Origin: Branchiostoma floridae
Lineage: Eukaryota > Chordata > Leptocardii > Amphioxiformes > Branchiostomatidae
Length of the DNA: 64,000 nt
Direction: 5' to 3'
Assembly (NCBI RefSeq): GCF_000003815.2
Contig: NC_049991.1
Span: forward strand, 16,433,284-16,497,283
Shown: in pieces, positions 1-64,000 of the stretch
How positions within the stretch are numbered: the first letter of the stretch is position 1
Layout of the letters: the number at the start of each line of letters is the position of its first letter
Translations under genes and position numbers: made by a program
The notes under the pieces: generated by a model
The model's database searches: none
Told to the model about the DNA's origin: nothing
What the model saw: the letters and a program-made list of their open reading frames with translations, nothing else

Positions 1-26
1 AACACTTCAAAATGTGTTTTCTCCAG

Positions 27-169
27 GACATGTGGCGGGATCCCCTTCGTGGAGATCATTAACGCCGACCCCGCCCAGCGGTGCTGCGGAGCCGCGCCCT
101 TTAACCCCGACACGCACACCTGCTGTGACGAGGACAGGGTGGTGCCGGGACAGGACTGCTACCAGGCTG
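27..169 (+). CDS. Galaxin-like module 0, second half (exon a)
   Basis: The exon begins with the last base of an Arg codon and reads TCGGIPFVEI, RCCG, FNP, THTCCD, VVPGQDC. This is the second half of the two-exon galaxin-like module seen repeatedly downstream. The first half must lie upstream of the window. It ends in a phase-1 donor (G|GTGAGG). Confidence 0.8.
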
Positions 170-3100
170 GTGAGGATTCGTTTGTTGAGTAAAATAGAAG
201 AAATGATAATCTTAAAAATTTGTACTGTCACTTAATATACTATCATTGTCAATCTATGTATTATATTACATACAGATACACATATATGAGCACTGGTCAC
301 ATGTGAACAATCGTATACAAATATGTAAGCACAGGTCACATGTTAACAATCGTATACATATACATACATACATATAAGCATTGGTCATATGTTAAAAAAC
401 ATATGCATAAACTTCTAAACAAAAGAATTGGCAGACAACGATAACCGACAAATGTTAGAACTACTAAATGCGTGTGTTGCACTGTCCACTAGTTGATCAG
501 CCGAACGTGGGAGTCCTCCAGCCACCAGGCGGCAGTGTGGGCGGTACCAAGGCGGAGGTAGGGATGTGTAAGGTCGGCAACATCAACGTGGCGTATGACG
601 AGAACAGACAACTGTGCTGTGAGAACCAGCTCTTCGATAACGCCAACCGCAGGACACATCAGTGCAGGTGGGTTTAAGATCTGCTGCCAATAGTAAACAT
701 AGTTTCTTAGGTATAGACCTTATTTCCCCTCTCTGCTTTCATCAGGGCAAAGGTATCTTAATCCTCGTCGTATTTGTATTGTGACTCAGTCCAGGTCGTG
801 ATAATCACATGACAATGCAACGAGGATTTAAGTCTCTTTACCCTGACGAAGACAACAGGGCGGCTTCCGAAACGTCGATACAGAAAGAAAAGGTTGTGAA
901 TCTAAGAAAACTATGTTGATTCAATTTAATAACCTGCAGAGCTATTTTCGGATGTTGTCAACCCTATTCAACGCAATTGGTTCAAAACCATGTGACCGGA
1001 AAGGCGATGTAAACAATTAGGCTTTGTTAAGTTTTGCACTGACGAAATTGTAAGTAAGTGAGGGAGTTTTATAACATTTTGTGTTTATGTGATGTCAATG
1101 TTGTTGAATGCATGCGTTGCGTCATTAATTCTCGACCAAGTCTTGACTGGTGGTCTGATCTTTTACGGATCAAAGTCAGAAATGCCATAGACAGCACAAA
1201 AAGGGGGCAAGGAATTGTCCATATTTCATGTCGGTCTTGATCCATCGTTTCCAACAGAACATGTGCAGGAATCCCCTTCGTGGAGCCCATCGGGATAGAC
1301 CCCCATAAGAGATGCTGCGGCGCGACCCCGTTCAGCCCCGCCACACAGACCTGCTGCGACGGAGGACAGGTCGTCTTCGGGCAGGATTGCTTCGCAGGCT
1401 TGCGAGAAGGTATACTGTCACTTCGGGTACTTCGTAAGGATACCATGTTTTTTCATGTTATAGCCGATGATTACTGTTCAGCACCAAGGACAGGTATCCT
1501 ACTAGTAGTAGGTAAATCATAAATCTTTATGATGCCCAAAGTTACTAGTTCTCAGAACATTTACACCGTAGCTTGTGGAATGACTTGACTTATATATGTA
1601 GGCTGTTCAGCACCAAGGACAGACATGTACCGTAGGCAGATCTCGAAATACCTAACGTTCCTTTGTCTTGACTAAACAATGTGCTTCCCTTTCGCTACCA
1701 AAAATGAGGATTATGTGTAGTCCTACGGATGGTAGTTCAGCACTAAGGACAGGCCTTCATAGATAGTAACTGAGGGGATGCTAAAAAAGATGAAAAGTTC
1801 GTAATGTTTGCAAACTTTCACCGTTGCTCGTATAAAGAAGTTTCTGAGTTGTATTGAGTGTTGTGGATGGTTTTCTCGTAGAAGAATGTTTCTGAGTGGT
1901 ATTGAGTGTTGTGGATGGTTTTCTCGTAGAAGAATGTTTCTGAGTGGTATTGAGTGTTGTGGATGGTTTCCAACCACCAAAAAATACCAAAAGTTTGATC
2001 GTGCAAACTTTCACCATGGCTCGTAGAAAAAACGTTTCTGAGTGATGTTGAGTGTCGTGGATGGTTTTCTCGTAGAAAAATGTTTCTGAGGGGTATTGAC
2101 TGTTGTGGATGGTTTCCAGCCACCGGATCCGTGTATGTTGCTGACGTGAACCAGTTAGGAGGCACCAAGGCGAAGGTGGGCATGTGTAAGGTGGCGAACA
2201 TCAATGTTGCCTACGACCCGAGGAGACAGATCTGCTGCGAGAACCGCATCTTCGACGGACCTGAAGAACAGACGGACTGCAGGTACGTGTCTCGTGAAGG
2301 CCTGACCAAAAACTTGCATTACTTATATGCTTAAGCAGCTACGGGCATATTTCTACGTTCTATCTATACAAATATTCAACGATACCTATGTGCCAAGAGC
2401 CACTCATCGTATTTAATGATTGATTTTGCAATCTAGAGTTGGTATTACTGAACTATCTTTTATTGAAAGAAATACATGAATTAATACAAATAAAGGCACA
2501 AAGACGAAGTGACGGTGGGCTTAAATTCATCATTTCAACATACTTAACTATTTGTCATGGATGAAACGTAATATATCTTAAGTTGAAATGCTTTATGCAT
2601 AACTACGACAGTCTTTTGACACCCCTGGTGCAGTAGCATTTCTATGTATTAACTCGGTCTTACCTATCTAGAACTTGTGGCGGGGAACCGTTCGTGGAGC
2701 CGAGGGGAACAGACCCGGCCAGTCGCTGCTGCGGTATCCAGCAGTACCGTCCGAACGAACAGGTCTGCTGCCAGGGCCAGCTCCTGCCCTTCGGGACAGA
2801 GTGTTTCGGTGGCCTGTCGGGAGGTGGTAGCCAGTTCGGATTCGGTGAGTAGTTCCTTTGAATGCGAGTCAGTCTACTACTGATATAGAGGATAGAGGTC
2901 CACGACCATAAATAGTGCCACTTGTCAAAAGTCAATTTGCAGTGATGTGTTGATCCCTATCAATATACTGTTTATACTGTTACATTAGATTAGATTAGTT
3001 GTTAGATATTTGCAATAGTATATAGTTCAACTCCCATGTATATTCAGATTGCCATACATTGTACCTGTTACAATTGTCGCGCAATAAAGTTCTATTCTAT

Positions 3101-6100
3101 ATACTCCAAACCTCCCAAGTCTTTAATTATGTGAAATCTTTTCACTTTATCATTGCCTCCGAATCAAATATAATGGTGTAAGATATCTAAGTACATTAGG
3201 CCTGATCACTTATTTCAACACAATGTTGCAGTATCCGGTCAGGACCCCACCTCTATTAACACCGGAGTTGCCCAGCCGCCCTTCCTCCCGAGCGGCCCCA
3301 ACTTTTTCCAGCCTGCGCGACCTGTCCAGCCCGACCACCCCCTCTTCGGGCAGTTCGGAGGGACCAAGGCTGACGTGGGGATGTGTCGGATCCAGCTGGG
3401 CGGAGGGAACGCTGTGAACATTCGCTACGATCCGACCAGACAAATCTGCTGTGAGAGTCAGGTACATCATTTTTTTTCTATTCGCATACATTTAACGAGC
3501 ATAGGACAGAAAGCTCAGTAATGAGCTTATAGACGTCTTCTGCTCAAGATACATAAAATGACAATCAAAGTTAACAAAATTAAGAATACAACAAAACATA
3601 TAACTCAGTATGACATAAACATAAACTAAGTCACTTCGCAACGTAACAATGACGAGAATATAAACAGAGTCAAATAATAATTGTGAAGGTTACATAATAG
3701 TCAATTTACAACAAAAACGAACTGGAGTACATATAAGGCTGGCTAACCAATCTAAATTAATCTAATTGAATCTTCCGGTCTTTGAAATGAAATTGAAACA
3801 AAAAGGTACATCATTTCAGTCATCCGCTATCTTTCGTCCAGTCACTGGCAAAAAATGAACGATACTAGTATGTGAAACGTCTAGCGGTCTACGAAACGTA
3901 TCGAGTTGCTTGAGTAACTTTGTATTGTGCCCTTCAGAGGAGGATTCTGGAACAATACAGAGATAGCTGACTCAGTAACGATGTTATTTCATCGACCAAT
4001 TACCGTTAAGAATCCAGCGCAATGCCACATGTTCTCACGAAATATCATTTAATACCACTTATCTCTAATGAAGGCTAGTTGTTTGTGGTAATAGTTTTGG
4101 GTAAGAAGAACACATAATACGTGTTGATGGAAAGAAGAGAAATATTTCCTGGTTCTTTTAAACAATTTGCCGATGTGTCTGATTAATCGTCTAACGTTTA
4201 TTGTTGATACTTCCCCTTCAGATATTTGAGGGCACCATGGACACAGTAAACTGCAGAACGTGCGGCACTACGCCATTCGTGGAGCCGGTGGGTATAGACC
4301 CGGCCAAGCGGTGCTGTGGGCAGGTCCCCTTCAACCCCACCACTCACGTGTGCTGCGATGGCTCGGTGGTGCCGGGACAGCAGTGTTACGGCGGACTGGA
4401 GGAAGGTATGCGGGTGTAATTCATTTCTTAGAAAATGTGACATTACATAGACTTTCTCGCAGCATTTCCGATGCTTGTATTGGAGTCTACAGGTAGGGAC
4501 AGACAAATACACAGGAATGGTAATATAACGTTACACATCAATTAAACATCTTGTAATGTGGTACTATTCCACTCGACAGCAAAAATGCAAAGTATAGTTG
4601 TGTTTTGTAAGAGAACATTTTTCCATTTCTTTCTTTCGTAACACAACGACATTGAAAGATATAAAATGTTATCTGCAATCTGGCTTTTCATTGCTCAAGT
4701 TTACTGTACAGGTTTTGTAAACAAACAGACGTTTTAGCTAGCATCTGCTGTCTTTCGTTAGTCGTCTGGTATTTTTCGTCAGTTACTGACGAAAAATAGC
4801 GGAAGCTACCTGAAACGTCTGACCATTCACATTCTGACCTGTCCAGCTGCTTGAGTAACTTTTATATGGAGTACCTTTTTACGTGCCTGTCTCACCTTTA
4901 TCGACTTATCTTTCGTCACTCCGTTCCCTCCCAGCTACCGGTACGACCGACATCATCCCCGGGCCGCAGATCCCGACCACCCAGCAGGGTAACAAGGCTC
5001 AGACGGAGGGGTGCCGAGTCCGGGGGGTGGGGGATCTCCGCTATGATCCCAACACGCACATCTGCTGTGGAGACCAGATCATGAGAGGCCCGACAAGCAG
5101 CTCTATATGTATGAGGTACGGAAGACATTAGATGTTTTTATATAAACAAAAATACAGACTGAGAGACTACCTGTCCTATAACACGTGTTACAATGGACCT
5201 GCACCGATGATACCTATGATAAAGTGTGTAAAGCAGTATGCTTAAGATTTGACTTAAGTACTTTCTCAACTAGATTTACTTGTCCATGCATCGGGCACTG
5301 CTGTAAATTTGTACGACAACCTGGATTCTTTTTGTTATCAGCTGATCAGATACGCGATTTACTTGGTTGTGGTGGTTAGAGTAAAATAAACAAAATAACA
5401 GAAAGCTCATTCAACGAAACCTTCTCAATGTTAACTTCGTTTGAAGAGTGTTCAACAAATTTTACCTTGTATGTGTTTCATAGTTTATACCTCTTATTTA
5501 CCACAGGTGTGGCAACACGATCTTTGTCCAGCCCATGGGGATCACAGCTGACCGCTGCTGCGCGGGAGAACCCTTCAACCCTGACTCGGAAAGCTGCTGC
5601 GATGGAGTGGTCTTCCAGGGACTACGCTGTCCACAAGCAGGTAATAAAAATAGTCCATAGACTTAATAACGTAACGGAACCAAAACATTTCCTTTGTTTT
5701 TGATTGCAACAGCTTCAAAGTGCTACCAACGGAGCCTAGTCGTCCCAGCCGTATGAAATTTACAGGCTCTTTCAAAAGATGGATGGAGCTTTGTGTACCT
5801 TGCTTGTTTGACTATTCGGGCTCTTGTCTCCTTGGGGACACTGTGCCTTCTTTCCTGTTGACCTATAACGGCCTTTGTTGAAGTGTTCTCTCGTCGTCTC
5901 CCCAGCTACTGGTCAGAGCACTGCCGCCATAAGCTCCACTTTCAAAATATAGAATGTACCTTCTTCAATTATGAATACTTTGGTACTTGGCTCCTGGGGA
6001 TTCCGTGTCTTCTTTTTAATTGACCTATAACGGCCTTTGTTGAAGTGTTCTCTCGTCCTTTCCCCAGCTACTGGTCAGAGCACCGCCGCCATCAGCCCCA

Positions 6101-9100
6101 CTTTCAAAATATAGATGTACCTTCTTCAATTATGAATACTCTTGTCTCCTGTGGATTACGAGTCGTGTTCTCTCGTTTTCTCCCTAGCTACTGGCCAGAG
6201 CACGGCCGCCATCGGTCCATCCATCGGGCTGAAGGCGGAGGTGGGGTACTGCCAGGTGGACGGCCGCAGCCAGCCCTTCGACCCGAGCCGGAAGATCTGC
6301 TGCGGGAACCAGCTGTACGATGGCACCGTCAACACGCTCAACTGCCGCGTCTGCGGGACAGAGTTTTTCGTCGAGTCACCCAACGAGGTAAGAAAGCACG
6401 AAACTATATCCCCACGCACATTTCTACATGTCTAAAACCTTGCATTCTGGACAGAGTGGTAAGGAAACCTTTCAGGAGAACAGTAACAATTTGACCTAAT
6501 CATAAAAATATGAAGGAACTGAACATCACATAAACATAATATGCAAGCTTACTGGAGTCTCGCCACTACATGTTGTATGCTATTACCCTCCACTTGTGCA
6601 GACATCGTAATTTCATGTTGGATACCGATTCTTCATAGAAATTCTGCTTTCTTTTATATTACCGGCCGCTTTACTATCAATACTATGTACCCGTAAGTAT
6701 ATGATCTCTAGACAGCCGTTTTACGTTGCACAATGTTAAAATCTTGACCAGGTTGCTGCCAGGTGCTGTGGACCGCAGAGATTTAACCCTGAAACTCAAG
6801 TGTGCTGTGACGGCGTCGTCACAGGAGGGCGGACATGTCCCAACGTTGTCGGTAAGAGTCTTTGCCAGCTATCATTCATTGTTATAATTAGCATTCGGTA
6901 TGTTCGACAGTTTCAACATTATCAATGTCAGGAATAAGAAGAAAGACGTCAGGCTGTTTTACAACAAAGTAGTCCTTTAAGGAATGGTCAAGAGATGAGG
7001 TAATGGGCCAGACGACACACAGACGATATGCACTGATTTGGTTGTAGTTTGAAGAGTTGCGGTTTGTAGTTTAAAGTACAGTTCTTAGGTGTTGGTGTTA
7101 ACTGTCGACGTGTTCTCCAGGTCCCGACTTTGCCTCCCTGGACCAGTCAGCCATCGTCGGCCTGTGTGACGTGAACGGCTACCCGCAGAGCTACAACCCG
7201 TCCACCCACATCTGCTGCAGGGACGGCATCCACGAGGGCCCGACCCGCGACTCCATCTGCCGGACCTGCGGCAGCACCACCTTCGTGCAGCGCAGAGGCG
7301 TGCCCATGATGTGTTGCGGGAACTCTCCGTACGACCCGCGCTCCACCACCTGCTGCAATGGGAGAGTTCAGCAAGGATCTAGCTGCAAACACAGCCAAGG
7401 TATAACTTTTATAAGTCAACATACAACGAGAGGAAAGCTATTGATGAAAAATGGTTCTGTAAATGATGAAAACTGCTACTATGTTCTTATCTCTTTGTGG
7501 ATCTTTGGGGACAAAATCGTAACGATTTCTGACCGAAGCTGCGCTCAGATATTGGGCCGATTTAGGAACCGTCATGATTTCCCCACCGACGATTTGCTTG
7601 GCGATTATCTCTATCTGTTATTCTGTTTTACCCATACCTTTGCAGTCTCTACTTAACAACAGCCATGTAGAGGAAGAACTATGCAAGTCATAACGTATTG
7701 TTGCCATCACCACAGGAGGATCCCCATTCGACGTGAACGTTGGGACGGCCCAGTACGTCAATCCCGGAGACACGGTGACGCTGACGTGCACGTACTCTCC
7801 TGCGTCACGACAGGCTGACGCCATCACCTGGTCCAAGGGGAACAACCGCAAGTCTGACGCAGTCTTACACAGCGTGTACGGACCGAGAGGGTACGGAGAC
7901 TTCGCCGGGCGCGTCTCCCTGATAGACCAGGCGTCTCTGTCGATCAAGGACGTCCGCCCGGAGGATACAGGGAAGTACACGTGTGCTGTCCAGATCGGGA
8001 AGTCACGAGTGTCCGGCAGCCTGCAACTATTCGTGTCCAGTCAACGTGAGTAGCTATGATTTTCCAGAACTTTTTTAAGTGGACATCAAAACTTTTTAAA
8101 AGAGTTTTATTCGCAAATTTTTGCCCAAGGGCTAATTACAGCACGATACAGAGTATAGAAGAAGTATACTGAAAATGCTAGACGATAAATGATACGTGAA
8201 ACAAGGTACTATTTTGATAAGAACTAATACTAAACGTTTGGTTTGATTGGTTGGGTTGGCTTCGGATTCATATTTAGCAACAGCGTACATCACACAAGAG
8301 AGCCTGCAGACGAGGACAACCTTCCTACTGATCTTCGCATGCGAAGAAACAGCCATCATATTAGAGATATATTTTGTAATGGGATTGACATGTCAAAACG
8401 TTAACGTAACAGTTTTGAATGATTTTTCATGTTGTCAACTANNNNNNNNNNNNNNNNNNNNNNNNNNNNNNNNNNNNNNNNNNNNNNNNNNNNNNNNNNN
8501 NNNNNNNNNNNNNNNNNNNNNNNNNNNNNNNNNNNNNNNNNTTTACTGAACCAGTCATAATTGCCCTGAAGAAGAGGACAGACGATCACCGAAACGTCGT
8601 TGAGAATAAAACATCGGTTGTGCAAAAAGAGTATCTTTATTCAGTGACGTACCAACCTGATGAAAGTCTTCTAAACGACGACATCTCTCCTTCAGGCCAG
8701 AGCTCGGAGTCCGGCTGCCTGGTAGAGAACCGAGTGTACCGTGACCAGGAGAGGTTCCGCCACCCGAGCCAGGCCTGCATGAACTGTGTGTGCCAGGGCA
8801 GGGAAGTGTCCTGCCAGCCCAAGCAGTGTCCTCCCGCAACCTGCCCCAACCCCAGGAAGGATGAGTGTTGCCAGACCTGTAACGGTAAGACGAAGCAAAT
8901 CTCTTGCTATTCTTACATCTTACATACTTTGCAAATTATTACTGTTTCATGCATGTTGCCCTTTCATCTTTTCCCGGGCCTGCCTATATCAAATGTCTAT
9001 TTTGCAAAAAATTCCAGACATTTTTTAGACATAATATCCTTGAATGACATGCAACCAATGCTGCCTAGCGGCTATCATAATGATGGTCATTTGTTAAGGC

Positions 9101-12100
9101 AGTTTCAAAAGGAATTTTACGGTTAACATTCGCATGTTATTTACCGTAGGTTGCAGCTTTGGCGGCCAGGACTACAACAACGGCGACCAGTTCCAGCATT
9201 CATCTAACCCATGCAGGACATGCCATTGTATGGTAAGAGTCGCTTAGAATGTTCATGCATTTAAAGCAACATTTTTGTTGATTTTTTTGTATACTAGTTG
9301 GGTTTTTTTCTGGTTAACTCTTGTAACTTTGACAACAATGTGCTTCGTCTTTTTCAGAACGGCCATGTGCGCTGCATGGCCACGACCTGCCCCGAACTGA
9401 AGTGTCCGAATGCCGTGACCCAACCGGGACAGTGTTGTCCGCAGTGCCCAGGTAACCAACATGGAAACAAGTAGCTATCTCATTTTTGTAACGTACTGTA
9501 GGATTTTATGGAGCCAGCTTTCCATTAGTGTCAGAATGAAGTACTACTGCTTGCTTGTTGCTTTGTCTTAAAAAAGAAAAGGCTTTCTTCAAATCATCCC
9601 TCTCCAATAGCCTCTTCTTTAGGTTCTTTCTCAACTTTGCCCGTATCCATCACCAGTTATTGGTTTGTAAAAAGTCTTAAGTTGAGGTTTTTAAGGTAAA
9701 TAACCTTTAATTCCTTGAACTTTGAGAGACTGGAACTCCCTGAGTCTGACTTGGTGGTAGAAGTTAGACAAGTATAGCCATTCAAAGCCAACGTCCTACA
9801 TACAGGATTTGTAGATAAGTATCTATTGCAATTGCATTGAGACCAATGCTTCCACAAAGAATGTCCAGTTTAAGTGAGTTCCTGTATTTTGCAGGTGCGC
9901 CAGCAGGTGGGGACTCGGGTTGCATTTACGAGGGAAGTACCTACTCTGCCGGGCAGCAGTTCAATGACCCCAGGGACACCTGCAGGCTGTGCAACTGCCA
10001 AAATGGCGCCGTGAACTGCCGTAGGAGACCGTGTCCTGCTGCCAACTGCCCCTACCCCGTCATCAGAGACTGCTGCCGAGCTTGTGACGGTACGTCATGG
10101 GCAGGGTGTTTCCATTTCTTCTTAAAGATTAAGTTTTGACATGGTGTTAAAGAAGCGAGCTGTTAAATATGTTCGTGAAGGTTTCAACTTAGGAAATATG
10201 AATAGTGAAGTTTGTACTGTATTGTGAAATATATCTTCATCAAATGAAAAGACGACAACTCTCGAGTCTTATTCACTATTTACCGGTCTCGTCAAGAACA
10301 CTCCTATTTCAAACATATTTTAATCACATTGAACCCAGCAAATGCATTATAAGAATAGCAGCAAGGATGCTGTAGTCTATGATCATGATCCATTTTACTA
10401 GAGGTTAAGTCACTGCCTGTCTAATCTTTGTCATTTCTATATTGACAGACTGCAGTGTCGACGGCCAACAGTACAGGAACGGAGAGGAGTTCGCAGATCC
10501 TCGAGACGAATGTCTGACGTGTCAATGCACGGTAAGGAGGAAATGCGTTGTTCTCTAAAAATCAACGCTGCTAAAAATCTGCCCCTTATCAGGCTAAGCA
10601 GTAACGAAGGAGAAGAACAGTTAGTTTTGTACTTTATGACATGTGAAATAAGAACAGTTAAATGTTTTGCTTGTATTTTTTTCAATATCTGTGAAAATTA
10701 AAGATTCTGATGATTTGAAGAGACAATGTTTTTCTCTTTTTACATCGTTATCCCGTCTTGTAGAATGGACACGTGGCGTGCAACCGCAGAGAGTGTCCCG
10801 ACACAACCTGTGCGAACGCCATTACTCGCGCTGGAGAATGCTGCCCTGTTTGTGAAGGTGGGTGATGGATGTATACTTCTTAGCAGGAATATGCTGATCC
10901 ATATCTAGACCTAGAAAAATGTCTTTAAAAAATCATAATGTGAATGCGTTACAAGCAGCGCGTATTTTCAAAAAGCTCCTTGATATTTTCAGCCAATGTT
11001 GCTTGTCAATTTCTGTTTCAAAAATATATTGAAGACTCAATCTGACAAATAATATCTTCCGAGACGTGAATGATCTGATGTTCTAACGTTTTCTCTCGCT
11101 GTAGGTTCTACTGTGCCGGATGCCCTAACACCGCGCCCAACCGCACCTAACGGACTCTCTGGGTACGCCGTCGACGCCACAACCATCGCTGTGCAGTGGA
11201 GACCGCCTCCAAACACTCTAGGTCTTCGTGGTTACAGACTGTACTACCAGGTATGGGGATCGTTTTCTACGTACTTCAGTTACTTGATTCAGTTAACCAT
11301 GTATCAAACATTTACCTCTCGCATCTGATTAGATTAGGACTACATTGATGAACAGGTTACAAATCTATCTGATACGTTAATGACTATTTATTTGGTATCC
11401 CAAGGTGACTCATTGTTTATTTCTATGAATTTTCAGGTTTTTGATTCTATACAATGATGGCACTAATGAGATCGAGTTATCCTATCGGTGTACTGTAAGG
11501 GACAAATTAAGACTTTATCAATTGTATGCACAATGAAGTAACACCCCGGTGGATAAAAGTCTTAAACGTTGAAAAGCATTGTTAGTAGTTGGGTAAATAT
11601 GTACATGTATAAATAGAGATCTCTAATCATTAAAAGTTGTCGCTTATGTGCTTCTGTTTCTCATCCACAACCATCACAGAAAATCGGAGATACTGACCCG
11701 CAGTCCCTCGACACGGAGTCCAGAGACCTGTCCTTCAACATCCGGGGTGTTGAGCCGTTCACGGACTACCAGATCTGGGTGACGTCATACGGCATCGGCG
11801 GCGAGAGCGAGCGGAGCAACAAGATCGTCGTCAGGACGTCTGAACGGAGTAAGTTGCAGATCTAGATTGACAGACGATAATGCTTCTACATAGCTTTCTT
11901 ATAATTATTAGGTGTACAACCTTACTTTTCTCTGTCCGGTGGTTTTGGCACCTTCTCTGCTACCGCCACCAACCAAAGTACTTTGCCGAAACTGTCCTCA
12001 AGTTAGTTTACCTAGAAACTATTGTGAATAGATTTACCAACACTTTAAAGACGTTAACGGCATGTAGGAAGTTGGGTGATATTTTCTTTTACAATGATAT

Positions 12101-15100
12101 TTTATGATGTAACTTGACAGTCATGCTATTGGCATTGGTATTTATATTGCCGTTATTTGGATATTTGAGACTGTTTGTTTTGAAACTAATGATTCGCTAA
12201 AAATAAGATACAACAGTTAAACTATTTTATTCCATCCAAAGCTGCACTAGCACCGCAAGATGTCACCGCAACTGCCATGGACTCTCAGAGCATCCTGGTG
12301 GAGTGGCGCCACCCAGTGCCTTCTTCCCCAACTGCACGTATCACAGGGTACCGTATCCACTACAAGCAGGCGAGCGAGGGCGACGATCAGTACCAGGACG
12401 TAGGACTTGTGAGTTTAACATTTACTTAGTTTTTCTTTTTCGACATATTCTGTTACAGTTTGCCCAGATCAAGCTTTTTTCCTTTGTTAAATTCGCTGCT
12501 ACATTATGACGCGGAGAATATGACAAAAAGCGTAAGTTGCCTCTTTTGGTGCTTCATACTCTTTTGTTCAAGTTCGCCTTTCATCTTTTGAGAGGGCACT
12601 TTTTCCGGCAATTTCTAACATTTTTTTTCAATTAATTCTCTTCATCAGTCAACTACAGACACGACGTTCACAATTCGGGGGCTGAATCCCTACACGGAGT
12701 ATGACGTCATTGTTGCCACCACCAGTGAAGGCGGGGACGAAGCCAGGAGCATGCCGGTCAGAGTGCGCACGGCTGAAGGAAGTACGTCAACAATTACGTT
12801 TCTTTTCTTTTCAATTAATGATTTCAAAAGTTCCATAAGTATAGCACAATCCATGCTAAGTTACACACTCATAACAGAGATTCAGCTAGTTATGACTGAC
12901 ACAAACAGCTCTTTTGTAGCTACCCCCCCCCCCAAAAAAAAAGACTTTGAGAATTTAAGATTAAAAGTATCTACTGAGCAGCCTTTGTAGCGCTTACCAT
13001 TTATACAGTGTCTACAAAGCTGGTGGCATCGACGTATTTCTTATAAGACCACGTGTGGTCAGGTTCCTCTAAAACACAGTGCTACAATGTGTACATGCAC
13101 GTATATTGGAAGTAAAACAGCAACTAATCATTCTAGTGACCACAGGGCAAACTTATATTGCCAAATGCTGTATAGTGCTTGAAGTAACAGAATGTGTCTG
13201 GCATCACAAAGCGCCTGGCCCAGTGGGTGAACTGACGGGAGAGGCTGATGGAGACACCTCCATCAAGGTTTCCTGGCAACCCCCGACTGTGGTCAATGGA
13301 GTCCTGCAGGGTTACCGTATCTACTATCAGGTGGGTTCTGGTCTTAAAGCTGGGGCATTATCTTCCTTCGTGCTTCCCAACAAGAAGCCAAAACAAAACA
13401 AAAATATTTTTGTACTTCCTTCTGCATTTTGGTAGTTTTGAAGAGGAAGTAATCTCCAAGCAGATCCTACGATGGCATAAGATAGTGCTAAACTGGCCAA
13501 GGATTGTAGCCAGCCAAGAGTTGTACATTTCCCCGGTAGCCAAACACACTCGTCACTCGTAGGCCGGCTTCACTCCTCTGACAGCTTTTGATACTATCTT
13601 ATGCTACCGTAAGATCTGCTTGGAGATTAGAGGAAGATGCTGCCCACTTTCGTCGTTTAACAAGTGAAATTTTTGGGAATTTACGGACGTCTACACTTTG
13701 CAATAAACGACTCCACACATGTTGCATTTTCACAATACTAAAGAAAATTTATGCTCGCCTTTTCAGCGCATCGGCGACAGAGACTTTGAGGAAGTAGAGG
13801 TGAGCGACCCCAGAGAGACGACATACCTGCTGACTGACCTCAGGAGCAACGCGCGGTACCGGATCTGGATGATCGCCTTCAACGGCGCGGTGGACGGGCT
13901 GAAGAGCCAGGAGATCATCGTCAACACTGGAGGCGAATGTACGCTTTACCTTCATTATTAGTAGTAGCTAACATTCAAATATTTCTACCCACTGTACATA
14001 GTCTCCAAGCAGATACTACACTGCCATAAAATAGTATCAAAGCTGGCCAAGGAGTTTACACTGACCATCAGTAATGACATATATTTGTAGTATTTCTTCT
14101 GTCCAGTGTAAGTCTTAATCCTAACGTAGCATTCGTCCCACGGTTGGTTTAGGATCGCAAATTGAGGGAATTCTTAGGACAGTTGTCGACGTATCACCAA
14201 AAGGATCTGATGTTTTGTTCGTTTCTGTCACAGCCTATACCTGAAAATCACAAGACAAAAATCGTTCGTCGAATATGATTCAGCCTGTCTTTTGGAAGAA
14301 TTACAAATGGTTGCAACTATTGTGGTTAGAAATGTTAGCAAACACTGGTCCTGTGTATTACCGAGCCAACCCCATTAAAACGTAACAACTTTGAATCTTT
14401 TCTCAGACCCACAAGTTCCCGGAGTCCCACTGGGTGTTCGGGTATTCCCGGAGGACCCCACGACCATCCGTGTACAATGGCAGGCTCCCTCGGATGGAGG
14501 CACACTGTCGGGGTACAGAATACACTACCAGGTAGGAAGTGCAGTGAAACTTTTTCTGCGTTTTGATCGATATCTCCAAGATCTCCAAAACTTAAGTTTA
14601 ATGATTCGTTTTGAAGTGTGCGAATAGGAAGATCTGTAAACGACACACGATCGACACTGGCAATTGGTAATAGCGCGTTTTGTTAGTTGTGACATTATTC
14701 TGTTAGTAGTGTCAAGAATACAAGAGCAGGATTATGTCTTCATTGGTGGAAAAAGAAAAGAGTTATCTTAGTTTTTTGGTCAATTTTCGACAGATAGTTT
14801 TAACTGACTTGTTGGTCCTCTATCCGTCCAAGGTGGTTTAAGTGGTAATATTCAAACCCGACTTGTACCTATTTGTAAAAATGTTCGTTCTTTGTCAGGT
14901 TGATGGGGATACGCTGATATCTACCGTGGAAGCCGGACCCAATGCCCGGTCCCAGACCATCACCGGACTGCAGCCGGGAACTACCTATAACGTGTGGGTG
15001 GTGGCGTACTCATCGGCTGGGGTCGGCAGGAGGAGCCAGAGAATATCCATCACTACACAGGAGATAGGTCTGAACACATTCTCACATCCATTGTGGTTAT

Positions 15101-18100
15101 TGTAGCTCTTTCTTTGGAGAAAGTTCATATCCTATTCTGTATCGCATCAAGATGCGTTATTATACTATATAAAACGCATCATCGGCCTTCCCTTGTCTTG
15201 GACGATTGAGATAATTTAACTAGTCATGGACGGTCCCACCATCTTCTTTGATGACTGAACAAGTTAGTACTAGAGTGGCACATTCTACCACATTTTGAGC
15301 AGGTGAATGTGTAGGTGCTGCCAGTAGGTACATTGAAGCTTCTGCCGCTGCTGGCCAAAACGCAGTCATTATCAATAACGTTTGATGTTGTATTTCTATC
15401 GTAGGCTCCTTGTTACACAGTTTTGAATGTTTTTACGAAATGTAGCTTTCATGATATGAAATCTGTAACTTTGGAGTCCATTTCTAATGTTTTGCCAACG
15501 CAAGTCGAAAACTTCCGGACAGCATATTGCTGTGTGATGTTGTGCTGATGTAGTTTCACTCTTCTCACTCAGCTACCGACGAGGCCCCGGGTCCGCCCCG
15601 TAACGTGCGCATGGGCATCGTGAACCCGACGTCCGTGCAGCTGGACTGGGTGGCACCCATCCCCGGCGGGTACGACATCTCCGAGCCGGTCAAGGGCTAC
15701 AGGATCCTGTACCAGCGCGTCGGCGTGCGCGTCATCGGAGAAATTGAGGTTGGCATAGTCGCCGTTTCCTATAGTCTATTCTGATCACAATGCTGTCTAC
15801 AGAAAGTGATGTGCGTCATATCAAGGAGTGTGTGTTAGATCTTTGATTGTAGTAAGGTCTAAGATTATAGTCAGTTTAGGCTAACGTCACATTTCCAAAC
15901 ATTTCCAAACGGGACCCGACCGGGCTGTTTGCGGAAACGAATATACGACAATAATACGCCCACGACTATTCTCTTTACGTCTTGAGTAGTGTGATGCGTT
16001 TTATATCATACGAGTCGTTCCCGAAAGCTGCTGTAAGAAAGGGGGGCAGATGTTGCGGCCCCGGGTTCTTATTTGGAATTGCTGCCAAGAGTCTAAGACT
16101 GAAGGGAAGAACAACACGCAGAGACACAGGCCATTTTCCGCACACACACACGGACTGCTTGCTGGAGAGCTACATCCTCGTGTCTGCACTCCACGCACGA
16201 CTCAACCAACTCATCCCTCTCTCTCCCCACCAGCAAGCTTGTCCTGTTTATTCATCCAAATTCACATATTCATACATATTATAGAGGTGACAATGTTTTT
16301 GAAGTCCCTTTGTTGTTCAAGATATCAAAGGCTGAGCGACTGCCATCTATCTGTTAGTTCTGTCTATGGCTTTGGTGTGAAACAATTACACCTGGCACTA
16401 GAGGAGACGAACGTTCGTTTGCATACGACACTAATCAAAATGCAAATCTCCACACTTCACACTCTTGCTACAGCTCTGTGGCACTAATCAAAACAACAAC
16501 CTAACTTTAGCCATACCAAATAATACACAAAAAGTATAAAACACAGTGAAGTTCATTTTGCCCTACTTACACCCGCCCATGAATTTTTAAATCGAGCCGT
16601 CCTCGGCGAGACAAACACGTGCATACGGATTTTTTAAAACATTTTCATATCTAAACTAAAAAACAATGATGAAACACAATGCAATTCCTATGACATAGAG
16701 ATGTGTACAGAGTTCATGATACAGAGGTACCATTTCCTGTCGGATCACAGAAGCATAAGTGAACCTCCCCCAACCTACCCCAGATGTTCTCCCCTCTCCC
16801 CTAACCATTCGTGGTTGTACCTCATTGCGGTCGGGGTGTGTTTGTTGTGCTCTTCAGTTTGCCTTGTTTTTGAAGGGTTTTTTTCCTTGGTCTGCCACCT
16901 TTTTATTTGGACGGATTACCTACAAGGATCCTACAATCACCTGACTCTGTGCTGAACACTTCTGGATAAACTCCGTTGCTGCTTGAGCCCTGGTTACCAA
17001 GCTGCCCCGTTCCTACTGGACTGACCCAGTCAACTCTTCGTCTCCTGGACATCCCAATTCGCCCGTGAGTTCTGCATTCAACTGCCTTCCGCACTGTGAC
17101 ATGTGACCTTGATGTCTTCATCGGTGACCATCTTGTCCTACCGTACCACCGACGGATGAACTTCCACCCGAGTGGCCGATCTGAACACCACACACCCACC
17201 CTTTTTCAAACTTCCTCAGGAACAACGACAACTTTTCTTCATTTTGTACTGTGATGCTCAATTGAATCGTTGAATAACAATCACCGTTTCCCAAACAGGT
17301 TTTTTCCACACATCTAGATCTAATTCTTGTGTCTTTTCTCCTCTTTTGTTGGAAGGTTAAATTAGGCACACATGGCACCATGCTGAGGGTTTTCCGCCTG
17401 GTACATTCCTGCCTTGACACCCATGTGCAAGGGAATTATTGATACCAGTCTCTCTCTCCACTTCTGTAAAATTGTTTATAGGGTAGTTCAGCCTGCCTCC
17501 AGAAGGTTCTAGATAAAAGTAACAGATGATTCCCTCTAAGATTGAACAGTGCTCAAGTTTGTGTTTTTCTTTTCTCCTAGTCCTACATCTAGGAATTCTA
17601 ATTATCACAAGGTGATGCTGTGTTCCCAGCCATACGGAGTATACCCCCCTCAGAGGACTGACCCAGGGTTGTTTATTTGTTTTTGACAGGCACAAATTCT
17701 TGCAGTGTTTTCTCCTATCCTGTTATCAGTTAGGCCTGGTGTAGATTCAGGCTGACATCCAGGCTGTGTCCTCTCACTACAGGTTCGAGTACCACATCGA
17801 GTTAACGGCTGTCACACACCTATACTATTGTATTAAGCTTTTCGTTAATTACCCATGCTTCTTCCATGCTACCTGTGCCTTCATGCAAGCACCACTTGGC
17901 TCCAGCTCCATTGAGAAGCGCATGTTTTCCTCAACCACTTGAATCGTCATCTGTTCAGACTTTACAGACTTAACTCCTACAGGCGCAGCCTTCCGAATTA
18001 ACACCTGCTGATGCATGACTAGTTCTTAGTCCTGATTACAGATCATCACAGACAGCGAAGAAGTTAAACGTCATTATATGCATATGTGTACGTATATATG

Positions 18101-21100
18101 TATGTATATATGTATGTATGTATCTATGTACAGACAGTACAGTACATGCTATCTGCATCGAGTAGTCCCACAGGCGACCCCCGACATCAACCCTGGCAGG
18201 ATCGAGTGTTGACCCCAGGTGTATCAAGCTTGACCGGGACGCGCCATTATAGACTTGGGAATTCTGTCCGGTCTCTGACTCTGACCCCATTCACACTCAG
18301 AAAAACGATTCGAATAAAACACGGATCAGATCGAGAACCTTGTTGCTGTACTGCCAGGACTTTCCACAGCCACACTTATGTGACACCTTACCGACACTGG
18401 AAGCATGGTCTTGCACCTATTGGGTCGACACCGCGTCTATCAGACTCATCCCTCAGAGACTCAGAGTCTGACAGCCGACACGAAGACACCTTGGCTGCCT
18501 TATACTGGACACTTGAACTTACAGTACCTCATGTACCGTATCTCAAGGAACTTGCTTCCTAGTTTGTAACTACCCGTTGGATTACTTAATTCTTGTTAGA
18601 TTACTTCCTACACTATTGCTTGTACAGCCACTCCCACCCCACCCCCACCCCTTTTCCTTACCCTACCCCTTTCCCTTACCCTACCCCATCCATCTCCCTT
18701 GCCTCTAACCTGTCCACTGACATGACCTTAACAACCTCCTGTTGACTGAGACGGTTATCCCTTGCCATCTACTTGTACTTGTCCCTGTTGACCGTGTTGA
18801 GTTGTCTCGTACGGCCAAGTGTGCCAGAAAGGAAGATGCCTTGTTAGTGACGCCAGCTACCATGAGGGTAGGCTGTGACGGTCACCTGTACTGCGAAGGA
18901 AGTGTGTGTTGACCGGAGGCCTCGGTAGTACTCCCTCCAGCCACGACCCTTCGGCTGCGATGGTCACCTGTACTCCGTAGGTTTGGGTGTTGACTGGACG
19001 ATACCTCGGTAGTGCTCCCTCCAGCTATGACCCTTCGGCTGCGATGGTCACCTGTACTCCGTAGGAAGTGTGTGTTGACTTGACGATGCCGAACATGACA
19101 GCCAGCCAGCCGACGAACCTTTCCGGTGGTGTTGGTTGTGTGCTCGGTACCACCTGTACGTTACTTAATCCGTCTGTTCTATCCTTTTTTGTTCGTGATG
19201 GTGACGCCGCTACCCTACCCCACATATTGTGTCTGTGTTATCTGTGAGTAGACAGGAAATGGAGTTCTCTTCGGAACTTGTGGAGAAGAGAAGTACCATT
19301 TCCTGTCGGATCACAGAAGCATAAGTGAACCTCCCCCAACCTACCCCAGATGTTCTCCCCTCTCCCCTAACCATTCGTGGTTGTACCTCATTGCGGTCGG
19401 GGTGTGTTCCCCGCCCACCCACCCCAGAACACACCCTCCCCCGACGTACAGGCTGATTGATAACCTAGTTAGACTTACGAACAGGTACTTGAAGTTGATG
19501 CTCAACCTTGAACGGAGTAACATTGTTATGACTATTCAGCACTTAGAATGAGACACCCCGCGTGGTTCATGCCTTGTGGAACAACAACTTCTTTGATTCC
19601 TTCCTTAGTTGACCTCTTCTTCGCTACCTTGTATTGTATTGCTTGTATTGTATTACCGTACTTGCCGTTCACCTTGGATTTAGTTTTTTACTTGACCTTG
19701 TTACTCAGACCGTAATTGTGCTACTCGTTCATTACTAATTAAGGTCATTATTACGCCACTCTTCTGACATGGTGGCCCCCATGTGACGTAAACTTACTGT
19801 GACTTACTGTGACTTTGAGTTAAGTTGCAAGTCAGGATGCGTTAAACATCCGCTGGACAGAGCATTGGTTTAACCGACCAGCCCGACATTGGCTTCACAT
19901 TGGCTTCTTATACATTGGCAACCAGGGTAAAACGTGTCGCCCGCTCGCAGCATGACTTGCTTAGTTCATGGCTATTACACTTGTTATGACCAAGGACGTT
20001 ATATCAACTGACTGACGAGGAGCCATTAAACACCCGGCCGCCGTGATGGTGACGCCGCTACCCTACCCCACATATTGTGTCTGTGTTATCTGTGAGTAGA
20101 CAGGAAATGGAGTTCTCTTCGGAACTTGTGGAGAAGAGAATTCAAATTCTTTCGTCATCAGCCGTCCGTCAGGCATTTGTGAAGTTCTGTCTTCTCCTCT
20201 TCTCTTCTCTTCTCTTATTTCTCTTCTCTCCTCACAGTTCCCCCCAAGTTTCCTCCGTCAGGTTGTCCCCGGGTTGATGGTCCCCCGCGGCCTCTCTCCT
20301 CCTGTGTTGTTGCACGGCGCACCGACGTACGTCCACAGTCGATCCTAAGGTGCTGCCACACTCACCGGCCCCCAGTGGGAGGTCCCCCGGCGAAGATGCT
20401 GGCGCTGCAGGATTCTCCGTTAGGGAGATGATGGGACGTGACGTCTTAGCGGGATCGGATGGCCTGGCGGCAGTTGGCCTCTCCAGCGCCAAACTCGATG
20501 TCCTTCGTGAACCTGTGCAAGGATGGAGAGAGGGAACACACACGCACCAACCCCCTGACCGCCCTTAGCCTATCGAGGTCCTCGACATCCAGAGGACTAG
20601 GACGTCTACTCGATCCTAAGTTTCCCTAACCCTGCTCCGCTAACCCCCCTGCACTGACCCAGGACGCCTGACGGTCAGCCAGTGGTCTGCCCTAGCAAGT
20701 TTAGACATCACAGCAACTTCCACAGCAAGCCTCGGATTTCTCACGACAATACACATTCGAACTATTTTCACAAAGTCTGATTTCAGCTACTCTATACGAT
20801 AGTTTCTGTCCACTAAATTAACTGCCACCCTTCGGTTACATATATAAAAACACTAAACACAAAGTACCAGTAAAACGTTGTAGCCTCTCTCACTCTTCAG
20901 AACAAAACGTCACAACTCAACAAAGTTCAATTAGGAAGCCAATACAACTATAACTCAATACACTGAATAAACAATAGGTTTTAGCAAAACTTCTATCCCC
21001 ACAGGTGATGCGATCCCTGAAAAACAAAAGTTCAACCCCCGACGTCTGGGTTTCCACGGAAATCACACCACCCGTTACCTATAAACTGAAATACTCCTTG

Positions 21101-24100
21101 CCTCGACCTAACAATCTCAACTAACCAAAAACCTTACAAAGCCGAGTCCTACCCTCACCACACATCTATAGCTGAAAGCTAGGCACTAAAACAACAAAGC
21201 TAAGCAGCGGTCAGACATGGTGTGCATGGCATTCCCAAATCCATCACAAGTACAGGTCCACTCACACTTTCCGCTCGGGCCCTCTCGTCCCGCCGCCCGT
21301 CTAGTTGCCTCGTGCCACACAGTCTGCCTTCCCACGGTCTTGGCTCTCCTGATCCTGCCTGGCCTGCTCCGAACTCCTGTCTGTGGGTTCCCCTGCTCTC
21401 CGGGACCTCCAACATTCTCCTCGCCCTGTCCCCTCATGGTCTCCCGACTGCCAGCGTCCGCCTGACCCTCCTGTGCGGGACCTCTGACATGGCTCCTGGT
21501 CCTGGTGATGAACTCCTTCGTCCGGCTCCCGAGATGTTTGTGGTGCAACAATCCCATCCTCGTCGCCAAATGTAAGAAAGGGGGGCAGATGTTGCGGCCC
21601 CGGGTTCTTATTTGGAATTGCTGCCGAGAGTCTAAGACTGAAGGGAAGAACAACACGCAGAGACACAGGCCATTTTCCGCACACACACGGACTGCTTGCT
21701 GGAGAGCTACATCCTCGTGTCTGCACTCCACGCACGACTGACACAACTCATCCCTCTCTCTCCCCACCAGCAAGCTTGTCCTGTTTATTCATCCAAATTC
21801 ACATATTCATACATATTATAGAGGTGACAATGTTTTTGAAGTCCCTTTGTTGTTCAAGATATCAAAGGCTGAGCGACTGCCATCTATCTGTTAGTTCTGT
21901 CTATGGCTTTGGTGTGAAACAATTACACCTGGCACTAGAGGAGACGAACGTTCGTTTGCATACGACACTAATCAAAATGCAAATCTCCACACTTCACACT
22001 CTTGCTACAGCTCTGTGGCACTAATCAAAACAACAACCTAACTTTAGCCATACCAAATAATACACAAAAAGTATAAAACACAGTGAAGTTCATTTTGCCC
22101 TACTTACACTGCCCGGGCCCCAGTTTGGAAAAGTGACGCAGACCTTAATCGGCACTTCTGTTAGTCGTTTTGCCTTCGATCTTCAACAAACGCCTTGTCG
22201 TGATATTTAATGTATCTGCTTTAACAGTATCAATGGATCAACAAGGTTGACAAACCTCAATGGCATGTAGTGTTGATGATCATCTACTACTGGTGATCCA
22301 GGATTTGTGTTGTGAGTGGCATATTTAAGTTTGCAAAGATAAGAGACGGATCGCGGAATGATATATGCCTCTTGTGTTCTCCAGGTCGACTCGTCGGTCC
22401 TCTCGTACACCCTGACGGGCCTGAACCCAAACGCGGAGTACACCATCTGGATACAGGCCTTCACGGAAACCACGGACGGGCGCAGGAGTGAGGCTCTCCA
22501 GCTGCCGCGGAGAGAGTCTGTAGAAGAAGGTAATACTTGGACGTTTTTAGTTCGTTCGTTACTTAAAGCTCTGTATAGTAAAGCATCTGTGAGGTGTCGG
22601 TAACATGGATGTCGGATGCCGCAGTACGACCGTCGCCATCAGCAGAGCAGAGCACGAATTAATAAGATCATAAAACTGAAAACAAGATACTTGCTAGCTA
22701 ATCACACTCATTAAGAAATCATAGATGAGATATAGATACAGAGATAACTTGAATACAAATAAAACTTTATAAGACGTAGTCAGAAATATTGTTTCTTTTA
22801 ATTACATATCGCTAGAGTGGTGACTTTTTGTATTGACTGTTACCGTTAATGTGTGATCAAAAGACACTTAGATGCTTGACGTGTAAAGTCGTACTATAAG
22901 TATTTCTTTTTATAATCTATATAAATATAAAAGCATTTTGTCGCTCGTATCTCTTGCTCCAGTTGCTCTGCCATCTGCACCGGTGGGAGTCGGTGCCAAC
23001 GCGCTGGATTCCCGCAGCATCCGGGTGCAGTGGTCCCAGCCGGAGGGCGACCCGAGCAGCATCCAAGGGTACCGCGTGCTGTACCGCCGGGCGGGCGACG
23101 ACAGCATGGTGTCCGCGGAGGTAGGAGCCGATCAGACGGCCTACACCATCAGCAGTCTGTCCAGTGACACCGACTATGAGATACAGGTCCTGGCGTACAC
23201 GGAATCCGGGGATGGCGAACAGAGCAGTCCGATCCTGGTCAGGACACCATCAGCGCCAGGTAGGGATAGGAGGAGTAGCCAGCTACAGTTCAGTCACTCA
23301 CGGCTAGCAGAATACTTTACACAATACGCCAAAATAGGATTTATTCAAGCAACTGGATATGATTTTGGAAACGATCAGACGTTTCAGATAGAATCCAGTA
23401 TGTTTCGTCAGTGACAACGATACATCGGATACTACCTGAAATGTCCGATGACCGTTCACCCAAATCATGTCCAGTTGCTTGCCATGAGTAACTGCTTTTG
23501 GCGTATCTTATTACCTGGATGTCTAACCTTCATCGACTTGCTTTACACAATGCTCAGTCTATACGGTAAGACAATAATTCATCCGAGTTGGTCAGTGTTT
23601 TATTGGTCTTTGCTTTTATTGGTCCAACGCTTCAGGAACTGAGTTTTGTATTTCATCTAAAAAGATTACATAACTTTCGGTACTACACAGTGATCATGCG
23701 ACTTTTACAACATACATCGTCCAGGTCTTGTTCGGACGGAAACCTGACGCATCTCCGTCATGTAATCAGTCAGCGAAAGCAAATGTCATCCTGTAAGGGG
23801 CGGTAGAATCCCGTCGTGTGTAAGCACGTCAACTGATGGTGATAATGATGATTTAACTATTTGTTTTCCTCAGGAACGAGTGAGATACCAGAAGTGGACT
23901 GCTACAAGGACACTGGTGACGACTATCGCGGCACAGCAAGCACTACAGAAAAGGTAACGTTTATTTGCGTGTTTCATTGTCCCTATTTCCTGAGTATACA
24001 TTCTTTTATTCCCATCCATTCAGCTGATCGAATAGTTCAAGGAGTGTTTGCAATTGATGAGGAGCGGTTCCATAGAATAACAACTCCTGCCAAACCGAAA

Positions 24101-24363
24101 ATATCTACTCTTTCTAACTCTGCGTTTTGCCGAAGTGCTTGCTCAATGTGCTTCTCTTTCTTGTCCTTCAGGGAGAGGAGTGTGTGTCATGGGGCGCCTC
24201 TGACGTCTTCCAATACGGCGTGAATGAGTTCTCCCAGGGAGAATTCGGTATTGGAGACCACAACTACTGCAGGAATCCTGACGGGGACATCAAACCCTGG
24301 TGTTACGTCGATCTGAGGGGCACCTACGAGTACTGCGACCTAAAGCGATGCGTCACCGACTAG
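27..24363 (+). CDS. Secreted mosaic protein: galaxin-like repeats, Ig, 4 VWC, 6 FN3, kringle (5' partial, 32 exons visible)
   Basis: Exons: 27-169, 493-667, 1258-1409, 2120-2282, 2672-2844, 3232-3461, 4222-4405, 4935-5115, 5507-5640, 6188-6387, 6752-6851, 7121-7399, 7716-8045, 8696-8884, 9150-9232, 9358-9451, 9895-10089, 10449-10531, 10764-10857, 11105-11250, 11680-11848, 12242-12408, 12649-12781, 13212-13330, 13767-13938, 14407-14531, 14899-15067, 15573-15748, 22385-22529, 22963-23259, 23874-23953, 24172-24363. Every junction is AG/GT and the frame stays open across all 32 exons (5,272 bases, 1,756 residues, stop TAG). The order is galaxin-like modules, V-type Ig, VWC x4, FN3 x6, kringle. 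No membrane span follows the kringle, so the product is probably secreted or extracellular matrix. The 5' end (signal peptide, start codon) lies outside the window. The adhesive or matrix role is inferred from the domains; substrate and partners are unknown. Exon ends are read by eye and could be off by a few bases where alternative AGs exist. Confidence 0.87.
493..1409 (+). CDS. Galaxin-like module 1 (exons 493-667 and 1258-1409)
   Basis: The first half reads GGTKAEVGMCK, NINVAYD, RQLCCEN; the second reads TCAGIPFVEPIGID, RCCG, QTCCDGG, GQDCF. Paired CC motifs spaced along a module of roughly 105 residues are typical of galaxin repeats, a family first described in coral skeletal matrix. The internal intron is phase 2 (AG|A of an Arg codon) and the outer introns are phase 1. 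The acceptor at 491-492 (CCACTAG) is the least certain boundary. Confidence 0.78.
743..880 (+). repeat. Intronic inverted repeat followed by GAAACGTC motif
   Basis: Inside the first module's intron, a segment near 743-785 (TCAGGGCAAAGG, then CTTAATCCTCG) reappears inverted near 815-850 (CGAGGATTTAAG, then CTTTACCCTGA). It is followed by CTGACGAAG and CCGAAACGTCG. It looks like a small MITE or hairpin repeat. The rest of this 590-bp intron shows nothing I recognise. Confidence 0.5.
1476..1760 (+). repeat. Degenerate ~130-bp tandem repeat in intron
   Basis: The string GTTCAGCACCAAGGACAG occurs at 1476 and 1605, and with one change at 1735. The spacing is therefore 129 and 130 bp. The sequence between these anchors has diverged. 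The repeat lies in the intron between the module 1 and module 2 exons, upstream of the minisatellite at 1835-2119. Confidence 0.55.
1835..2119 (+). repeat. 48-bp minisatellite ending at the 3' splice site of exon 2120-2282
   Basis: About five copies of a 48-bp unit contain ATTGAGTGTTGTGGATGG and TTTCTCGTAGAAG. The copies at 1868-1963 are nearly identical. The last unit ends in GGATGGTTTCCAG, which is the acceptor of the next exon. An earlier unit near 1964-1976 carries the mutated form GGATGGTTTCCAACC. The reverse-strand Cys-free readings across this array are repeat translations, not genes. Confidence 0.8.
2120..2844 (+). CDS. Galaxin-like module 2 (exons 2120-2282 and 2672-2844)
   Basis: The first exon reads LGGTKAKVGMCKVANINVAYD, RQICCEN, TDCR. 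The second reads TCGGEPFVEPRGTDPASRCCG, EQVCCQG and TECFGGL, then a Gly/Ser-rich linker. The two introns flanking the module are phase 1 and the internal one is phase 2, as in module 1. The 389-bp internal intron shows no feature. Confidence 0.8.
3232..4405 (+). CDS. Galaxin-like module 3 with Pro-rich linker (exons 3232-3461 and 4222-4405)
   Basis: The first exon opens with a linker of about 45 residues rich in Pro, Gly and Phe before FGGTKADVGMC, NIRYD and RQICCESQ. The second reads NCRTCGTTPFVEPVGIDP, KRCCG, FNPTTHVCCDGS, VVPGQQCYGGL. The internal intron is phase 0 and lies earlier in the module than in modules 1, 2 and 4. That 760-bp intron carries an interspersed repeat around 3820-3945. 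Confidence 0.8.
3820..3945 (+). repeat. Interspersed repeat, copy 1 (GAAACGTCT and GTTGCTTGAGTAACTT motifs)
   Basis: It shares GTCATCCGCTATCTTTCGTC, GTGAAACGTCTAGCGGTC and a downstream TTGCTTGAGTAACTT with repeats at 4735-4925 and 23355-23545, all in the same orientation. The family is not identified by me. Confidence 0.5.
4735..4925 (+). repeat. Interspersed repeat, copy 2, with possible hammerhead-like core
   Basis: This is the best preserved of three related copies. It contains CTGACGA, a TAGC-GGAA-GCTA hairpin, then GAAAC and GTC, followed by GCTGCTTGAGTAACTTT and TTATCGACTTATC. The order CTGANGA, stem, GAAA, GTC matches the hammerhead ribozyme core, which is known from Penelope-like retroelements. 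The bases flanking the stem do not pair well, so a degenerate relic is the most that can be claimed. Confidence 0.4.
4935..5640 (+). CDS. Galaxin-like module 4 (exons 4935-5115 and 5507-5640)
   Basis: The first exon reads KAQTEGCRV, LRYDPNTHICCGDQ, SSICMR. The second reads CGNTIFVQPMGITADRCCAG, FNPDSESCCDG, LRCPQAG. The internal intron is phase 2 as in modules 1 and 2. The VGMC motif of the other modules is replaced by EGC. The donor is G|GTAATA. Confidence 0.78.
5845..6187 (+). repeat. Two decoy copies of the exon 6188 acceptor and exon start
   Basis: A segment of about 160 bp, containing a pyrimidine tract, CAG and the first ~30 bases of the next exon, occurs at 5845-5990, again at 6007-6120, and a third time at the true acceptor (6187/6188). 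In each decoy the reading opens as in the real exon (ATGQSTAA) but runs within eight codons into TAG after ACTTTCAAAATA. The copies are spaced 162 and 120 bp apart. Confidence 0.85.
6188..6851 (+). CDS. Galaxin-like module 5 (exons 6188-6387 and 6752-6851)
   Basis: The first exon reads GLKAEVGYCQVDG, FDPSRKICCGNQ, NTLNCRVCGTEFFVESPNE. The second continues VAARCCGPQRFNPETQVCCDG and GGRTCPNVV. The internal intron is phase 0 and sits about 15 residues later than in modules 1, 2 and 4. The intron (364 bp) shows nothing notable. Confidence 0.8.
7121..7399 (+). CDS. Galaxin-like module 6, single exon
   Basis: The whole module is in one exon of 279 bp: SAIVGLCDVNG, YNPSTHICCRDG, DSICRTCGSTTFVQRRG, MMCCGNSPYDPRSTTCCNG, GSSCKHSQG. 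The phase-1 borders on both sides are kept. It is the last galaxin-like unit before the Ig domain. Confidence 0.82.
7716..8045 (+). CDS. V-type immunoglobulin domain exon
   Basis: A single phase 1-1 exon encodes about 110 residues with the Ig hallmarks: GDTVTLTCTY (B-strand Cys), ITWSKG (C-strand Trp), RVSLIDQASLSIKDV, and EDTGKYTCAV (F-strand Asp-x-Gly-x-Tyr-x-Cys). The Cys spacing of about 70 residues favours a V-set fold. It links the galaxin-like region to the VWC tandem. Confidence 0.87.
8442..8541. other. Assembly gap (100 N)
   Basis: A run of exactly 100 N lies in the intron between the Ig exon and the first VWC exon. A round 100 usually marks a gap of unknown size. An extra exon here cannot be excluded, but the phases on either side (1 and 1) join without one. 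Confidence 0.98.
8545..8690 (+). repeat. Interspersed repeat bordering the assembly gap
   Basis: The segment holds CCTGAAGAAGAGGAC, CCGAAACGTCGTTGAG and TATTCAGTGACGTACC, directly after the gap and just upstream of the VWC1 acceptor. Its CCTGA.GAAG and CCGAAACGTCG motifs resemble the repeat at 845-880. A high-copy repeat would explain why the assembly broke here. Confidence 0.4.
8696..8884 (+). CDS. VWC domain 1, single exon
   Basis: The exon reads SGCLVENRVYRDQERF, CMNCVCQGREVSC, KQCPPATCPNP, DECCQTCNG. All ten cysteines of a von Willebrand factor C (chordin-like CR) domain are present. In other proteins such domains often bind BMP-type ligands; whether this one does is unknown. Both borders are phase 1. 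Confidence 0.9.
9150..9451 (+). CDS. VWC domain 2 (exons 9150-9232 and 9358-9451)
   Basis: The first exon gives CSFGGQDYNNGDQFQ and CRTCHCM. The second gives NGHVRCMATTCPELKCPN and GQCCPQCPG, completing ten cysteines. A phase-0 intron splits the domain after the C-x-C-M segment. VWC4 is split at the same place. Confidence 0.9.
9895..10089 (+). CDS. VWC domain 3, single exon
   Basis: The exon reads SGCIYEGSTYSAGQQF, CRLCNCQNGAVNC, RPCPAANCPYP, DCCRACDG. It has ten cysteines and no internal intron, like VWC1. A short Gly/Ala linker (APAGGDSG) precedes it. Confidence 0.9.
10449..10857 (+). CDS. VWC domain 4 (exons 10449-10531 and 10764-10857)
   Basis: The exons read DCSVDGQQYRNGEEF, ECLTCQCT, then NGHVACNRRECPDTTC and GECCPVCEG. 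The exon lengths (83 and 94) are identical to those of VWC2. This indicates that a one-exon plus two-exon VWC pair was duplicated as a block. Confidence 0.9.
11105..11848 (+). CDS. FN3 domain 1 (exons 11105-11250 and 11680-11848)
   Basis: The exons read APNGLSGYAVDATTIAVQW, LRGYRLYYQ, then SFNIRGVEPFTDYQIWV and RSNKIVVRT. These are typical fibronectin type III strands (Trp in strand B, L/V-x-P-x-T-x-Y before strand F). A phase-0 intron follows the YYQ of strand C. A Pro-rich linker (PRPTAP) joins it to VWC4. Confidence 0.88.
12242..12781 (+). CDS. FN3 domain 2 (exons 12242-12408 and 12649-12781)
   Basis: The exons read LAPQDVTATAMDSQSILVEW, ITGYRIHYKQ, DQYQDVGL, then TTFTIRGLNPYTEYDVIV and RSMPVRVRT. 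The internal phase-0 intron lies about a dozen residues further on than in FN3-1, 3 and 4. Confidence 0.88.
13212..13938 (+). CDS. FN3 domain 3 (exons 13212-13330 and 13767-13938)
   Basis: The exons read PGPVGELTGEADGDTSIKVSW, LQGYRIYYQ, then TTYLLTDLRSNARYRIWMIA and KSQEIIVNTGG. A phase-0 intron follows YYQ. That intron (436 bp) contains a complete small MITE at 13451-13628. Confidence 0.88.
13451..13628. mobile_element. MITE of 178 bp with ~35-bp TIRs
   Basis: The left end, AATCTCCAAGCAGATC, is repeated inverted at the right end (GATCTGCTTGGAGATT). The inner TIR portions GGCATAAGATAGT and ACTATCTTATGC also match. It has no coding capacity. A related single end occurs at 14001-14055. Confidence 0.8.
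14001..14055. mobile_element. Solo MITE end related to 13451-13628
   Basis: GTCTCCAAGCAGATACTACA and AAATAGTATCAAAGCTGGCC match the TIR of the MITE in the preceding intron. No partner end is seen within the intron between FN3-3 and FN3-4, so this is a truncated copy. Confidence 0.65.
14407..15067 (+). CDS. FN3 domain 4 (exons 14407-14531 and 14899-15067)
   Basis: The exons read PGVPLGVRVFPEDPTTIRVQW, LSGYRIHYQ, then QTITGLQPGTTYNVWVVA and RRSQRISITT. The phase-0 intron follows HYQ. The exon lengths are close to those of FN3-1. Confidence 0.88.
15573..22529 (+). CDS. FN3 domain 5 (exons 15573-15748 and 22385-22529)
   Basis: The exons read PGPPRNVRMGIVNPTSVQLDW, VKGYRILYQR, VIGEIE, then LSYTLTGLNPNAEYTIWIQA and RRSEALQLP. 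The internal intron is 6.6 kb, because a MITE carrying an LTR retrotransposon has inserted into it; the other FN3 introns are 0.2-0.5 kb. The donor GTTGGC at 15749 is weak. Confidence 0.85.
16032..16571 (-). repeat. LTR (3' LTR of the reverse-oriented element)
   Basis: Direct repeat partner of 21571-22108, with TG...CA ends and 6-bp inverted termini TGTAAG/CTTACA. It has one extra CA in its (CA)n stretch near 16139 relative to the partner. Confidence 0.92.
16727..16842. repeat. 116-bp internal repeat, copy 1
   Basis: This segment starts GTACCATTTCCTGTCGG and recurs with no difference I can see at 19293-19408 within the same retrotransposon interior. Confidence 0.85.
18870..19080. repeat. ~84-bp tandem repeat in the retrotransposon interior
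   Basis: TCGGCTGCGATGGTCACCTG occurs at 18951 and 19035, with a diverged copy near 18870. Each is followed by GTGTGTTGAC-like and CTCGGTAGT-like blocks. There is no coding signal. Confidence 0.7.
19194..19408. repeat. Junction of two internal repeats (99 bp + 116 bp)
   Basis: Positions 19194-19292 match 20042-20140, and 19293-19408 match 16727-16842. The two repeats abut without a gap at 19292/19293, and each has its other copy in a different context. This suggests a recombinant join within the element. Confidence 0.85.
20042..20140. repeat. 99-bp internal repeat, copy 2
   Basis: It has the same sequence as 19194-19292 (starts CGTGATGGTGACGCCGC), 848 bp downstream, then diverges at once. 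Confidence 0.85.
21571..22108 (-). repeat. LTR (5' LTR of the reverse-oriented element)
   Basis: Direct repeat partner of 16032-16571. On the - strand it is followed by the putative primer-binding site (TGGCGACGAGGATGGGA, 21552-21568). Confidence 0.92.
22963..23259 (+). CDS. FN3 domain 6, single exon
   Basis: A complete FN3 domain lies in one 297-bp exon: LPSAPVGVGANALDSRSIRV, QWSQPEG, IQGYRVLYRR, AYTISSLSSDTDYEIQVLAY, SSPILVRTPSAP. Unlike FN3-1 to 5 it has no internal intron. Both borders are phase 1. Confidence 0.9.
23355..23545 (+). repeat. Interspersed repeat, copy 3
   Basis: It shares CCTGAAA.GTC, GACCGTTCACCCAAATC, GTCCAGTTGCTTG and AACCTTCATCGACTTG with copies at 4735-4925 and 3820-3945. 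It lies in the intron between FN3-6 and the kringle. The remainder of that 614-bp intron shows nothing I recognise. Confidence 0.5.
23874..24363 (+). CDS. C-terminal kringle domain (exons 23874-23953 and 24172-24363)
   Basis: The first exon gives VDCYKDTGDDYRGTASTTEK. The second gives GEECVSWG, HNYCRNPDGDIKPWCYV, YEYCDLKRC and ends VTD-stop. All six kringle cysteines and the NPDGD...PWCYV signature are present. In known proteins kringles mediate protein binding. The stop three residues after the last Cys makes the kringle the C-terminus of the protein. Confidence 0.93.
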
Positions 24364-25266
24364 CAACGGCGGTTATTCGTTACTTGAATGATAGCCAGGA
24401 AAAAAAGCAAATATTGTATTAAGAAACCTTTCAATTTACGAGATAAAAAAAGGTGAAAAACTGAGACGGTAGTGGCGTTGATGTCATTACGTTTATACCA
24501 TTTTGCCTGTTGTTCCCGTGTTCTTAGACTACGCTTTGTTTTAGTGTAAGTCTATGTATACCATTTGGTTCTAAGATCAACACTTGTTGACAGATTGGTG
24601 CTAAACTACTACTTGTTGATCATGTTTGAACTTTGAGTCCGATGTCCAAGCATGACGATCTGCCCCAAACATAATCTCGGTTCAAACATTGTCTATACGT
24701 AGTACTTCGGATGATGGTAAAAATGGTGAAGGTGCTCACCGCTTGGATGCGGTCACGGAATACAAAAAAATGCAGCTGTTGTTTGGTAGTCAGTACGAGA
24801 TGTCCAACCGAGTCCAAACGTAACTTAAGTTCGCCATTTTTAGCCATTGTTTTCTCTCATAGCCTTCTTAACCATCGCATCCTCTAAACATAAAGATAGT
24901 CTTAAACTATAAGTACTAGAATATGTACAAATTTTGTATTCGATATCTTTACATAATACTAGTATATACTGGGGTTTCTTACCCCTTTTCATCGGCTGTG
25001 TTTGGATACGGGGACCAATACATTTGTCCCTGCCTATTTGGGTGTGCTAGACACCTATAATCGTAGGTAACCATATTCTGTTGTATATTGATTATTATAG
25101 ATGTAATTCATAATATCTGCTTTTATTAACATGATGTATAAGCTGAAAGCAATTATTGTTTTCCGTAATAATTTGCGGTACGTAACCCTGCATATCTGTG
25201 TGCGTTCAGGTTTTGTCTGTTCACTGACAGCGATTGCGCTGCGATCTCGTTGCGACCTATATAGGT
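24364..25266 (+). other. 3' UTR / intergenic, nothing recognised
   Basis: No open reading frame with coding character and no clear AATAAA within the first kilobase after the kringle stop. The first AATAAA I see on this strand is at 26184-26189. The transcript end is therefore unresolved. Confidence 0.4.
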
Positions 25267-25563
25267 GGGTTCACATGTGCGTATATATTCAAGTCCGTAT
25301 GAGGTCCGTATGGAAGTCTTAGCCTCAACCAGGCTCCATAGGTTGCTGGAAAAACAAATAGCAATTGGACAAGTATATCCAGATAACATTCTAGCAGAGC
25401 TAGCTGGTCACAAACCATACCCTTCTGACAGCTAACTACTTTGAAATTATGTGTCTGTATTTGTACAATTTCTACTATTTTTCCAGTCACCTGAAGAGCC
25501 TGGTAGAGGCTAGGACTTCCATATGGACCTCATACGGACTTGAATATATACGCACGTGTGAAC
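25267..25563. mobile_element. Foldback MITE, ~297 bp, arms of ~80 bp
   Basis: The left arm (GTTCACATGTGCGTATAT, CAAGTCCGTATGAGGTCC, CCTCAACCAGGCTC) is repeated inverted in the right arm (GAGCCTGGTAGAGGC, GGACCTCATACGGACTTG, ATATACGCACGTGTGAAC). The interior is noncoding. The two ORFs spanning it in opposite senses read near-identical peptides because of the inverted arms. Confidence 0.85.
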
Positions 25564-26793
25564 TTCATAATTGGAATACAATTCAACAAATGAAAAGCAC
25601 ACAAAGCACACAAATCGTGAAAAATCGTTCTTATCTATGAAATTTGTTGCGCGATCTGTCAAATTTTAGGTCACAGCGAGATAGCCGCCATAGCAGAATG
25701 TGGAGTAGACAAAGGCGTTTGACAAGGAAGCACAATCATGCTTCTCAGCCGTGCTTTTACTATTGGGTTGCTTACAACTTCTATTATAATACATGTACCA
25801 GTTGTTATTTTCTGTACGACACATTCCCATTTATACAGTTCACGGTCATCTTTTAATCTATATATGTTTGTGATTTTGAAAAAAAATATCATTTATACTA
25901 TTGATATCTAAATATGTGCTTGAATTTCTACCATAGAGTAGCGTAGTGCTACTTTGCTCTGCACTGTTTGTGTGGTTTGGTACAATTCTTTTTATTTTGT
26001 GCGCACTCAAAGAGTGATGTAATTGATTTTGAGAAATTGGCGCAAAATGGACGAGTAGAATTTTTTACAGCTAGCTGCAGCATTAGCGTAATTCTTAATC
26101 GACGACTACAACCATTCCCGTCTGCCTGAGATTTTGTAAGATACTCGGATGAAAAATTGGAGTGCTGGATTGATAATTTCAATAATAAAATACAAGAAAA
26201 TGCCAAGATCCGTTCCTGTGTCTTCTTTGGTGATGCGTATTATATCAACCTCTTGTTACTCAGCAAATATGTTTACGAAGCGGTAAATTGCAATTTCACG
26301 CCATGAGACGGTCTAATTTCTAGTAACGGGAAAAGATCAGGCAATGAAGAATACTACATGTTTAACGGGAATACTTCAAAACCGTGACTAGTTTTCAATT
26401 ATTTCTAACATTTTAAAGCAGTAGACGTATAAAAGTCCCATACTTTCGTGCATGGGGCTCTAACTGGACCCTTACTCAATCTCTGATCTGAGTGTTTATC
26501 TTGCTATACTGTAATCAGGACAGCTACACACCCTTGTGTACAAATTATCTGTGCAACGTTTGGAAAGTTTGGCTTAACACACCTTTATTGTTCGCTGAGG
26601 ACGACAATCTGTTTGTTCTGCAAATTTGCTTCTGTTTCTAACCGATGTGCATACAAGCTGAGTTGTATACATGAAGCATTAGATTCTGAACATGCACAAC
26701 CATGGTCTCATTCATTCATTGACGTAATGTGTGGACTTTCCACTCGTGAACTCCCCATGAACCTTGACGGTAACCGTTTCAGGTGAGAACAAG
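25564..26793. other. Intergenic, AT-rich, no gene recognised
   Basis: No coding signal. It probably holds the promoter and any 5' UTR of the gene starting at 26794. The sequence just before that ATG (CAG|GTGAG at 26781-26787) could be an acceptor of an untranslated upstream exon. Confidence 0.4.
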
Positions 26794-28157
26794 ATGGCGG
26801 ACCCGCCCGCGGGAGCGACCAGTTCGGACGAGCTGGCCGGTGACGACAACCCTTGGTACCGCTCTCCTTGTAGGCACCGCATGCGTTACGTGTTCTGCGC
26901 GTTCTTTCCCGTCGCCTTCGCCTTTGTGTTATGGGGAGGAATGACTTTTGCTGGGTCGCAGCAAACTAACAGTTCAGAGAGCATCATCCTGCTCGCTTTG
27001 GGCTTCTTCTTCCTGTTACTGTGGATGGTGGCAGTCGGCCACTTCGACTACGCCCAGCGTCGCTACGGAGTCCCCGTCAAATATTGCACTCTGGTAGACG
27101 AGGGATCTGATGAGAACAGTTTTAAATCTACCGTTAGAATTTTAGCGCCATTTGGCATACTGGGACACGCCCAGGAGGACGCCACGCCTGCGGGAGGCAG
27201 TTCTACTGACGGCCGAGGCGCCCAAGCTGCTACATCGGGAGGGTCTGACGGAGACCGTGGCGGGCACTGCAGGCCCTGGTGCACAGACACGAGCGGCGCA
27301 GAGGGGGCTCACGGCGTGCAGAGTGGGGTCGGCTTCAGTGAAATCATCGTCAGGTAAGGGATGGCAAACATTAGTCTATACCAGACTGACTACGCTGGCT
27401 GTTATAGGGAGAAAATTTGCCATGGGCATGGCCATTGGGAGTTTTACTAGCAGAGGAGTTGGTCGGCCGCCGCAGCGGAAACATGAACCTAAACATTGAA
27501 CTGGACAGTTTCCCGATTTTTTGCCGAATTTTACGAACCCGGCATCTCCGTGGGAAGGCCTGGTGGAGGCTAGGCAAACATACTAGTTATACATTAACCA
27601 CATTCAGCAGCGAACAAGCAACACAAACATCATGTCGTAAATCTACTGACAGGACTTGAACAGCCTAATTCACACCTTATTAGAACAGATTGATGCAATA
27701 TTGTAAACGCAAGTAGAGTTCAAATTTGTTCTTTGTTGAAAGGTTGAAGTGTTTGCAAAGAGGGAAAAAGAATCCCACCCAAATGGCATTTATGCGTGCT
27801 CACAGCATATGGTCAAATCAATGGCTGTAACGATACCCGACAGCTGTTCTCATATATTTACGTCCTTTTAGGTCGACGTTTACCCATCTATATCCATAAT
27901 ACGGTAATTTCCAAGCACCAATCTCCTATAATAGCAATCGAATAGCTCTAAGCCTTGTTCTTATGTTTATATATTAGCTTTGTGCGTTTTGCAGAGAGGA
28001 AAGCGGTGTCGGTGTGCAGCAGGCAGGATTCCACGCCGGCCAGCCTGATCATGATGTCCGAATGAGCATCGATATCGCTCACGGGGCACCTCCGCCGTAC
28101 GACCAGGCAACGGCGAAGTGGGCCAAGGACAATTCTGCTTACGCCTCTGTCTGTTAG
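26794..28157 (+). CDS. Small two-pass membrane protein with C-terminal PPPY (exons 26794-27353 and 27995-28157)
   Basis: The start is set at AAGATGGCGG, which fits the Kozak context; an in-frame ATG lies 30 bases upstream. The frame runs to a donor AG|GTAAGG and resumes at TTTTGCAG|A, giving 240 residues. Two hydrophobic spans lie at about residues 32-54 (YVFCAFFPVAFAFVLWGG) and 63-83 (SIILLALGFFFLLLWMVAVG), with a very short loop between. The middle (residues about 120-185) is Gly/Ala/Ser-rich and low complexity. PPPY is at about 219-222, a likely WW-domain ligand as in many PPxY membrane adaptors. I do not recognise the family. The alternative + frame over the low-complexity part also stays open, so a frame error there cannot be excluded. 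Confidence 0.7.
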
Positions 28158-29325
28158 CTGGGTGGTTAAACAACTACAGGAACGCCTACCTGATTTCGGG
28201 TGTAGGGTCGGTACGGTGGCCGTTAGCTGATGGTACAAAGTCGAAGCAAACTTTCTGACCTTTGCATTCTACCACAGCATAACGAAAACACGCAGCAGTC
28301 AGATGACAGTCACAAGAATGAGTCAGCATTGGTAGGCAAAGAAGTGGTAGCACCATGCATCAAAATCATAACTGTATACTTTAATTTAGCAAACCGTTGA
28401 TATGTCGATAGTACTCGATAGTCTAATGAATGATGTATAACGCTAGTTCACCTTTATACGCAGGGTAACCTATACCCGTTCTTGTTTTTAAAATATCATA
28501 TTTAGGGATATCGATTGGAATATTTTGTATTGCAGTTTGAAAGTATTGCACTTTTTGAAACCACCGTCCGTCGACTTGACATCCTTAAAAACCCTGTTTC
28601 TAAAAAGAACGGATATAGGCTACCCCGCGGATAAAGGTGGGCTAGCGTTGGTTAGACCGAATAACATGGATTTTGCAGTATGTGTACCTACGAAGGGCTG
28701 TTGACTTTGATCTGGTCTATTATTGACATAGTTCTATGCTGGGCTTTTTATTAAAGAGCGTTGTAAATATTAGCTTGACTTGTTGTTATATAAATGCTTT
28801 ACAATTGTGTTTTTCGGTACTTGATTATGTTTCTTGTTCATTGGCTTGAACATAACCTGTAGCACGTTGACCCCTATATGCAATGCTTTCAATCGATTGC
28901 CATCGCACAATGTATGTTGCAGAATGCTGCAGATATGAGTAAAGTTGAAGTGGAAATGTGATACAAATAAAATCATGTTTGTAGCGATTCTTTCTTCGGA
29001 GCCGTCAATAAAAAGCACATTTGATCACTTGATGAAAGGTAAGAGACATTCCAATTGTTACAATTACTAGCACTAGTACTATACCTTTATTATGAACATG
29101 TCAAGGGCAATAGAAATATGATATTGTTACTTGTATACTTTGCATTTTGAATATTACGTCAATTGTTAACGCGTTATACTGGCGACCGGGAATAGTAAAA
29201 AAACGAAAACCTTCATAAGTATTGATATTGCAACAACAGTAGTGTTTGTGATATGTTCATGATTATGATGATGATGATAATGATGATGATGATAAGGTAT
29301 GTTCAACTAAGTGTTCGTACTATAG
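28158..29325. other. Intergenic between convergent genes
   Basis: No coding signal. A + strand AATAAA at 28966-28971, followed by a T-rich stretch, may end the two-pass membrane gene. An AATAAA on the - strand at 29086-29091 may end the gene at 29326-32389. The part from about 28630 onward is duplicated at about 35990-39600. A GAT trinucleotide repeat lies at 29265-29295. Confidence 0.45.
29086..29091 (-). terminator. Putative polyadenylation signal for the gene at 29326-32389
   Basis: AATAAA on the - strand, 235 bases past the stop codon. It is a positional inference only. Confidence 0.35.
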
Positions 29326-32300
29326 CTATCCACACGACGGCCAGGGTATGTCAAATAGCCTAGCTCCAGGTCCCGTAGGCTCGCACTCTTTACTACATCC
29401 TCCGTGTGGTTTGGTCATGTCGGCGATCGGTGGGCCGACTTTGAAGGAGTCATAGTCTGATGGAAATAATACAAACAACAAAATGAAGGGGTGTAAAGTA
29501 ACCATTAACTCTGGACAAGAGGGATTTGGCAGCCAATTTTCTATCCATGATCTCTACAAGATTTCCTCCTTTAGATCATGCACTTAGAAGGGGCTGCACG
29601 AACAACCTCCATGGAGGAGCTCTGCACATGGGGGTTGCTCGTACAGCCCCTATTGCGATCACTTCTCATTTGGTTGACGTTGCTCTCAGGTATTCTAGGG
29701 AGATACATGTACCAGGAATAGCAAAGCTTTGACTTTGTAACTATATTTTACAATGCAGCATCATAAAAGAAGATTATTAGTAAAGTCACCGATCGCGAGA
29801 GAGCTAACAGTATAAGCTTAAGCTTATGTAAGTTTCATTGCATTACGTTCACTTCATCATCTTTTTGACGAATTATAATCCATTACAAGAACGTTAACCC
29901 ACCTAGAATTGCTGGACCAATAGAGGCTAGTCCGAAGAACTGTACCGGAGTGTGATCGTCCACCGTGTCCCAGTACCCGTAACACGGCTTGCTTGGGTCC
30001 GATGTGCCGGGAAACCACCACACGTCAACCTTTTGTCCCTGCAAGGTAGCCATAAAAGTTGATAAGTGAGTGTCAGAGAACAGTATTTTTCACACCTGCA
30101 AATGGACGTCATTTATAGGTGCACACTGTACACGCCTGATTTACATGCTTACGTAAAGCACTGCAACAATGTCATGTTTCAAGAAGACCAAAATCACACA
30201 TTCAACATAATCTACATGTATACATCTAAATTTTCATTAACTGCAAAATAAGATAATCCACTGGTATTAATTAATGCTTAGGTCACATTTCCAAACCGGG
30301 GCCCGGTCGGGCAGCTTTCAGGGACGAAATTAATCATATAAAAGACCACAAAATGCACAAAACGTGAAAAGAAGAGTCATGGGCATGATGTGGATATATC
30401 ATCATCATCACTAGTCATCCTCTGAGGTGCAGCAAGTATATATTATTATAAGTTTTTATTTTTCGTTTCGGAAAACATCCAGGCTGGGTCTCGGTTTGGA
30501 AATGTGACCTAGGCCTAAGACGGGATTGAATCATATCATACAGACCCTGAGCATGTCCGTTCCGTTGTACTGACAGTTCTTGACCCAGTCCGGAGTGATG
30601 GTCCCTAACCCTCCTGCGAACAGACAACAGTCGTGGTCCTGCCAGCTGCTCGCCGTGTGGTTCACGAAGTACATGTTCCCGTCAGCCATCAGGAAGGAGC
30701 ACGTGTAGTTCTGGTAACGGGCGGGCCCCTCGAACAGCGGCAAGCACCAGTCAATGAAATCACTGCGTAACGTCTGCAAAATTTAGAAAGGGCTCAGGTT
30801 GAAAACCTCCGTGGTTGAAGCAAACATCGCCAATAGGCAATACAAGTATAGATGGGTCCTGTGAGACCTTTTAAATGTGGTATGGCAATAAATCTGACAA
30901 GCGCACAGAAAGGACCAGCGACTTATGTACAAAGGAGCACACACGAAAAGACAATCTATGGCACAGGAAAGCATTTACAAGTAACGTACATTATCTATTG
31001 CACATGTTAATTTGGAATTATCACGCTTAATTTCTCTGCCATGAACAGTTGAGGCCCCTCCTTGCTTTAACAAACATGTTCTAACCTTTAACAGAAACAA
31101 AAGAACGTTTCAAAATGCTTGTAGGACGACTTGTTAAATCTTATCAATCTTTAAATGTCCCCTCCTCCCTTATAAAGTATTTAGGTTATTGCCCTTCATG
31201 CCTGGAATGAGGTACCGTTCTTATGTGTAATTTACACTCACTATAGGCACGTGTAATGAGAGTAAACTTGGTGACTAACCTTAGTCTTCCAGTTATAATA
31301 GACGACGCCAGGTTTGTTGAAGTCGTCTCCGTACTTCTCTATACGGACGGTGAACTTGGACGTGAACTGATCCGGCCACATAGGCGGCTTGGGGCTGGAC
31401 GCTTCCGACCCTGCGAGAACAAAACAAACTTGTGATACTCTAGACGGCACTTATTAATATACACTGTTTTTTAAACGTTGAGCGTGGTATGGCATCCTCT
31501 TCAAGCAGAGGCTCAATGATAATGCTCCGTCTTGTTCTTGTATTTTTTATGCGTTTTTGTCGTGCTGTCTATTTCATCAATTTGTCAGGTTTCTTTTCAT
31601 GAAAACCTGATGAGTGGAAAGTAAGACCAAAACGTGGAAAAAAGACGTCAAAAACAGCCGGAACCTAACCTCTGCTTGGACAGTGAGGGAGGAAGGTATT
31701 TAGACATTTAACTCATTTTTACATCGTGTTTTCGACATACACGCATGCATAGCAGAGCAAGAGCTCGAACCACTGACAAAATTGCTCCCATGCACTTTTC
31801 AAGCAACTCACGTATCACGCTATGAGAGTACATGTACTACGAAAAGACTATTCGCCGAATGGGTGATTGACCTGAGATGACCCTTGCCGTAGTCTCGTGA
31901 CAACCATATGCATGTACGGTGCACTGATATCAATGGATAAACAAAACGGCTGAACATAGATACTGCATACAGATATAGCGTGACAACGACTTTGATCTTT
32001 GATATTGGGATTTTATCGTTTGCGTTCAATTCTGTGGATTTAAAAAAAAAATTCTTACAGTGACTTTATCCTCTTTCCATTGTATATTTTACGGTGCTGA
32101 CGTTTCAACTTCACCAGCATAAATGAGGTAAGACTCAAAATCGGTTGGAACTGCGGGCTGTACATGACTGTGCCGCGCAGTACCGCCAAATCTTTGAACA
32201 CCAAAGAAGATCAGTAAATGACATAGATCCCCAATAACAATTAAACTGCCCCTTCAAGTTTTACACAATTGTTTGTGACTTACCGGAAATGGACGCAGCT

Positions 32301-32389
32301 AGCGTCTCTCCTGCAGCCAACACGAACAGGAACAATGCGCACCGGCTACGGCGTTTGTTGAACGTCGACGTCGGCATGGTGGCTGTCAT
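29326..32389 (-). CDS. Secreted At4g14100-like protein, copy A (5 exons)
   Basis: The exons on the - strand are 32389-32284, 31410-31280, 30773-30546, 30038-29903 and 29456-29326, giving 243 residues ending PWPSCG-stop. All junctions are AG/GT, with phases 1, 0, 0, 1. The N-terminus is a signal peptide (RRSRCALFLFVLAAGETLA). The mature part contains PPMWPDQFTSKF, GVVYYNWKT, YQNYTCSFL, DWVKNCQYNGTD, VDVWWFPGTS and VQFFGLASIGPAILG. There are three N-glycosylation sequons (NYT, NHT, NGT) and many cysteines, as expected for an extracellular protein. The motif order PP.WP.QF ... Y.W ... (Y)W.....P ... PA resembles the plant At4g14100-like family from memory. That family's function is not settled, so none is assigned. 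The opposite-strand ORFs are shadows. Confidence 0.82.
29585..29660. repeat. Imperfect hairpin in the last intron of copy A
   Basis: AGGGGCTGCACGAACAACC is repeated inverted as GGTTGCTCGTACAGCCCCT around CTCCATGGAGGAG. It is absent from the corresponding intron of copy B. Confidence 0.55.
30279..30511. mobile_element. MITE of 233 bp in intron 3 of copy A
   Basis: The TIRs TAGGTCACATTTCCAAACC and its inverse GGTTTGGAAATGTGACCTA flank a noncoding interior with a CGGTCGGGCAGCTTTC block. It is the same family as the split MITE at 15877-22140. The equivalent intron of copy B is only 130 bp and lacks it. Confidence 0.85.
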
Positions 32390-32415
32390 GGAGTGGCGTC
32401 AACCTCAGGAAACCT

Positions 32416-33533
32416 TTATAATATCACGAGAATGATGTAATGTGTCATTATATGACGACATGCGCGTACGGCTAACAACTCATGGTCATGTGACGTACAA
32501 AAACACAGACTTTGGCTTTGTGCCAGTATTGTGTCTTTTGTAAAGGCGGTGGGAAACATTCGAAGCGGGGTCTATTACTGGAACTAACATTAAGATTACA
32601 TACAATGTCTGATTCGCCTATAGCATGACTTACCTTTTCTTTGAAGATCTAACTCGTACTGTTACAGTATATTGCACCACGTTCTCAGGTGAGGTCGATT
32701 GACACCTGACTTCCGCGTGATCCTGCAGACAGCCGAGGTCATTGCCCATATTTTGAACACCTTAATGCAACGGATAAATTTCTATTTTTGATGCGCCTAG
32801 ACAAACCCTGTATATCAAACATTATCTGTTCCTATATCTACACCTGTACAAAGAAGCGAGAAGATGTCGACCATCCTGTTAGCTTAGTACCTTCAGCTAG
32901 TTAATTGTATCTTGTTGTTTTTGCATATGTTTGTTATGTCTGTTATCAGTCATGTCTGTTATCAGTGACCTGTACCTAGCCCGTCGAGGCATGAATGTAC
33001 AATAAAGGTCTTTCATTCATTCATTCATTCATTGTCCTCCAAGTTCACATGCGCGTCAAAGCCGCGATTTTGACATTCAGTCAGTCAGTCAGTCAGTCAG
33101 TCAGTCAGTCAGTCAGTCAGTCAGTCAGTCAGTCAGTCAGTCAGTCATAGTCATACGGCGTATTACAGCAGAATTTTAAGATCCTCACATCCCCCGTAGG
33201 AAGGCCTGGTGGAGACTAGGCAAACACTAGTTATACATTAACCACATTTAGCGGCGGACAAGGGGATTGATGAAAGAGCTGGGCTGTCTACCTGGCCTGT
33301 CTACCTGGTCTGGCTATCACGTCAGGCTACTTAGGTCCCCCCATTCATAGCCCCATCATATGGCACTCAGCCAAAATAGCTGATTGACAGGCATAGTAAT
33401 TGCTAATCTCCAACCCTGCTAGTGACCTGAGGTTGGCCTGTCCACCACTGGCAGGGCCCTTCGGGAATGTGTCTGGGAGGCCTTCCTTGCGGCGTGTCAG
33501 GAACACAAGTACCAGTACTGTGTGTGTGTATGT

Positions 33534-33600
<67 letters not shown>

Positions 33601-33636
33601 AGAATGGGCTTGCCAGCAACAGAAATTTATTCTTTA
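32416..33636. other. Intergenic upstream of copy A with microsatellites
   Basis: It presumably holds the promoter of the - strand gene. Repeats: (TTCA)n near 33013-33034, a (TCAG/AGTC)n array at 33078-33146, and (GA)n at 33541-33599. The segment 33195-33260 (AAGGCCTGGTGGAG and ACTAGTTATACATTAACC) repeats 27555-27605, so it is an interspersed repeat. No gene is seen. Confidence 0.55.
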
Positions 33637-33637
33637 T

Positions 33638-35797
33638 TACCTCCATGAAATGTCATGGAGGTTATATTTACCTCCATGAAATGTCATGGAGGTTATATTT
33701 TACCCTGCGTTTGTGTGTCTGTCTGTCTGTCTGTGTGTTTGTGTGTGTGTGTGTAAACAAGATAACTCATGAATGGCTTGGTTTGATACTTGGTGTGTTG
33801 GTGGGGTGTGATGAAAGCTGGCAATGATTAGATTTTGGGCCCCCTAGCGGCTTCCCCTTGGTACAGCAGCGCAACTTCCGGGCTTTGCTATTTCGGTGTT
33901 CTGAACATGCTATGGTCACGATTTTGGAGTGTTAGATAGCTCTGTGCTCAGGGAAGAAATGACATAAGTTTGGGCCTCCTAGCGTCTAGTTTTGGGATAG
34001 CAGGGGCATTTTTGTCAAAAACTTCTGAAGAGGATAACTCAAGAAGGGAACAAAGGATTTTCATGATTTTTGGTATGTAGGTACCTTAGACAGTATTGTA
34101 CACGATAAAGTACTAATTATGCAAAATAGGAGTACATTTGCATAATTAATGAGAATATTCTATAATAGCAGTTTTTTCAATGTATCTCTTGTTTCAGACA
34201 TGCTATGGTCTTGACATTTAGGTGGTAGATAGCTTTTAGTGCCATGACAAATTGGGGCAAGTTTCAGTCCCCTAACATTTAATTGTGGAACTGCAGGGGC
34301 ATTTTTGTCAAGACACTTCAAAGAGGATAACTGCGGAAAGGAACGACGGATTGCCATCATTTTAAGCATGCAGGTAGCTTGGGCAAAGATGTTCATAATG
34401 ATATGCATGTTATGCAAATGAGGACTTAATTTGCATAATTAATGAGGAAACTGTATAGTTCCATTGTTTTCAATAACTGGACCTCAATACATCTAACACA
34501 TGCTAATTATGATAGGTGAAATATAAGCAGATACGGTAATATGTTAATGAGGACTTTATTTGCATAATTTATGTAAAAAATTGCAAAACCACTTTATGAT
34601 TCATAATGGGAATTTTATAATTGTGACATGTGTACGTTAGTCAATGATGAACAACACCATGCATAAATTATGTTAATGTGTTAGTCAATTGCATGAAATT
34701 TATGAAAGCTCTAAATTTTCATGGAGGTATGAGGTCGCCGAACTCTAGTTTACCCTGCGTTTGTGTGTGTGTCTGTCTGTCTGTCTGTCTGTGTGTAAAC
34801 AAGATAACTCAAGAACGGCTTGGTGGATTGGTTTGATACTTGGTGTGTTGGTGGGGTGTGATGAAAGCTGGAAATGATTAGATTTTGGGCCCCCTAGCGG
34901 CTCCCCTTGGTACTGCAGCGCAACTTCCGGTTTTGCTAACTTGGTGTTCTGAACATGCTATGGTCACGATTTTTGAGTATTGGATAGCTCTTGTGCTCAG
35001 GAAGAAGTGACATAAGTTTGGGCCCCCTAGCGTCTAGTTTTAGGATAGCAGGGGCATTTTTGTCAAATCTTCTGAAGAGGATAACTCAAGAAGGGAACAA
35101 CGGATTTTCATGATTTTTAGTATGTAGGTACCTTGGACAATGTTGTACAAGATGAAATACTAATTATGCAAAATAGGAGCAAATTTGCATAATTAATGAC
35201 AACATTCAATCATAGCATTTTTTTCAATGTATCTCTTGTCTTGGACGAGATATGGTCTTGAAATTTGGGTGGTAGATAGCTTTTAGTGTCATGACAAAGT
35301 GGAGCAAGTTTCAGCCCCCTAACATTTAATTTGGGAACTGCAGGGGCGTTTTTGTCAAGACATTCCAAAGAGGATAACTGCAGAAAGGATTGACGGATTG
35401 GCATCATATTAGGCATGCGGGTACCTTAGGCAAAGATGATCATAATGATATACATGTTATGCAAATGAGGACTTAATTTGCATAATTAATGAGGAAATTG
35501 TATAATTCCATTGTTTTCAATAACTGGACTTCAATAAATGCAACACATGTTAATCATGATAGGTGGAATATAAGCAGATACTAAATATGGTAATGAGGAA
35601 CTTATTTGCATAATTTATGTAAAAATTGCAAAACCGCTTTATGATTAATAATGGGAATTTTATAATTGTGACATGTGTACGTTTGTCAATGATGAACAAC
35701 ACCATGCATAAATTATGTTAATGTCTTAGTCATTTGCATGAAATTTACAAAAGCTCTAGATTTTCATGGAGGTATGAGGTCGCCGAACTCTAGTTGA
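33638..35797. mobile_element. AT-rich dimeric element (units A and B)
   Basis: Two head-to-tail units of about 1.1 kb (to 34749 and 34750-35797) each start near TACCCTGCGTTTGTGTGT, run through (GTCT)n, AACTCAAGAA, CCCCCTAGCGGC and paired ATGCAAAT/ATTTGCAT octamers, and end GGTATGAGGTCGCCGAACTC. Two copies of a short hairpin, CCTCCATGA-AATG-TCATGGAGG, cap the left end. There is no coding capacity. Superfamily not identified. Confidence 0.8.
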
Positions 35798-36089
35798 ATA
35801 ATTAAAATGATCTATCTTCTAGAACAGAAACTATCTCAGCTCGTGCAACAAGAAGGACGAGCATAAATCACTGTAAAGCTAAACTTGTACTGACCAAGGG
35901 GGGTATAATTACCGTATGATGTACCCCCTTGTTCTCTATACTAGTATGCCATGTTGACATATAGTAGATATACAATACTTTGATATAAATGTACTAGCGT
36001 TAGACGGAATAACGTTATACATTTTTCAATATGTGTACCTAGCTACAAAGGGCTGTTGACTTTGATCTGGTCTATTATTGACATAGTTA

Positions 36090-38264
36090 CCTCCATGACA
36101 TGTCATGGAGATTATATTTACCTCCATGAAATGTCATGGAGGTTATATTTACCTCCATGAAATGTAATGGAATGGAGGTTATATTTTACCCTGTGTTTGT
36201 GTGTGTGTCTGTCTGTCTGTGTGTAAACAAAATAACTCAAGAACGGTTGGGTGGATTGGTTTCATACTTGGTGTGTTGGTAGTGTGTGATGAAAGCTGGA
36301 AATGATTAGATTTTGGGCCCCCTAGCGGCTCCCCTTGGTACTGCAGCGCAACTTCCGGTTTTGCTATTTTGGTGTTCTGAACATGCTATGGTCACGATTT
36401 TTGAGTATTGGATAGCTCTTGTGCTCAGGAAGAAGTGACATAAGTTTGGGCCCCCTAGCGTCTAGTTTTAGGATAGCAGGGGCATTTTTGTCAAATCTTC
36501 TGAAGATGATAACTCAAGAAGGGAACAACGGATTTTCATGATTTTTAGTATGTAGGTACCTCAGACAATGTTGTACAAAATGAAATACTAACTATGCAAA
36601 ATAGGAGCAAATTTGCATAATTAATGACAACATTCAATCATAGCAGTTTTTTCTATGTATCTCTTGTCTTGGACGTGATATGGTCTTGAAATTTGGGTGG
36701 TAGATAGCTTTTAGTGTCATGACAAAGTGAAACAAGTTTCAGCCCCCTAACATGTAATTTGGGAACTGCATTGGCGTTTTTGTCAAGACACTCCAAAGAG
36801 GATAACTGCAGAAAGTATTGACGGATTGGCATCATATTAGGCATGCGGGTACCTCAGGCAAAGATGTTCATAATGATATAGATGTTATGCGAATGAGGAC
36901 TTAATTTGCATAATTACTGAGAAAATTGTATAATTCCATTGTTTGCAATAACTGGACTTCAATAAATGTAACACATGTTAATCATGATATGTGGAATATA
37001 AGCAGATACCAAATATGGTAATGAGGAACTTATTTGCATAATTTATGTAAAAATTGCAAAACCGCTTTATGATTAATAATGGGAATTTTATAATTATGAC
37101 ATGTGTACGTTCGTCAATGATGAACAACACCATGCATATATTATGTTAATGTCTTAGTCAATTGCATGAAATTTACGAAAGCTCTAAATTTTCATGGAGG
37201 TATGAGGTCGCCGAACTCTAGTTTACCCTGTGTTTGTCTGTGTGTCTGTCTGTCTGTGTGTAAACAAAATAACTCAAGAACGGCTTGGTGGATTGGTTTC
37301 ATACTTGGTGTGTTGGTAGTGTGTGATGAAAGCTGGAAATGATTAGATTTTGGTCCCCCTAGCGGCTTCCCTTGGTACTGCAGCGCAACTTCCGGGTTTG
37401 CTATCTCGTGTTCTGAGCAAGCTATGGTCACGATTTTGGAGTTTTAGATAGCTCTTGTGCTCAGAAATAAGTGACATAAGTTTGGGCCCCCTAGCGTCTA
37501 GTTTTAAGAAAACAGGGGCATTTTTGTCAAAAACTTCTGAAGACGATAACTCAAGAAGGGAACAACGGATTTTCATCATTTTTGGTATGTAGGTACCTTA
37601 GACAATGTTTTACAAGATAAGATACTAATTATGCAAAACAGGAGTACATTTGCATAATTAATGAGAATATTCTATCATAGCATTTTTTTCAATGTATCTC
37701 TTGTTCCAGACATGCTATGGTCTTGATATTTTGGTGGTAGATAGCTTTTGGTGTCATGAAAAAGTGGGGCAAGTTTCAGCCCCCTAACATTTAATTGTGG
37801 AACTGCATGGGTCTTTTTGTCAAGACACTCCAAAGAGGATAACTGCAGAAAGAAACGATGGATTGCCTGCATTTTAGGCATGCGGGTAGCTTAGGCAAAG
37901 ATGATCATAATGATATACATGTTATGCAAATGAGGACTTAATTTGCATAATTAATGAGGAAATTGTGTAGTTCCATTGTTTTCAATAACTGGACCTCAAT
38001 ACATGTAACACATGTTAATTACGATAGGTGGAATATAAGCAGATACCAAATATGGTAATGAGGAGCTTATTTGCATAATTTATGTAAATATTGCAAAACC
38101 GTTTTATGATTAATAATGGGAATTTTATAATTGTTATTATTATGTGTACGTTAGTCAATGATGAACAACACCATGCATAAATCATGTTTATGTGTTAGTC
38201 AATTTCATTAAATTTAGGAAAGCTCTAAATTTTCATGGAGGTATGAGGTCGCCGAACTCTAGTT
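36090..38264. mobile_element. AT-rich dimeric element (units C and D), inserted in the duplicate
   Basis: It has the same composition as 33638-35797: three hairpin caps at the left, unit C to 37222 and unit D 37223-38264. The uninterrupted sequence exists at 28720-28745 (GACATAGTT|CTATGCTG), so both ends of the insertion are fixed to within a few bases. Confidence 0.88.
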
Positions 38265-38329
38265 CTATGCTGTTTTAGTACAAACGTTGTAAATATTAGC
38301 TTGACTTGTTGTAAGATAAATGCTTTATA

Positions 38330-39070
38330 AGGCCACAGCAAGTAAATTTTATGGATGACATCCTCTGCAGACTGCAAAAATAGTGCGATAGGGCGAAAAA
38401 AAACAAGATGGGTGGGAAAAAAAGACGGCTGCATTTTCAAAAAATGGCACTATGAAGTTGTGATGAATGTTGTAACAACAATTAAAGGGACAAAACATGG
38501 TACAAGAGCCAACAAGGCATTTATTTCTGTATTCAAGACATGTACTGGTGTGGTAAAAGTGACACTACGAGGGTTGATCAATAAGTTCTCGGCCTAACTC
38601 AGAAATAATAAGCACAACTCAAATTTTGAGGCACAACTTTATAGTATGAAGTCTTTTATCAATATCCTCCAAATTACAAATCATTGGAGTCATTACTTTC
38701 CAGGCATTCGGTTTATGCAATTATGCTTATTATTTCTGGGTTAGGCCGAGAACATATTGATCACCCCTCGTAGAGTGGTAGACTGGCATTACCAACAAAG
38801 TTGGTAACCACACTCATGGCTTCCATATTGGTGTCACTTTTACAACCCTCCAATAAGTTTGTTTTCTACAACTACAGTCTTGGGTATATCGCAAGTGTCA
38901 CTTCTACTAGTACAATTATCAGGCTACAACACAACATATTTGCTCATTTTGGTACTTTATCGCCATGTTGACCATCCCTGCAGAAGAAAAGAATTCTTGT
39001 TTTTTTCTGAAATCATGCGAAAATTAATGCGCGCGCTGATGTCATCCGTAGAATTTACTTGCTGTGGCCT
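38330..39070. mobile_element. MITE of 741 bp with TIR AGGCCACAGCAAGTAAATT
   Basis: The left end AGGCCACAGCAAGTAAATTT and ATGGATGACATC are inverted at the right (GATGTCATCC, AATTTACTTGCTGTGGCCT). The uninterrupted locus is present at about 28795-28815. It contains a second MITE at 38568-38770. The + strand ORFs across it look fortuitous. Confidence 0.85.
38568..38770. mobile_element. Mariner-like MITE of 203 bp nested in the 741-bp MITE
   Basis: The TIRs of 47 bp start CGAGGGTTGATCAATAAG and CGAGGGGTGATCAATATG (inverted) and differ at three positions. TA lies on each side (38566-38567 and 38771-38772). TIR sequence and TA target point to the Tc1/mariner group. Noncoding. Confidence 0.9.
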
Positions 39071-39643
39071 AATGCATTGCGTTTTTCAGTACTTGATCAT
39101 GTTTTTGTTCATTGGCTTGAACATACACATACATCTGTATCATGATAACCCGTGTATGGTCATGATGACAGTGTGTTACGTGTAAGGGCGGTTATACCAG
39201 CTACATAAATTTAGATTCAGATACAGATATGCAATACGTTTCAATTGGATGCAATCGCACAATGTATGTTGTACAGAATGATGCAGATATGAGCAACGTT
39301 GAAGTGGAAATGTAATGTAAGTAAATCATGTTTGTAGCAGCTCTTTCTTCAGAGCCGTCAATAAACATCACAGTTGATCACTCGATGAAAGGAAAGAGAC
39401 ATTTCAATTATTAACAGTACAGATGACCATGTCGAGGGCAATAGAAATGATAATGCTGTTCTGACTGTGTCTGGATTTTGCATTTTACGCCTATCGTTCT
39501 ACTGACGACTATGAACAGTAAAAAATCACGAAAACCTTCACACGCATCGCAACAACATTGTTTCTGGTATATCATTGAAGATAATAATGATAAAGATGAT
39601 GACATTGATGTGGTATGTTCTACTAATTAGTGTCGTGCTATAG
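39071..39643. other. Duplicated 3' flank of copy B, no gene
   Basis: It corresponds to 28815-29325 of the first copy, including TTGAAGTGGAAATGTAA and GAGCCGTCAATAAA. The + strand AATAAA of the first copy (28966) is changed to AAGTAAA here. Confidence 0.6.
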
Positions 39644-42600
39644 CTATCCACACGACGGCCAGGGCATGTCAACTAGCCTAGCTCTAGGCCCTGTAGGCTC
39701 GCACTCTTTACTACATCCTCCACGTGGTTTGGTCATGTCGGCGCTCGGTGGGCCGACTTGGAACCAGTCATAGTCTAAGGGAAACAATATTCAAGAAATT
39801 AGCAAAATGACATTAAAGAAAACTGCAAAGAGAAAAGTTCAAAGGTTGTTATTAACTCTTGATAAGCGTGATTATATAGAAAAATTTCTATCCATGATGT
39901 CTAAAATATTTCCTCCTTGTAAGTCGCTTCTGTTTCGGTTGTCCCCTTGTCTTTTAGAGAAATGCTACATGAAGGGGGCAGCTTTGACCTTTTAACTGTA
40001 ACTTATAATACAGCAACGTGCGGATATCATTTCATTTTTGTTACGTCACTGGAAGAGCTATCAGTGTAAGTTTGTGTAAGTTTCATTCAAATATCTTAAT
40101 ACAAAAAGTATAATTCATTGCAAGAACCCACCTAAAATTGCAGGACCAACAGCGACTAGTCCGAAGAACCGTACCGGAGTGTGATCGTGCACCGTGTCCC
40201 AGTACGCGTAACACGGCTGGCTTGGGTCCGATGTGCCGGGAAACCACCACACGTCAACTTTGTGTCCCTGCAAAGTTGCCGTGGTAGTTAATGATCGAGT
40301 CTGAGAAAATAGTCTTTTCGCACAGCTGAAATGAAGTCATTTATGCCAATGTACAATAAAGGTCTTCTTTTATTAAGACAGACCGCGAGTCCCTTACCCT
40401 GAGCGTGTCCGTTCCGTTGTACTGACCGTTCTTGACCCAGTCCGGGGTGATGGGTCCTAACCCTTCTGCGAACAGACAACAGTCGTAGTCCTGCCAGCTG
40501 CTCGCCGTGTGGTTCACGAAGTACGTGTTCCCGTCAGTCATCAGGAAGGAGCACGTGTAGTTCTGGTATCCGGGCGGGTCGAACAGAGGCAGGCACCAGT
40601 CGATGAAATCACTGCGTAGAGTCTAGAACGTTCATGAAGAAAGGGTTGAGAGTTAAGCAAACATCACTTGTACATCCACGCATGTTTATAATTTCTAACG
40701 TAATAGGATTTATTAAACCTGAAACGCACACTGTACGGACCAGAAACGGATGGAAAGTAGACAGATTAGACAGCAATCAAACCTGCAACAAGACCTAGAT
40801 GCCCTTGACGCATGGACAAGTAAAAGTCACATGCAATTGCACCCAAATAAATGCAAAGTGATGCATTTTTTCTTCAGACGAACACCTCCCCCTCTCCCTT
40901 CTCTCCAACTAGCCGGCCACACCCTCCAGGAAGTAACTGTAGCAAGATTATTGGGAGTGTGGTTGCAAAGTAACTTGAAGTGAGACAGCCATGTAACCCA
41001 CATGGTTAAAACAAGCGGCAAACGTCTATTCATCCTAGACGGGTTGAAGATGTTCAGAGTTCCCGAACTTGATCTAGTCACCATCTACACTTGCTACGTG
41101 CGCCCCATCTGTGAGTATGCTGTCCCTGTTTGGAATCCCGGACTTACCAAAACCCAGTCATTCCGTCTAGAGACCATCCAACGCCGTGCTTGCCGCATCA
41201 TTCTGGGCAAGAAGTACACTCACTACTCAGAAGCCCTCACTCAACTCGGACTACCCACCCTTGAATCCAGGAGGGAACAACTATGCAAGAAGTTCGGACT
41301 GAAACTTCTGAAATCGGCTTTCAGAGACTGGCTTCCCCAGTCCCGGGGTGAAGCTAGTGGTCGGCTAACGCGGACTAGCCACAAACTGAACTCTATATAC
41401 ACACGAACTGAGCGCTACCGTAACAGTCCGATACCCTACATTACCAATGTATTGAATAAGGAATTGTGACCGTTAAACACGAATATTTTGTTGTTGATTT
41501 TAATGTTGATATATTATATTATATTATGATAGATTTTAAAGATTCCTTGTCAATTTTAACGATCTTTAACCGCAATAATTGTTATGGAAATTTATTACGA
41601 TGGAGTGCCCTTGAAATGTTATACTTTTAAAATGGTTGTAAAGTCCGGAATCAATTCAGCCGCGGCTGCCATTTCTTGACTTGTATTATGCAATAAACCA
41701 GTATTATAACTTATCAACATTATACAACAACTAGAGTTCGGCGACCTCATACCTCCATGAAATATTTAGAGCTTTTGTAAATTTCATGCAAATGACTTGC
41801 AAATTTTCATGATTTATGCATGGTGATGTTCATCATTAACTAACATACACATGTCACAAGGATAAAAAATTCCATCATTAATCATTAAACAGTTTTGCAA
41901 ATCAGTTCATCATTAGCATATTTGGCATCTGCTTATGTTCCATCTTTCATAATTTACATATGTTACATTTATTGAAATCAAGTTATTGAAGTAATGGAAT
42001 AATACTATTTCCTCATTGATTATGCAAATTAAGTCCTCATGTGCATAACATGTCCATCATTATGAGCATCTTTGCCTAAGCTACCTGCATGCCTAAAATG
42101 ATGGCAATCCATCGTTCCTCTCTGCAGTTATCCTCTTTGGAATGTCTTGACAAAAATACCACTGCAGTTCCAAAATTAGATGTTGAAACTTGGCCCACTA
42201 TGTCATGACGCTGAAAGCTGTCTACCATTCAAATGTCAAGACCATATCATTTCCGGGACAGGAGATACATTGAAAAAACTGCTATGATAGGATATTCTCA
42301 TTAATTATGTAAATGTACTCTAATTTTGCATATTTTATCTTGTACAACATTGTCTGAGGTACCTACATACCAAAAATCATGAAAATCCATTGTTCCCTTC
42401 TTGAGTTATCAAAAATGCCCCTGCTATCCCAAATCTAGTCGCTAGGGGGCCCAAACTTATGTCACTTATTCCTGAGCATAAGAGCTATCTAACACCTCAA
42501 AATTCGTGACCATAGCTTGTTCAGAACACGAGATAGCAAAACCAGAAGTTGTGCTGCAGTACGCAGGGAAGCCGTTCTGCTTTTATCACGTTCGATTTCT

Positions 42601-43374
42601 TCATCATAGCTTTACCAATTGAGGTCATTGTTTTAACAAACATGTCTAACCTCTGATAGAAATTTAATGATGCGTCAAACTACGTAGATGTGATGTCTTA
42701 TCAGTCTTAAAATTGTCCCTATGCCCTTATAATGTACTAGTGTCAGTATTTGGTTTTACTGCACTTCATGCCCGGAGTGAAGTTCTTATGTGTAATTTAC
42801 ACTCATTAGGCACATGGAATGAGAGTAAACGTGGTGACTAACTTTGTATAAACGTAGTAACTAACCTTAGTCTTCCAGTTATAATAGACGACGCCAGGTT
42901 TGTTGAAGTCGTCTCCATACTCCTCTATACGGACGGTGAACTTGGACGTGAACTGGTCCGGCCACATAGGCGGCTTGGGGCTGGACACTGGCGAACCTGT
43001 GAGAACACAACATATCTGTGTTACTCTAGACCGCACTTATCAATATAGACTGTTTTTTAAACATTGAGAGTGGTATGGTATCCTCTCCAAGCAGAGGTTA
43101 TGCTCTTGTTCTTGTCTTTTTAAGCCCTTTGTCGTACTGCCTATTTTGTCAATTTGTTGGGTTTCCTCTTTGTCCTTCATCCTTCGAAAACCTTATGAAA
43201 TGGAAATTAGTACAAAAACGCTTAAATAGACTGCCCATTAAAATACCACACATTTGTTTGTGGCTTACCGGAAATGGAGGCAGCTAGCGTTTGTCCTGCA
43301 GCCGACAGGATCAGGAACAAGACGCACCGGCTACGGCGTTTGTTGAGCGTCGACGTCGGCATAGTGGCTGTCAT
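39644..43374 (-). CDS. Secreted At4g14100-like protein, copy B (5 exons)
   Basis: The exons on the - strand are 43374-43269, 42996-42866, 40622-40398, 40267-40132 and 39774-39644, giving 242 residues. Splice sites and phases match copy A. The signal peptide (RRSRCVLFLILSAAGQTLA) and motifs PPMWPDQFTSKF, GVVYYNWKT, VDVWWFPGTS and PWPSCG are conserved. Differences include one codon fewer in exon 3 (LFDPPGYQNYT against LFEGPARYQNYT) and DWVKNGQYNG where copy A has DWVKNCQYNG, a lost cysteine. No stop or frameshift is seen, so the coding sequence may still be functional. Intron 2 has grown to 2.2 kb through a LINE fragment and a MITE-like element. Only about 26 bp of 5' flank is shared with copy A, so its promoter may be different or missing. 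Confidence 0.8.
40738..41720 (+). pseudogene. 5'-truncated LINE fragment (reverse transcriptase C-terminal part)
   Basis: One reading frame from 40750 to 41469 is broken by a single in-frame TGA at 40981-40983 (NLK-stop-DSHVTHM, where a Trp is usual). It encodes the region after the YADD box of a non-LTR reverse transcriptase: MQLHPNKCKVMHF, LLGVWLQSNLK, YVRPICEYAVPVWNPGL, QRRACRIILG, YSEALTQLGLPTLESRR. It is of CR1/L2/jockey-like type. It lies in intron 2 of copy B on the opposite strand and is dead. Confidence 0.88.
41731..42590. mobile_element. AT-rich element, single inverted unit, right end truncated
   Basis: It is the reverse-oriented relative of units A to D: it starts AACTAGAGTTCGGCGACCTC and CATACCTCCATGAAA and ends after GCTGCAGTACGCAGGGAAGCC. 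It is more diverged than A to D, and the (GACA)n end and hairpins are missing. Confidence 0.8.
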
Positions 43375-43402
43375 GGAGTGGCGTCAACCTCAGAAAACCT
43401 TG

Positions 43403-43809
43403 AATGGAACCACAGAACGGCGCTAGCAAAGTTACTTGCGGCGGGTTCAAGTGTGCTGTTTTGTCTGCGTACTGTGCATCATTAAGTGATGTAGCCAAGG
43501 CTACATGTAGATATCAGAACAAATGGGTCTTGATCCATATGCATTAAGAGAAAAGGCATTCAACGATCTAACGCTGGTGACGATGGTTGAATACCCGGAC
43601 ATCTGTTACCGCTACCTAGGGTGACTATATAACGTTATGTAGACTGCTATCATATAGACTGCGCGCGGAGGAATAGACTAGCTACCGACACCCATGGCAC
43701 CCATGGCCACGGCACGCTCACGAACCCCATTATCCAGCTGCCGCCACTATCCGCTTGCCTAACAAGGGGCAAGATTTGGCGCTTCTCCGAATATGACTCC
43801 GTATAAGTA
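43403..43809. other. Intergenic, nothing recognised
   Basis: This stretch follows the breakpoint upstream of copy B. No ORF with coding character and no repeat that I can place. Confidence 0.4.
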
Positions 43810-44104
43810 CAGTCAAACCTGCCCAAGACGACCACCGGGGGACCGGAAAAAAAGCGGTCGATTTGGACAGGTGGTCGCTGAGAAGAGTATCGACTCAACA
43901 TGCCCGATGCATAGTATAAATGGTTTCCGTTGTGTTTAATGGCAAATAGCAAGCAAACGCACGCAAAGAGGTAAGTAAGCGAGGTCTTTAATGTCAAATA
44001 CAACACGCACACGCACGCAAAAACGTAAGTAATAATCATCAGTAAGCCTGGTGAATTTTAATACAGTAAATGAACAGAAATTGGACAAATTGGATCAGGA
44101 CGTT
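43810..44104. mobile_element. TA-flanked TIR element, copy 1, 3' part missing
   Basis: It starts CAGTCAAACCTGCCCAAG after TA and follows copy 2 (48045-50269) through AACACGCA, CGCACGCAAAAACG and GGATCAGGACGTT. It then breaks off at about 44104, where another element begins. Confidence 0.8.
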
Positions 44105-44184
44105 CAACCCTACGGCCACAAAATGGCTATTGGGCATTTTGTTTTTAAGATTCATCCTATGATTGCGTTAGGCACTTCTTTAGA

Positions 44185-44660
44185 CATTCATTTATCTAGA
44201 GTACTCTACAAGAAAACAAAAAGTACAATTTGTATTAAGTTTGCTATCCGTTTATCACAACAGAGCAAATGTTGTTGCAATACAGGCCATTCTTTTCCCA
44301 CTTTTCGGCGCGAAACCAAAATATTATTGAAAGGTTGCACCGCATGGCGTATGAAAATCATCGGACTCACAGGTTTAGGTCACCACCACAAATTAGGAGT
44401 TTCTGGCTTTCTTTTCGCAAGATTTATTTACCTTTGTCTAAAGCAATGTCTGAAACGCTGAGCTTTAAGTCCAAAGTACTGCTCGCGAGATACCTTTCAA
44501 TAATATTTTGGTTTCGCGCCGAAAAGTGGGAAAAGAATGGCCTCTATTGCCACAACATTTGCTCTGTTGTGACAAACGGATAGCACACTTAATACAAATT
44601 GTACTCTTTGTTTTCTTGTAGAGTACTCCAGATAAATGAATGTCTAAAGAAGTGCCTAAG
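44185..44660. repeat. Palindrome with ~140-bp arms
   Basis: Left-arm blocks GAGTACTCTACAAGAAAACA, GGCCATTCTTTTCCCAC and TTTCGGCGCGAAACCAAAAT are inverted at 44505-44645. The ~185-bp spacer and right arm recur, diverged, at 47290-47590. Confidence 0.8.
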
Positions 44661-45279
44661 TTGCATCTCAGTCAAAAGAAGTTTAGAAGCACTTATACAA
44701 GGCGAATGCTTTCTTTAAGTCGACAAAGAGTTATGCTTTGTGTGAAGAGAGCCGTAAGCGTTGTGTGACGTTTGTACAGTTACCCGACACTATGATACCG
44801 TGCTCTGTGCCTAACGGTTGACAGGAGGGCGTAAACACATAACAATAAGACAAATGCGGCTCAAACAAAGAGTACAAAGGAGGCCTTAGCGACATTATTC
44901 ATGCATGCAAAGTCAAGTGCAACAGCGATCCACAACATAAATGAAGCAAGTTAGAAAAAACATACAGCAAGGCAAAACAATTAGACAATACATTGAGCAT
45001 TATCTGAGCACTTTTTTAACCACACCCGCCGATTTTATTACTGGTATCTCTGCTGGTAAAATATCGACGTACCATTTCTACCGTTAAGGAACATTTTGTA
45101 TTGTTTAACTCTAAAACTCGGTACAGTTTATACAAAGCTTTGCAGACCTTATTGGGCTTCAAACCCACAAAACAAAAAATTTTAAGAAAAAATATTTACC
45201 ACTAACTCATCAGATACCAAAGCATGACATGTGAAAGTATGGTGACTTCGGTCTAGGGACGTCTTTTTTTCTCTCTCTT

Positions 45280-45400
45280 TCTGTATACGGTTGAGAAATC
45301 CTCCTTCCAAGGGAGGCCGAGGGTTCGAATACCGCCGAAGTACTTGACTGAAACGGCTTGCACCCCATCCGAATAGACGTTAAACACCGAATGGCCGCGT
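45280..45400 (+). repeat. tRNA-like SINE remnant
   Basis: CCTCCTTCCAAGGGAGG forms a 5-bp stem with a 7-base loop like an anticodon arm. It is followed by GGGTTCGAATACC (pol III B-box-like) and CATCCGAATAGACGTTAAAC, a tail resembling tRNA-derived SINEs. The acceptor stem and A box are not convincing, so it is not a tRNA gene. Confidence 0.45.
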
Positions 45401-45554
45401 TTTAAAGAAGCATTTTCTATAGAAAGAAAACGACTGTATTGGTTGGTAGATCGTAGAAAAGTCTAGGCGGTCTAGAAGGACTATTCAAGTGGTTTAGAAT
45501 TGGTTGGAATCAAGTTAGCAGGTAGACAAGGCGTGGTTGGGACTTAAATCTGGA

Positions 45555-45900
45555 GGCGACTGTTCCCCAACCAACTCACAACTTGCTACAAACCCTTCGA
45601 CGAATCCCATCTGACCTCTCTATCTCAAAGACGACTACTTCTAGGACGTGGACTTGTCTTGAAACGGTTGTGCCATAGTCGTCACAACCCATAGGCTCGA
45701 CCGGCCTCAAGCGGGGGCCGACTGATCCCAACCCTCGGTCGAACTTATCAGTTTGGGGCAAAGTCGTGAGACTGTCTTTAACGTAAGACAGGGGCTTTGC
45801 GTCTAAATCTTGAGGTGGTTTACGAAGAAGACAAAGACATTGAAACATTTCAGTGATAAACACATCATTAAGGTAACTTAGTAGGCAACCACCCATGCGT
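45555..45900. repeat. Diverged direct repeat, copy 1
   Basis: Blocks such as ACTCACAACTTGCTACA, CGACGAATC, GACAAAGACA and CATTTCAGT recur in order at 46690-47040. Both copies are noncoding by appearance. Confidence 0.6.
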
Positions 45901-46689
45901 TACTCTACAGTAGTAAAAGTTGACAAAACATACATTTATGTACAGAACTTTAAGTAAAGGCCTTTCCTTAGTAATATCATAGTTTTCCTAATGATAACAA
46001 GCAGACATATCAATGGAAGACAAACGCCAAACTTTGCGCTCGCATGCAGTACTTTTCCAGGATGGCATTTTTTGTTTGGGCGCCAAAATGTAGTCGCTAT
46101 GATCCAACACCACCTTAGCAACGGCAAGAAAAACGGCCACATGTTCAAAGTTACGTTTAAAAAACTTCCCAAAAAAAGTCAACCGCACTATAAGATTCGT
46201 TCAGATAAGAGAATACAAATGTTTAACAAAGGAATTACATGTTTTGTACGGCAAAAAGATGCAAAAGCCTACCACGAAATGTTAGGTGGTCCGGTCCCGA
46301 CGAGTCATGTGGGGTAGTGTGAAGGAAACCTAGTAGATCGTGACCTTGTTACTTGACCGTCTTCTATTCTGGGCGTTACTTTTATCACACCAATGGACAT
46401 GGAATGCGGTGCATATTAATTGACCTCTGAAAGAATAGATGGGACAAAGGAGTAGATCGTATGTCAACGCACGAAAGGCACGTGGCAAGAAGTACATTGT
46501 CAAAAATGGGAATAACTAGCACTCGTTCTAAAATGTGGAGCTTGTAAAGTTTGTGTTTTGAAGAATTCGGGGAACACAAAACAGAAAGCATAACATATGC
46601 ACTACCGCGGCAGCACTGAGTGGCATGCTATGCGACACACAAAAATACACCATTTACAACTGACCACTACGGTATAGAGGGAGTCGTCA

Positions 46690-47040
46690 GAAAGACCTGG
46701 GCGTTGCTGGGACTCAAATCTGGAGACAACAGTTTGCCAGCAAACTCACGACTTGCTCCAGACCCGCCGACGAATCTCCTGACTCCTTTCTAGCTCGGTG
46801 GCGACTACTCTCTTCCTTCATCCAGGATTTGCCCTAGTCCTAGAAAACGATTGTGTTACAGTCGAGGCGACCGATAGCAGTGGTCTAGAACGGGGGCGAA
46901 GTTATGGGAAGGACCTTAAGGAATGACTTGGGCTCACGTCTTACTCTTGAGGTGTTTCAAAACAAAGACAACGCTAAGACATTTCAGTAACAGACACACC
47001 ATTAAGATACTTCAGTAAACAAACTGTGAGTTACCTTACC
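46690..47040. repeat. Diverged direct repeat, copy 2
   Basis: It is colinear with 45555-45900, about 1.13 kb downstream (ACTCACGACTTGCTCCA, CGACGAATC, GACAAAGACAACG, CATTTCAGTAACAGACACA). Confidence 0.6.
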
Positions 47041-47879
47041 GTAAGCAAAAGTATGAATTTTAGTTTACAAAGTTTATAAAGTTGAGAAAACACAGTAAAA
47101 ACGTCACACAATGCTTAAGGCTTCCTTCATGCAAAGTCTAAGTCTTTAGAGCATTGGGTATGTGAAAGTGCTTCATATCGTTTGAAACAAAATTTCTTTT
47201 ATCTAACGCAACGACATGCACTGGCATTTATAATAAATGAATTACGTCATTAATCCTTTTCGGACCCTACGCATACTCGCGTATAAAACTGCACCCCACA
47301 CGGCGTATGAAAATTATCGGACTTACAACCTCATGTGAGGACCACAAATTCTGGCTTTTTCTGTGAAGATTTAATATTTATTTTAATGTATGAAACGCTA
47401 AGAGTACTGCTGGGGTTTCTACCTTACAATTATGTTTTGGTGTCACTTCGAATAGTGGGAATAGCATGGCCTGTATTAACACTATTTGCTCTGTTGCGAC
47501 ATATGGATAGCAAACTTGAGACAAATGGTACTCTTTGTTTTCTTGTGTACTCTAAATAAATGAATCTCTAAAGAAGCACCTTAATCATGTGATAACTTGT
47601 AAAAAGGCCAGTAGCCTTTTTGTGGCCGTAGGGGCAGTGGGTTGTTATCCAATGTGTCTAGGGCATGGTATTGGAGGTAGAGAAACCCATCCTGCTCCTT
47701 CCTCCACCTTTTACCTCCCAAACCAGATTAATATAACGTAACCATTTTTACACTTGGGTGGAGTGAGAATTCGAAGAGACTTGAGTCATGTAAAGTGACA
47801 CTACTTCTAGCCAGGAAAAGAATCGGACCACTGGTAACCTTTTATGCGTGAAATAGCGTCCACAAGCCTTACCTATAGA

Positions 47880-47975
47880 TATAGATATATAGCGAGAAAG
47901 AGAGACGGAGAGAGAAAGAGAGAGAGACAGAGAGAAAGAGAGAGAGAGAGAGAGAGACAGAGACAGACAAAGGGA
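47880..47975. repeat. GA-rich microsatellite
   Basis: (GATA)n-like then (GAGA)n/(GACA)n sequence. The ORFs here are low-complexity artefacts. Confidence 0.85.
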
Positions 47976-48243
47976 GACAGTCCGAAGAGGAAAAGTTTTT
48001 TTTTTCAGTTGTCCTTTTTTCCTTTTTCAAACATCCATTTAATACAGTCAAACCTGCCCAAGACGACCACCCGGGGGAACGGGAAAAAAGGTCGATTTGG
48101 ACAGGTGGTCGCTGAGAAGTATCGACTCAAAACATGCCCGATGCATAGTATAAATGGTTTCCGTTGTGTTTAATTGCAAATAGCAAGCAAACGCACGCAA
48201 AGAAGTAAAGTAATCGAGGTCTTTAATGCCAAATACAACACGC

Positions 48244-49715
48244 AAGGCCACAGGGTTAGACAAGATACACTCAAGACTGCTGAAAGCAGCTGCACCGTGT
48301 ATATGCAAACCTATGGCCCACATATTTAATTTGTCTCTCTCATCTGGTATCATTCCTAAGGAATGGAAAACAGCTAAGGTGACCCCAATACACAAAGGGG
48401 GGAAAAAGAGGATCCAAATAATTATAGGCCTATATCTGTTCTCCCAGTTATCATGAAAGCTTTTGAAAAAGAGGTACATGGTCAGTTCCTGGAATATCTC
48501 CACCATCATAGCATTCTCTCTGAACAGCAGTCTGGGTTCCGGCCAGGTCATTCCACTGCTACTACATTACTGGATGTCACTGACTATGTGTATCAAAACA
48601 TTGACAGTGGAAACCTAGTGGGGGCTGTGTTTTTAGACCTGAAGAAGGCTTTTGATACAGTAGATCATCTCTTGTTACTGAAAAAACTGTCCTGGATTGG
48701 GGTTAAAGATGTAGAACTCAAATGGTTCACAAATTACCTATCTGATAGAAAGCAGACAGTATCTATAGACGGTTGTGTATCTGATTATCTCCCAGTGACA
48801 GTAGGTGTGCCACAAGGGTCAATCCTTGGGCCATTGTTATTTATTATGTTTATAAATGATCTACCAGATTGTATCTCCAACAAAGTATGTCTCTATGCTG
48901 ATGATACGGCAATTTTTTGCTCCAGCAATGACACTAGGTACATTGAAGCCACTCTGAATTCAGAACTCTCCCATATAGCTACATGGTTCCAGATAAACCA
49001 TTTGACCATAAATGCTTCAAAGACAAAGTGGATGCTCTTTGGGAGCAGTGGTAAGCTTAAGAAAGCACATCCAGTGTCAATCAAAATTGGACTAGAGTCA
49101 ATAGAAAGAGTGGTTTCATTTAAATACCTAGGGCTTATTCTTGATGATAAATTGTTGTGGAATGAACATGTTGACAAACTCTGCTCAAAGGTAACCCAAC
49201 GAGTAGGTTTACTCAGACGTCTTAGACCTTGCTTCACTGTAAATATAGCTGACATGTTGTATAAAGCAATGGTACTCCCCCTTCTGGATTACTGTGACAC
49301 CGTGTGGGACAGCTGCGGAGTGGGGAGACAACAACAACTCCAAGTGCTACAGAACCGAGCTGCCAGGGTAGTTCTGCAACTGAACCTACAGTCCAGCAGT
49401 GTCCTCGACCTTCATGAGAAGCTCAGCTGGCAGTACCTCGCAGGGAGAAGGCGGGATCATGTGTGCATTATGGTTTACAAGTGTATCAATGGGCTAGCAC
49501 CTACATACCTATCATCCACCTTCTCTCACAACCACAACTTACACAATTACCAAACCAGACAGACATCACTCCTATACAAACCCCTTTTCAAGACCACAAC
49601 AGGACAGCGTACATTTGTATACAGAGGTGCTAAACACTTTAATTCACTACCAGCCTACATTAAGCAAGTTCCAAGCCTGAATTCATTTAAGTCAGCTTTG
49701 AAAGACCTAACATAG
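48244..49715 (+). pseudogene. LINE reverse transcriptase, frameshifted near 48400-48412
   Basis: An N-terminal piece (KATGLDKIHSRLLK, IPKEWKTAKVTPIHKGG) lies in one frame and the rest, from about 48412 to the stop at 49713-49715, in another. The shift falls in an A/G run. The long piece holds the RT boxes GFRPGHST, FLDLKKAFDTVDH, GVPQGSILGPLLF and YADDT, then the C-terminal KYLGLILDD, LLDYCDTVWDSCG and QNRAARVV. The endonuclease and ORF1 are missing through 5' truncation. The body has no other stop, so the insertion is fairly young. Clade not resolved (CR1/Rex/L2-like). Confidence 0.9.
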
Positions 49716-49969
49716 TCTCAGTACTGAGTAGTGACCTCTGACCTCCTTAACTGTTGACCTTGGTTCGGATTATGATTTTGAGTTATCTGTCTTTCATGTT
49801 TCAGTTGTATTTATATGTTCCGACGTGTATGTCTACTTTTCTCTCTGTAAGTTGTTTTTTTATTTCCATGTATGTATATGTGAAACTGGGCCCTATCGAA
49901 AACCAGTGTATAAGCACTGAATAGGCTACCCAGGTGTTTCAAAATAAACAAACAAACAAACAAACAAAC
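48244..49969 (+). mobile_element. 5'-truncated non-LTR retrotransposon (LINE)
   Basis: It is inserted in the TIR element; the uninterrupted sequence is seen in copy 1 (AACACGCACACGCACGC at about 44003-44020). It contains most of a reverse transcriptase, a short 3' UTR and an (AAAC)n tail at 49944-49969. A possible short target duplication CGCA flanks it. Confidence 0.9.
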
Positions 49970-50271
49970 GCACGCAAAAACGTAATTAATAATCATCAGT
50001 AAGCCTGGTGAATTTTAATACAGTAAATGAACAGAAATTGGACAAATTGGATCAGGACGTTTCTACCTGCGCCAGAGAAACTCTACTCAAGTCAAGGAGG
50101 TTAAAAAGACAGTCTCGATCTACTCTAGTCTAAAAAAAGATATAACGTTACTTTCTATAAATCGGATTTCTACCATACAATAAAGTACGTGCTGTACATG
50201 ATGCATTTCTGCGTCTACGATCGTTAGATGGACCTGTGTTATACGTAATTTAGTTGGCAGGTTTGACTGTA

Positions 50272-51181
50272 CTATAACAATTATTGTTTTCTACTCCGGT
50301 CAAAACTGAGCTACGGCGTGCTTCAGCCAACTACGACGTAGTTTTACAAGGCGCGACGTAATTTGGCGAACTCCCGCGTAGTTCACACAACTGGCGAGCT
50401 TCAATAGGACTTGACTTTCGGCCCAGGTACGTGCCGCGTGAAGTACGGTCTGACTCAACTACGTCGTACCATAGCCTGACTTAAATCACTCTCCTCGCCC
50501 GACAGTTTCCGCCCATCATTAACCCAGCCAGTGAGAGATCTAGTGCAAAATGTAATAACCCAAACTACGTATTTTCAGTCATACTGCGACAAAGATGGAC
50601 TACAGCGTCTTACCCCACCACCTTGACACCGTAACGTTATTGTATATACTCCCCCCAATACAGTAAAACTGAGAACAAGATAAACATTCGAGCGTATCAC
50701 CATTATGAAAACCAGAAGAATTCCCTGAGAGTAAGGTTTGGTCGTTACATGTTTTCTACAATAATAGCTACGTATATGTGTGCTAACTTGCATGCTATGA
50801 AGCTTTCCAAACCCTGTTCACAGCAACAGAAGACAACCTTCATTTCTAGAATCTACGCAGTAAATATATTTCCCACCTGTGAGACAAAGTTGGTGACAAA
50901 GTTAGAGATCTTTAAGCTTGCAGTGCTCATGCCCGTGTCACACCCTGTCTGCAGATGCTGTCTAACCGGTTAACATGTCTTTACACTTGACTTGACTTGA
51001 AGTAAGTTCAACCGCTGACGTGGGAAACGTATATGCTCATTGTTCAAATAACTGGGATAATAAAAAGTAAATGCGCCATATTCAATAAAATGAGTCTAAT
51101 GAAACTATTTTCCTACAGAGGAGAGTGATATTTTCTAAAAGACCACATCTTTATGTGCACAAAATCGACTAAATTTGTAAC
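50272..51181. other. Intergenic, no gene recognised
   Basis: The first part (50300-50480) holds loosely repeated CTACG(A/G)CGTAGTT-like words (for example ACTACGACGTAGTT and CTACGTCGTAC). The rest shows nothing. Confidence 0.4.
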
Positions 51182-52517
51182 TAGAGTTCCACGAACACAT
51201 ACCTTTGCCAAATAAACCAGGTTTGTTATGTAGAATGATGTCTGAAGACATAAATGTGCTACTCATTATATTTTATTTTATATGCCTGGAGTTGGTTCAT
51301 AACATTTTGCCATTGCTGATACAAATTAGATCCCTATTTACATACTAATATTAAATTGTATCAAGCATCACTTAAGCTGTCAGCATACCAAAAATCATGA
51401 TGATCCATTCAATCCCTTCTTGACTTATTATCTTTCAAAGTAGGAAACTAAACCGGCTGCTGCAGTTCAAGAAAAGATGTTAGCGGACCCAAACATACAC
51501 CTCTTACTCTCTGCCATCTTTCTCAGTTACATATGTGACAAGTCTGAAAGTCCTATCACGGAATACAGTGGGTTTATCAACTTTCCTCATTCATTATGCA
51601 AATTAGCTGTTAATTTGCATAACTGGTATCTCATTATGTAACGTTTTACTTAGGCTATCAACATACCAAAAATCATGACGATCCGTCAGCACGTTCATAT
51701 TTCCATTAATTATGCAAATGAGATCATCATCTGCATAATTGATTTGTATTGATATTTCTGTCTTTCTCAGCTGCACATGTGACAAGTTTGAAAGTCCTAT
51801 AAAGAAATGCAGTGGATTTACACATTTTCCTAATTAATTATGCAAATTAGCTGTTGATTTGCATGATTAGAATTCCATCATGTAAGTCTTCCCTTTGGCT
51901 ATCTACATACCAAAAACCATGACGATCCATCAATGCGTTTATATTTTCTCATTAATTATGCAAATGAGGTCATCATTTGCATAATTAACATGCATTGATA
52001 TTTCTCTCTTTCTCATCTATACATGTGACAAGTTTGAAAGTCCTATCATGAAATGCAGTGGATTTATAAACTTTCCTCATTAATTATGTAAATTAGTTCC
52101 TGATTTGCATAATTAGTATTTCATAATGTACATTGTTACTTGGGCTATCTACATACCAAAAATCGTGATGATTCATCAACACGTTCTCGAGTTATTCTCG
52201 TCCAAAGTTTGAAAGGAAATCGGCGACTGCAGTTCCAAACAAGCCGCTAGGGGGTCCAAACTTATAGTACTTACTCTCTGCCTCAAGGGCTATCTACCAC
52301 TCAAAAATCATAACCACAGCATGTCCAGAACACGAGATATCAAATATTGAGGTTCTGCTGCAGTACCTTAGCAAGCCGCTAGGGGGCCCATTATCGAACT
52401 TGACCTTCGTTTTCCCAACCCCTATCCACCTACCAAATATCATCGGGATCCATCCAAGGCTTCTCGAGTTATACTGTTAACAGACAGACAGACAGACTCA
52501 CAAGCCTAAAACATAAC
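51182..52517. mobile_element. AT-rich element with ~243-bp internal subrepeats
   Basis: It starts CTAGAGTTC and ends with TTCTCGAGTTATACTG, (ACAG)n and AAAACATAAC. This is the same layout as units A to D, read in the opposite direction, but the sequence is well diverged. Between 51290 and 52190 a unit with ATTAATTATGCAAAT, GTGACAAGTTTGAAAGTCCT and TACATACCAAAAATCATGA repeats three to four times (for example about 51706 and 51949). Confidence 0.75.
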
Positions 52518-53079
52518 GTTGGACGCCCGTTTGAGGCACTTGACATGGTCACGTAAAAAAAAGATTAAAAAATTGCGGTGGGCTAAATCAGGCTGTCAAA
52601 GGTGTCCTCGTAATCCCCACGAGTTGTTCTATCTGCCTTGTGAATCTCAAGCGATGGACTTTTACGAGAAAGTATATATTTGATGTCAAAGTTGACCGAT
52701 TTTCGACAGCTTTTTCCTATGGTTTCGCCATTGTTTTCAAGCCGAAATACGCACCGTATGGGGGTTTCGGGGTGTCCGCTTAGTGGGCGAGGTTCAACTG
52801 TTTCCGGGTCACGCTATACCGTTGCGGCAGTCACTCGGGACCTCACTCGGTAGTGTACACAAGTACTTTTGATGGTGCTGTCAGCGTTTTATCACGTTAC
52901 GAAGTAATATTGAAATGTCTTTGAAGTATAAGACAGCACTATGATCTGTAAGGTGTTATTCCAATAGGTTGCGTCGTGGGTAAAGTGAACTGTAGGTAAC
53001 GTTACCCGACGAAGGCTTTTTGTCTGACTGTAAACTGTTGCATATTAGATACATTGCTCGCGCCTGACTGAGGGATTAA

Positions 53080-55890
53080 CTAAGATTAGAACAGTATATA
53101 GCTAATCAATAGCGAATAACGTTCAGAAGAGAAACTGTGCCAATTTGAATGACACAAAAAATAGCGCCGTAAGAATTGTAACGTTATATAGCTAACTTGT
53201 AGCGGAAAACGTGTTCAGAAGACAAACTGTGTCAATTTGAATGACACATCTAAAGTACCGTTGTGCGCTGCATTAAGTGTATATAGCTAACTAATAGCGA
53301 AAAACGTGTTCAGAAGAGAAACTGTCAATTTGAATGACACACTCACAGAACAGTAAGAACTATAACGTTATGTAGCTACGTATACATGTAATAGCGCAAA
53401 ACGTGTTCAGAAGACAAACTGTGTCAATTTGAATGACACACTTGCAGATAGCGCAATAAGAACTGTACATAGCTAACTCATAGCGGAAAAAGCGTTCAGG
53501 AGACAAACTGTGTCAATTTGAATGACACACTTACAGGTAGCGCAATAAGAAATGTATATAGCTAACTCATAGCGAAGTGTAACGTGATCAGAAGACAAAC
53601 TGTGTCAATTTGAATGACACACTTGCAGATAGCGCAATAAGAACTGTATATAGCAAACTAATAGCGGAAAAAGCGTTCAGGAGACAAACTGTGTCAATTT
53701 GAATGACACACTTGCAGATAGCGCAATAAGAAATGTATATAGCAAACGAATAGCGGAAAAAGTGATCAGAAGACAAACTGTGTCAATTTGAATGACACAC
53801 TTGCAGATAGCGCAATAAGAAATGTACATAGCTAACTCATAGCGAAGTGTAACGTGTTCAGAAGACAAACTGTGTCAATTTGAATGACACACTTGCAGAT
53901 AGCGCAATAAGAACTGTATATAGCAAACTCATAGCGGAAAAAGTGTTCAGAAGACAAACTATGTCAATTTGAATGACACACTTGCAGATAGCGCAATAAG
54001 AACTGTATATAGCAAACTAATAGCAGAAAAAGTGTTCAGGAGACAAACTGTGTCAATTTGAATGACACACTTACAGATAGCGCAATAAGAAATGTATATA
54101 GCTAACTCATAGCGAAGTGTAACGTGATCAGAAGACAAACTGTGTCAATTTGAATGACACACTTGCAGATAGCGCAATAAGAACTGTATATAGTAAACTA
54201 ATAGCGGAAAAAGTGTTCAGGAGACAAACTGTGTCAATTTGAATGACACACTTACAGGTAGCGCAATAAGAAATGTATATAGCAAACTAATAGCGGAAAA
54301 AGTGTTCAGGAGACAAACTGTGTCAATTTGAATGACACACTTGCAGATAGCGCAATAAGAACTGTATATAGCAAACTAATAGCAGAAAAAGCGTTCAGGA
54401 GACAAACTGTGTCAATTTGAATGACACACTTGCAGATAGCGCAATAAGAACTGTATATAGCAAACTAATAGCGGAAAAAGCGTTCAGGAGACAAACTGTG
54501 TAAATTTGAATGACACACCTACAGGTAGCGCAATAAGAAATGTATATAGCTAACTCATAGCGAAGTGTAACGTGTTCAGAAGAGAAACTGTGTCAATTTG
54601 AATGACACACTCACAGAACAGTAAAAACTATAACGTTATGTAGCTACATGTAATAGCGCAAAACGTGTTCAGAAGACAAACTGTGTCAATTTGAATGACA
54701 CACTTGCAGATAGCGCAATAAGAACTGTACATAGCTAACTCATAGCGGAAAAAGCGTTCAGGAGACAAACTGTGTCAATTTGAATGACACACTTGCAGAT
54801 AGCGCAATAAGAACTGTATATAGCAAACTAGTAGCGGAAAAAGTGTTCAGAAGACTAACTGTGTCAATTTGAAAGACACACTTACAGGTAGCGCAATAAG
54901 AAATGTACATAGCTAACTAATAGCGAAGTGTAACGCGTTCAGTTGACAAACTGTGTCAATTTGAATGACACACTTGCAGATAGCGCAATAAGAACTGTAT
55001 ATAGCAAACTAATAGCGGAAAAAGTGTTCAGGAGACAAACTGTGTCAATTGAATGACGCATTTATAGAACAGCGATGTATGTAAGAACTGTATATATCAA
55101 ACTTAAAGCAAAAAACGTGTTCAGAAGACTACCTGTGTCAATATGACACATTATAGAACAAAGCTGTTAGAACTGTATATAGCAAACTAATAGCGAAAAA
55201 CGTGTTCAGGGGACAAACTGTGTCAATTTGAATGGTACACTTGCAGAATAGCGCCGTAAGAACTGTATATACATGTAACGTTAGCTAGCTTAAAGCAGAA
55301 AGCGTGTTCAAGAGACAAACTGTGTCAATTTTAATGACACACAGAATAGCGCCAAAAAACTGTATATAGCTAACTTAAAGCATAAAGTGAGTTCAGAAGA
55401 CTACCTGTGTCAATTTGAATGACACACCTATAGAATAAGCACTGTTACAACATGTATATATATTTAACTAACAGCGCAACGTGTTCAAGAGACAAACTGT
55501 GTCAATTTGAATGACACATTATAGAACAGTGCTGTAAGAACTTTATATAGCAAACTAATAGCGAAAGACGTGTTCAGGAGACAAGCTGTGTCAATTTGAA
55601 TGACACACTGACAGAATAGCGCCGTTAAAACAGTATATAACTAACTTAAAGCGAAAAGTGTATTCAGTAGACTACCTGTGTCAATTTGAATGACAGATTT
55701 ATAGAAAAGTGCTGTAAGAACTGTATATAGCGGATAACGTGTTCAGGGGACAAACTGTGTCAATTTGCATGACATACTCACATTATAGCGCCGTAAAAAC
55801 AGTACATAGCTATCCAATTAAAAAAAACGTGTTTAGGATACAAAATGTGTCTATGTGAATGACACATTCATAGAACAGCGAGGTAAATTT
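53080..55890 (+). repeat. Satellite array, left arm, ~30 units of 85-95 bp
   Basis: Each unit contains GCGTTCAGGAGACAAACTG, TGTGTCAATTTGAATGACACA (19-21 bases), a CAGATAGCGCAATAAGAA block and TATATAGCAAACTAATAGCG. Units at 53450-54900 are nearly identical. Those toward the inner end (55050-55890) are more diverged. The short ORFs in it are repeat translations. Confidence 0.93.
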
Positions 55891-57129
55891 ATTTTGACGA
55901 AAGCTTGCTCTAACAAAAACTTTTTCAATCGGATGATCATACTATTTGATTATCGCTTTACTTTACTTGTTTGTCATATGAATTGACACAGTTGCCCTCC
56001 TAACGAAGTTTTCTGTTGTAAAATGGTTATATGCAGTTCTTACAGCGCTTTTCTTTACGTGTGTCATACAAACTGACACAGTTTTGTGTCCTGAACACAT
56101 TAGCCGTTAAGATTTAGTCATACATTTGTATACTATACGTTCGGCGCTACTCTACAAATGTATCGAAACAAATCGACACAGCTGTGCTTTTGACTACGTT
56201 TTCAGCAATAAAGTTGTTAGGTACAGCCCAAAGTACACTTTTTACCAGTGTGTCATATAAATTGACACAAATTCTTTACTGTCCAACTTTTTCCGTGATC
56301 AATTTTACACACGTTAAACAGCGCTTTTCTAATTGTGGGTGATATAGATTGACACAGTTGTCCCCCGGAAAAACGTTTTCCATTTTATAAGACACGGTTC
56401 AAACATCGCTTACAAAGGTGTCAGACAAATTCACGCAATTTCCCTCCTGAAAAAGTCGTCCGCCATCAAGACAATTTTACACTGATTTCACATCGTGTTT
56501 CATAGCGTGTCATATGAAATAACAGTTGTCCTCCTGACAAGGTTTTCTGTCATTTGATACAGTTGTCGTCCTGACCGTGAGGGTTTTCCGTTTTGTGAAA
56601 TTTCAATAAGTTTTTAAAAACTTGTTAATTGACACAGTTGTCGTCCCGACCAAGTCTTCCATCAGTTTAATACTGTTTAATCATCGCACTAGTGTGCCAT
56701 ACTATCAGTGACAGTTGTCCACCAAAGTTTCCGTCATGAGGCAGTTTTATACTGTTTAACACTCGGTTATTAATTGCAAAGCCGTCCTCCTGACAAAGTT
56801 TTCTGTTATAAACTATTGTGTCAATTAATGTGACAAACTAGCAAACTGAATAGATATGCCTAAATCGTATAATCATTCGATTGAAAAAGTTTTCGGCAGA
56901 GCGAGTTTTCCGTCATAAGATAGTTATTATGCGTTTCAAAAGTGTGTCATATGATTGACACAGTTTTCAGCTCAGACAGCGCAGTACTAGATTTGACAGT
57001 TTACTTGAACAAGTTAGTATTTGAGTTACTTTAAACCCTACCATGGTCCAAACTCCAGTAATCAGTTGTTAATTGATATGAAATAACCGCATCTAAAGTC
57101 ATATATATACGAAGGAACGCCATTTAGTT
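55891..57129. repeat. Central part of the foldback element, degenerate satellite
   Basis: Scattered GTCAT...ATTGACACAG words, in the orientation of the right arm, are spaced roughly 60-120 bp apart from 55970 on. AAACTTTTTCAATCGGATGAT (55919) pairs with ATCATTCGATTGAAAAAGTTTT (about 56872). No gene. Confidence 0.7.
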
Positions 57130-59600
57130 CGTAAGAAGGGACCTTAGAACTTGTCTGACACACTTGCAGAAAAGTGCTGCCTGAACCGCGCTATTATGTA
57201 AGTGTGTCATTCATATTGACACAGTTTGACTTCTGAACACGCATTAATATTCCGCTTTAAGTTAGCTATATACGCTGCTTGAACCGCGTTATTATGTAAG
57301 TGTGTCATTCATATTGACACAGTTTGTCTCCTGAACACGTATTTTGCTATTAGTTAGCTATATACAGTTCTTACGGCGCTATTATGTAAGTGTGTCATTC
57401 AAATTGACACAGTTTGTCTCCTGAATACGTTTTCGGTATTAGTTTGTTATATACAGTTATTTGGGCGCTGTCTACAAGTGTGTCATTCAAATTGACACAG
57501 TTTGACATTTGAACACGCATTCCGCTTTAAGTTAACTATATACAGTTCTTACAGCGCTATTCTATAATGCATTGTGTCATTCAAATTGACACAGTTTGTC
57601 TCCTGAACATGTTTTTCGCTCCTAGTTAGCTATATACAGTTCTTACGGCACTATCATGTAAGTGTGTCATTCAAATTGACACAGTTTGACTCCTGAACAC
57701 GTTTTTCGCTATTAGTTAGCTATATACAGTTCTTACGGCACTATTATGTAAGTGTGTCATTCAAATTGACACAGTTGGACTCCTGAACACGTTTTCCGCT
57801 ATTAGTTAGCTATATACAGCTCTTTTAGCTTTGTTCTATAAGTGTGTCATTCAAATTGACACAGTTTGACATTTGAACACGCATTGCGCTTTAAGTTAGC
57901 TATATACAGTTCTTACAGCGCTGTTCTATGAATATATCATTCAAATTGACACAATTTTTCTCCTGAACACCCTTTTTCGCTATTAGTTAGCTATATACAG
58001 TTCATTCAGCTTTGTTCTGCAAGTGTGTCATTCAAATTGGCACAGGTTGACACCTGAATACGTTTTCCGCGATTTCTTAGCTATATACAGGTCTTACATT
58101 GCTGTTCTATAAATCTGTCATTCAAAGTGACACATTTTGTCTCCTGAACACGTTTCTCGCTATTAGTGAGCTATACACAGTTCTTACGGCGCTATTATGT
58201 CAGTGTGTCATTCAAATTGACATAGTTTGTCTCCTGAACACGTTTACGCTATTAGTTAGCTATATACAGTTCTTACGGCACTATTATGTAAGTGTGTCAT
58301 TCAAATTGACACAGTTTGACTCCTGAACACGTTTTCCGCTATTAGTTAGCTATATACAGTTCTTTTAGCTTTGTTCTATAAGTGTGTCATTCAAATTGAC
58401 ACAGTTTGACATTTGAACACGCATTCCGCTTTAAGTTACCTATATACAGTTCTTACGGCGCTATTCCATAATGCATTGTGTCATTCAAATTGACACAGTT
58501 TGTCTCCTGAACACGTTTTTCGCTATTAGTTAGCTATATACAATCCTTACGGCACCATTATGTAAGCGTGTCATTCAAATTGACACAGTTGGACTCCTGA
58601 ACACGTTTTTCGCTATTAGTTAACTATATACAGTTCTTACAGCGCTATTCTATAATGCATTGTGTCATTCAAATTGGCACAGTTTGTCTCCTGAACATGT
58701 TTTTCGCTCCTAGTTAGCTATATACAGTTCTTACGGCACTATCATGTAACTGTGTCATTCAAATTGACACAGTTTGACTCCTGAACACGTTTTTCGCTAT
58801 TAGTTAGCTGTATACAGTTCATTCAGCTTTGTTCTGTAAGTGTGTCATTCAAATTGACACAGTTTGTCTCCTGAATACGTTTTCGGTAGTAGTTTGCTAT
58901 ATACAGTTCTTTGGGCGCTGTCTACAAGTGTGTCATTCAAATTGACACAGATTGACACTTGAACACGCATTCCGCTTCAAGTTAACTATATACAGTTCTT
59001 ACAGCGCTATTCTATAATGCATTGTGTCATTCAAATTGGCACAGTTTGTCTCCTGAACATGTTTTTCGCTCCTAGTTAGCTATATACAGTTCTTACGGCA
59101 CTATCATGTAAGTGTGTCATTCAAATTGACACAGTTTGACTCCTGAACACGTTTTCCGCTATTAGTTAGCTATATACAGTTCTTTTAGCTTTGTTCTATA
59201 AGTGTGTCATTCAAATTGGCACAGTTTGACACCTGAATACGTTTTCCGCGATTACTTAATAGCTATATACAGGTCTAACATCGCTGTTCTATAAATGTGT
59301 CATTCAAAGTGACACATTTTGTCTCCTGAACACGTTTCTCGCTATTTGTTAGCTACATAGTATGTAAGTGCGCCATTCAAATTGACATAGTTTGTCTTCT
59401 AAACACGTTTATCGCTATTAGTTAAGCTACATACAGTTCTTACGGTGCTATTATGTAAGTGTGTCATTCAAATTGACACGGTTTGTCTCCCCAAGGAGGT
59501 CTCCCGAACACGTTTTCCGCTATTAGTTCCCTGTATACACTTCTTACAGCACTGTTCTATAAATGTGTTATTCAAATTAACACAGTTTGTCCCCTGATGT
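57130..59600 (-). repeat. Satellite array, right arm, ~27 units, inverted
   Basis: The units read TGTGTCATTCAAATTGACACA, then CCTGAACACGTTTTTCGC and TAGTTAGCTATATACAG, then CTTACGGCGCTATTATG: the reverse complement of the left-arm unit. A sequence like AGTTCGTAAGAAGGGACCTTA flanks the array on both sides (about 57128 and 59617). Confidence 0.93.
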
Positions 59601-59789
59601 CTACGAGAATGCCAGTTAGTTCGTTCGGAAGGGACCTTACAACCGTTGCAGATTCGCAACGTGGGCCGAGACGATACGAACAAACACAAACTTAAAAAAC
59701 GTTCTGCAAGTTCAAACATACTTTCGCCAAGAGTCCCTTAACAAACCTAATTTAACAATATGCGTAAGCCTGACTTGAATCCTCCTCTA

Positions 59790-61665
59790 GGGCAAATGTC
59801 AGTATTTCCGGACTTGCGCAGATGACCCAGTTTTAGTGCCCTCAGAATGCTTAGGTAGGCTTGGGAAAAGTGGCTGTAAAATTGTTTTTCTTGGGATATG
59901 TTTGGATTTTGGGGGTGCATCTTATAGGCAAGGGTTGTAGCTTCTATATTGTGTTGAAAAAACAGATTTTTAGTGATATTTGTGGTTGCAGTAGGCCTTA
60001 GAAGTTAGGTGTTTTGGTGTTGTTTACATGCAGTGAAAGGGGGTGAAAAGGTCTCCCACCTATGTTTTCATGGCGTATAATATAATTCCGCCGTAAATTT
60101 TTTCCCTTTTTTGTCGTTAAATTACTCTTCAGAGGTCGGACAACCTTGCCAATGTGAGTTTTTCATGTTCTAAAAGTCAGGTAGGTGATTTTTGACAGCC
60201 TCTTTCTCCCATGATTCCCATTGTTAAGAATATGCATAGGAAATATTGAAATTTAGCCTGCATGCTTTCGGTAGGGTATTCTAGTTCAAAATTGGCAAGT
60301 GTCAAGACACTCCAAGTGATGCGGGAAGGGTTGTCAAGCATCGTCACAAGTTTCAAAGACTTCACGGAGACCTTACCCCTAGGATTGGTCCCCAGGGAGC
60401 ACAGGTGTCAGGAGGCCTGTGGTAAGGCCTGTGGCTTTGATTAGACTTCATATTGCTTAGCAAAAAGTGACACAAACAGGGGAAAATGGTAAAATCTGCT
60501 CACCCTGTCACAAGGAGACTACTCTCCATCAATTTAGACACCAAAATTTGTATCTAAATGCTGTTCAACCACACTTTGGAGCAGATACTGGGAGTGCACA
60601 GAATGGGGGGGGGGTGTAGGTGTGCCCTTGGGGGCTTATATATCCTTGGGGGCTAATGTGTTCCCCCAAATTGGTTATGTGGGCAATAGAAAGGATTTAC
60701 CTGACTCAACTGACTGAAATTTCTTAAGAAATTCTGCCATTTTAGTGTTTTGGGGGCTGATTTCTTACTTTCTGTACCTTTTATTGACAATGCATTATGC
60801 ACTCTCATAAAATGCTTCAAAGTGTAACCTGAGCGCTTTTCAATACAGCTTTAGGTGTGTAAATGGTTAGAGACTACTCTCCTTATGCTAGAAAGATCAG
60901 CTTTTAACTTTTTCTTCAGTTTGTGTCACTTTTTGGTGAATGCTATGGCGCCTATCAAATGCCTCAGACCACTGCCAAAGCCTTGAGGAAAGTCCTCTGA
61001 CACCTGCCATGAGATCTACTCCCCTGGGAGCATTCTTGGTCAGAAAGCTTTGAAACTTGGGATAATGTTTGACAACTCTTACCCGCGTCATGCGAGATGA
61101 TTGAAATTTGTCAATTCTCAAGTTCAGGGGGGTGACAGGGCAAATGTCAGTATTTCCGGACTTGCGCAGATGACCCAGTTTTAGTGCCCTCAGAATGCTT
61201 AGGTAGGCTTGGGAAAAGTGGCTGTAAAATTGTTTTTCTTGGGATATGTTTGGATTTTGGGGGTGCATCTTATAGGCAAGGGTTGTAGCTTCTATATTGT
61301 GTTGAAAAAACAGATTTTTAGTGATATTTGTGGTTGCAGTAGGCCTTAGAAGTTAGGTGTTTTGGTGTTGTTTACATGCAGTGAAAGGGGGTGAAAAGGT
61401 CTCCCACCTATGTTTTCATGGCGTATAATATAATTCCGCCGTAAATTTTTTCCCTTTTTTGTCGTTAAATTACTCTTCAGAGGTCGGACAACCTTGCCAA
61501 TGTGAGTTTTTCATGTTCTAAAAGTCAGGTAGGTGATTTTTGACAGCCTCTTTCTCCCATGATTCCCATTGTTAAGAATATGCATAGGAAATATTGAAAT
61601 TTAGCCTGCATGCTTTCGGTAGGGTATTCTAGTTCAAAATTGGCAAGTGTCAAGACACTCCAAGT
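59790..61665. repeat. 528-bp direct repeats flanking an inverted-repeat spacer
   Basis: Positions 59790-60317 and 61138-61665 are essentially identical (offset 1,348 bp, starting GGGCAAATGTCAGTATTTCC). The 820 bp between them carries imperfect inverted arms (about 60290-60480 against 60915-61110, for example GTTGTCAAGCAT, AAGTTTCAAAG and AAAAAGTGACACAAA). It could be a separate insertion in the right arm. The ORFs at 60897-61268 and 61525-61746 are not recognised. Confidence 0.9.
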
Positions 61666-61959
61666 CGTACGACCCGGAAGTATATGATCGTAATCGGTTG
61701 CACGGAAACCCCCATGCAGTGCGAAATCGAGGCCGAAAACAGGCATAAAGAGCCAGTTTGAAGGCTAACTTTGACTCTTCAAATCTCATCCCGAAATAAT
61801 ATTTGAATCAACACGAGTACTGTAGGCGATAGAACAACTCGTGGGGATTACGTGGGCACCTTTGACAGCCTGATTTGGGCCACCGCGATTTTTTAATCTT
61901 TTTTTTACGCGACCATGTCAAGTGCCTCAAACGACCGGGCTGAAGTTAGCAGCCCATTT

Positions 61960-63457
61960 AGGGACTGTACGATATTTATCAAGGGGGGAGGGCTGGTGCA
62001 TTAGGGGGGGAGGGCCATGTTAAATTTTTTTGAGGTGGGGGTAGGGCCATGTTAATTTTTTTGCGATAGGGGGGAGGGCCATGTTATTTTTTTTGAAAGA
62101 ATTGTTTATACTATTTTTTGTTTTGATATCTTGACATGGCCCTAAAACTGATGAAACAAGTCTTCTTAATAGCCTAAAATGCAAGAGCTTCCGGGGGGCT
62201 TCGCCCCCCTAGGTCCCCCAAAGTGGCGCTGCCCTGGACCAGCGTTCCCGCCAGGCATATATCATTCCGTCTACGGACTTATTTTTTTCTGGAAAGACCC
62301 ACTCGGCTCGGCTGAGTTTCCCCAATTAATATTTAAGTTACAAAAGCGGTGCGCGGTAAATATGTGAAGAATCCAAAACTATACACTTTATTTTTTATTT
62401 ACAACATTTCTTTCTTTCTTCTTATTTACACGCCCCCCTCCCCAGACGGACTGTCGATCGCACGCACGTTGGGACGTCTTTTGGCTACTCCTTCGAGGCT
62501 AAACCGGCACTGATCACTGCCAAAGACGCAGCAGATCACCCTTCTTCGTATAATGTATAACGTTCTTGGTCTACTCTTAACTCTATGTCAAAAGAAATCC
62601 AGCGGTGAGCCAAAGATTTCACGCCGAAAACGGGGTTACCTGAGGTCGCACGAAACAAACGCACGCTCCTGGAAAATGACGGCGCGGCCTTGTAAAACCC
62701 GACCGATTCGATAAATGATAAATTTGAGTAAAATCATCATGCAAAATAGAAAAAAGAAAGTAGAAAAAACACAAGGTATGGTGGCGCCGTCATTCTATCC
62801 TCTGGAAAAACTANNNNNNNNNNNNNNNNNNNNNNNNNNNNNNNNNNNNNNNNNNNNNNNNNNNNNNNNNNNNNNNNNNNNNNNNNNNNNNNNNNNNNNN
62901 NNNNNNNNNNNNNNNNNNNNNNNNNNNNNNNNNNNNNNNNNNNNNNNNNNNNNNNNNNNNNNNNNNNNNNNNNNNNNNNNNNNNNNNNNNNNNNNNNNNN
63001 NNNNNNNNNNNNNNNNNNNNNNNNNNNNNNNNNNNNNNNNNNNNNNNNNNNNNNNNNNNNNNNNNNNNNNNNNNNNNNNNNNNNNNNNNNNNNNNNNNNN
63101 NNNNNNNNNNNNNNNNNNNNNNNNNNNNNNNNNNNNNNNNNNNNNNNNNNNNNNNNNNNNNNNNNNNNNNNNNNNNNNNNNNNNNNNNNNNNNNNNNNNN
63201 NNNNNNNNNNNNNNNNNNNNNNNNNNNNNNNNNNNNNNNNNNNNNNNNNNNNNNNNNNNNNNNNNNNNNNNNNNNNNNNNNNNNNNNNNNNNNNNNNNNN
63301 NNNNNNNNNNNNNNNNNNNNNNNNNNNNNNNNNNNNNNNNNNNNNNNNNNNATCACGTTAAATTTTTTTGAGATGCGGGGGAGGGCCATCAAAAAATTTT
63401 TTGATCAGACTTCCAATGCACCAGCCCTCCCCCCCCAATAAATATCGTACGGTCCCT
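61960..63457. mobile_element. TIR element interrupted by an assembly gap
   Basis: The left end AGGGACTGTACGATATTTAT and AGGGCTGGTGCAT are inverted at the right end (ATGCACCAGCCCTCC, ATATCGTACGGTCCCT). Repeated GGAGGGCCATGTTAA blocks sit inside both ends. A GGGGGGCTTCGCCCCCC hairpin lies at about 62193-62209. Flanks TAGCAGCCCATTT and TAGCAGCCGATTT may be a 13-bp target duplication. Confidence 0.7.
62814..63351. other. Assembly gap (538 N)
   Basis: A run of N lies inside the TIR element at 61960-63457. The two ORFs reported across it are artefacts of reading N as coding. Confidence 0.98.
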
Positions 63458-63496
63458 TAGCAGCCGATTTTAGCAGCCGATTTTAGCAGCCGATTT
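63458..63496. repeat. 14-bp tandem repeat, three copies
   Basis: TAGCAGCCGATTTT is repeated three times directly after the TIR element. Its inverse AAATCGGCTGCT occurs at about 63730 and 63926. Confidence 0.8.
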
Positions 63497-63729
63497 TGAC
63501 CTAGAGGAAAGGTAGCATCCGATTCGACTACAAGTATTTTTATTTTTTTTTACGATTTAGCCCAATTGAACACATTTTTCAACGTTAGCGTTGACAAAAG
63601 TTATAAAATAATATTTTTCCAACAATTTGAGTTTGTTATCGTTAAGTTCCAATTCTTAGTTTAGCAAATAACAGCAACATTTGAAAAAACTCCAGCAGCG
63701 ACACCTACCGGAGTGAGTGTACTTACGTA

Positions 63730-64000
63730 AAATCGGCTGCTATACGGCTTGTAGAGCGATATGCTACTTATCTAAACGTGGCCCGTGAACTTGTGAGGCC
63801 AATTTAGATAAATTATGCCCTAACGTATTCAATACAAGTATCAAATCTTACGGGCCGGGTTTAATTAATGGACTAGAGTGGAACTAACTGATAGGAAATA
63901 CCTAACCAGGGGGGGGGGGGGGGATAAATCGGCTGCTACACTGCTTGTAGAGCAATCTGCGGCTTATCTAAACGTTGCCCATGAACTTGTAAGTGCAATT
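63730..64000. repeat. ~196-bp direct repeat, second copy cut by window end
   Basis: AAATCGGCTGCTA, GCTTGTAGAGC and CTTATCTAAACGT occur at 63730 and again at 63926, followed in both by GTGAACTTGT or ATGAACTTGT. A run of 15 G (63909-63923) precedes the second copy. No gene. Confidence 0.8.

Follow-up and report, generated by a model that had tools for sequence, protein, structure and literature searches.

Transposons of the Mutator (MULE) superfamily have target-site duplications (TSDs) of 8–11 bp, and those of the P superfamily have TSDs of 7–8 bp and a P/THAP transposase. Galileo, a P-superfamily element of Drosophila with a TSD of 7 bp, resembles the element presented here, as far as excerpts of its description go, by long, internally repetitive, foldback-like terminal inverted repeats (TIRs), and differs from it by a P-type transposase; we know of no target site of Galileo comparable to the one reported below. 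The LTR retrotransposons Ty3 and Tf1, for instance, are tethered, DNA-bound host factors biasing their place of insertion. Retroviral integration near transcription-factor sites is also biased by host factors or sites (excerpts of PMC2642719), whereas here a DNA transposon with TIRs, a YY1-type site and a base-level spacing are concerned. Tetris of Drosophila virilis is, in the excerpted text of PMC4079207, a non-autonomous element like ours, whose TIRs comprise an outer flanking domain, an inner domain and a tandem-repeat domain of variable copy number that differs between near-identical copies, around a non-coding middle. In contrast to our element, it has TSDs of 8–10 bp and a 220-bp unit and was assigned to Mutator, and the same excerpts mention no target motif at fixed spacing (PMC4079207). 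Ginger1 and Ginger2, both reported in Branchiostoma floridae, where Ginger-1_BF has a few non-autonomous copies, share with our element TGTNR ends and 4-bp TSDs, the TIRs of Ginger1 being 40–270 bp long; they differ in that the excerpts of PMC2836005 mention no satellite arms and in that no transposase was found here in the interiors read. Among the matches listed from the open-licence literature, there was no report of YY1-guided transposon insertion or of an amphioxus foldback element.

Dispersed copies of a satellite-armed element

The window (the whole stretch of 64,000 nucleotides of B. floridae that was analysed) holds one copy of what is apparently a non-autonomous, foldback-type transposon with satellite arms. 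Its parts are as follows.

52517..52813, plus strand: left terminal inverted repeat, 297 bp, with tip CGTTGGACGCC here and TGTTGGACGCC in most copies
52814..53087, plus strand: left single-copy spacer, 92.5–98.6% identity between the window and 20 fetched copies
53088..55866, plus strand: left (F) arm, tandem array of ~31 units (~89 bp each), the majority of which contain the near-palindrome TGTGTCAATTTGAATGACACA
55867..57187, no strand: centre, conserved between copies, non-coding, with decayed R-orientation units
57188..59597, minus strand: right (R) arm, tandem array of ~24 units (~90 bp each) running opposite to the left arm
59598..59788, plus strand: right single-copy spacer
59789..61665, plus strand: foreign insertion X(529)-H(819)-X(529), not the element's own
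61666..61933, minus strand: right terminal inverted repeat of 268 bp, without the 11 outermost bp GGCGTCCAACA that other copies have

Searches of the species' own genome (513 Mb) revealed at least 36 loci of a dispersed family, and 68 family ends when up to 3 mismatches were allowed. The mean pairwise divergence per module is 1.2–1.9% (16–21 copies). The family is thus young, recently dispersed mobile DNA. The foldback-like architecture with satellite arms, first proposed from the window's letters, is borne out by the two arrays in opposite orientation, present in the window and in 20/20 fetched loci, and by dispersed copies with exact TSDs of 4–5 bp in 21/27 cases, as in the foldback class. 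Tandem units are present, by any evidence, in 34/36 tip-bearing loci, and the probes of the other two read N. Since these 34 loci share the identical tandem-unit type, chance and artefact are excluded as the source of the structure. An end about 90% alike to the right one does lie, free of the satellite, inside another dispersed repeat, so that the refuting observation named at the outset was made in part, but the 34 readable tip-bearing loci all carry the satellite.

The family termini are TGTTGGACGCC...GGCGTCCAACA (TGTTGG...CCAACA), and the end sequence reads TGTTGGACGCCCGTTTGAGGCA. The 106-bp outer inverted repeats of the initial annotation are real, with 93.7% identity between 52528–52638 and 61824–61933, but the true ends lie 11 bp further out. 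Inward of these repeats a weaker homology reaches 52813 and 61666, its inner part attaining a score of 67, where the highest of 200 shuffles was 44, and the TIRs of the family measure about 297 and 279 bp. Judged from other copies, the left end of the window copy is at 52517, and its right end lacks the 11-bp tip seen elsewhere. This copy is damaged: besides the lost tip, it contains a foreign 1.9-kb repeat (59789–61665), which consists of 529-bp direct repeats with an inverted pair between them and amounts to 1.4 copies of a tandem repeat of 1,348 bp that is dispersed in the genome. The stretch replaces 59–63 bp that are present at the same place in 7 printed copies, and no match to X or H was found in 20/20 fetched loci. 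It had been counted within the element and has to be removed from it, being a separate tandem family genome-wide.

The number of units in the inverted arms varies between copies: between L012 and L013, which share 99.1% identity over 3,734 bp, the F arrays are shifted by 1,345 bp. Many arrays contain N runs, which makes the length of several arms uncertain; 10 copies are gap-free. Arm length would shift by unequal exchange or slippage, like that of other satellites. Giant hairpins had been foreseen from the arms; near-perfect pairing is not supported, the longest ungapped arm-to-arm stretches being 213–215 nt at 79–84%. The palindromes of the arms may act as extra protein-binding sites. A compensatory change in the unit palindrome was set aside as evidence, since it concerns one pair only, in 18/1,070 units, probably of one lineage. 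The centre had been described as small and degenerate. It does hold decayed right-arm units, within which five palindromic cores and one variant are found, but it is conserved between copies (96.7–99.3% identity to the window in the 15 fetched copies with a complete centre), and the longest frame of its consensus has 74 codons. Left and right spacers, and the satellite unit and the TIR, showed no homology above shuffles; two unit-to-spacer scores were slightly raised, matched by 3 and by 8 of the 200 shuffles.

Duplications and a target motif at fixed spacing

Duplications and motif were counted on the 27 copies with both flanks. Left out were 9/36 loci with one or both flanks missing: the window copy, which has lost its right tip; C341, because of a contig edge and N; L012, whose second end was not located; and L051–L056, with a single end each. 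An exact TSD of 4 bp was found in 19/27 copies and of 5 bp in 2/27. Among the 6/27 with neither, L023, L026 and C8a differ by one base in 4. The TSD sequence itself carries little information.

Outside the duplication, ATGG stands exactly 15 bp from one junction, in a single orientation, at 22/27 sites where 0.2 are expected (P 8e-43, uncorrected for the scan of 256 4-mers x 27 offsets), which is unusual precision in the selection of insertion sites. Pseudo-sites in the window (n=53,545) gave a per-site rate of 0.76%, and 1 million simulated draws of 27 at this rate reached a maximum of 5. Eight of the nine loci left out had one readable flank, and these, tested apart, carry the motif in 3/8 cases; the window copy has none in its left flank, and its right flank is lost. 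ATGG is missing from its exact position at 5/27 sites: in L020 it is displaced outward by one base, in C8a and L014 the four letters at that position contain a single mismatch (~9% chance per site), and C8b and L025 show neither. Bases beside ATGG, which had no part in the choice of sites, are also biased: AA (18/25 and 17/25), C (20/25) and GG (14/25 and 15/25). The resulting consensus of 25 sites, (C/A)AANATGGCGGC, is ~12 bp long and fits the TISU/YY1 site SAASATGGCGGC as given in excerpts of PMC9658832; TISU is bound by YY1 according to the excerpted text of PMC2518114.

We consider it probable that the family consists of non-autonomous cut-and-paste DNA transposons mobilised in trans by a Ginger-like enzyme, with a site-bound protein, most simply the host factor YY1, positioning insertion. 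The transposase, of the retroviral-integrase type, would make a 4-bp staggered cut 11 bp 3' of ATGG, and the empty target would hold a single copy of the 4-bp target with CAANATGGCGGC 11 bp away. Guidance by YY1 or another reader of the motif site is the likeliest reading of the flanking sequences. Alternatively, the transposase's own DNA-binding domain could read the ATGGC-type site, YY1 being uninvolved. Strict spacing and polarity are equally expected from such a domain as from a tether, and published Ginger1 elements have sequence-specific targets in the excerpts of PMC2836005. We nevertheless regard this as the less probable course, given that the ~12-bp motif coincides with a known host-factor site and that the TSD is itself low in information. 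It is very improbable that ATGG marks a translation start in Kozak context, the motif being a by-product of a preference for first exons: the motif does contain ATGG, and TISU sites can serve as start codons (excerpts of PMC2518114), but AA upstream and CGG downstream are the bases expected of a YY1 site, and such a bias would not set the distance to the base. Because frames from the motif ATG close after 3–31 codons in 14/14 reconstructed empty sites (introns not considered), translation does not as a rule start at this site.

Superfamily and search for a transposase

TG..CA ends and 4-bp TSDs suggest an integrase-type (Ginger-like) transposase; as in Ginger1, TGTTG ends go with an exact 4-bp TSD (19/27). 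The assignment to a superfamily draws on the ends and the length of the TSD, since no copy with its own transposase was found in the interiors read, and the comparison with Ginger1 and Ginger2 covers end type, TSD and TIR length. The exact 4-bp TSDs differ from those in the excerpts of PMC2836005, with 0/19 being CCGG or CCGT/ACGG (Ginger1) and 0/19 being TATA (Ginger2/Tdd, target RTATAY). The MULE or P-type relation that had been envisaged does not hold, because the duplications are 4–5 bp long, and the interiors read showed no P-type transposase. Foldback elements of the Mutator or P type, such as Tetris, FB or Galileo, would match the anatomy as described in excerpts (a flanking domain, inverted arms with a tandem-repeat domain, and a middle without coding capacity), but this reading is hardly credible with TSDs of 4–5 bp in 21/27 copies versus 8–10 bp in Tetris, and with TG..CA ends besides.

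That the window copy shows no transposase of its own, as noted at the outset, applies to the family in the interiors read, of which some frames were searched and N runs stay unread. No integrase was found in these interiors either, those of C8:23601481 and C11:10917542 lying outside the coverage. The sole transposase seen in any copy is in C12:10871606-10888829 (17 kb), where a 7.5-kb nested element, ISL2EU-like, splits the left TIR and encodes frames with DDE_Tnp_4 and YqaJ domains. It has a 2-bp AT duplication and ends of its own (ACGAGCAATCGC...GCGATCGCTCGT), and since these differ from the family's it was taken as a passenger, the locus being rejected as an autonomous copy. C16:19073222 was rejected too: it is a usual element, with a 1.6-kb duplication in its own array, into which an insertion encoding endonuclease and reverse transcriptase is nested. 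L064 (C9:913436) was rejected as the autonomous relative, its TIR being common to another abundant repeat; four further copies that were read (L066–L069) have flank sequence beyond the tip in common, so that L064 resembles a right end that was captured. L065 is a truncated relic with satellite, and the 2-kb insertion in L016 has frames of at most 147 codons, with no Pfam match for the three longest. Unmatched pieces of 684 bp in L017 and 706 bp (including 100 N) in L018 have longest frames of 108 and 168, respectively.

Implications for satellites and targeted insertion

In its fullest form, our proposal is that of a DNA transposon with retrovirus-like ends and base-precise, YY1-tethered integration, whose satellite arms seed arrays beside YY1-regulated sites throughout the genome; we put it forward tentatively, at somewhat less than an even chance. 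If true, an animal would possess a natural system of targeted insertion, working at a fixed spacing from a site that a conserved transcription factor recognises and having a host partner open to testing. The family would extend the foldback architecture beyond Mutator and P elements and offer a route by which satellite DNA may spread to regulatory sites.

Anatomy of the window copy

The foldback plan proposed in the initial annotation is borne out in the window (G000:C13:16433284-16497283 in the 513-Mb assembly). The outer inverted repeats align over 111 bp at 93.7% identity, and the two arms are indeed inverted tandem arrays of ~90-bp units on either side of a centre. Landmarks of the copy are as follows.

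52517: left start (CGTTGG)
53088-55866: left array (F arm)
55867-57187: centre
57188-59597: right array (R arm)
59789-61665: intruding repeat
61933: right limit, right tip absent

No stop-to-stop frame reaches 100 codons in 52528-59788. The left boundary at 52528 needed correction, the conserved sequence of other copies beginning 11 bp further out. Since the right tip is lost, the target site duplication (TSD) of this copy is unreadable.

The intruding segment has a 529-819-529 structure with identical 529-bp repeats; in seven other copies printed, 59-63 bp stand at this place. Its 1,348-bp unit is a separate dispersed repeat, with 304 matches genome-wide (best 40 of 340 candidates scored), often lying head to tail, e.g. 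as three abutting units at C9:9434764-9438801. It occurs as tandem units and as ~1.4-copy units whose direct ends measure 471 or 529 bp. The inner inverted pair (60285-60605 / 60793-61121) is a diverged palindrome belonging to this repeat.

Other repeats lie nearby. Two related tandem arrays, 33637-38264 (~1-kb units) and 51517-52186 (246-bp units), are 72-73% alike and inverted, the second stopping just before the element. A 43-bp inverted pair (61960-62002 / 63415-63457) flanks an N gap, starting 26 bases past the lost right tip, and is possibly another element that removed this tip. A 445-codon frame at 48378-49712 matches Pfam RVT_1, the reverse transcriptase domain, with E 2.9e-37.

Copies and arms across the genome

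A 173-base probe from the start of the left end has at least 40 matches at 91-100% identity (best 40 of 135 candidates scored). Allowing up to 3 mismatches, a 32-base tip pattern detected 65 ends (reversed control, 0), and a 22-base pattern 68 (reversed control, 1). The 65 ends define 36 loci and, on contig C341, a second end. Both tips are present in 28 loci, 3.9-17.2 kb apart (median 7.6 kb). Twenty loci were fetched at length and the remaining ones in pieces. Left terminal inverted repeat (TIR), left spacer and both arrays occur in all 20; the centre is whole in 15 and partial in four, while L027 shows only a weak match of 131 bp to it. Of the 20, 18 retain all or part of the right spacer and 17 have the right TIR; for L009 and L016 the fetched stretch stops short of the right end, and the right end of L012 was not found. 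Satellite units were seen in 34 of the 36 loci, counting also those read by probe and those carrying nested insertions; the probes of the other two fell in N.

The single-copy modules diverge by only 1.2-1.9% on average (pairwise, 16-21 copies per module), and the spread of the family is thus recent. Two older members, L059 and L060, have the same plan, with TIRs 92-97% like those of the window copy, spacers 72-91% and matching centre parts ~76%. The plan is older than the recent burst, and the ends are the best-preserved part.

Units diverge by 22% on average within an arm and by 27% between the two arms of a copy. A unit usually has its closest relative in the corresponding arm of a different copy (uniquely so for 723 of 1,070). 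The arms thus descend with the element and change independently of one another; they are not kept identical. Recognisable unit cores number 12-48 per F arm and 4-29 per R arm, counts that miss decayed units and are partly blurred by N runs. Copies L012 and L013 are 99.1% identical across 3.7 kb, yet differ by a 1,345-bp offset in the F array. Most arm units contain TGTGTCAATTTGAATGACACA, and the decayed centre has five TGTCA...TGACA cores versus 0.004 expected from shuffles, besides one TGTCG...CGACA variant. These cores may be binding sites.

A sequence ~90% like the right TIR was also observed embedded in another abundant repeat (L064:57-215 and L066-L069). It occurs in at least 40 places (best 40 of 135 candidates), with a flank common to all five copies read; it is apparently a captured transposon end.

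Target site beside the insertions

Junctions in other copies read TGTTGGACGCC|CGTTTGAGG ... CCTCAAACG|GGCGTCCAACA. TSDs could be read from these copies: among 27 with two flanks, 19 have an exact 4-bp and two an exact 5-bp duplication. Six have no exact TSD, three of them being one base off a 4-bp match.

At 22 of the 27 sites, ATGG stands on one side (right in 15, left in seven), read towards the element, 15 bases before the junction. The expectation is 0.2 in 27 (binomial P 8e-43, without correction for a scan of 256 x 27 combinations), in agreement with the 0.76% of pseudo-sites in the window that carry ATGG at this place. In a 4-mer scan over all offsets, the 12 top counts were all in or touching the motif. 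Among the other five sites, ATGG is shifted by one base in one and altered at a single base in two; the remaining two show neither. The motif is also found at three of eight ends with a single readable flank.

The flanking consensus is (C/A)AAN-ATGG-CGGC, in which bases other than ATGG were not used to select sites. It fits TISU, described as SAASATGGCGGC (PMC9658832), an element bound by YY1 (PMC2518114). At these sites the transposon sits 3' of ATGG. Because the reading frame from the motif ATG closes within 31 codons in all 14 reconstructed empty sites, the common factor is a DNA site and not a start codon.

At L078 (G000:C16:19087120-19087240), a perfect CAAGATGGCGGC site has a tip-like 22-mer with 3 mismatches at 10 bp from its ATGG. 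A left end of the family is 14 kb distant, but the 22-mer has no TIR match. It may be chance, a relic or an excision scar.

Candidate transposase and positioning protein

It is well supported that the element moves by cut and paste, mobilised in trans by a transposase that was not seen and that would make a 4-bp stagger. The TG..CA ends and 4-bp TSD suggest an integrase-type enzyme. Ginger1 and Ginger2 are likewise described with TGTNR ends and 4-bp duplications, but with other target sequences (PMC2836005); compared with that published description, the element is not filed under either, because the targets differ.

No autonomous copy was found in the N-free interior stretches that were searched for proteins. 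The sole transposase met inside any copy is a DDE_Tnp_4 in the C12 copy, in the following feature.

L049:205-7702: nested DNA transposon that interrupts the left TIR in the C12 copy; terminal sequences ACGAGCAATCGC...GCGATCGCTCGT, 2-bp AT duplication

This nested transposon, with DDE_Tnp_4, YqaJ and PHD domains and some N runs, is ISL2EU-like. Its ends differ from those of the family and its duplication is 2 bp long; it is taken as a passenger.

The fixed distance and single polarity of the motif argue that a protein bound at the site would position the insertion. The main rival is a transposase domain that itself reads the same bases as the YY1 site. We favour YY1, because the whole 12-base site fits; on this sequence match, it would be the simplest candidate for the positioning protein.
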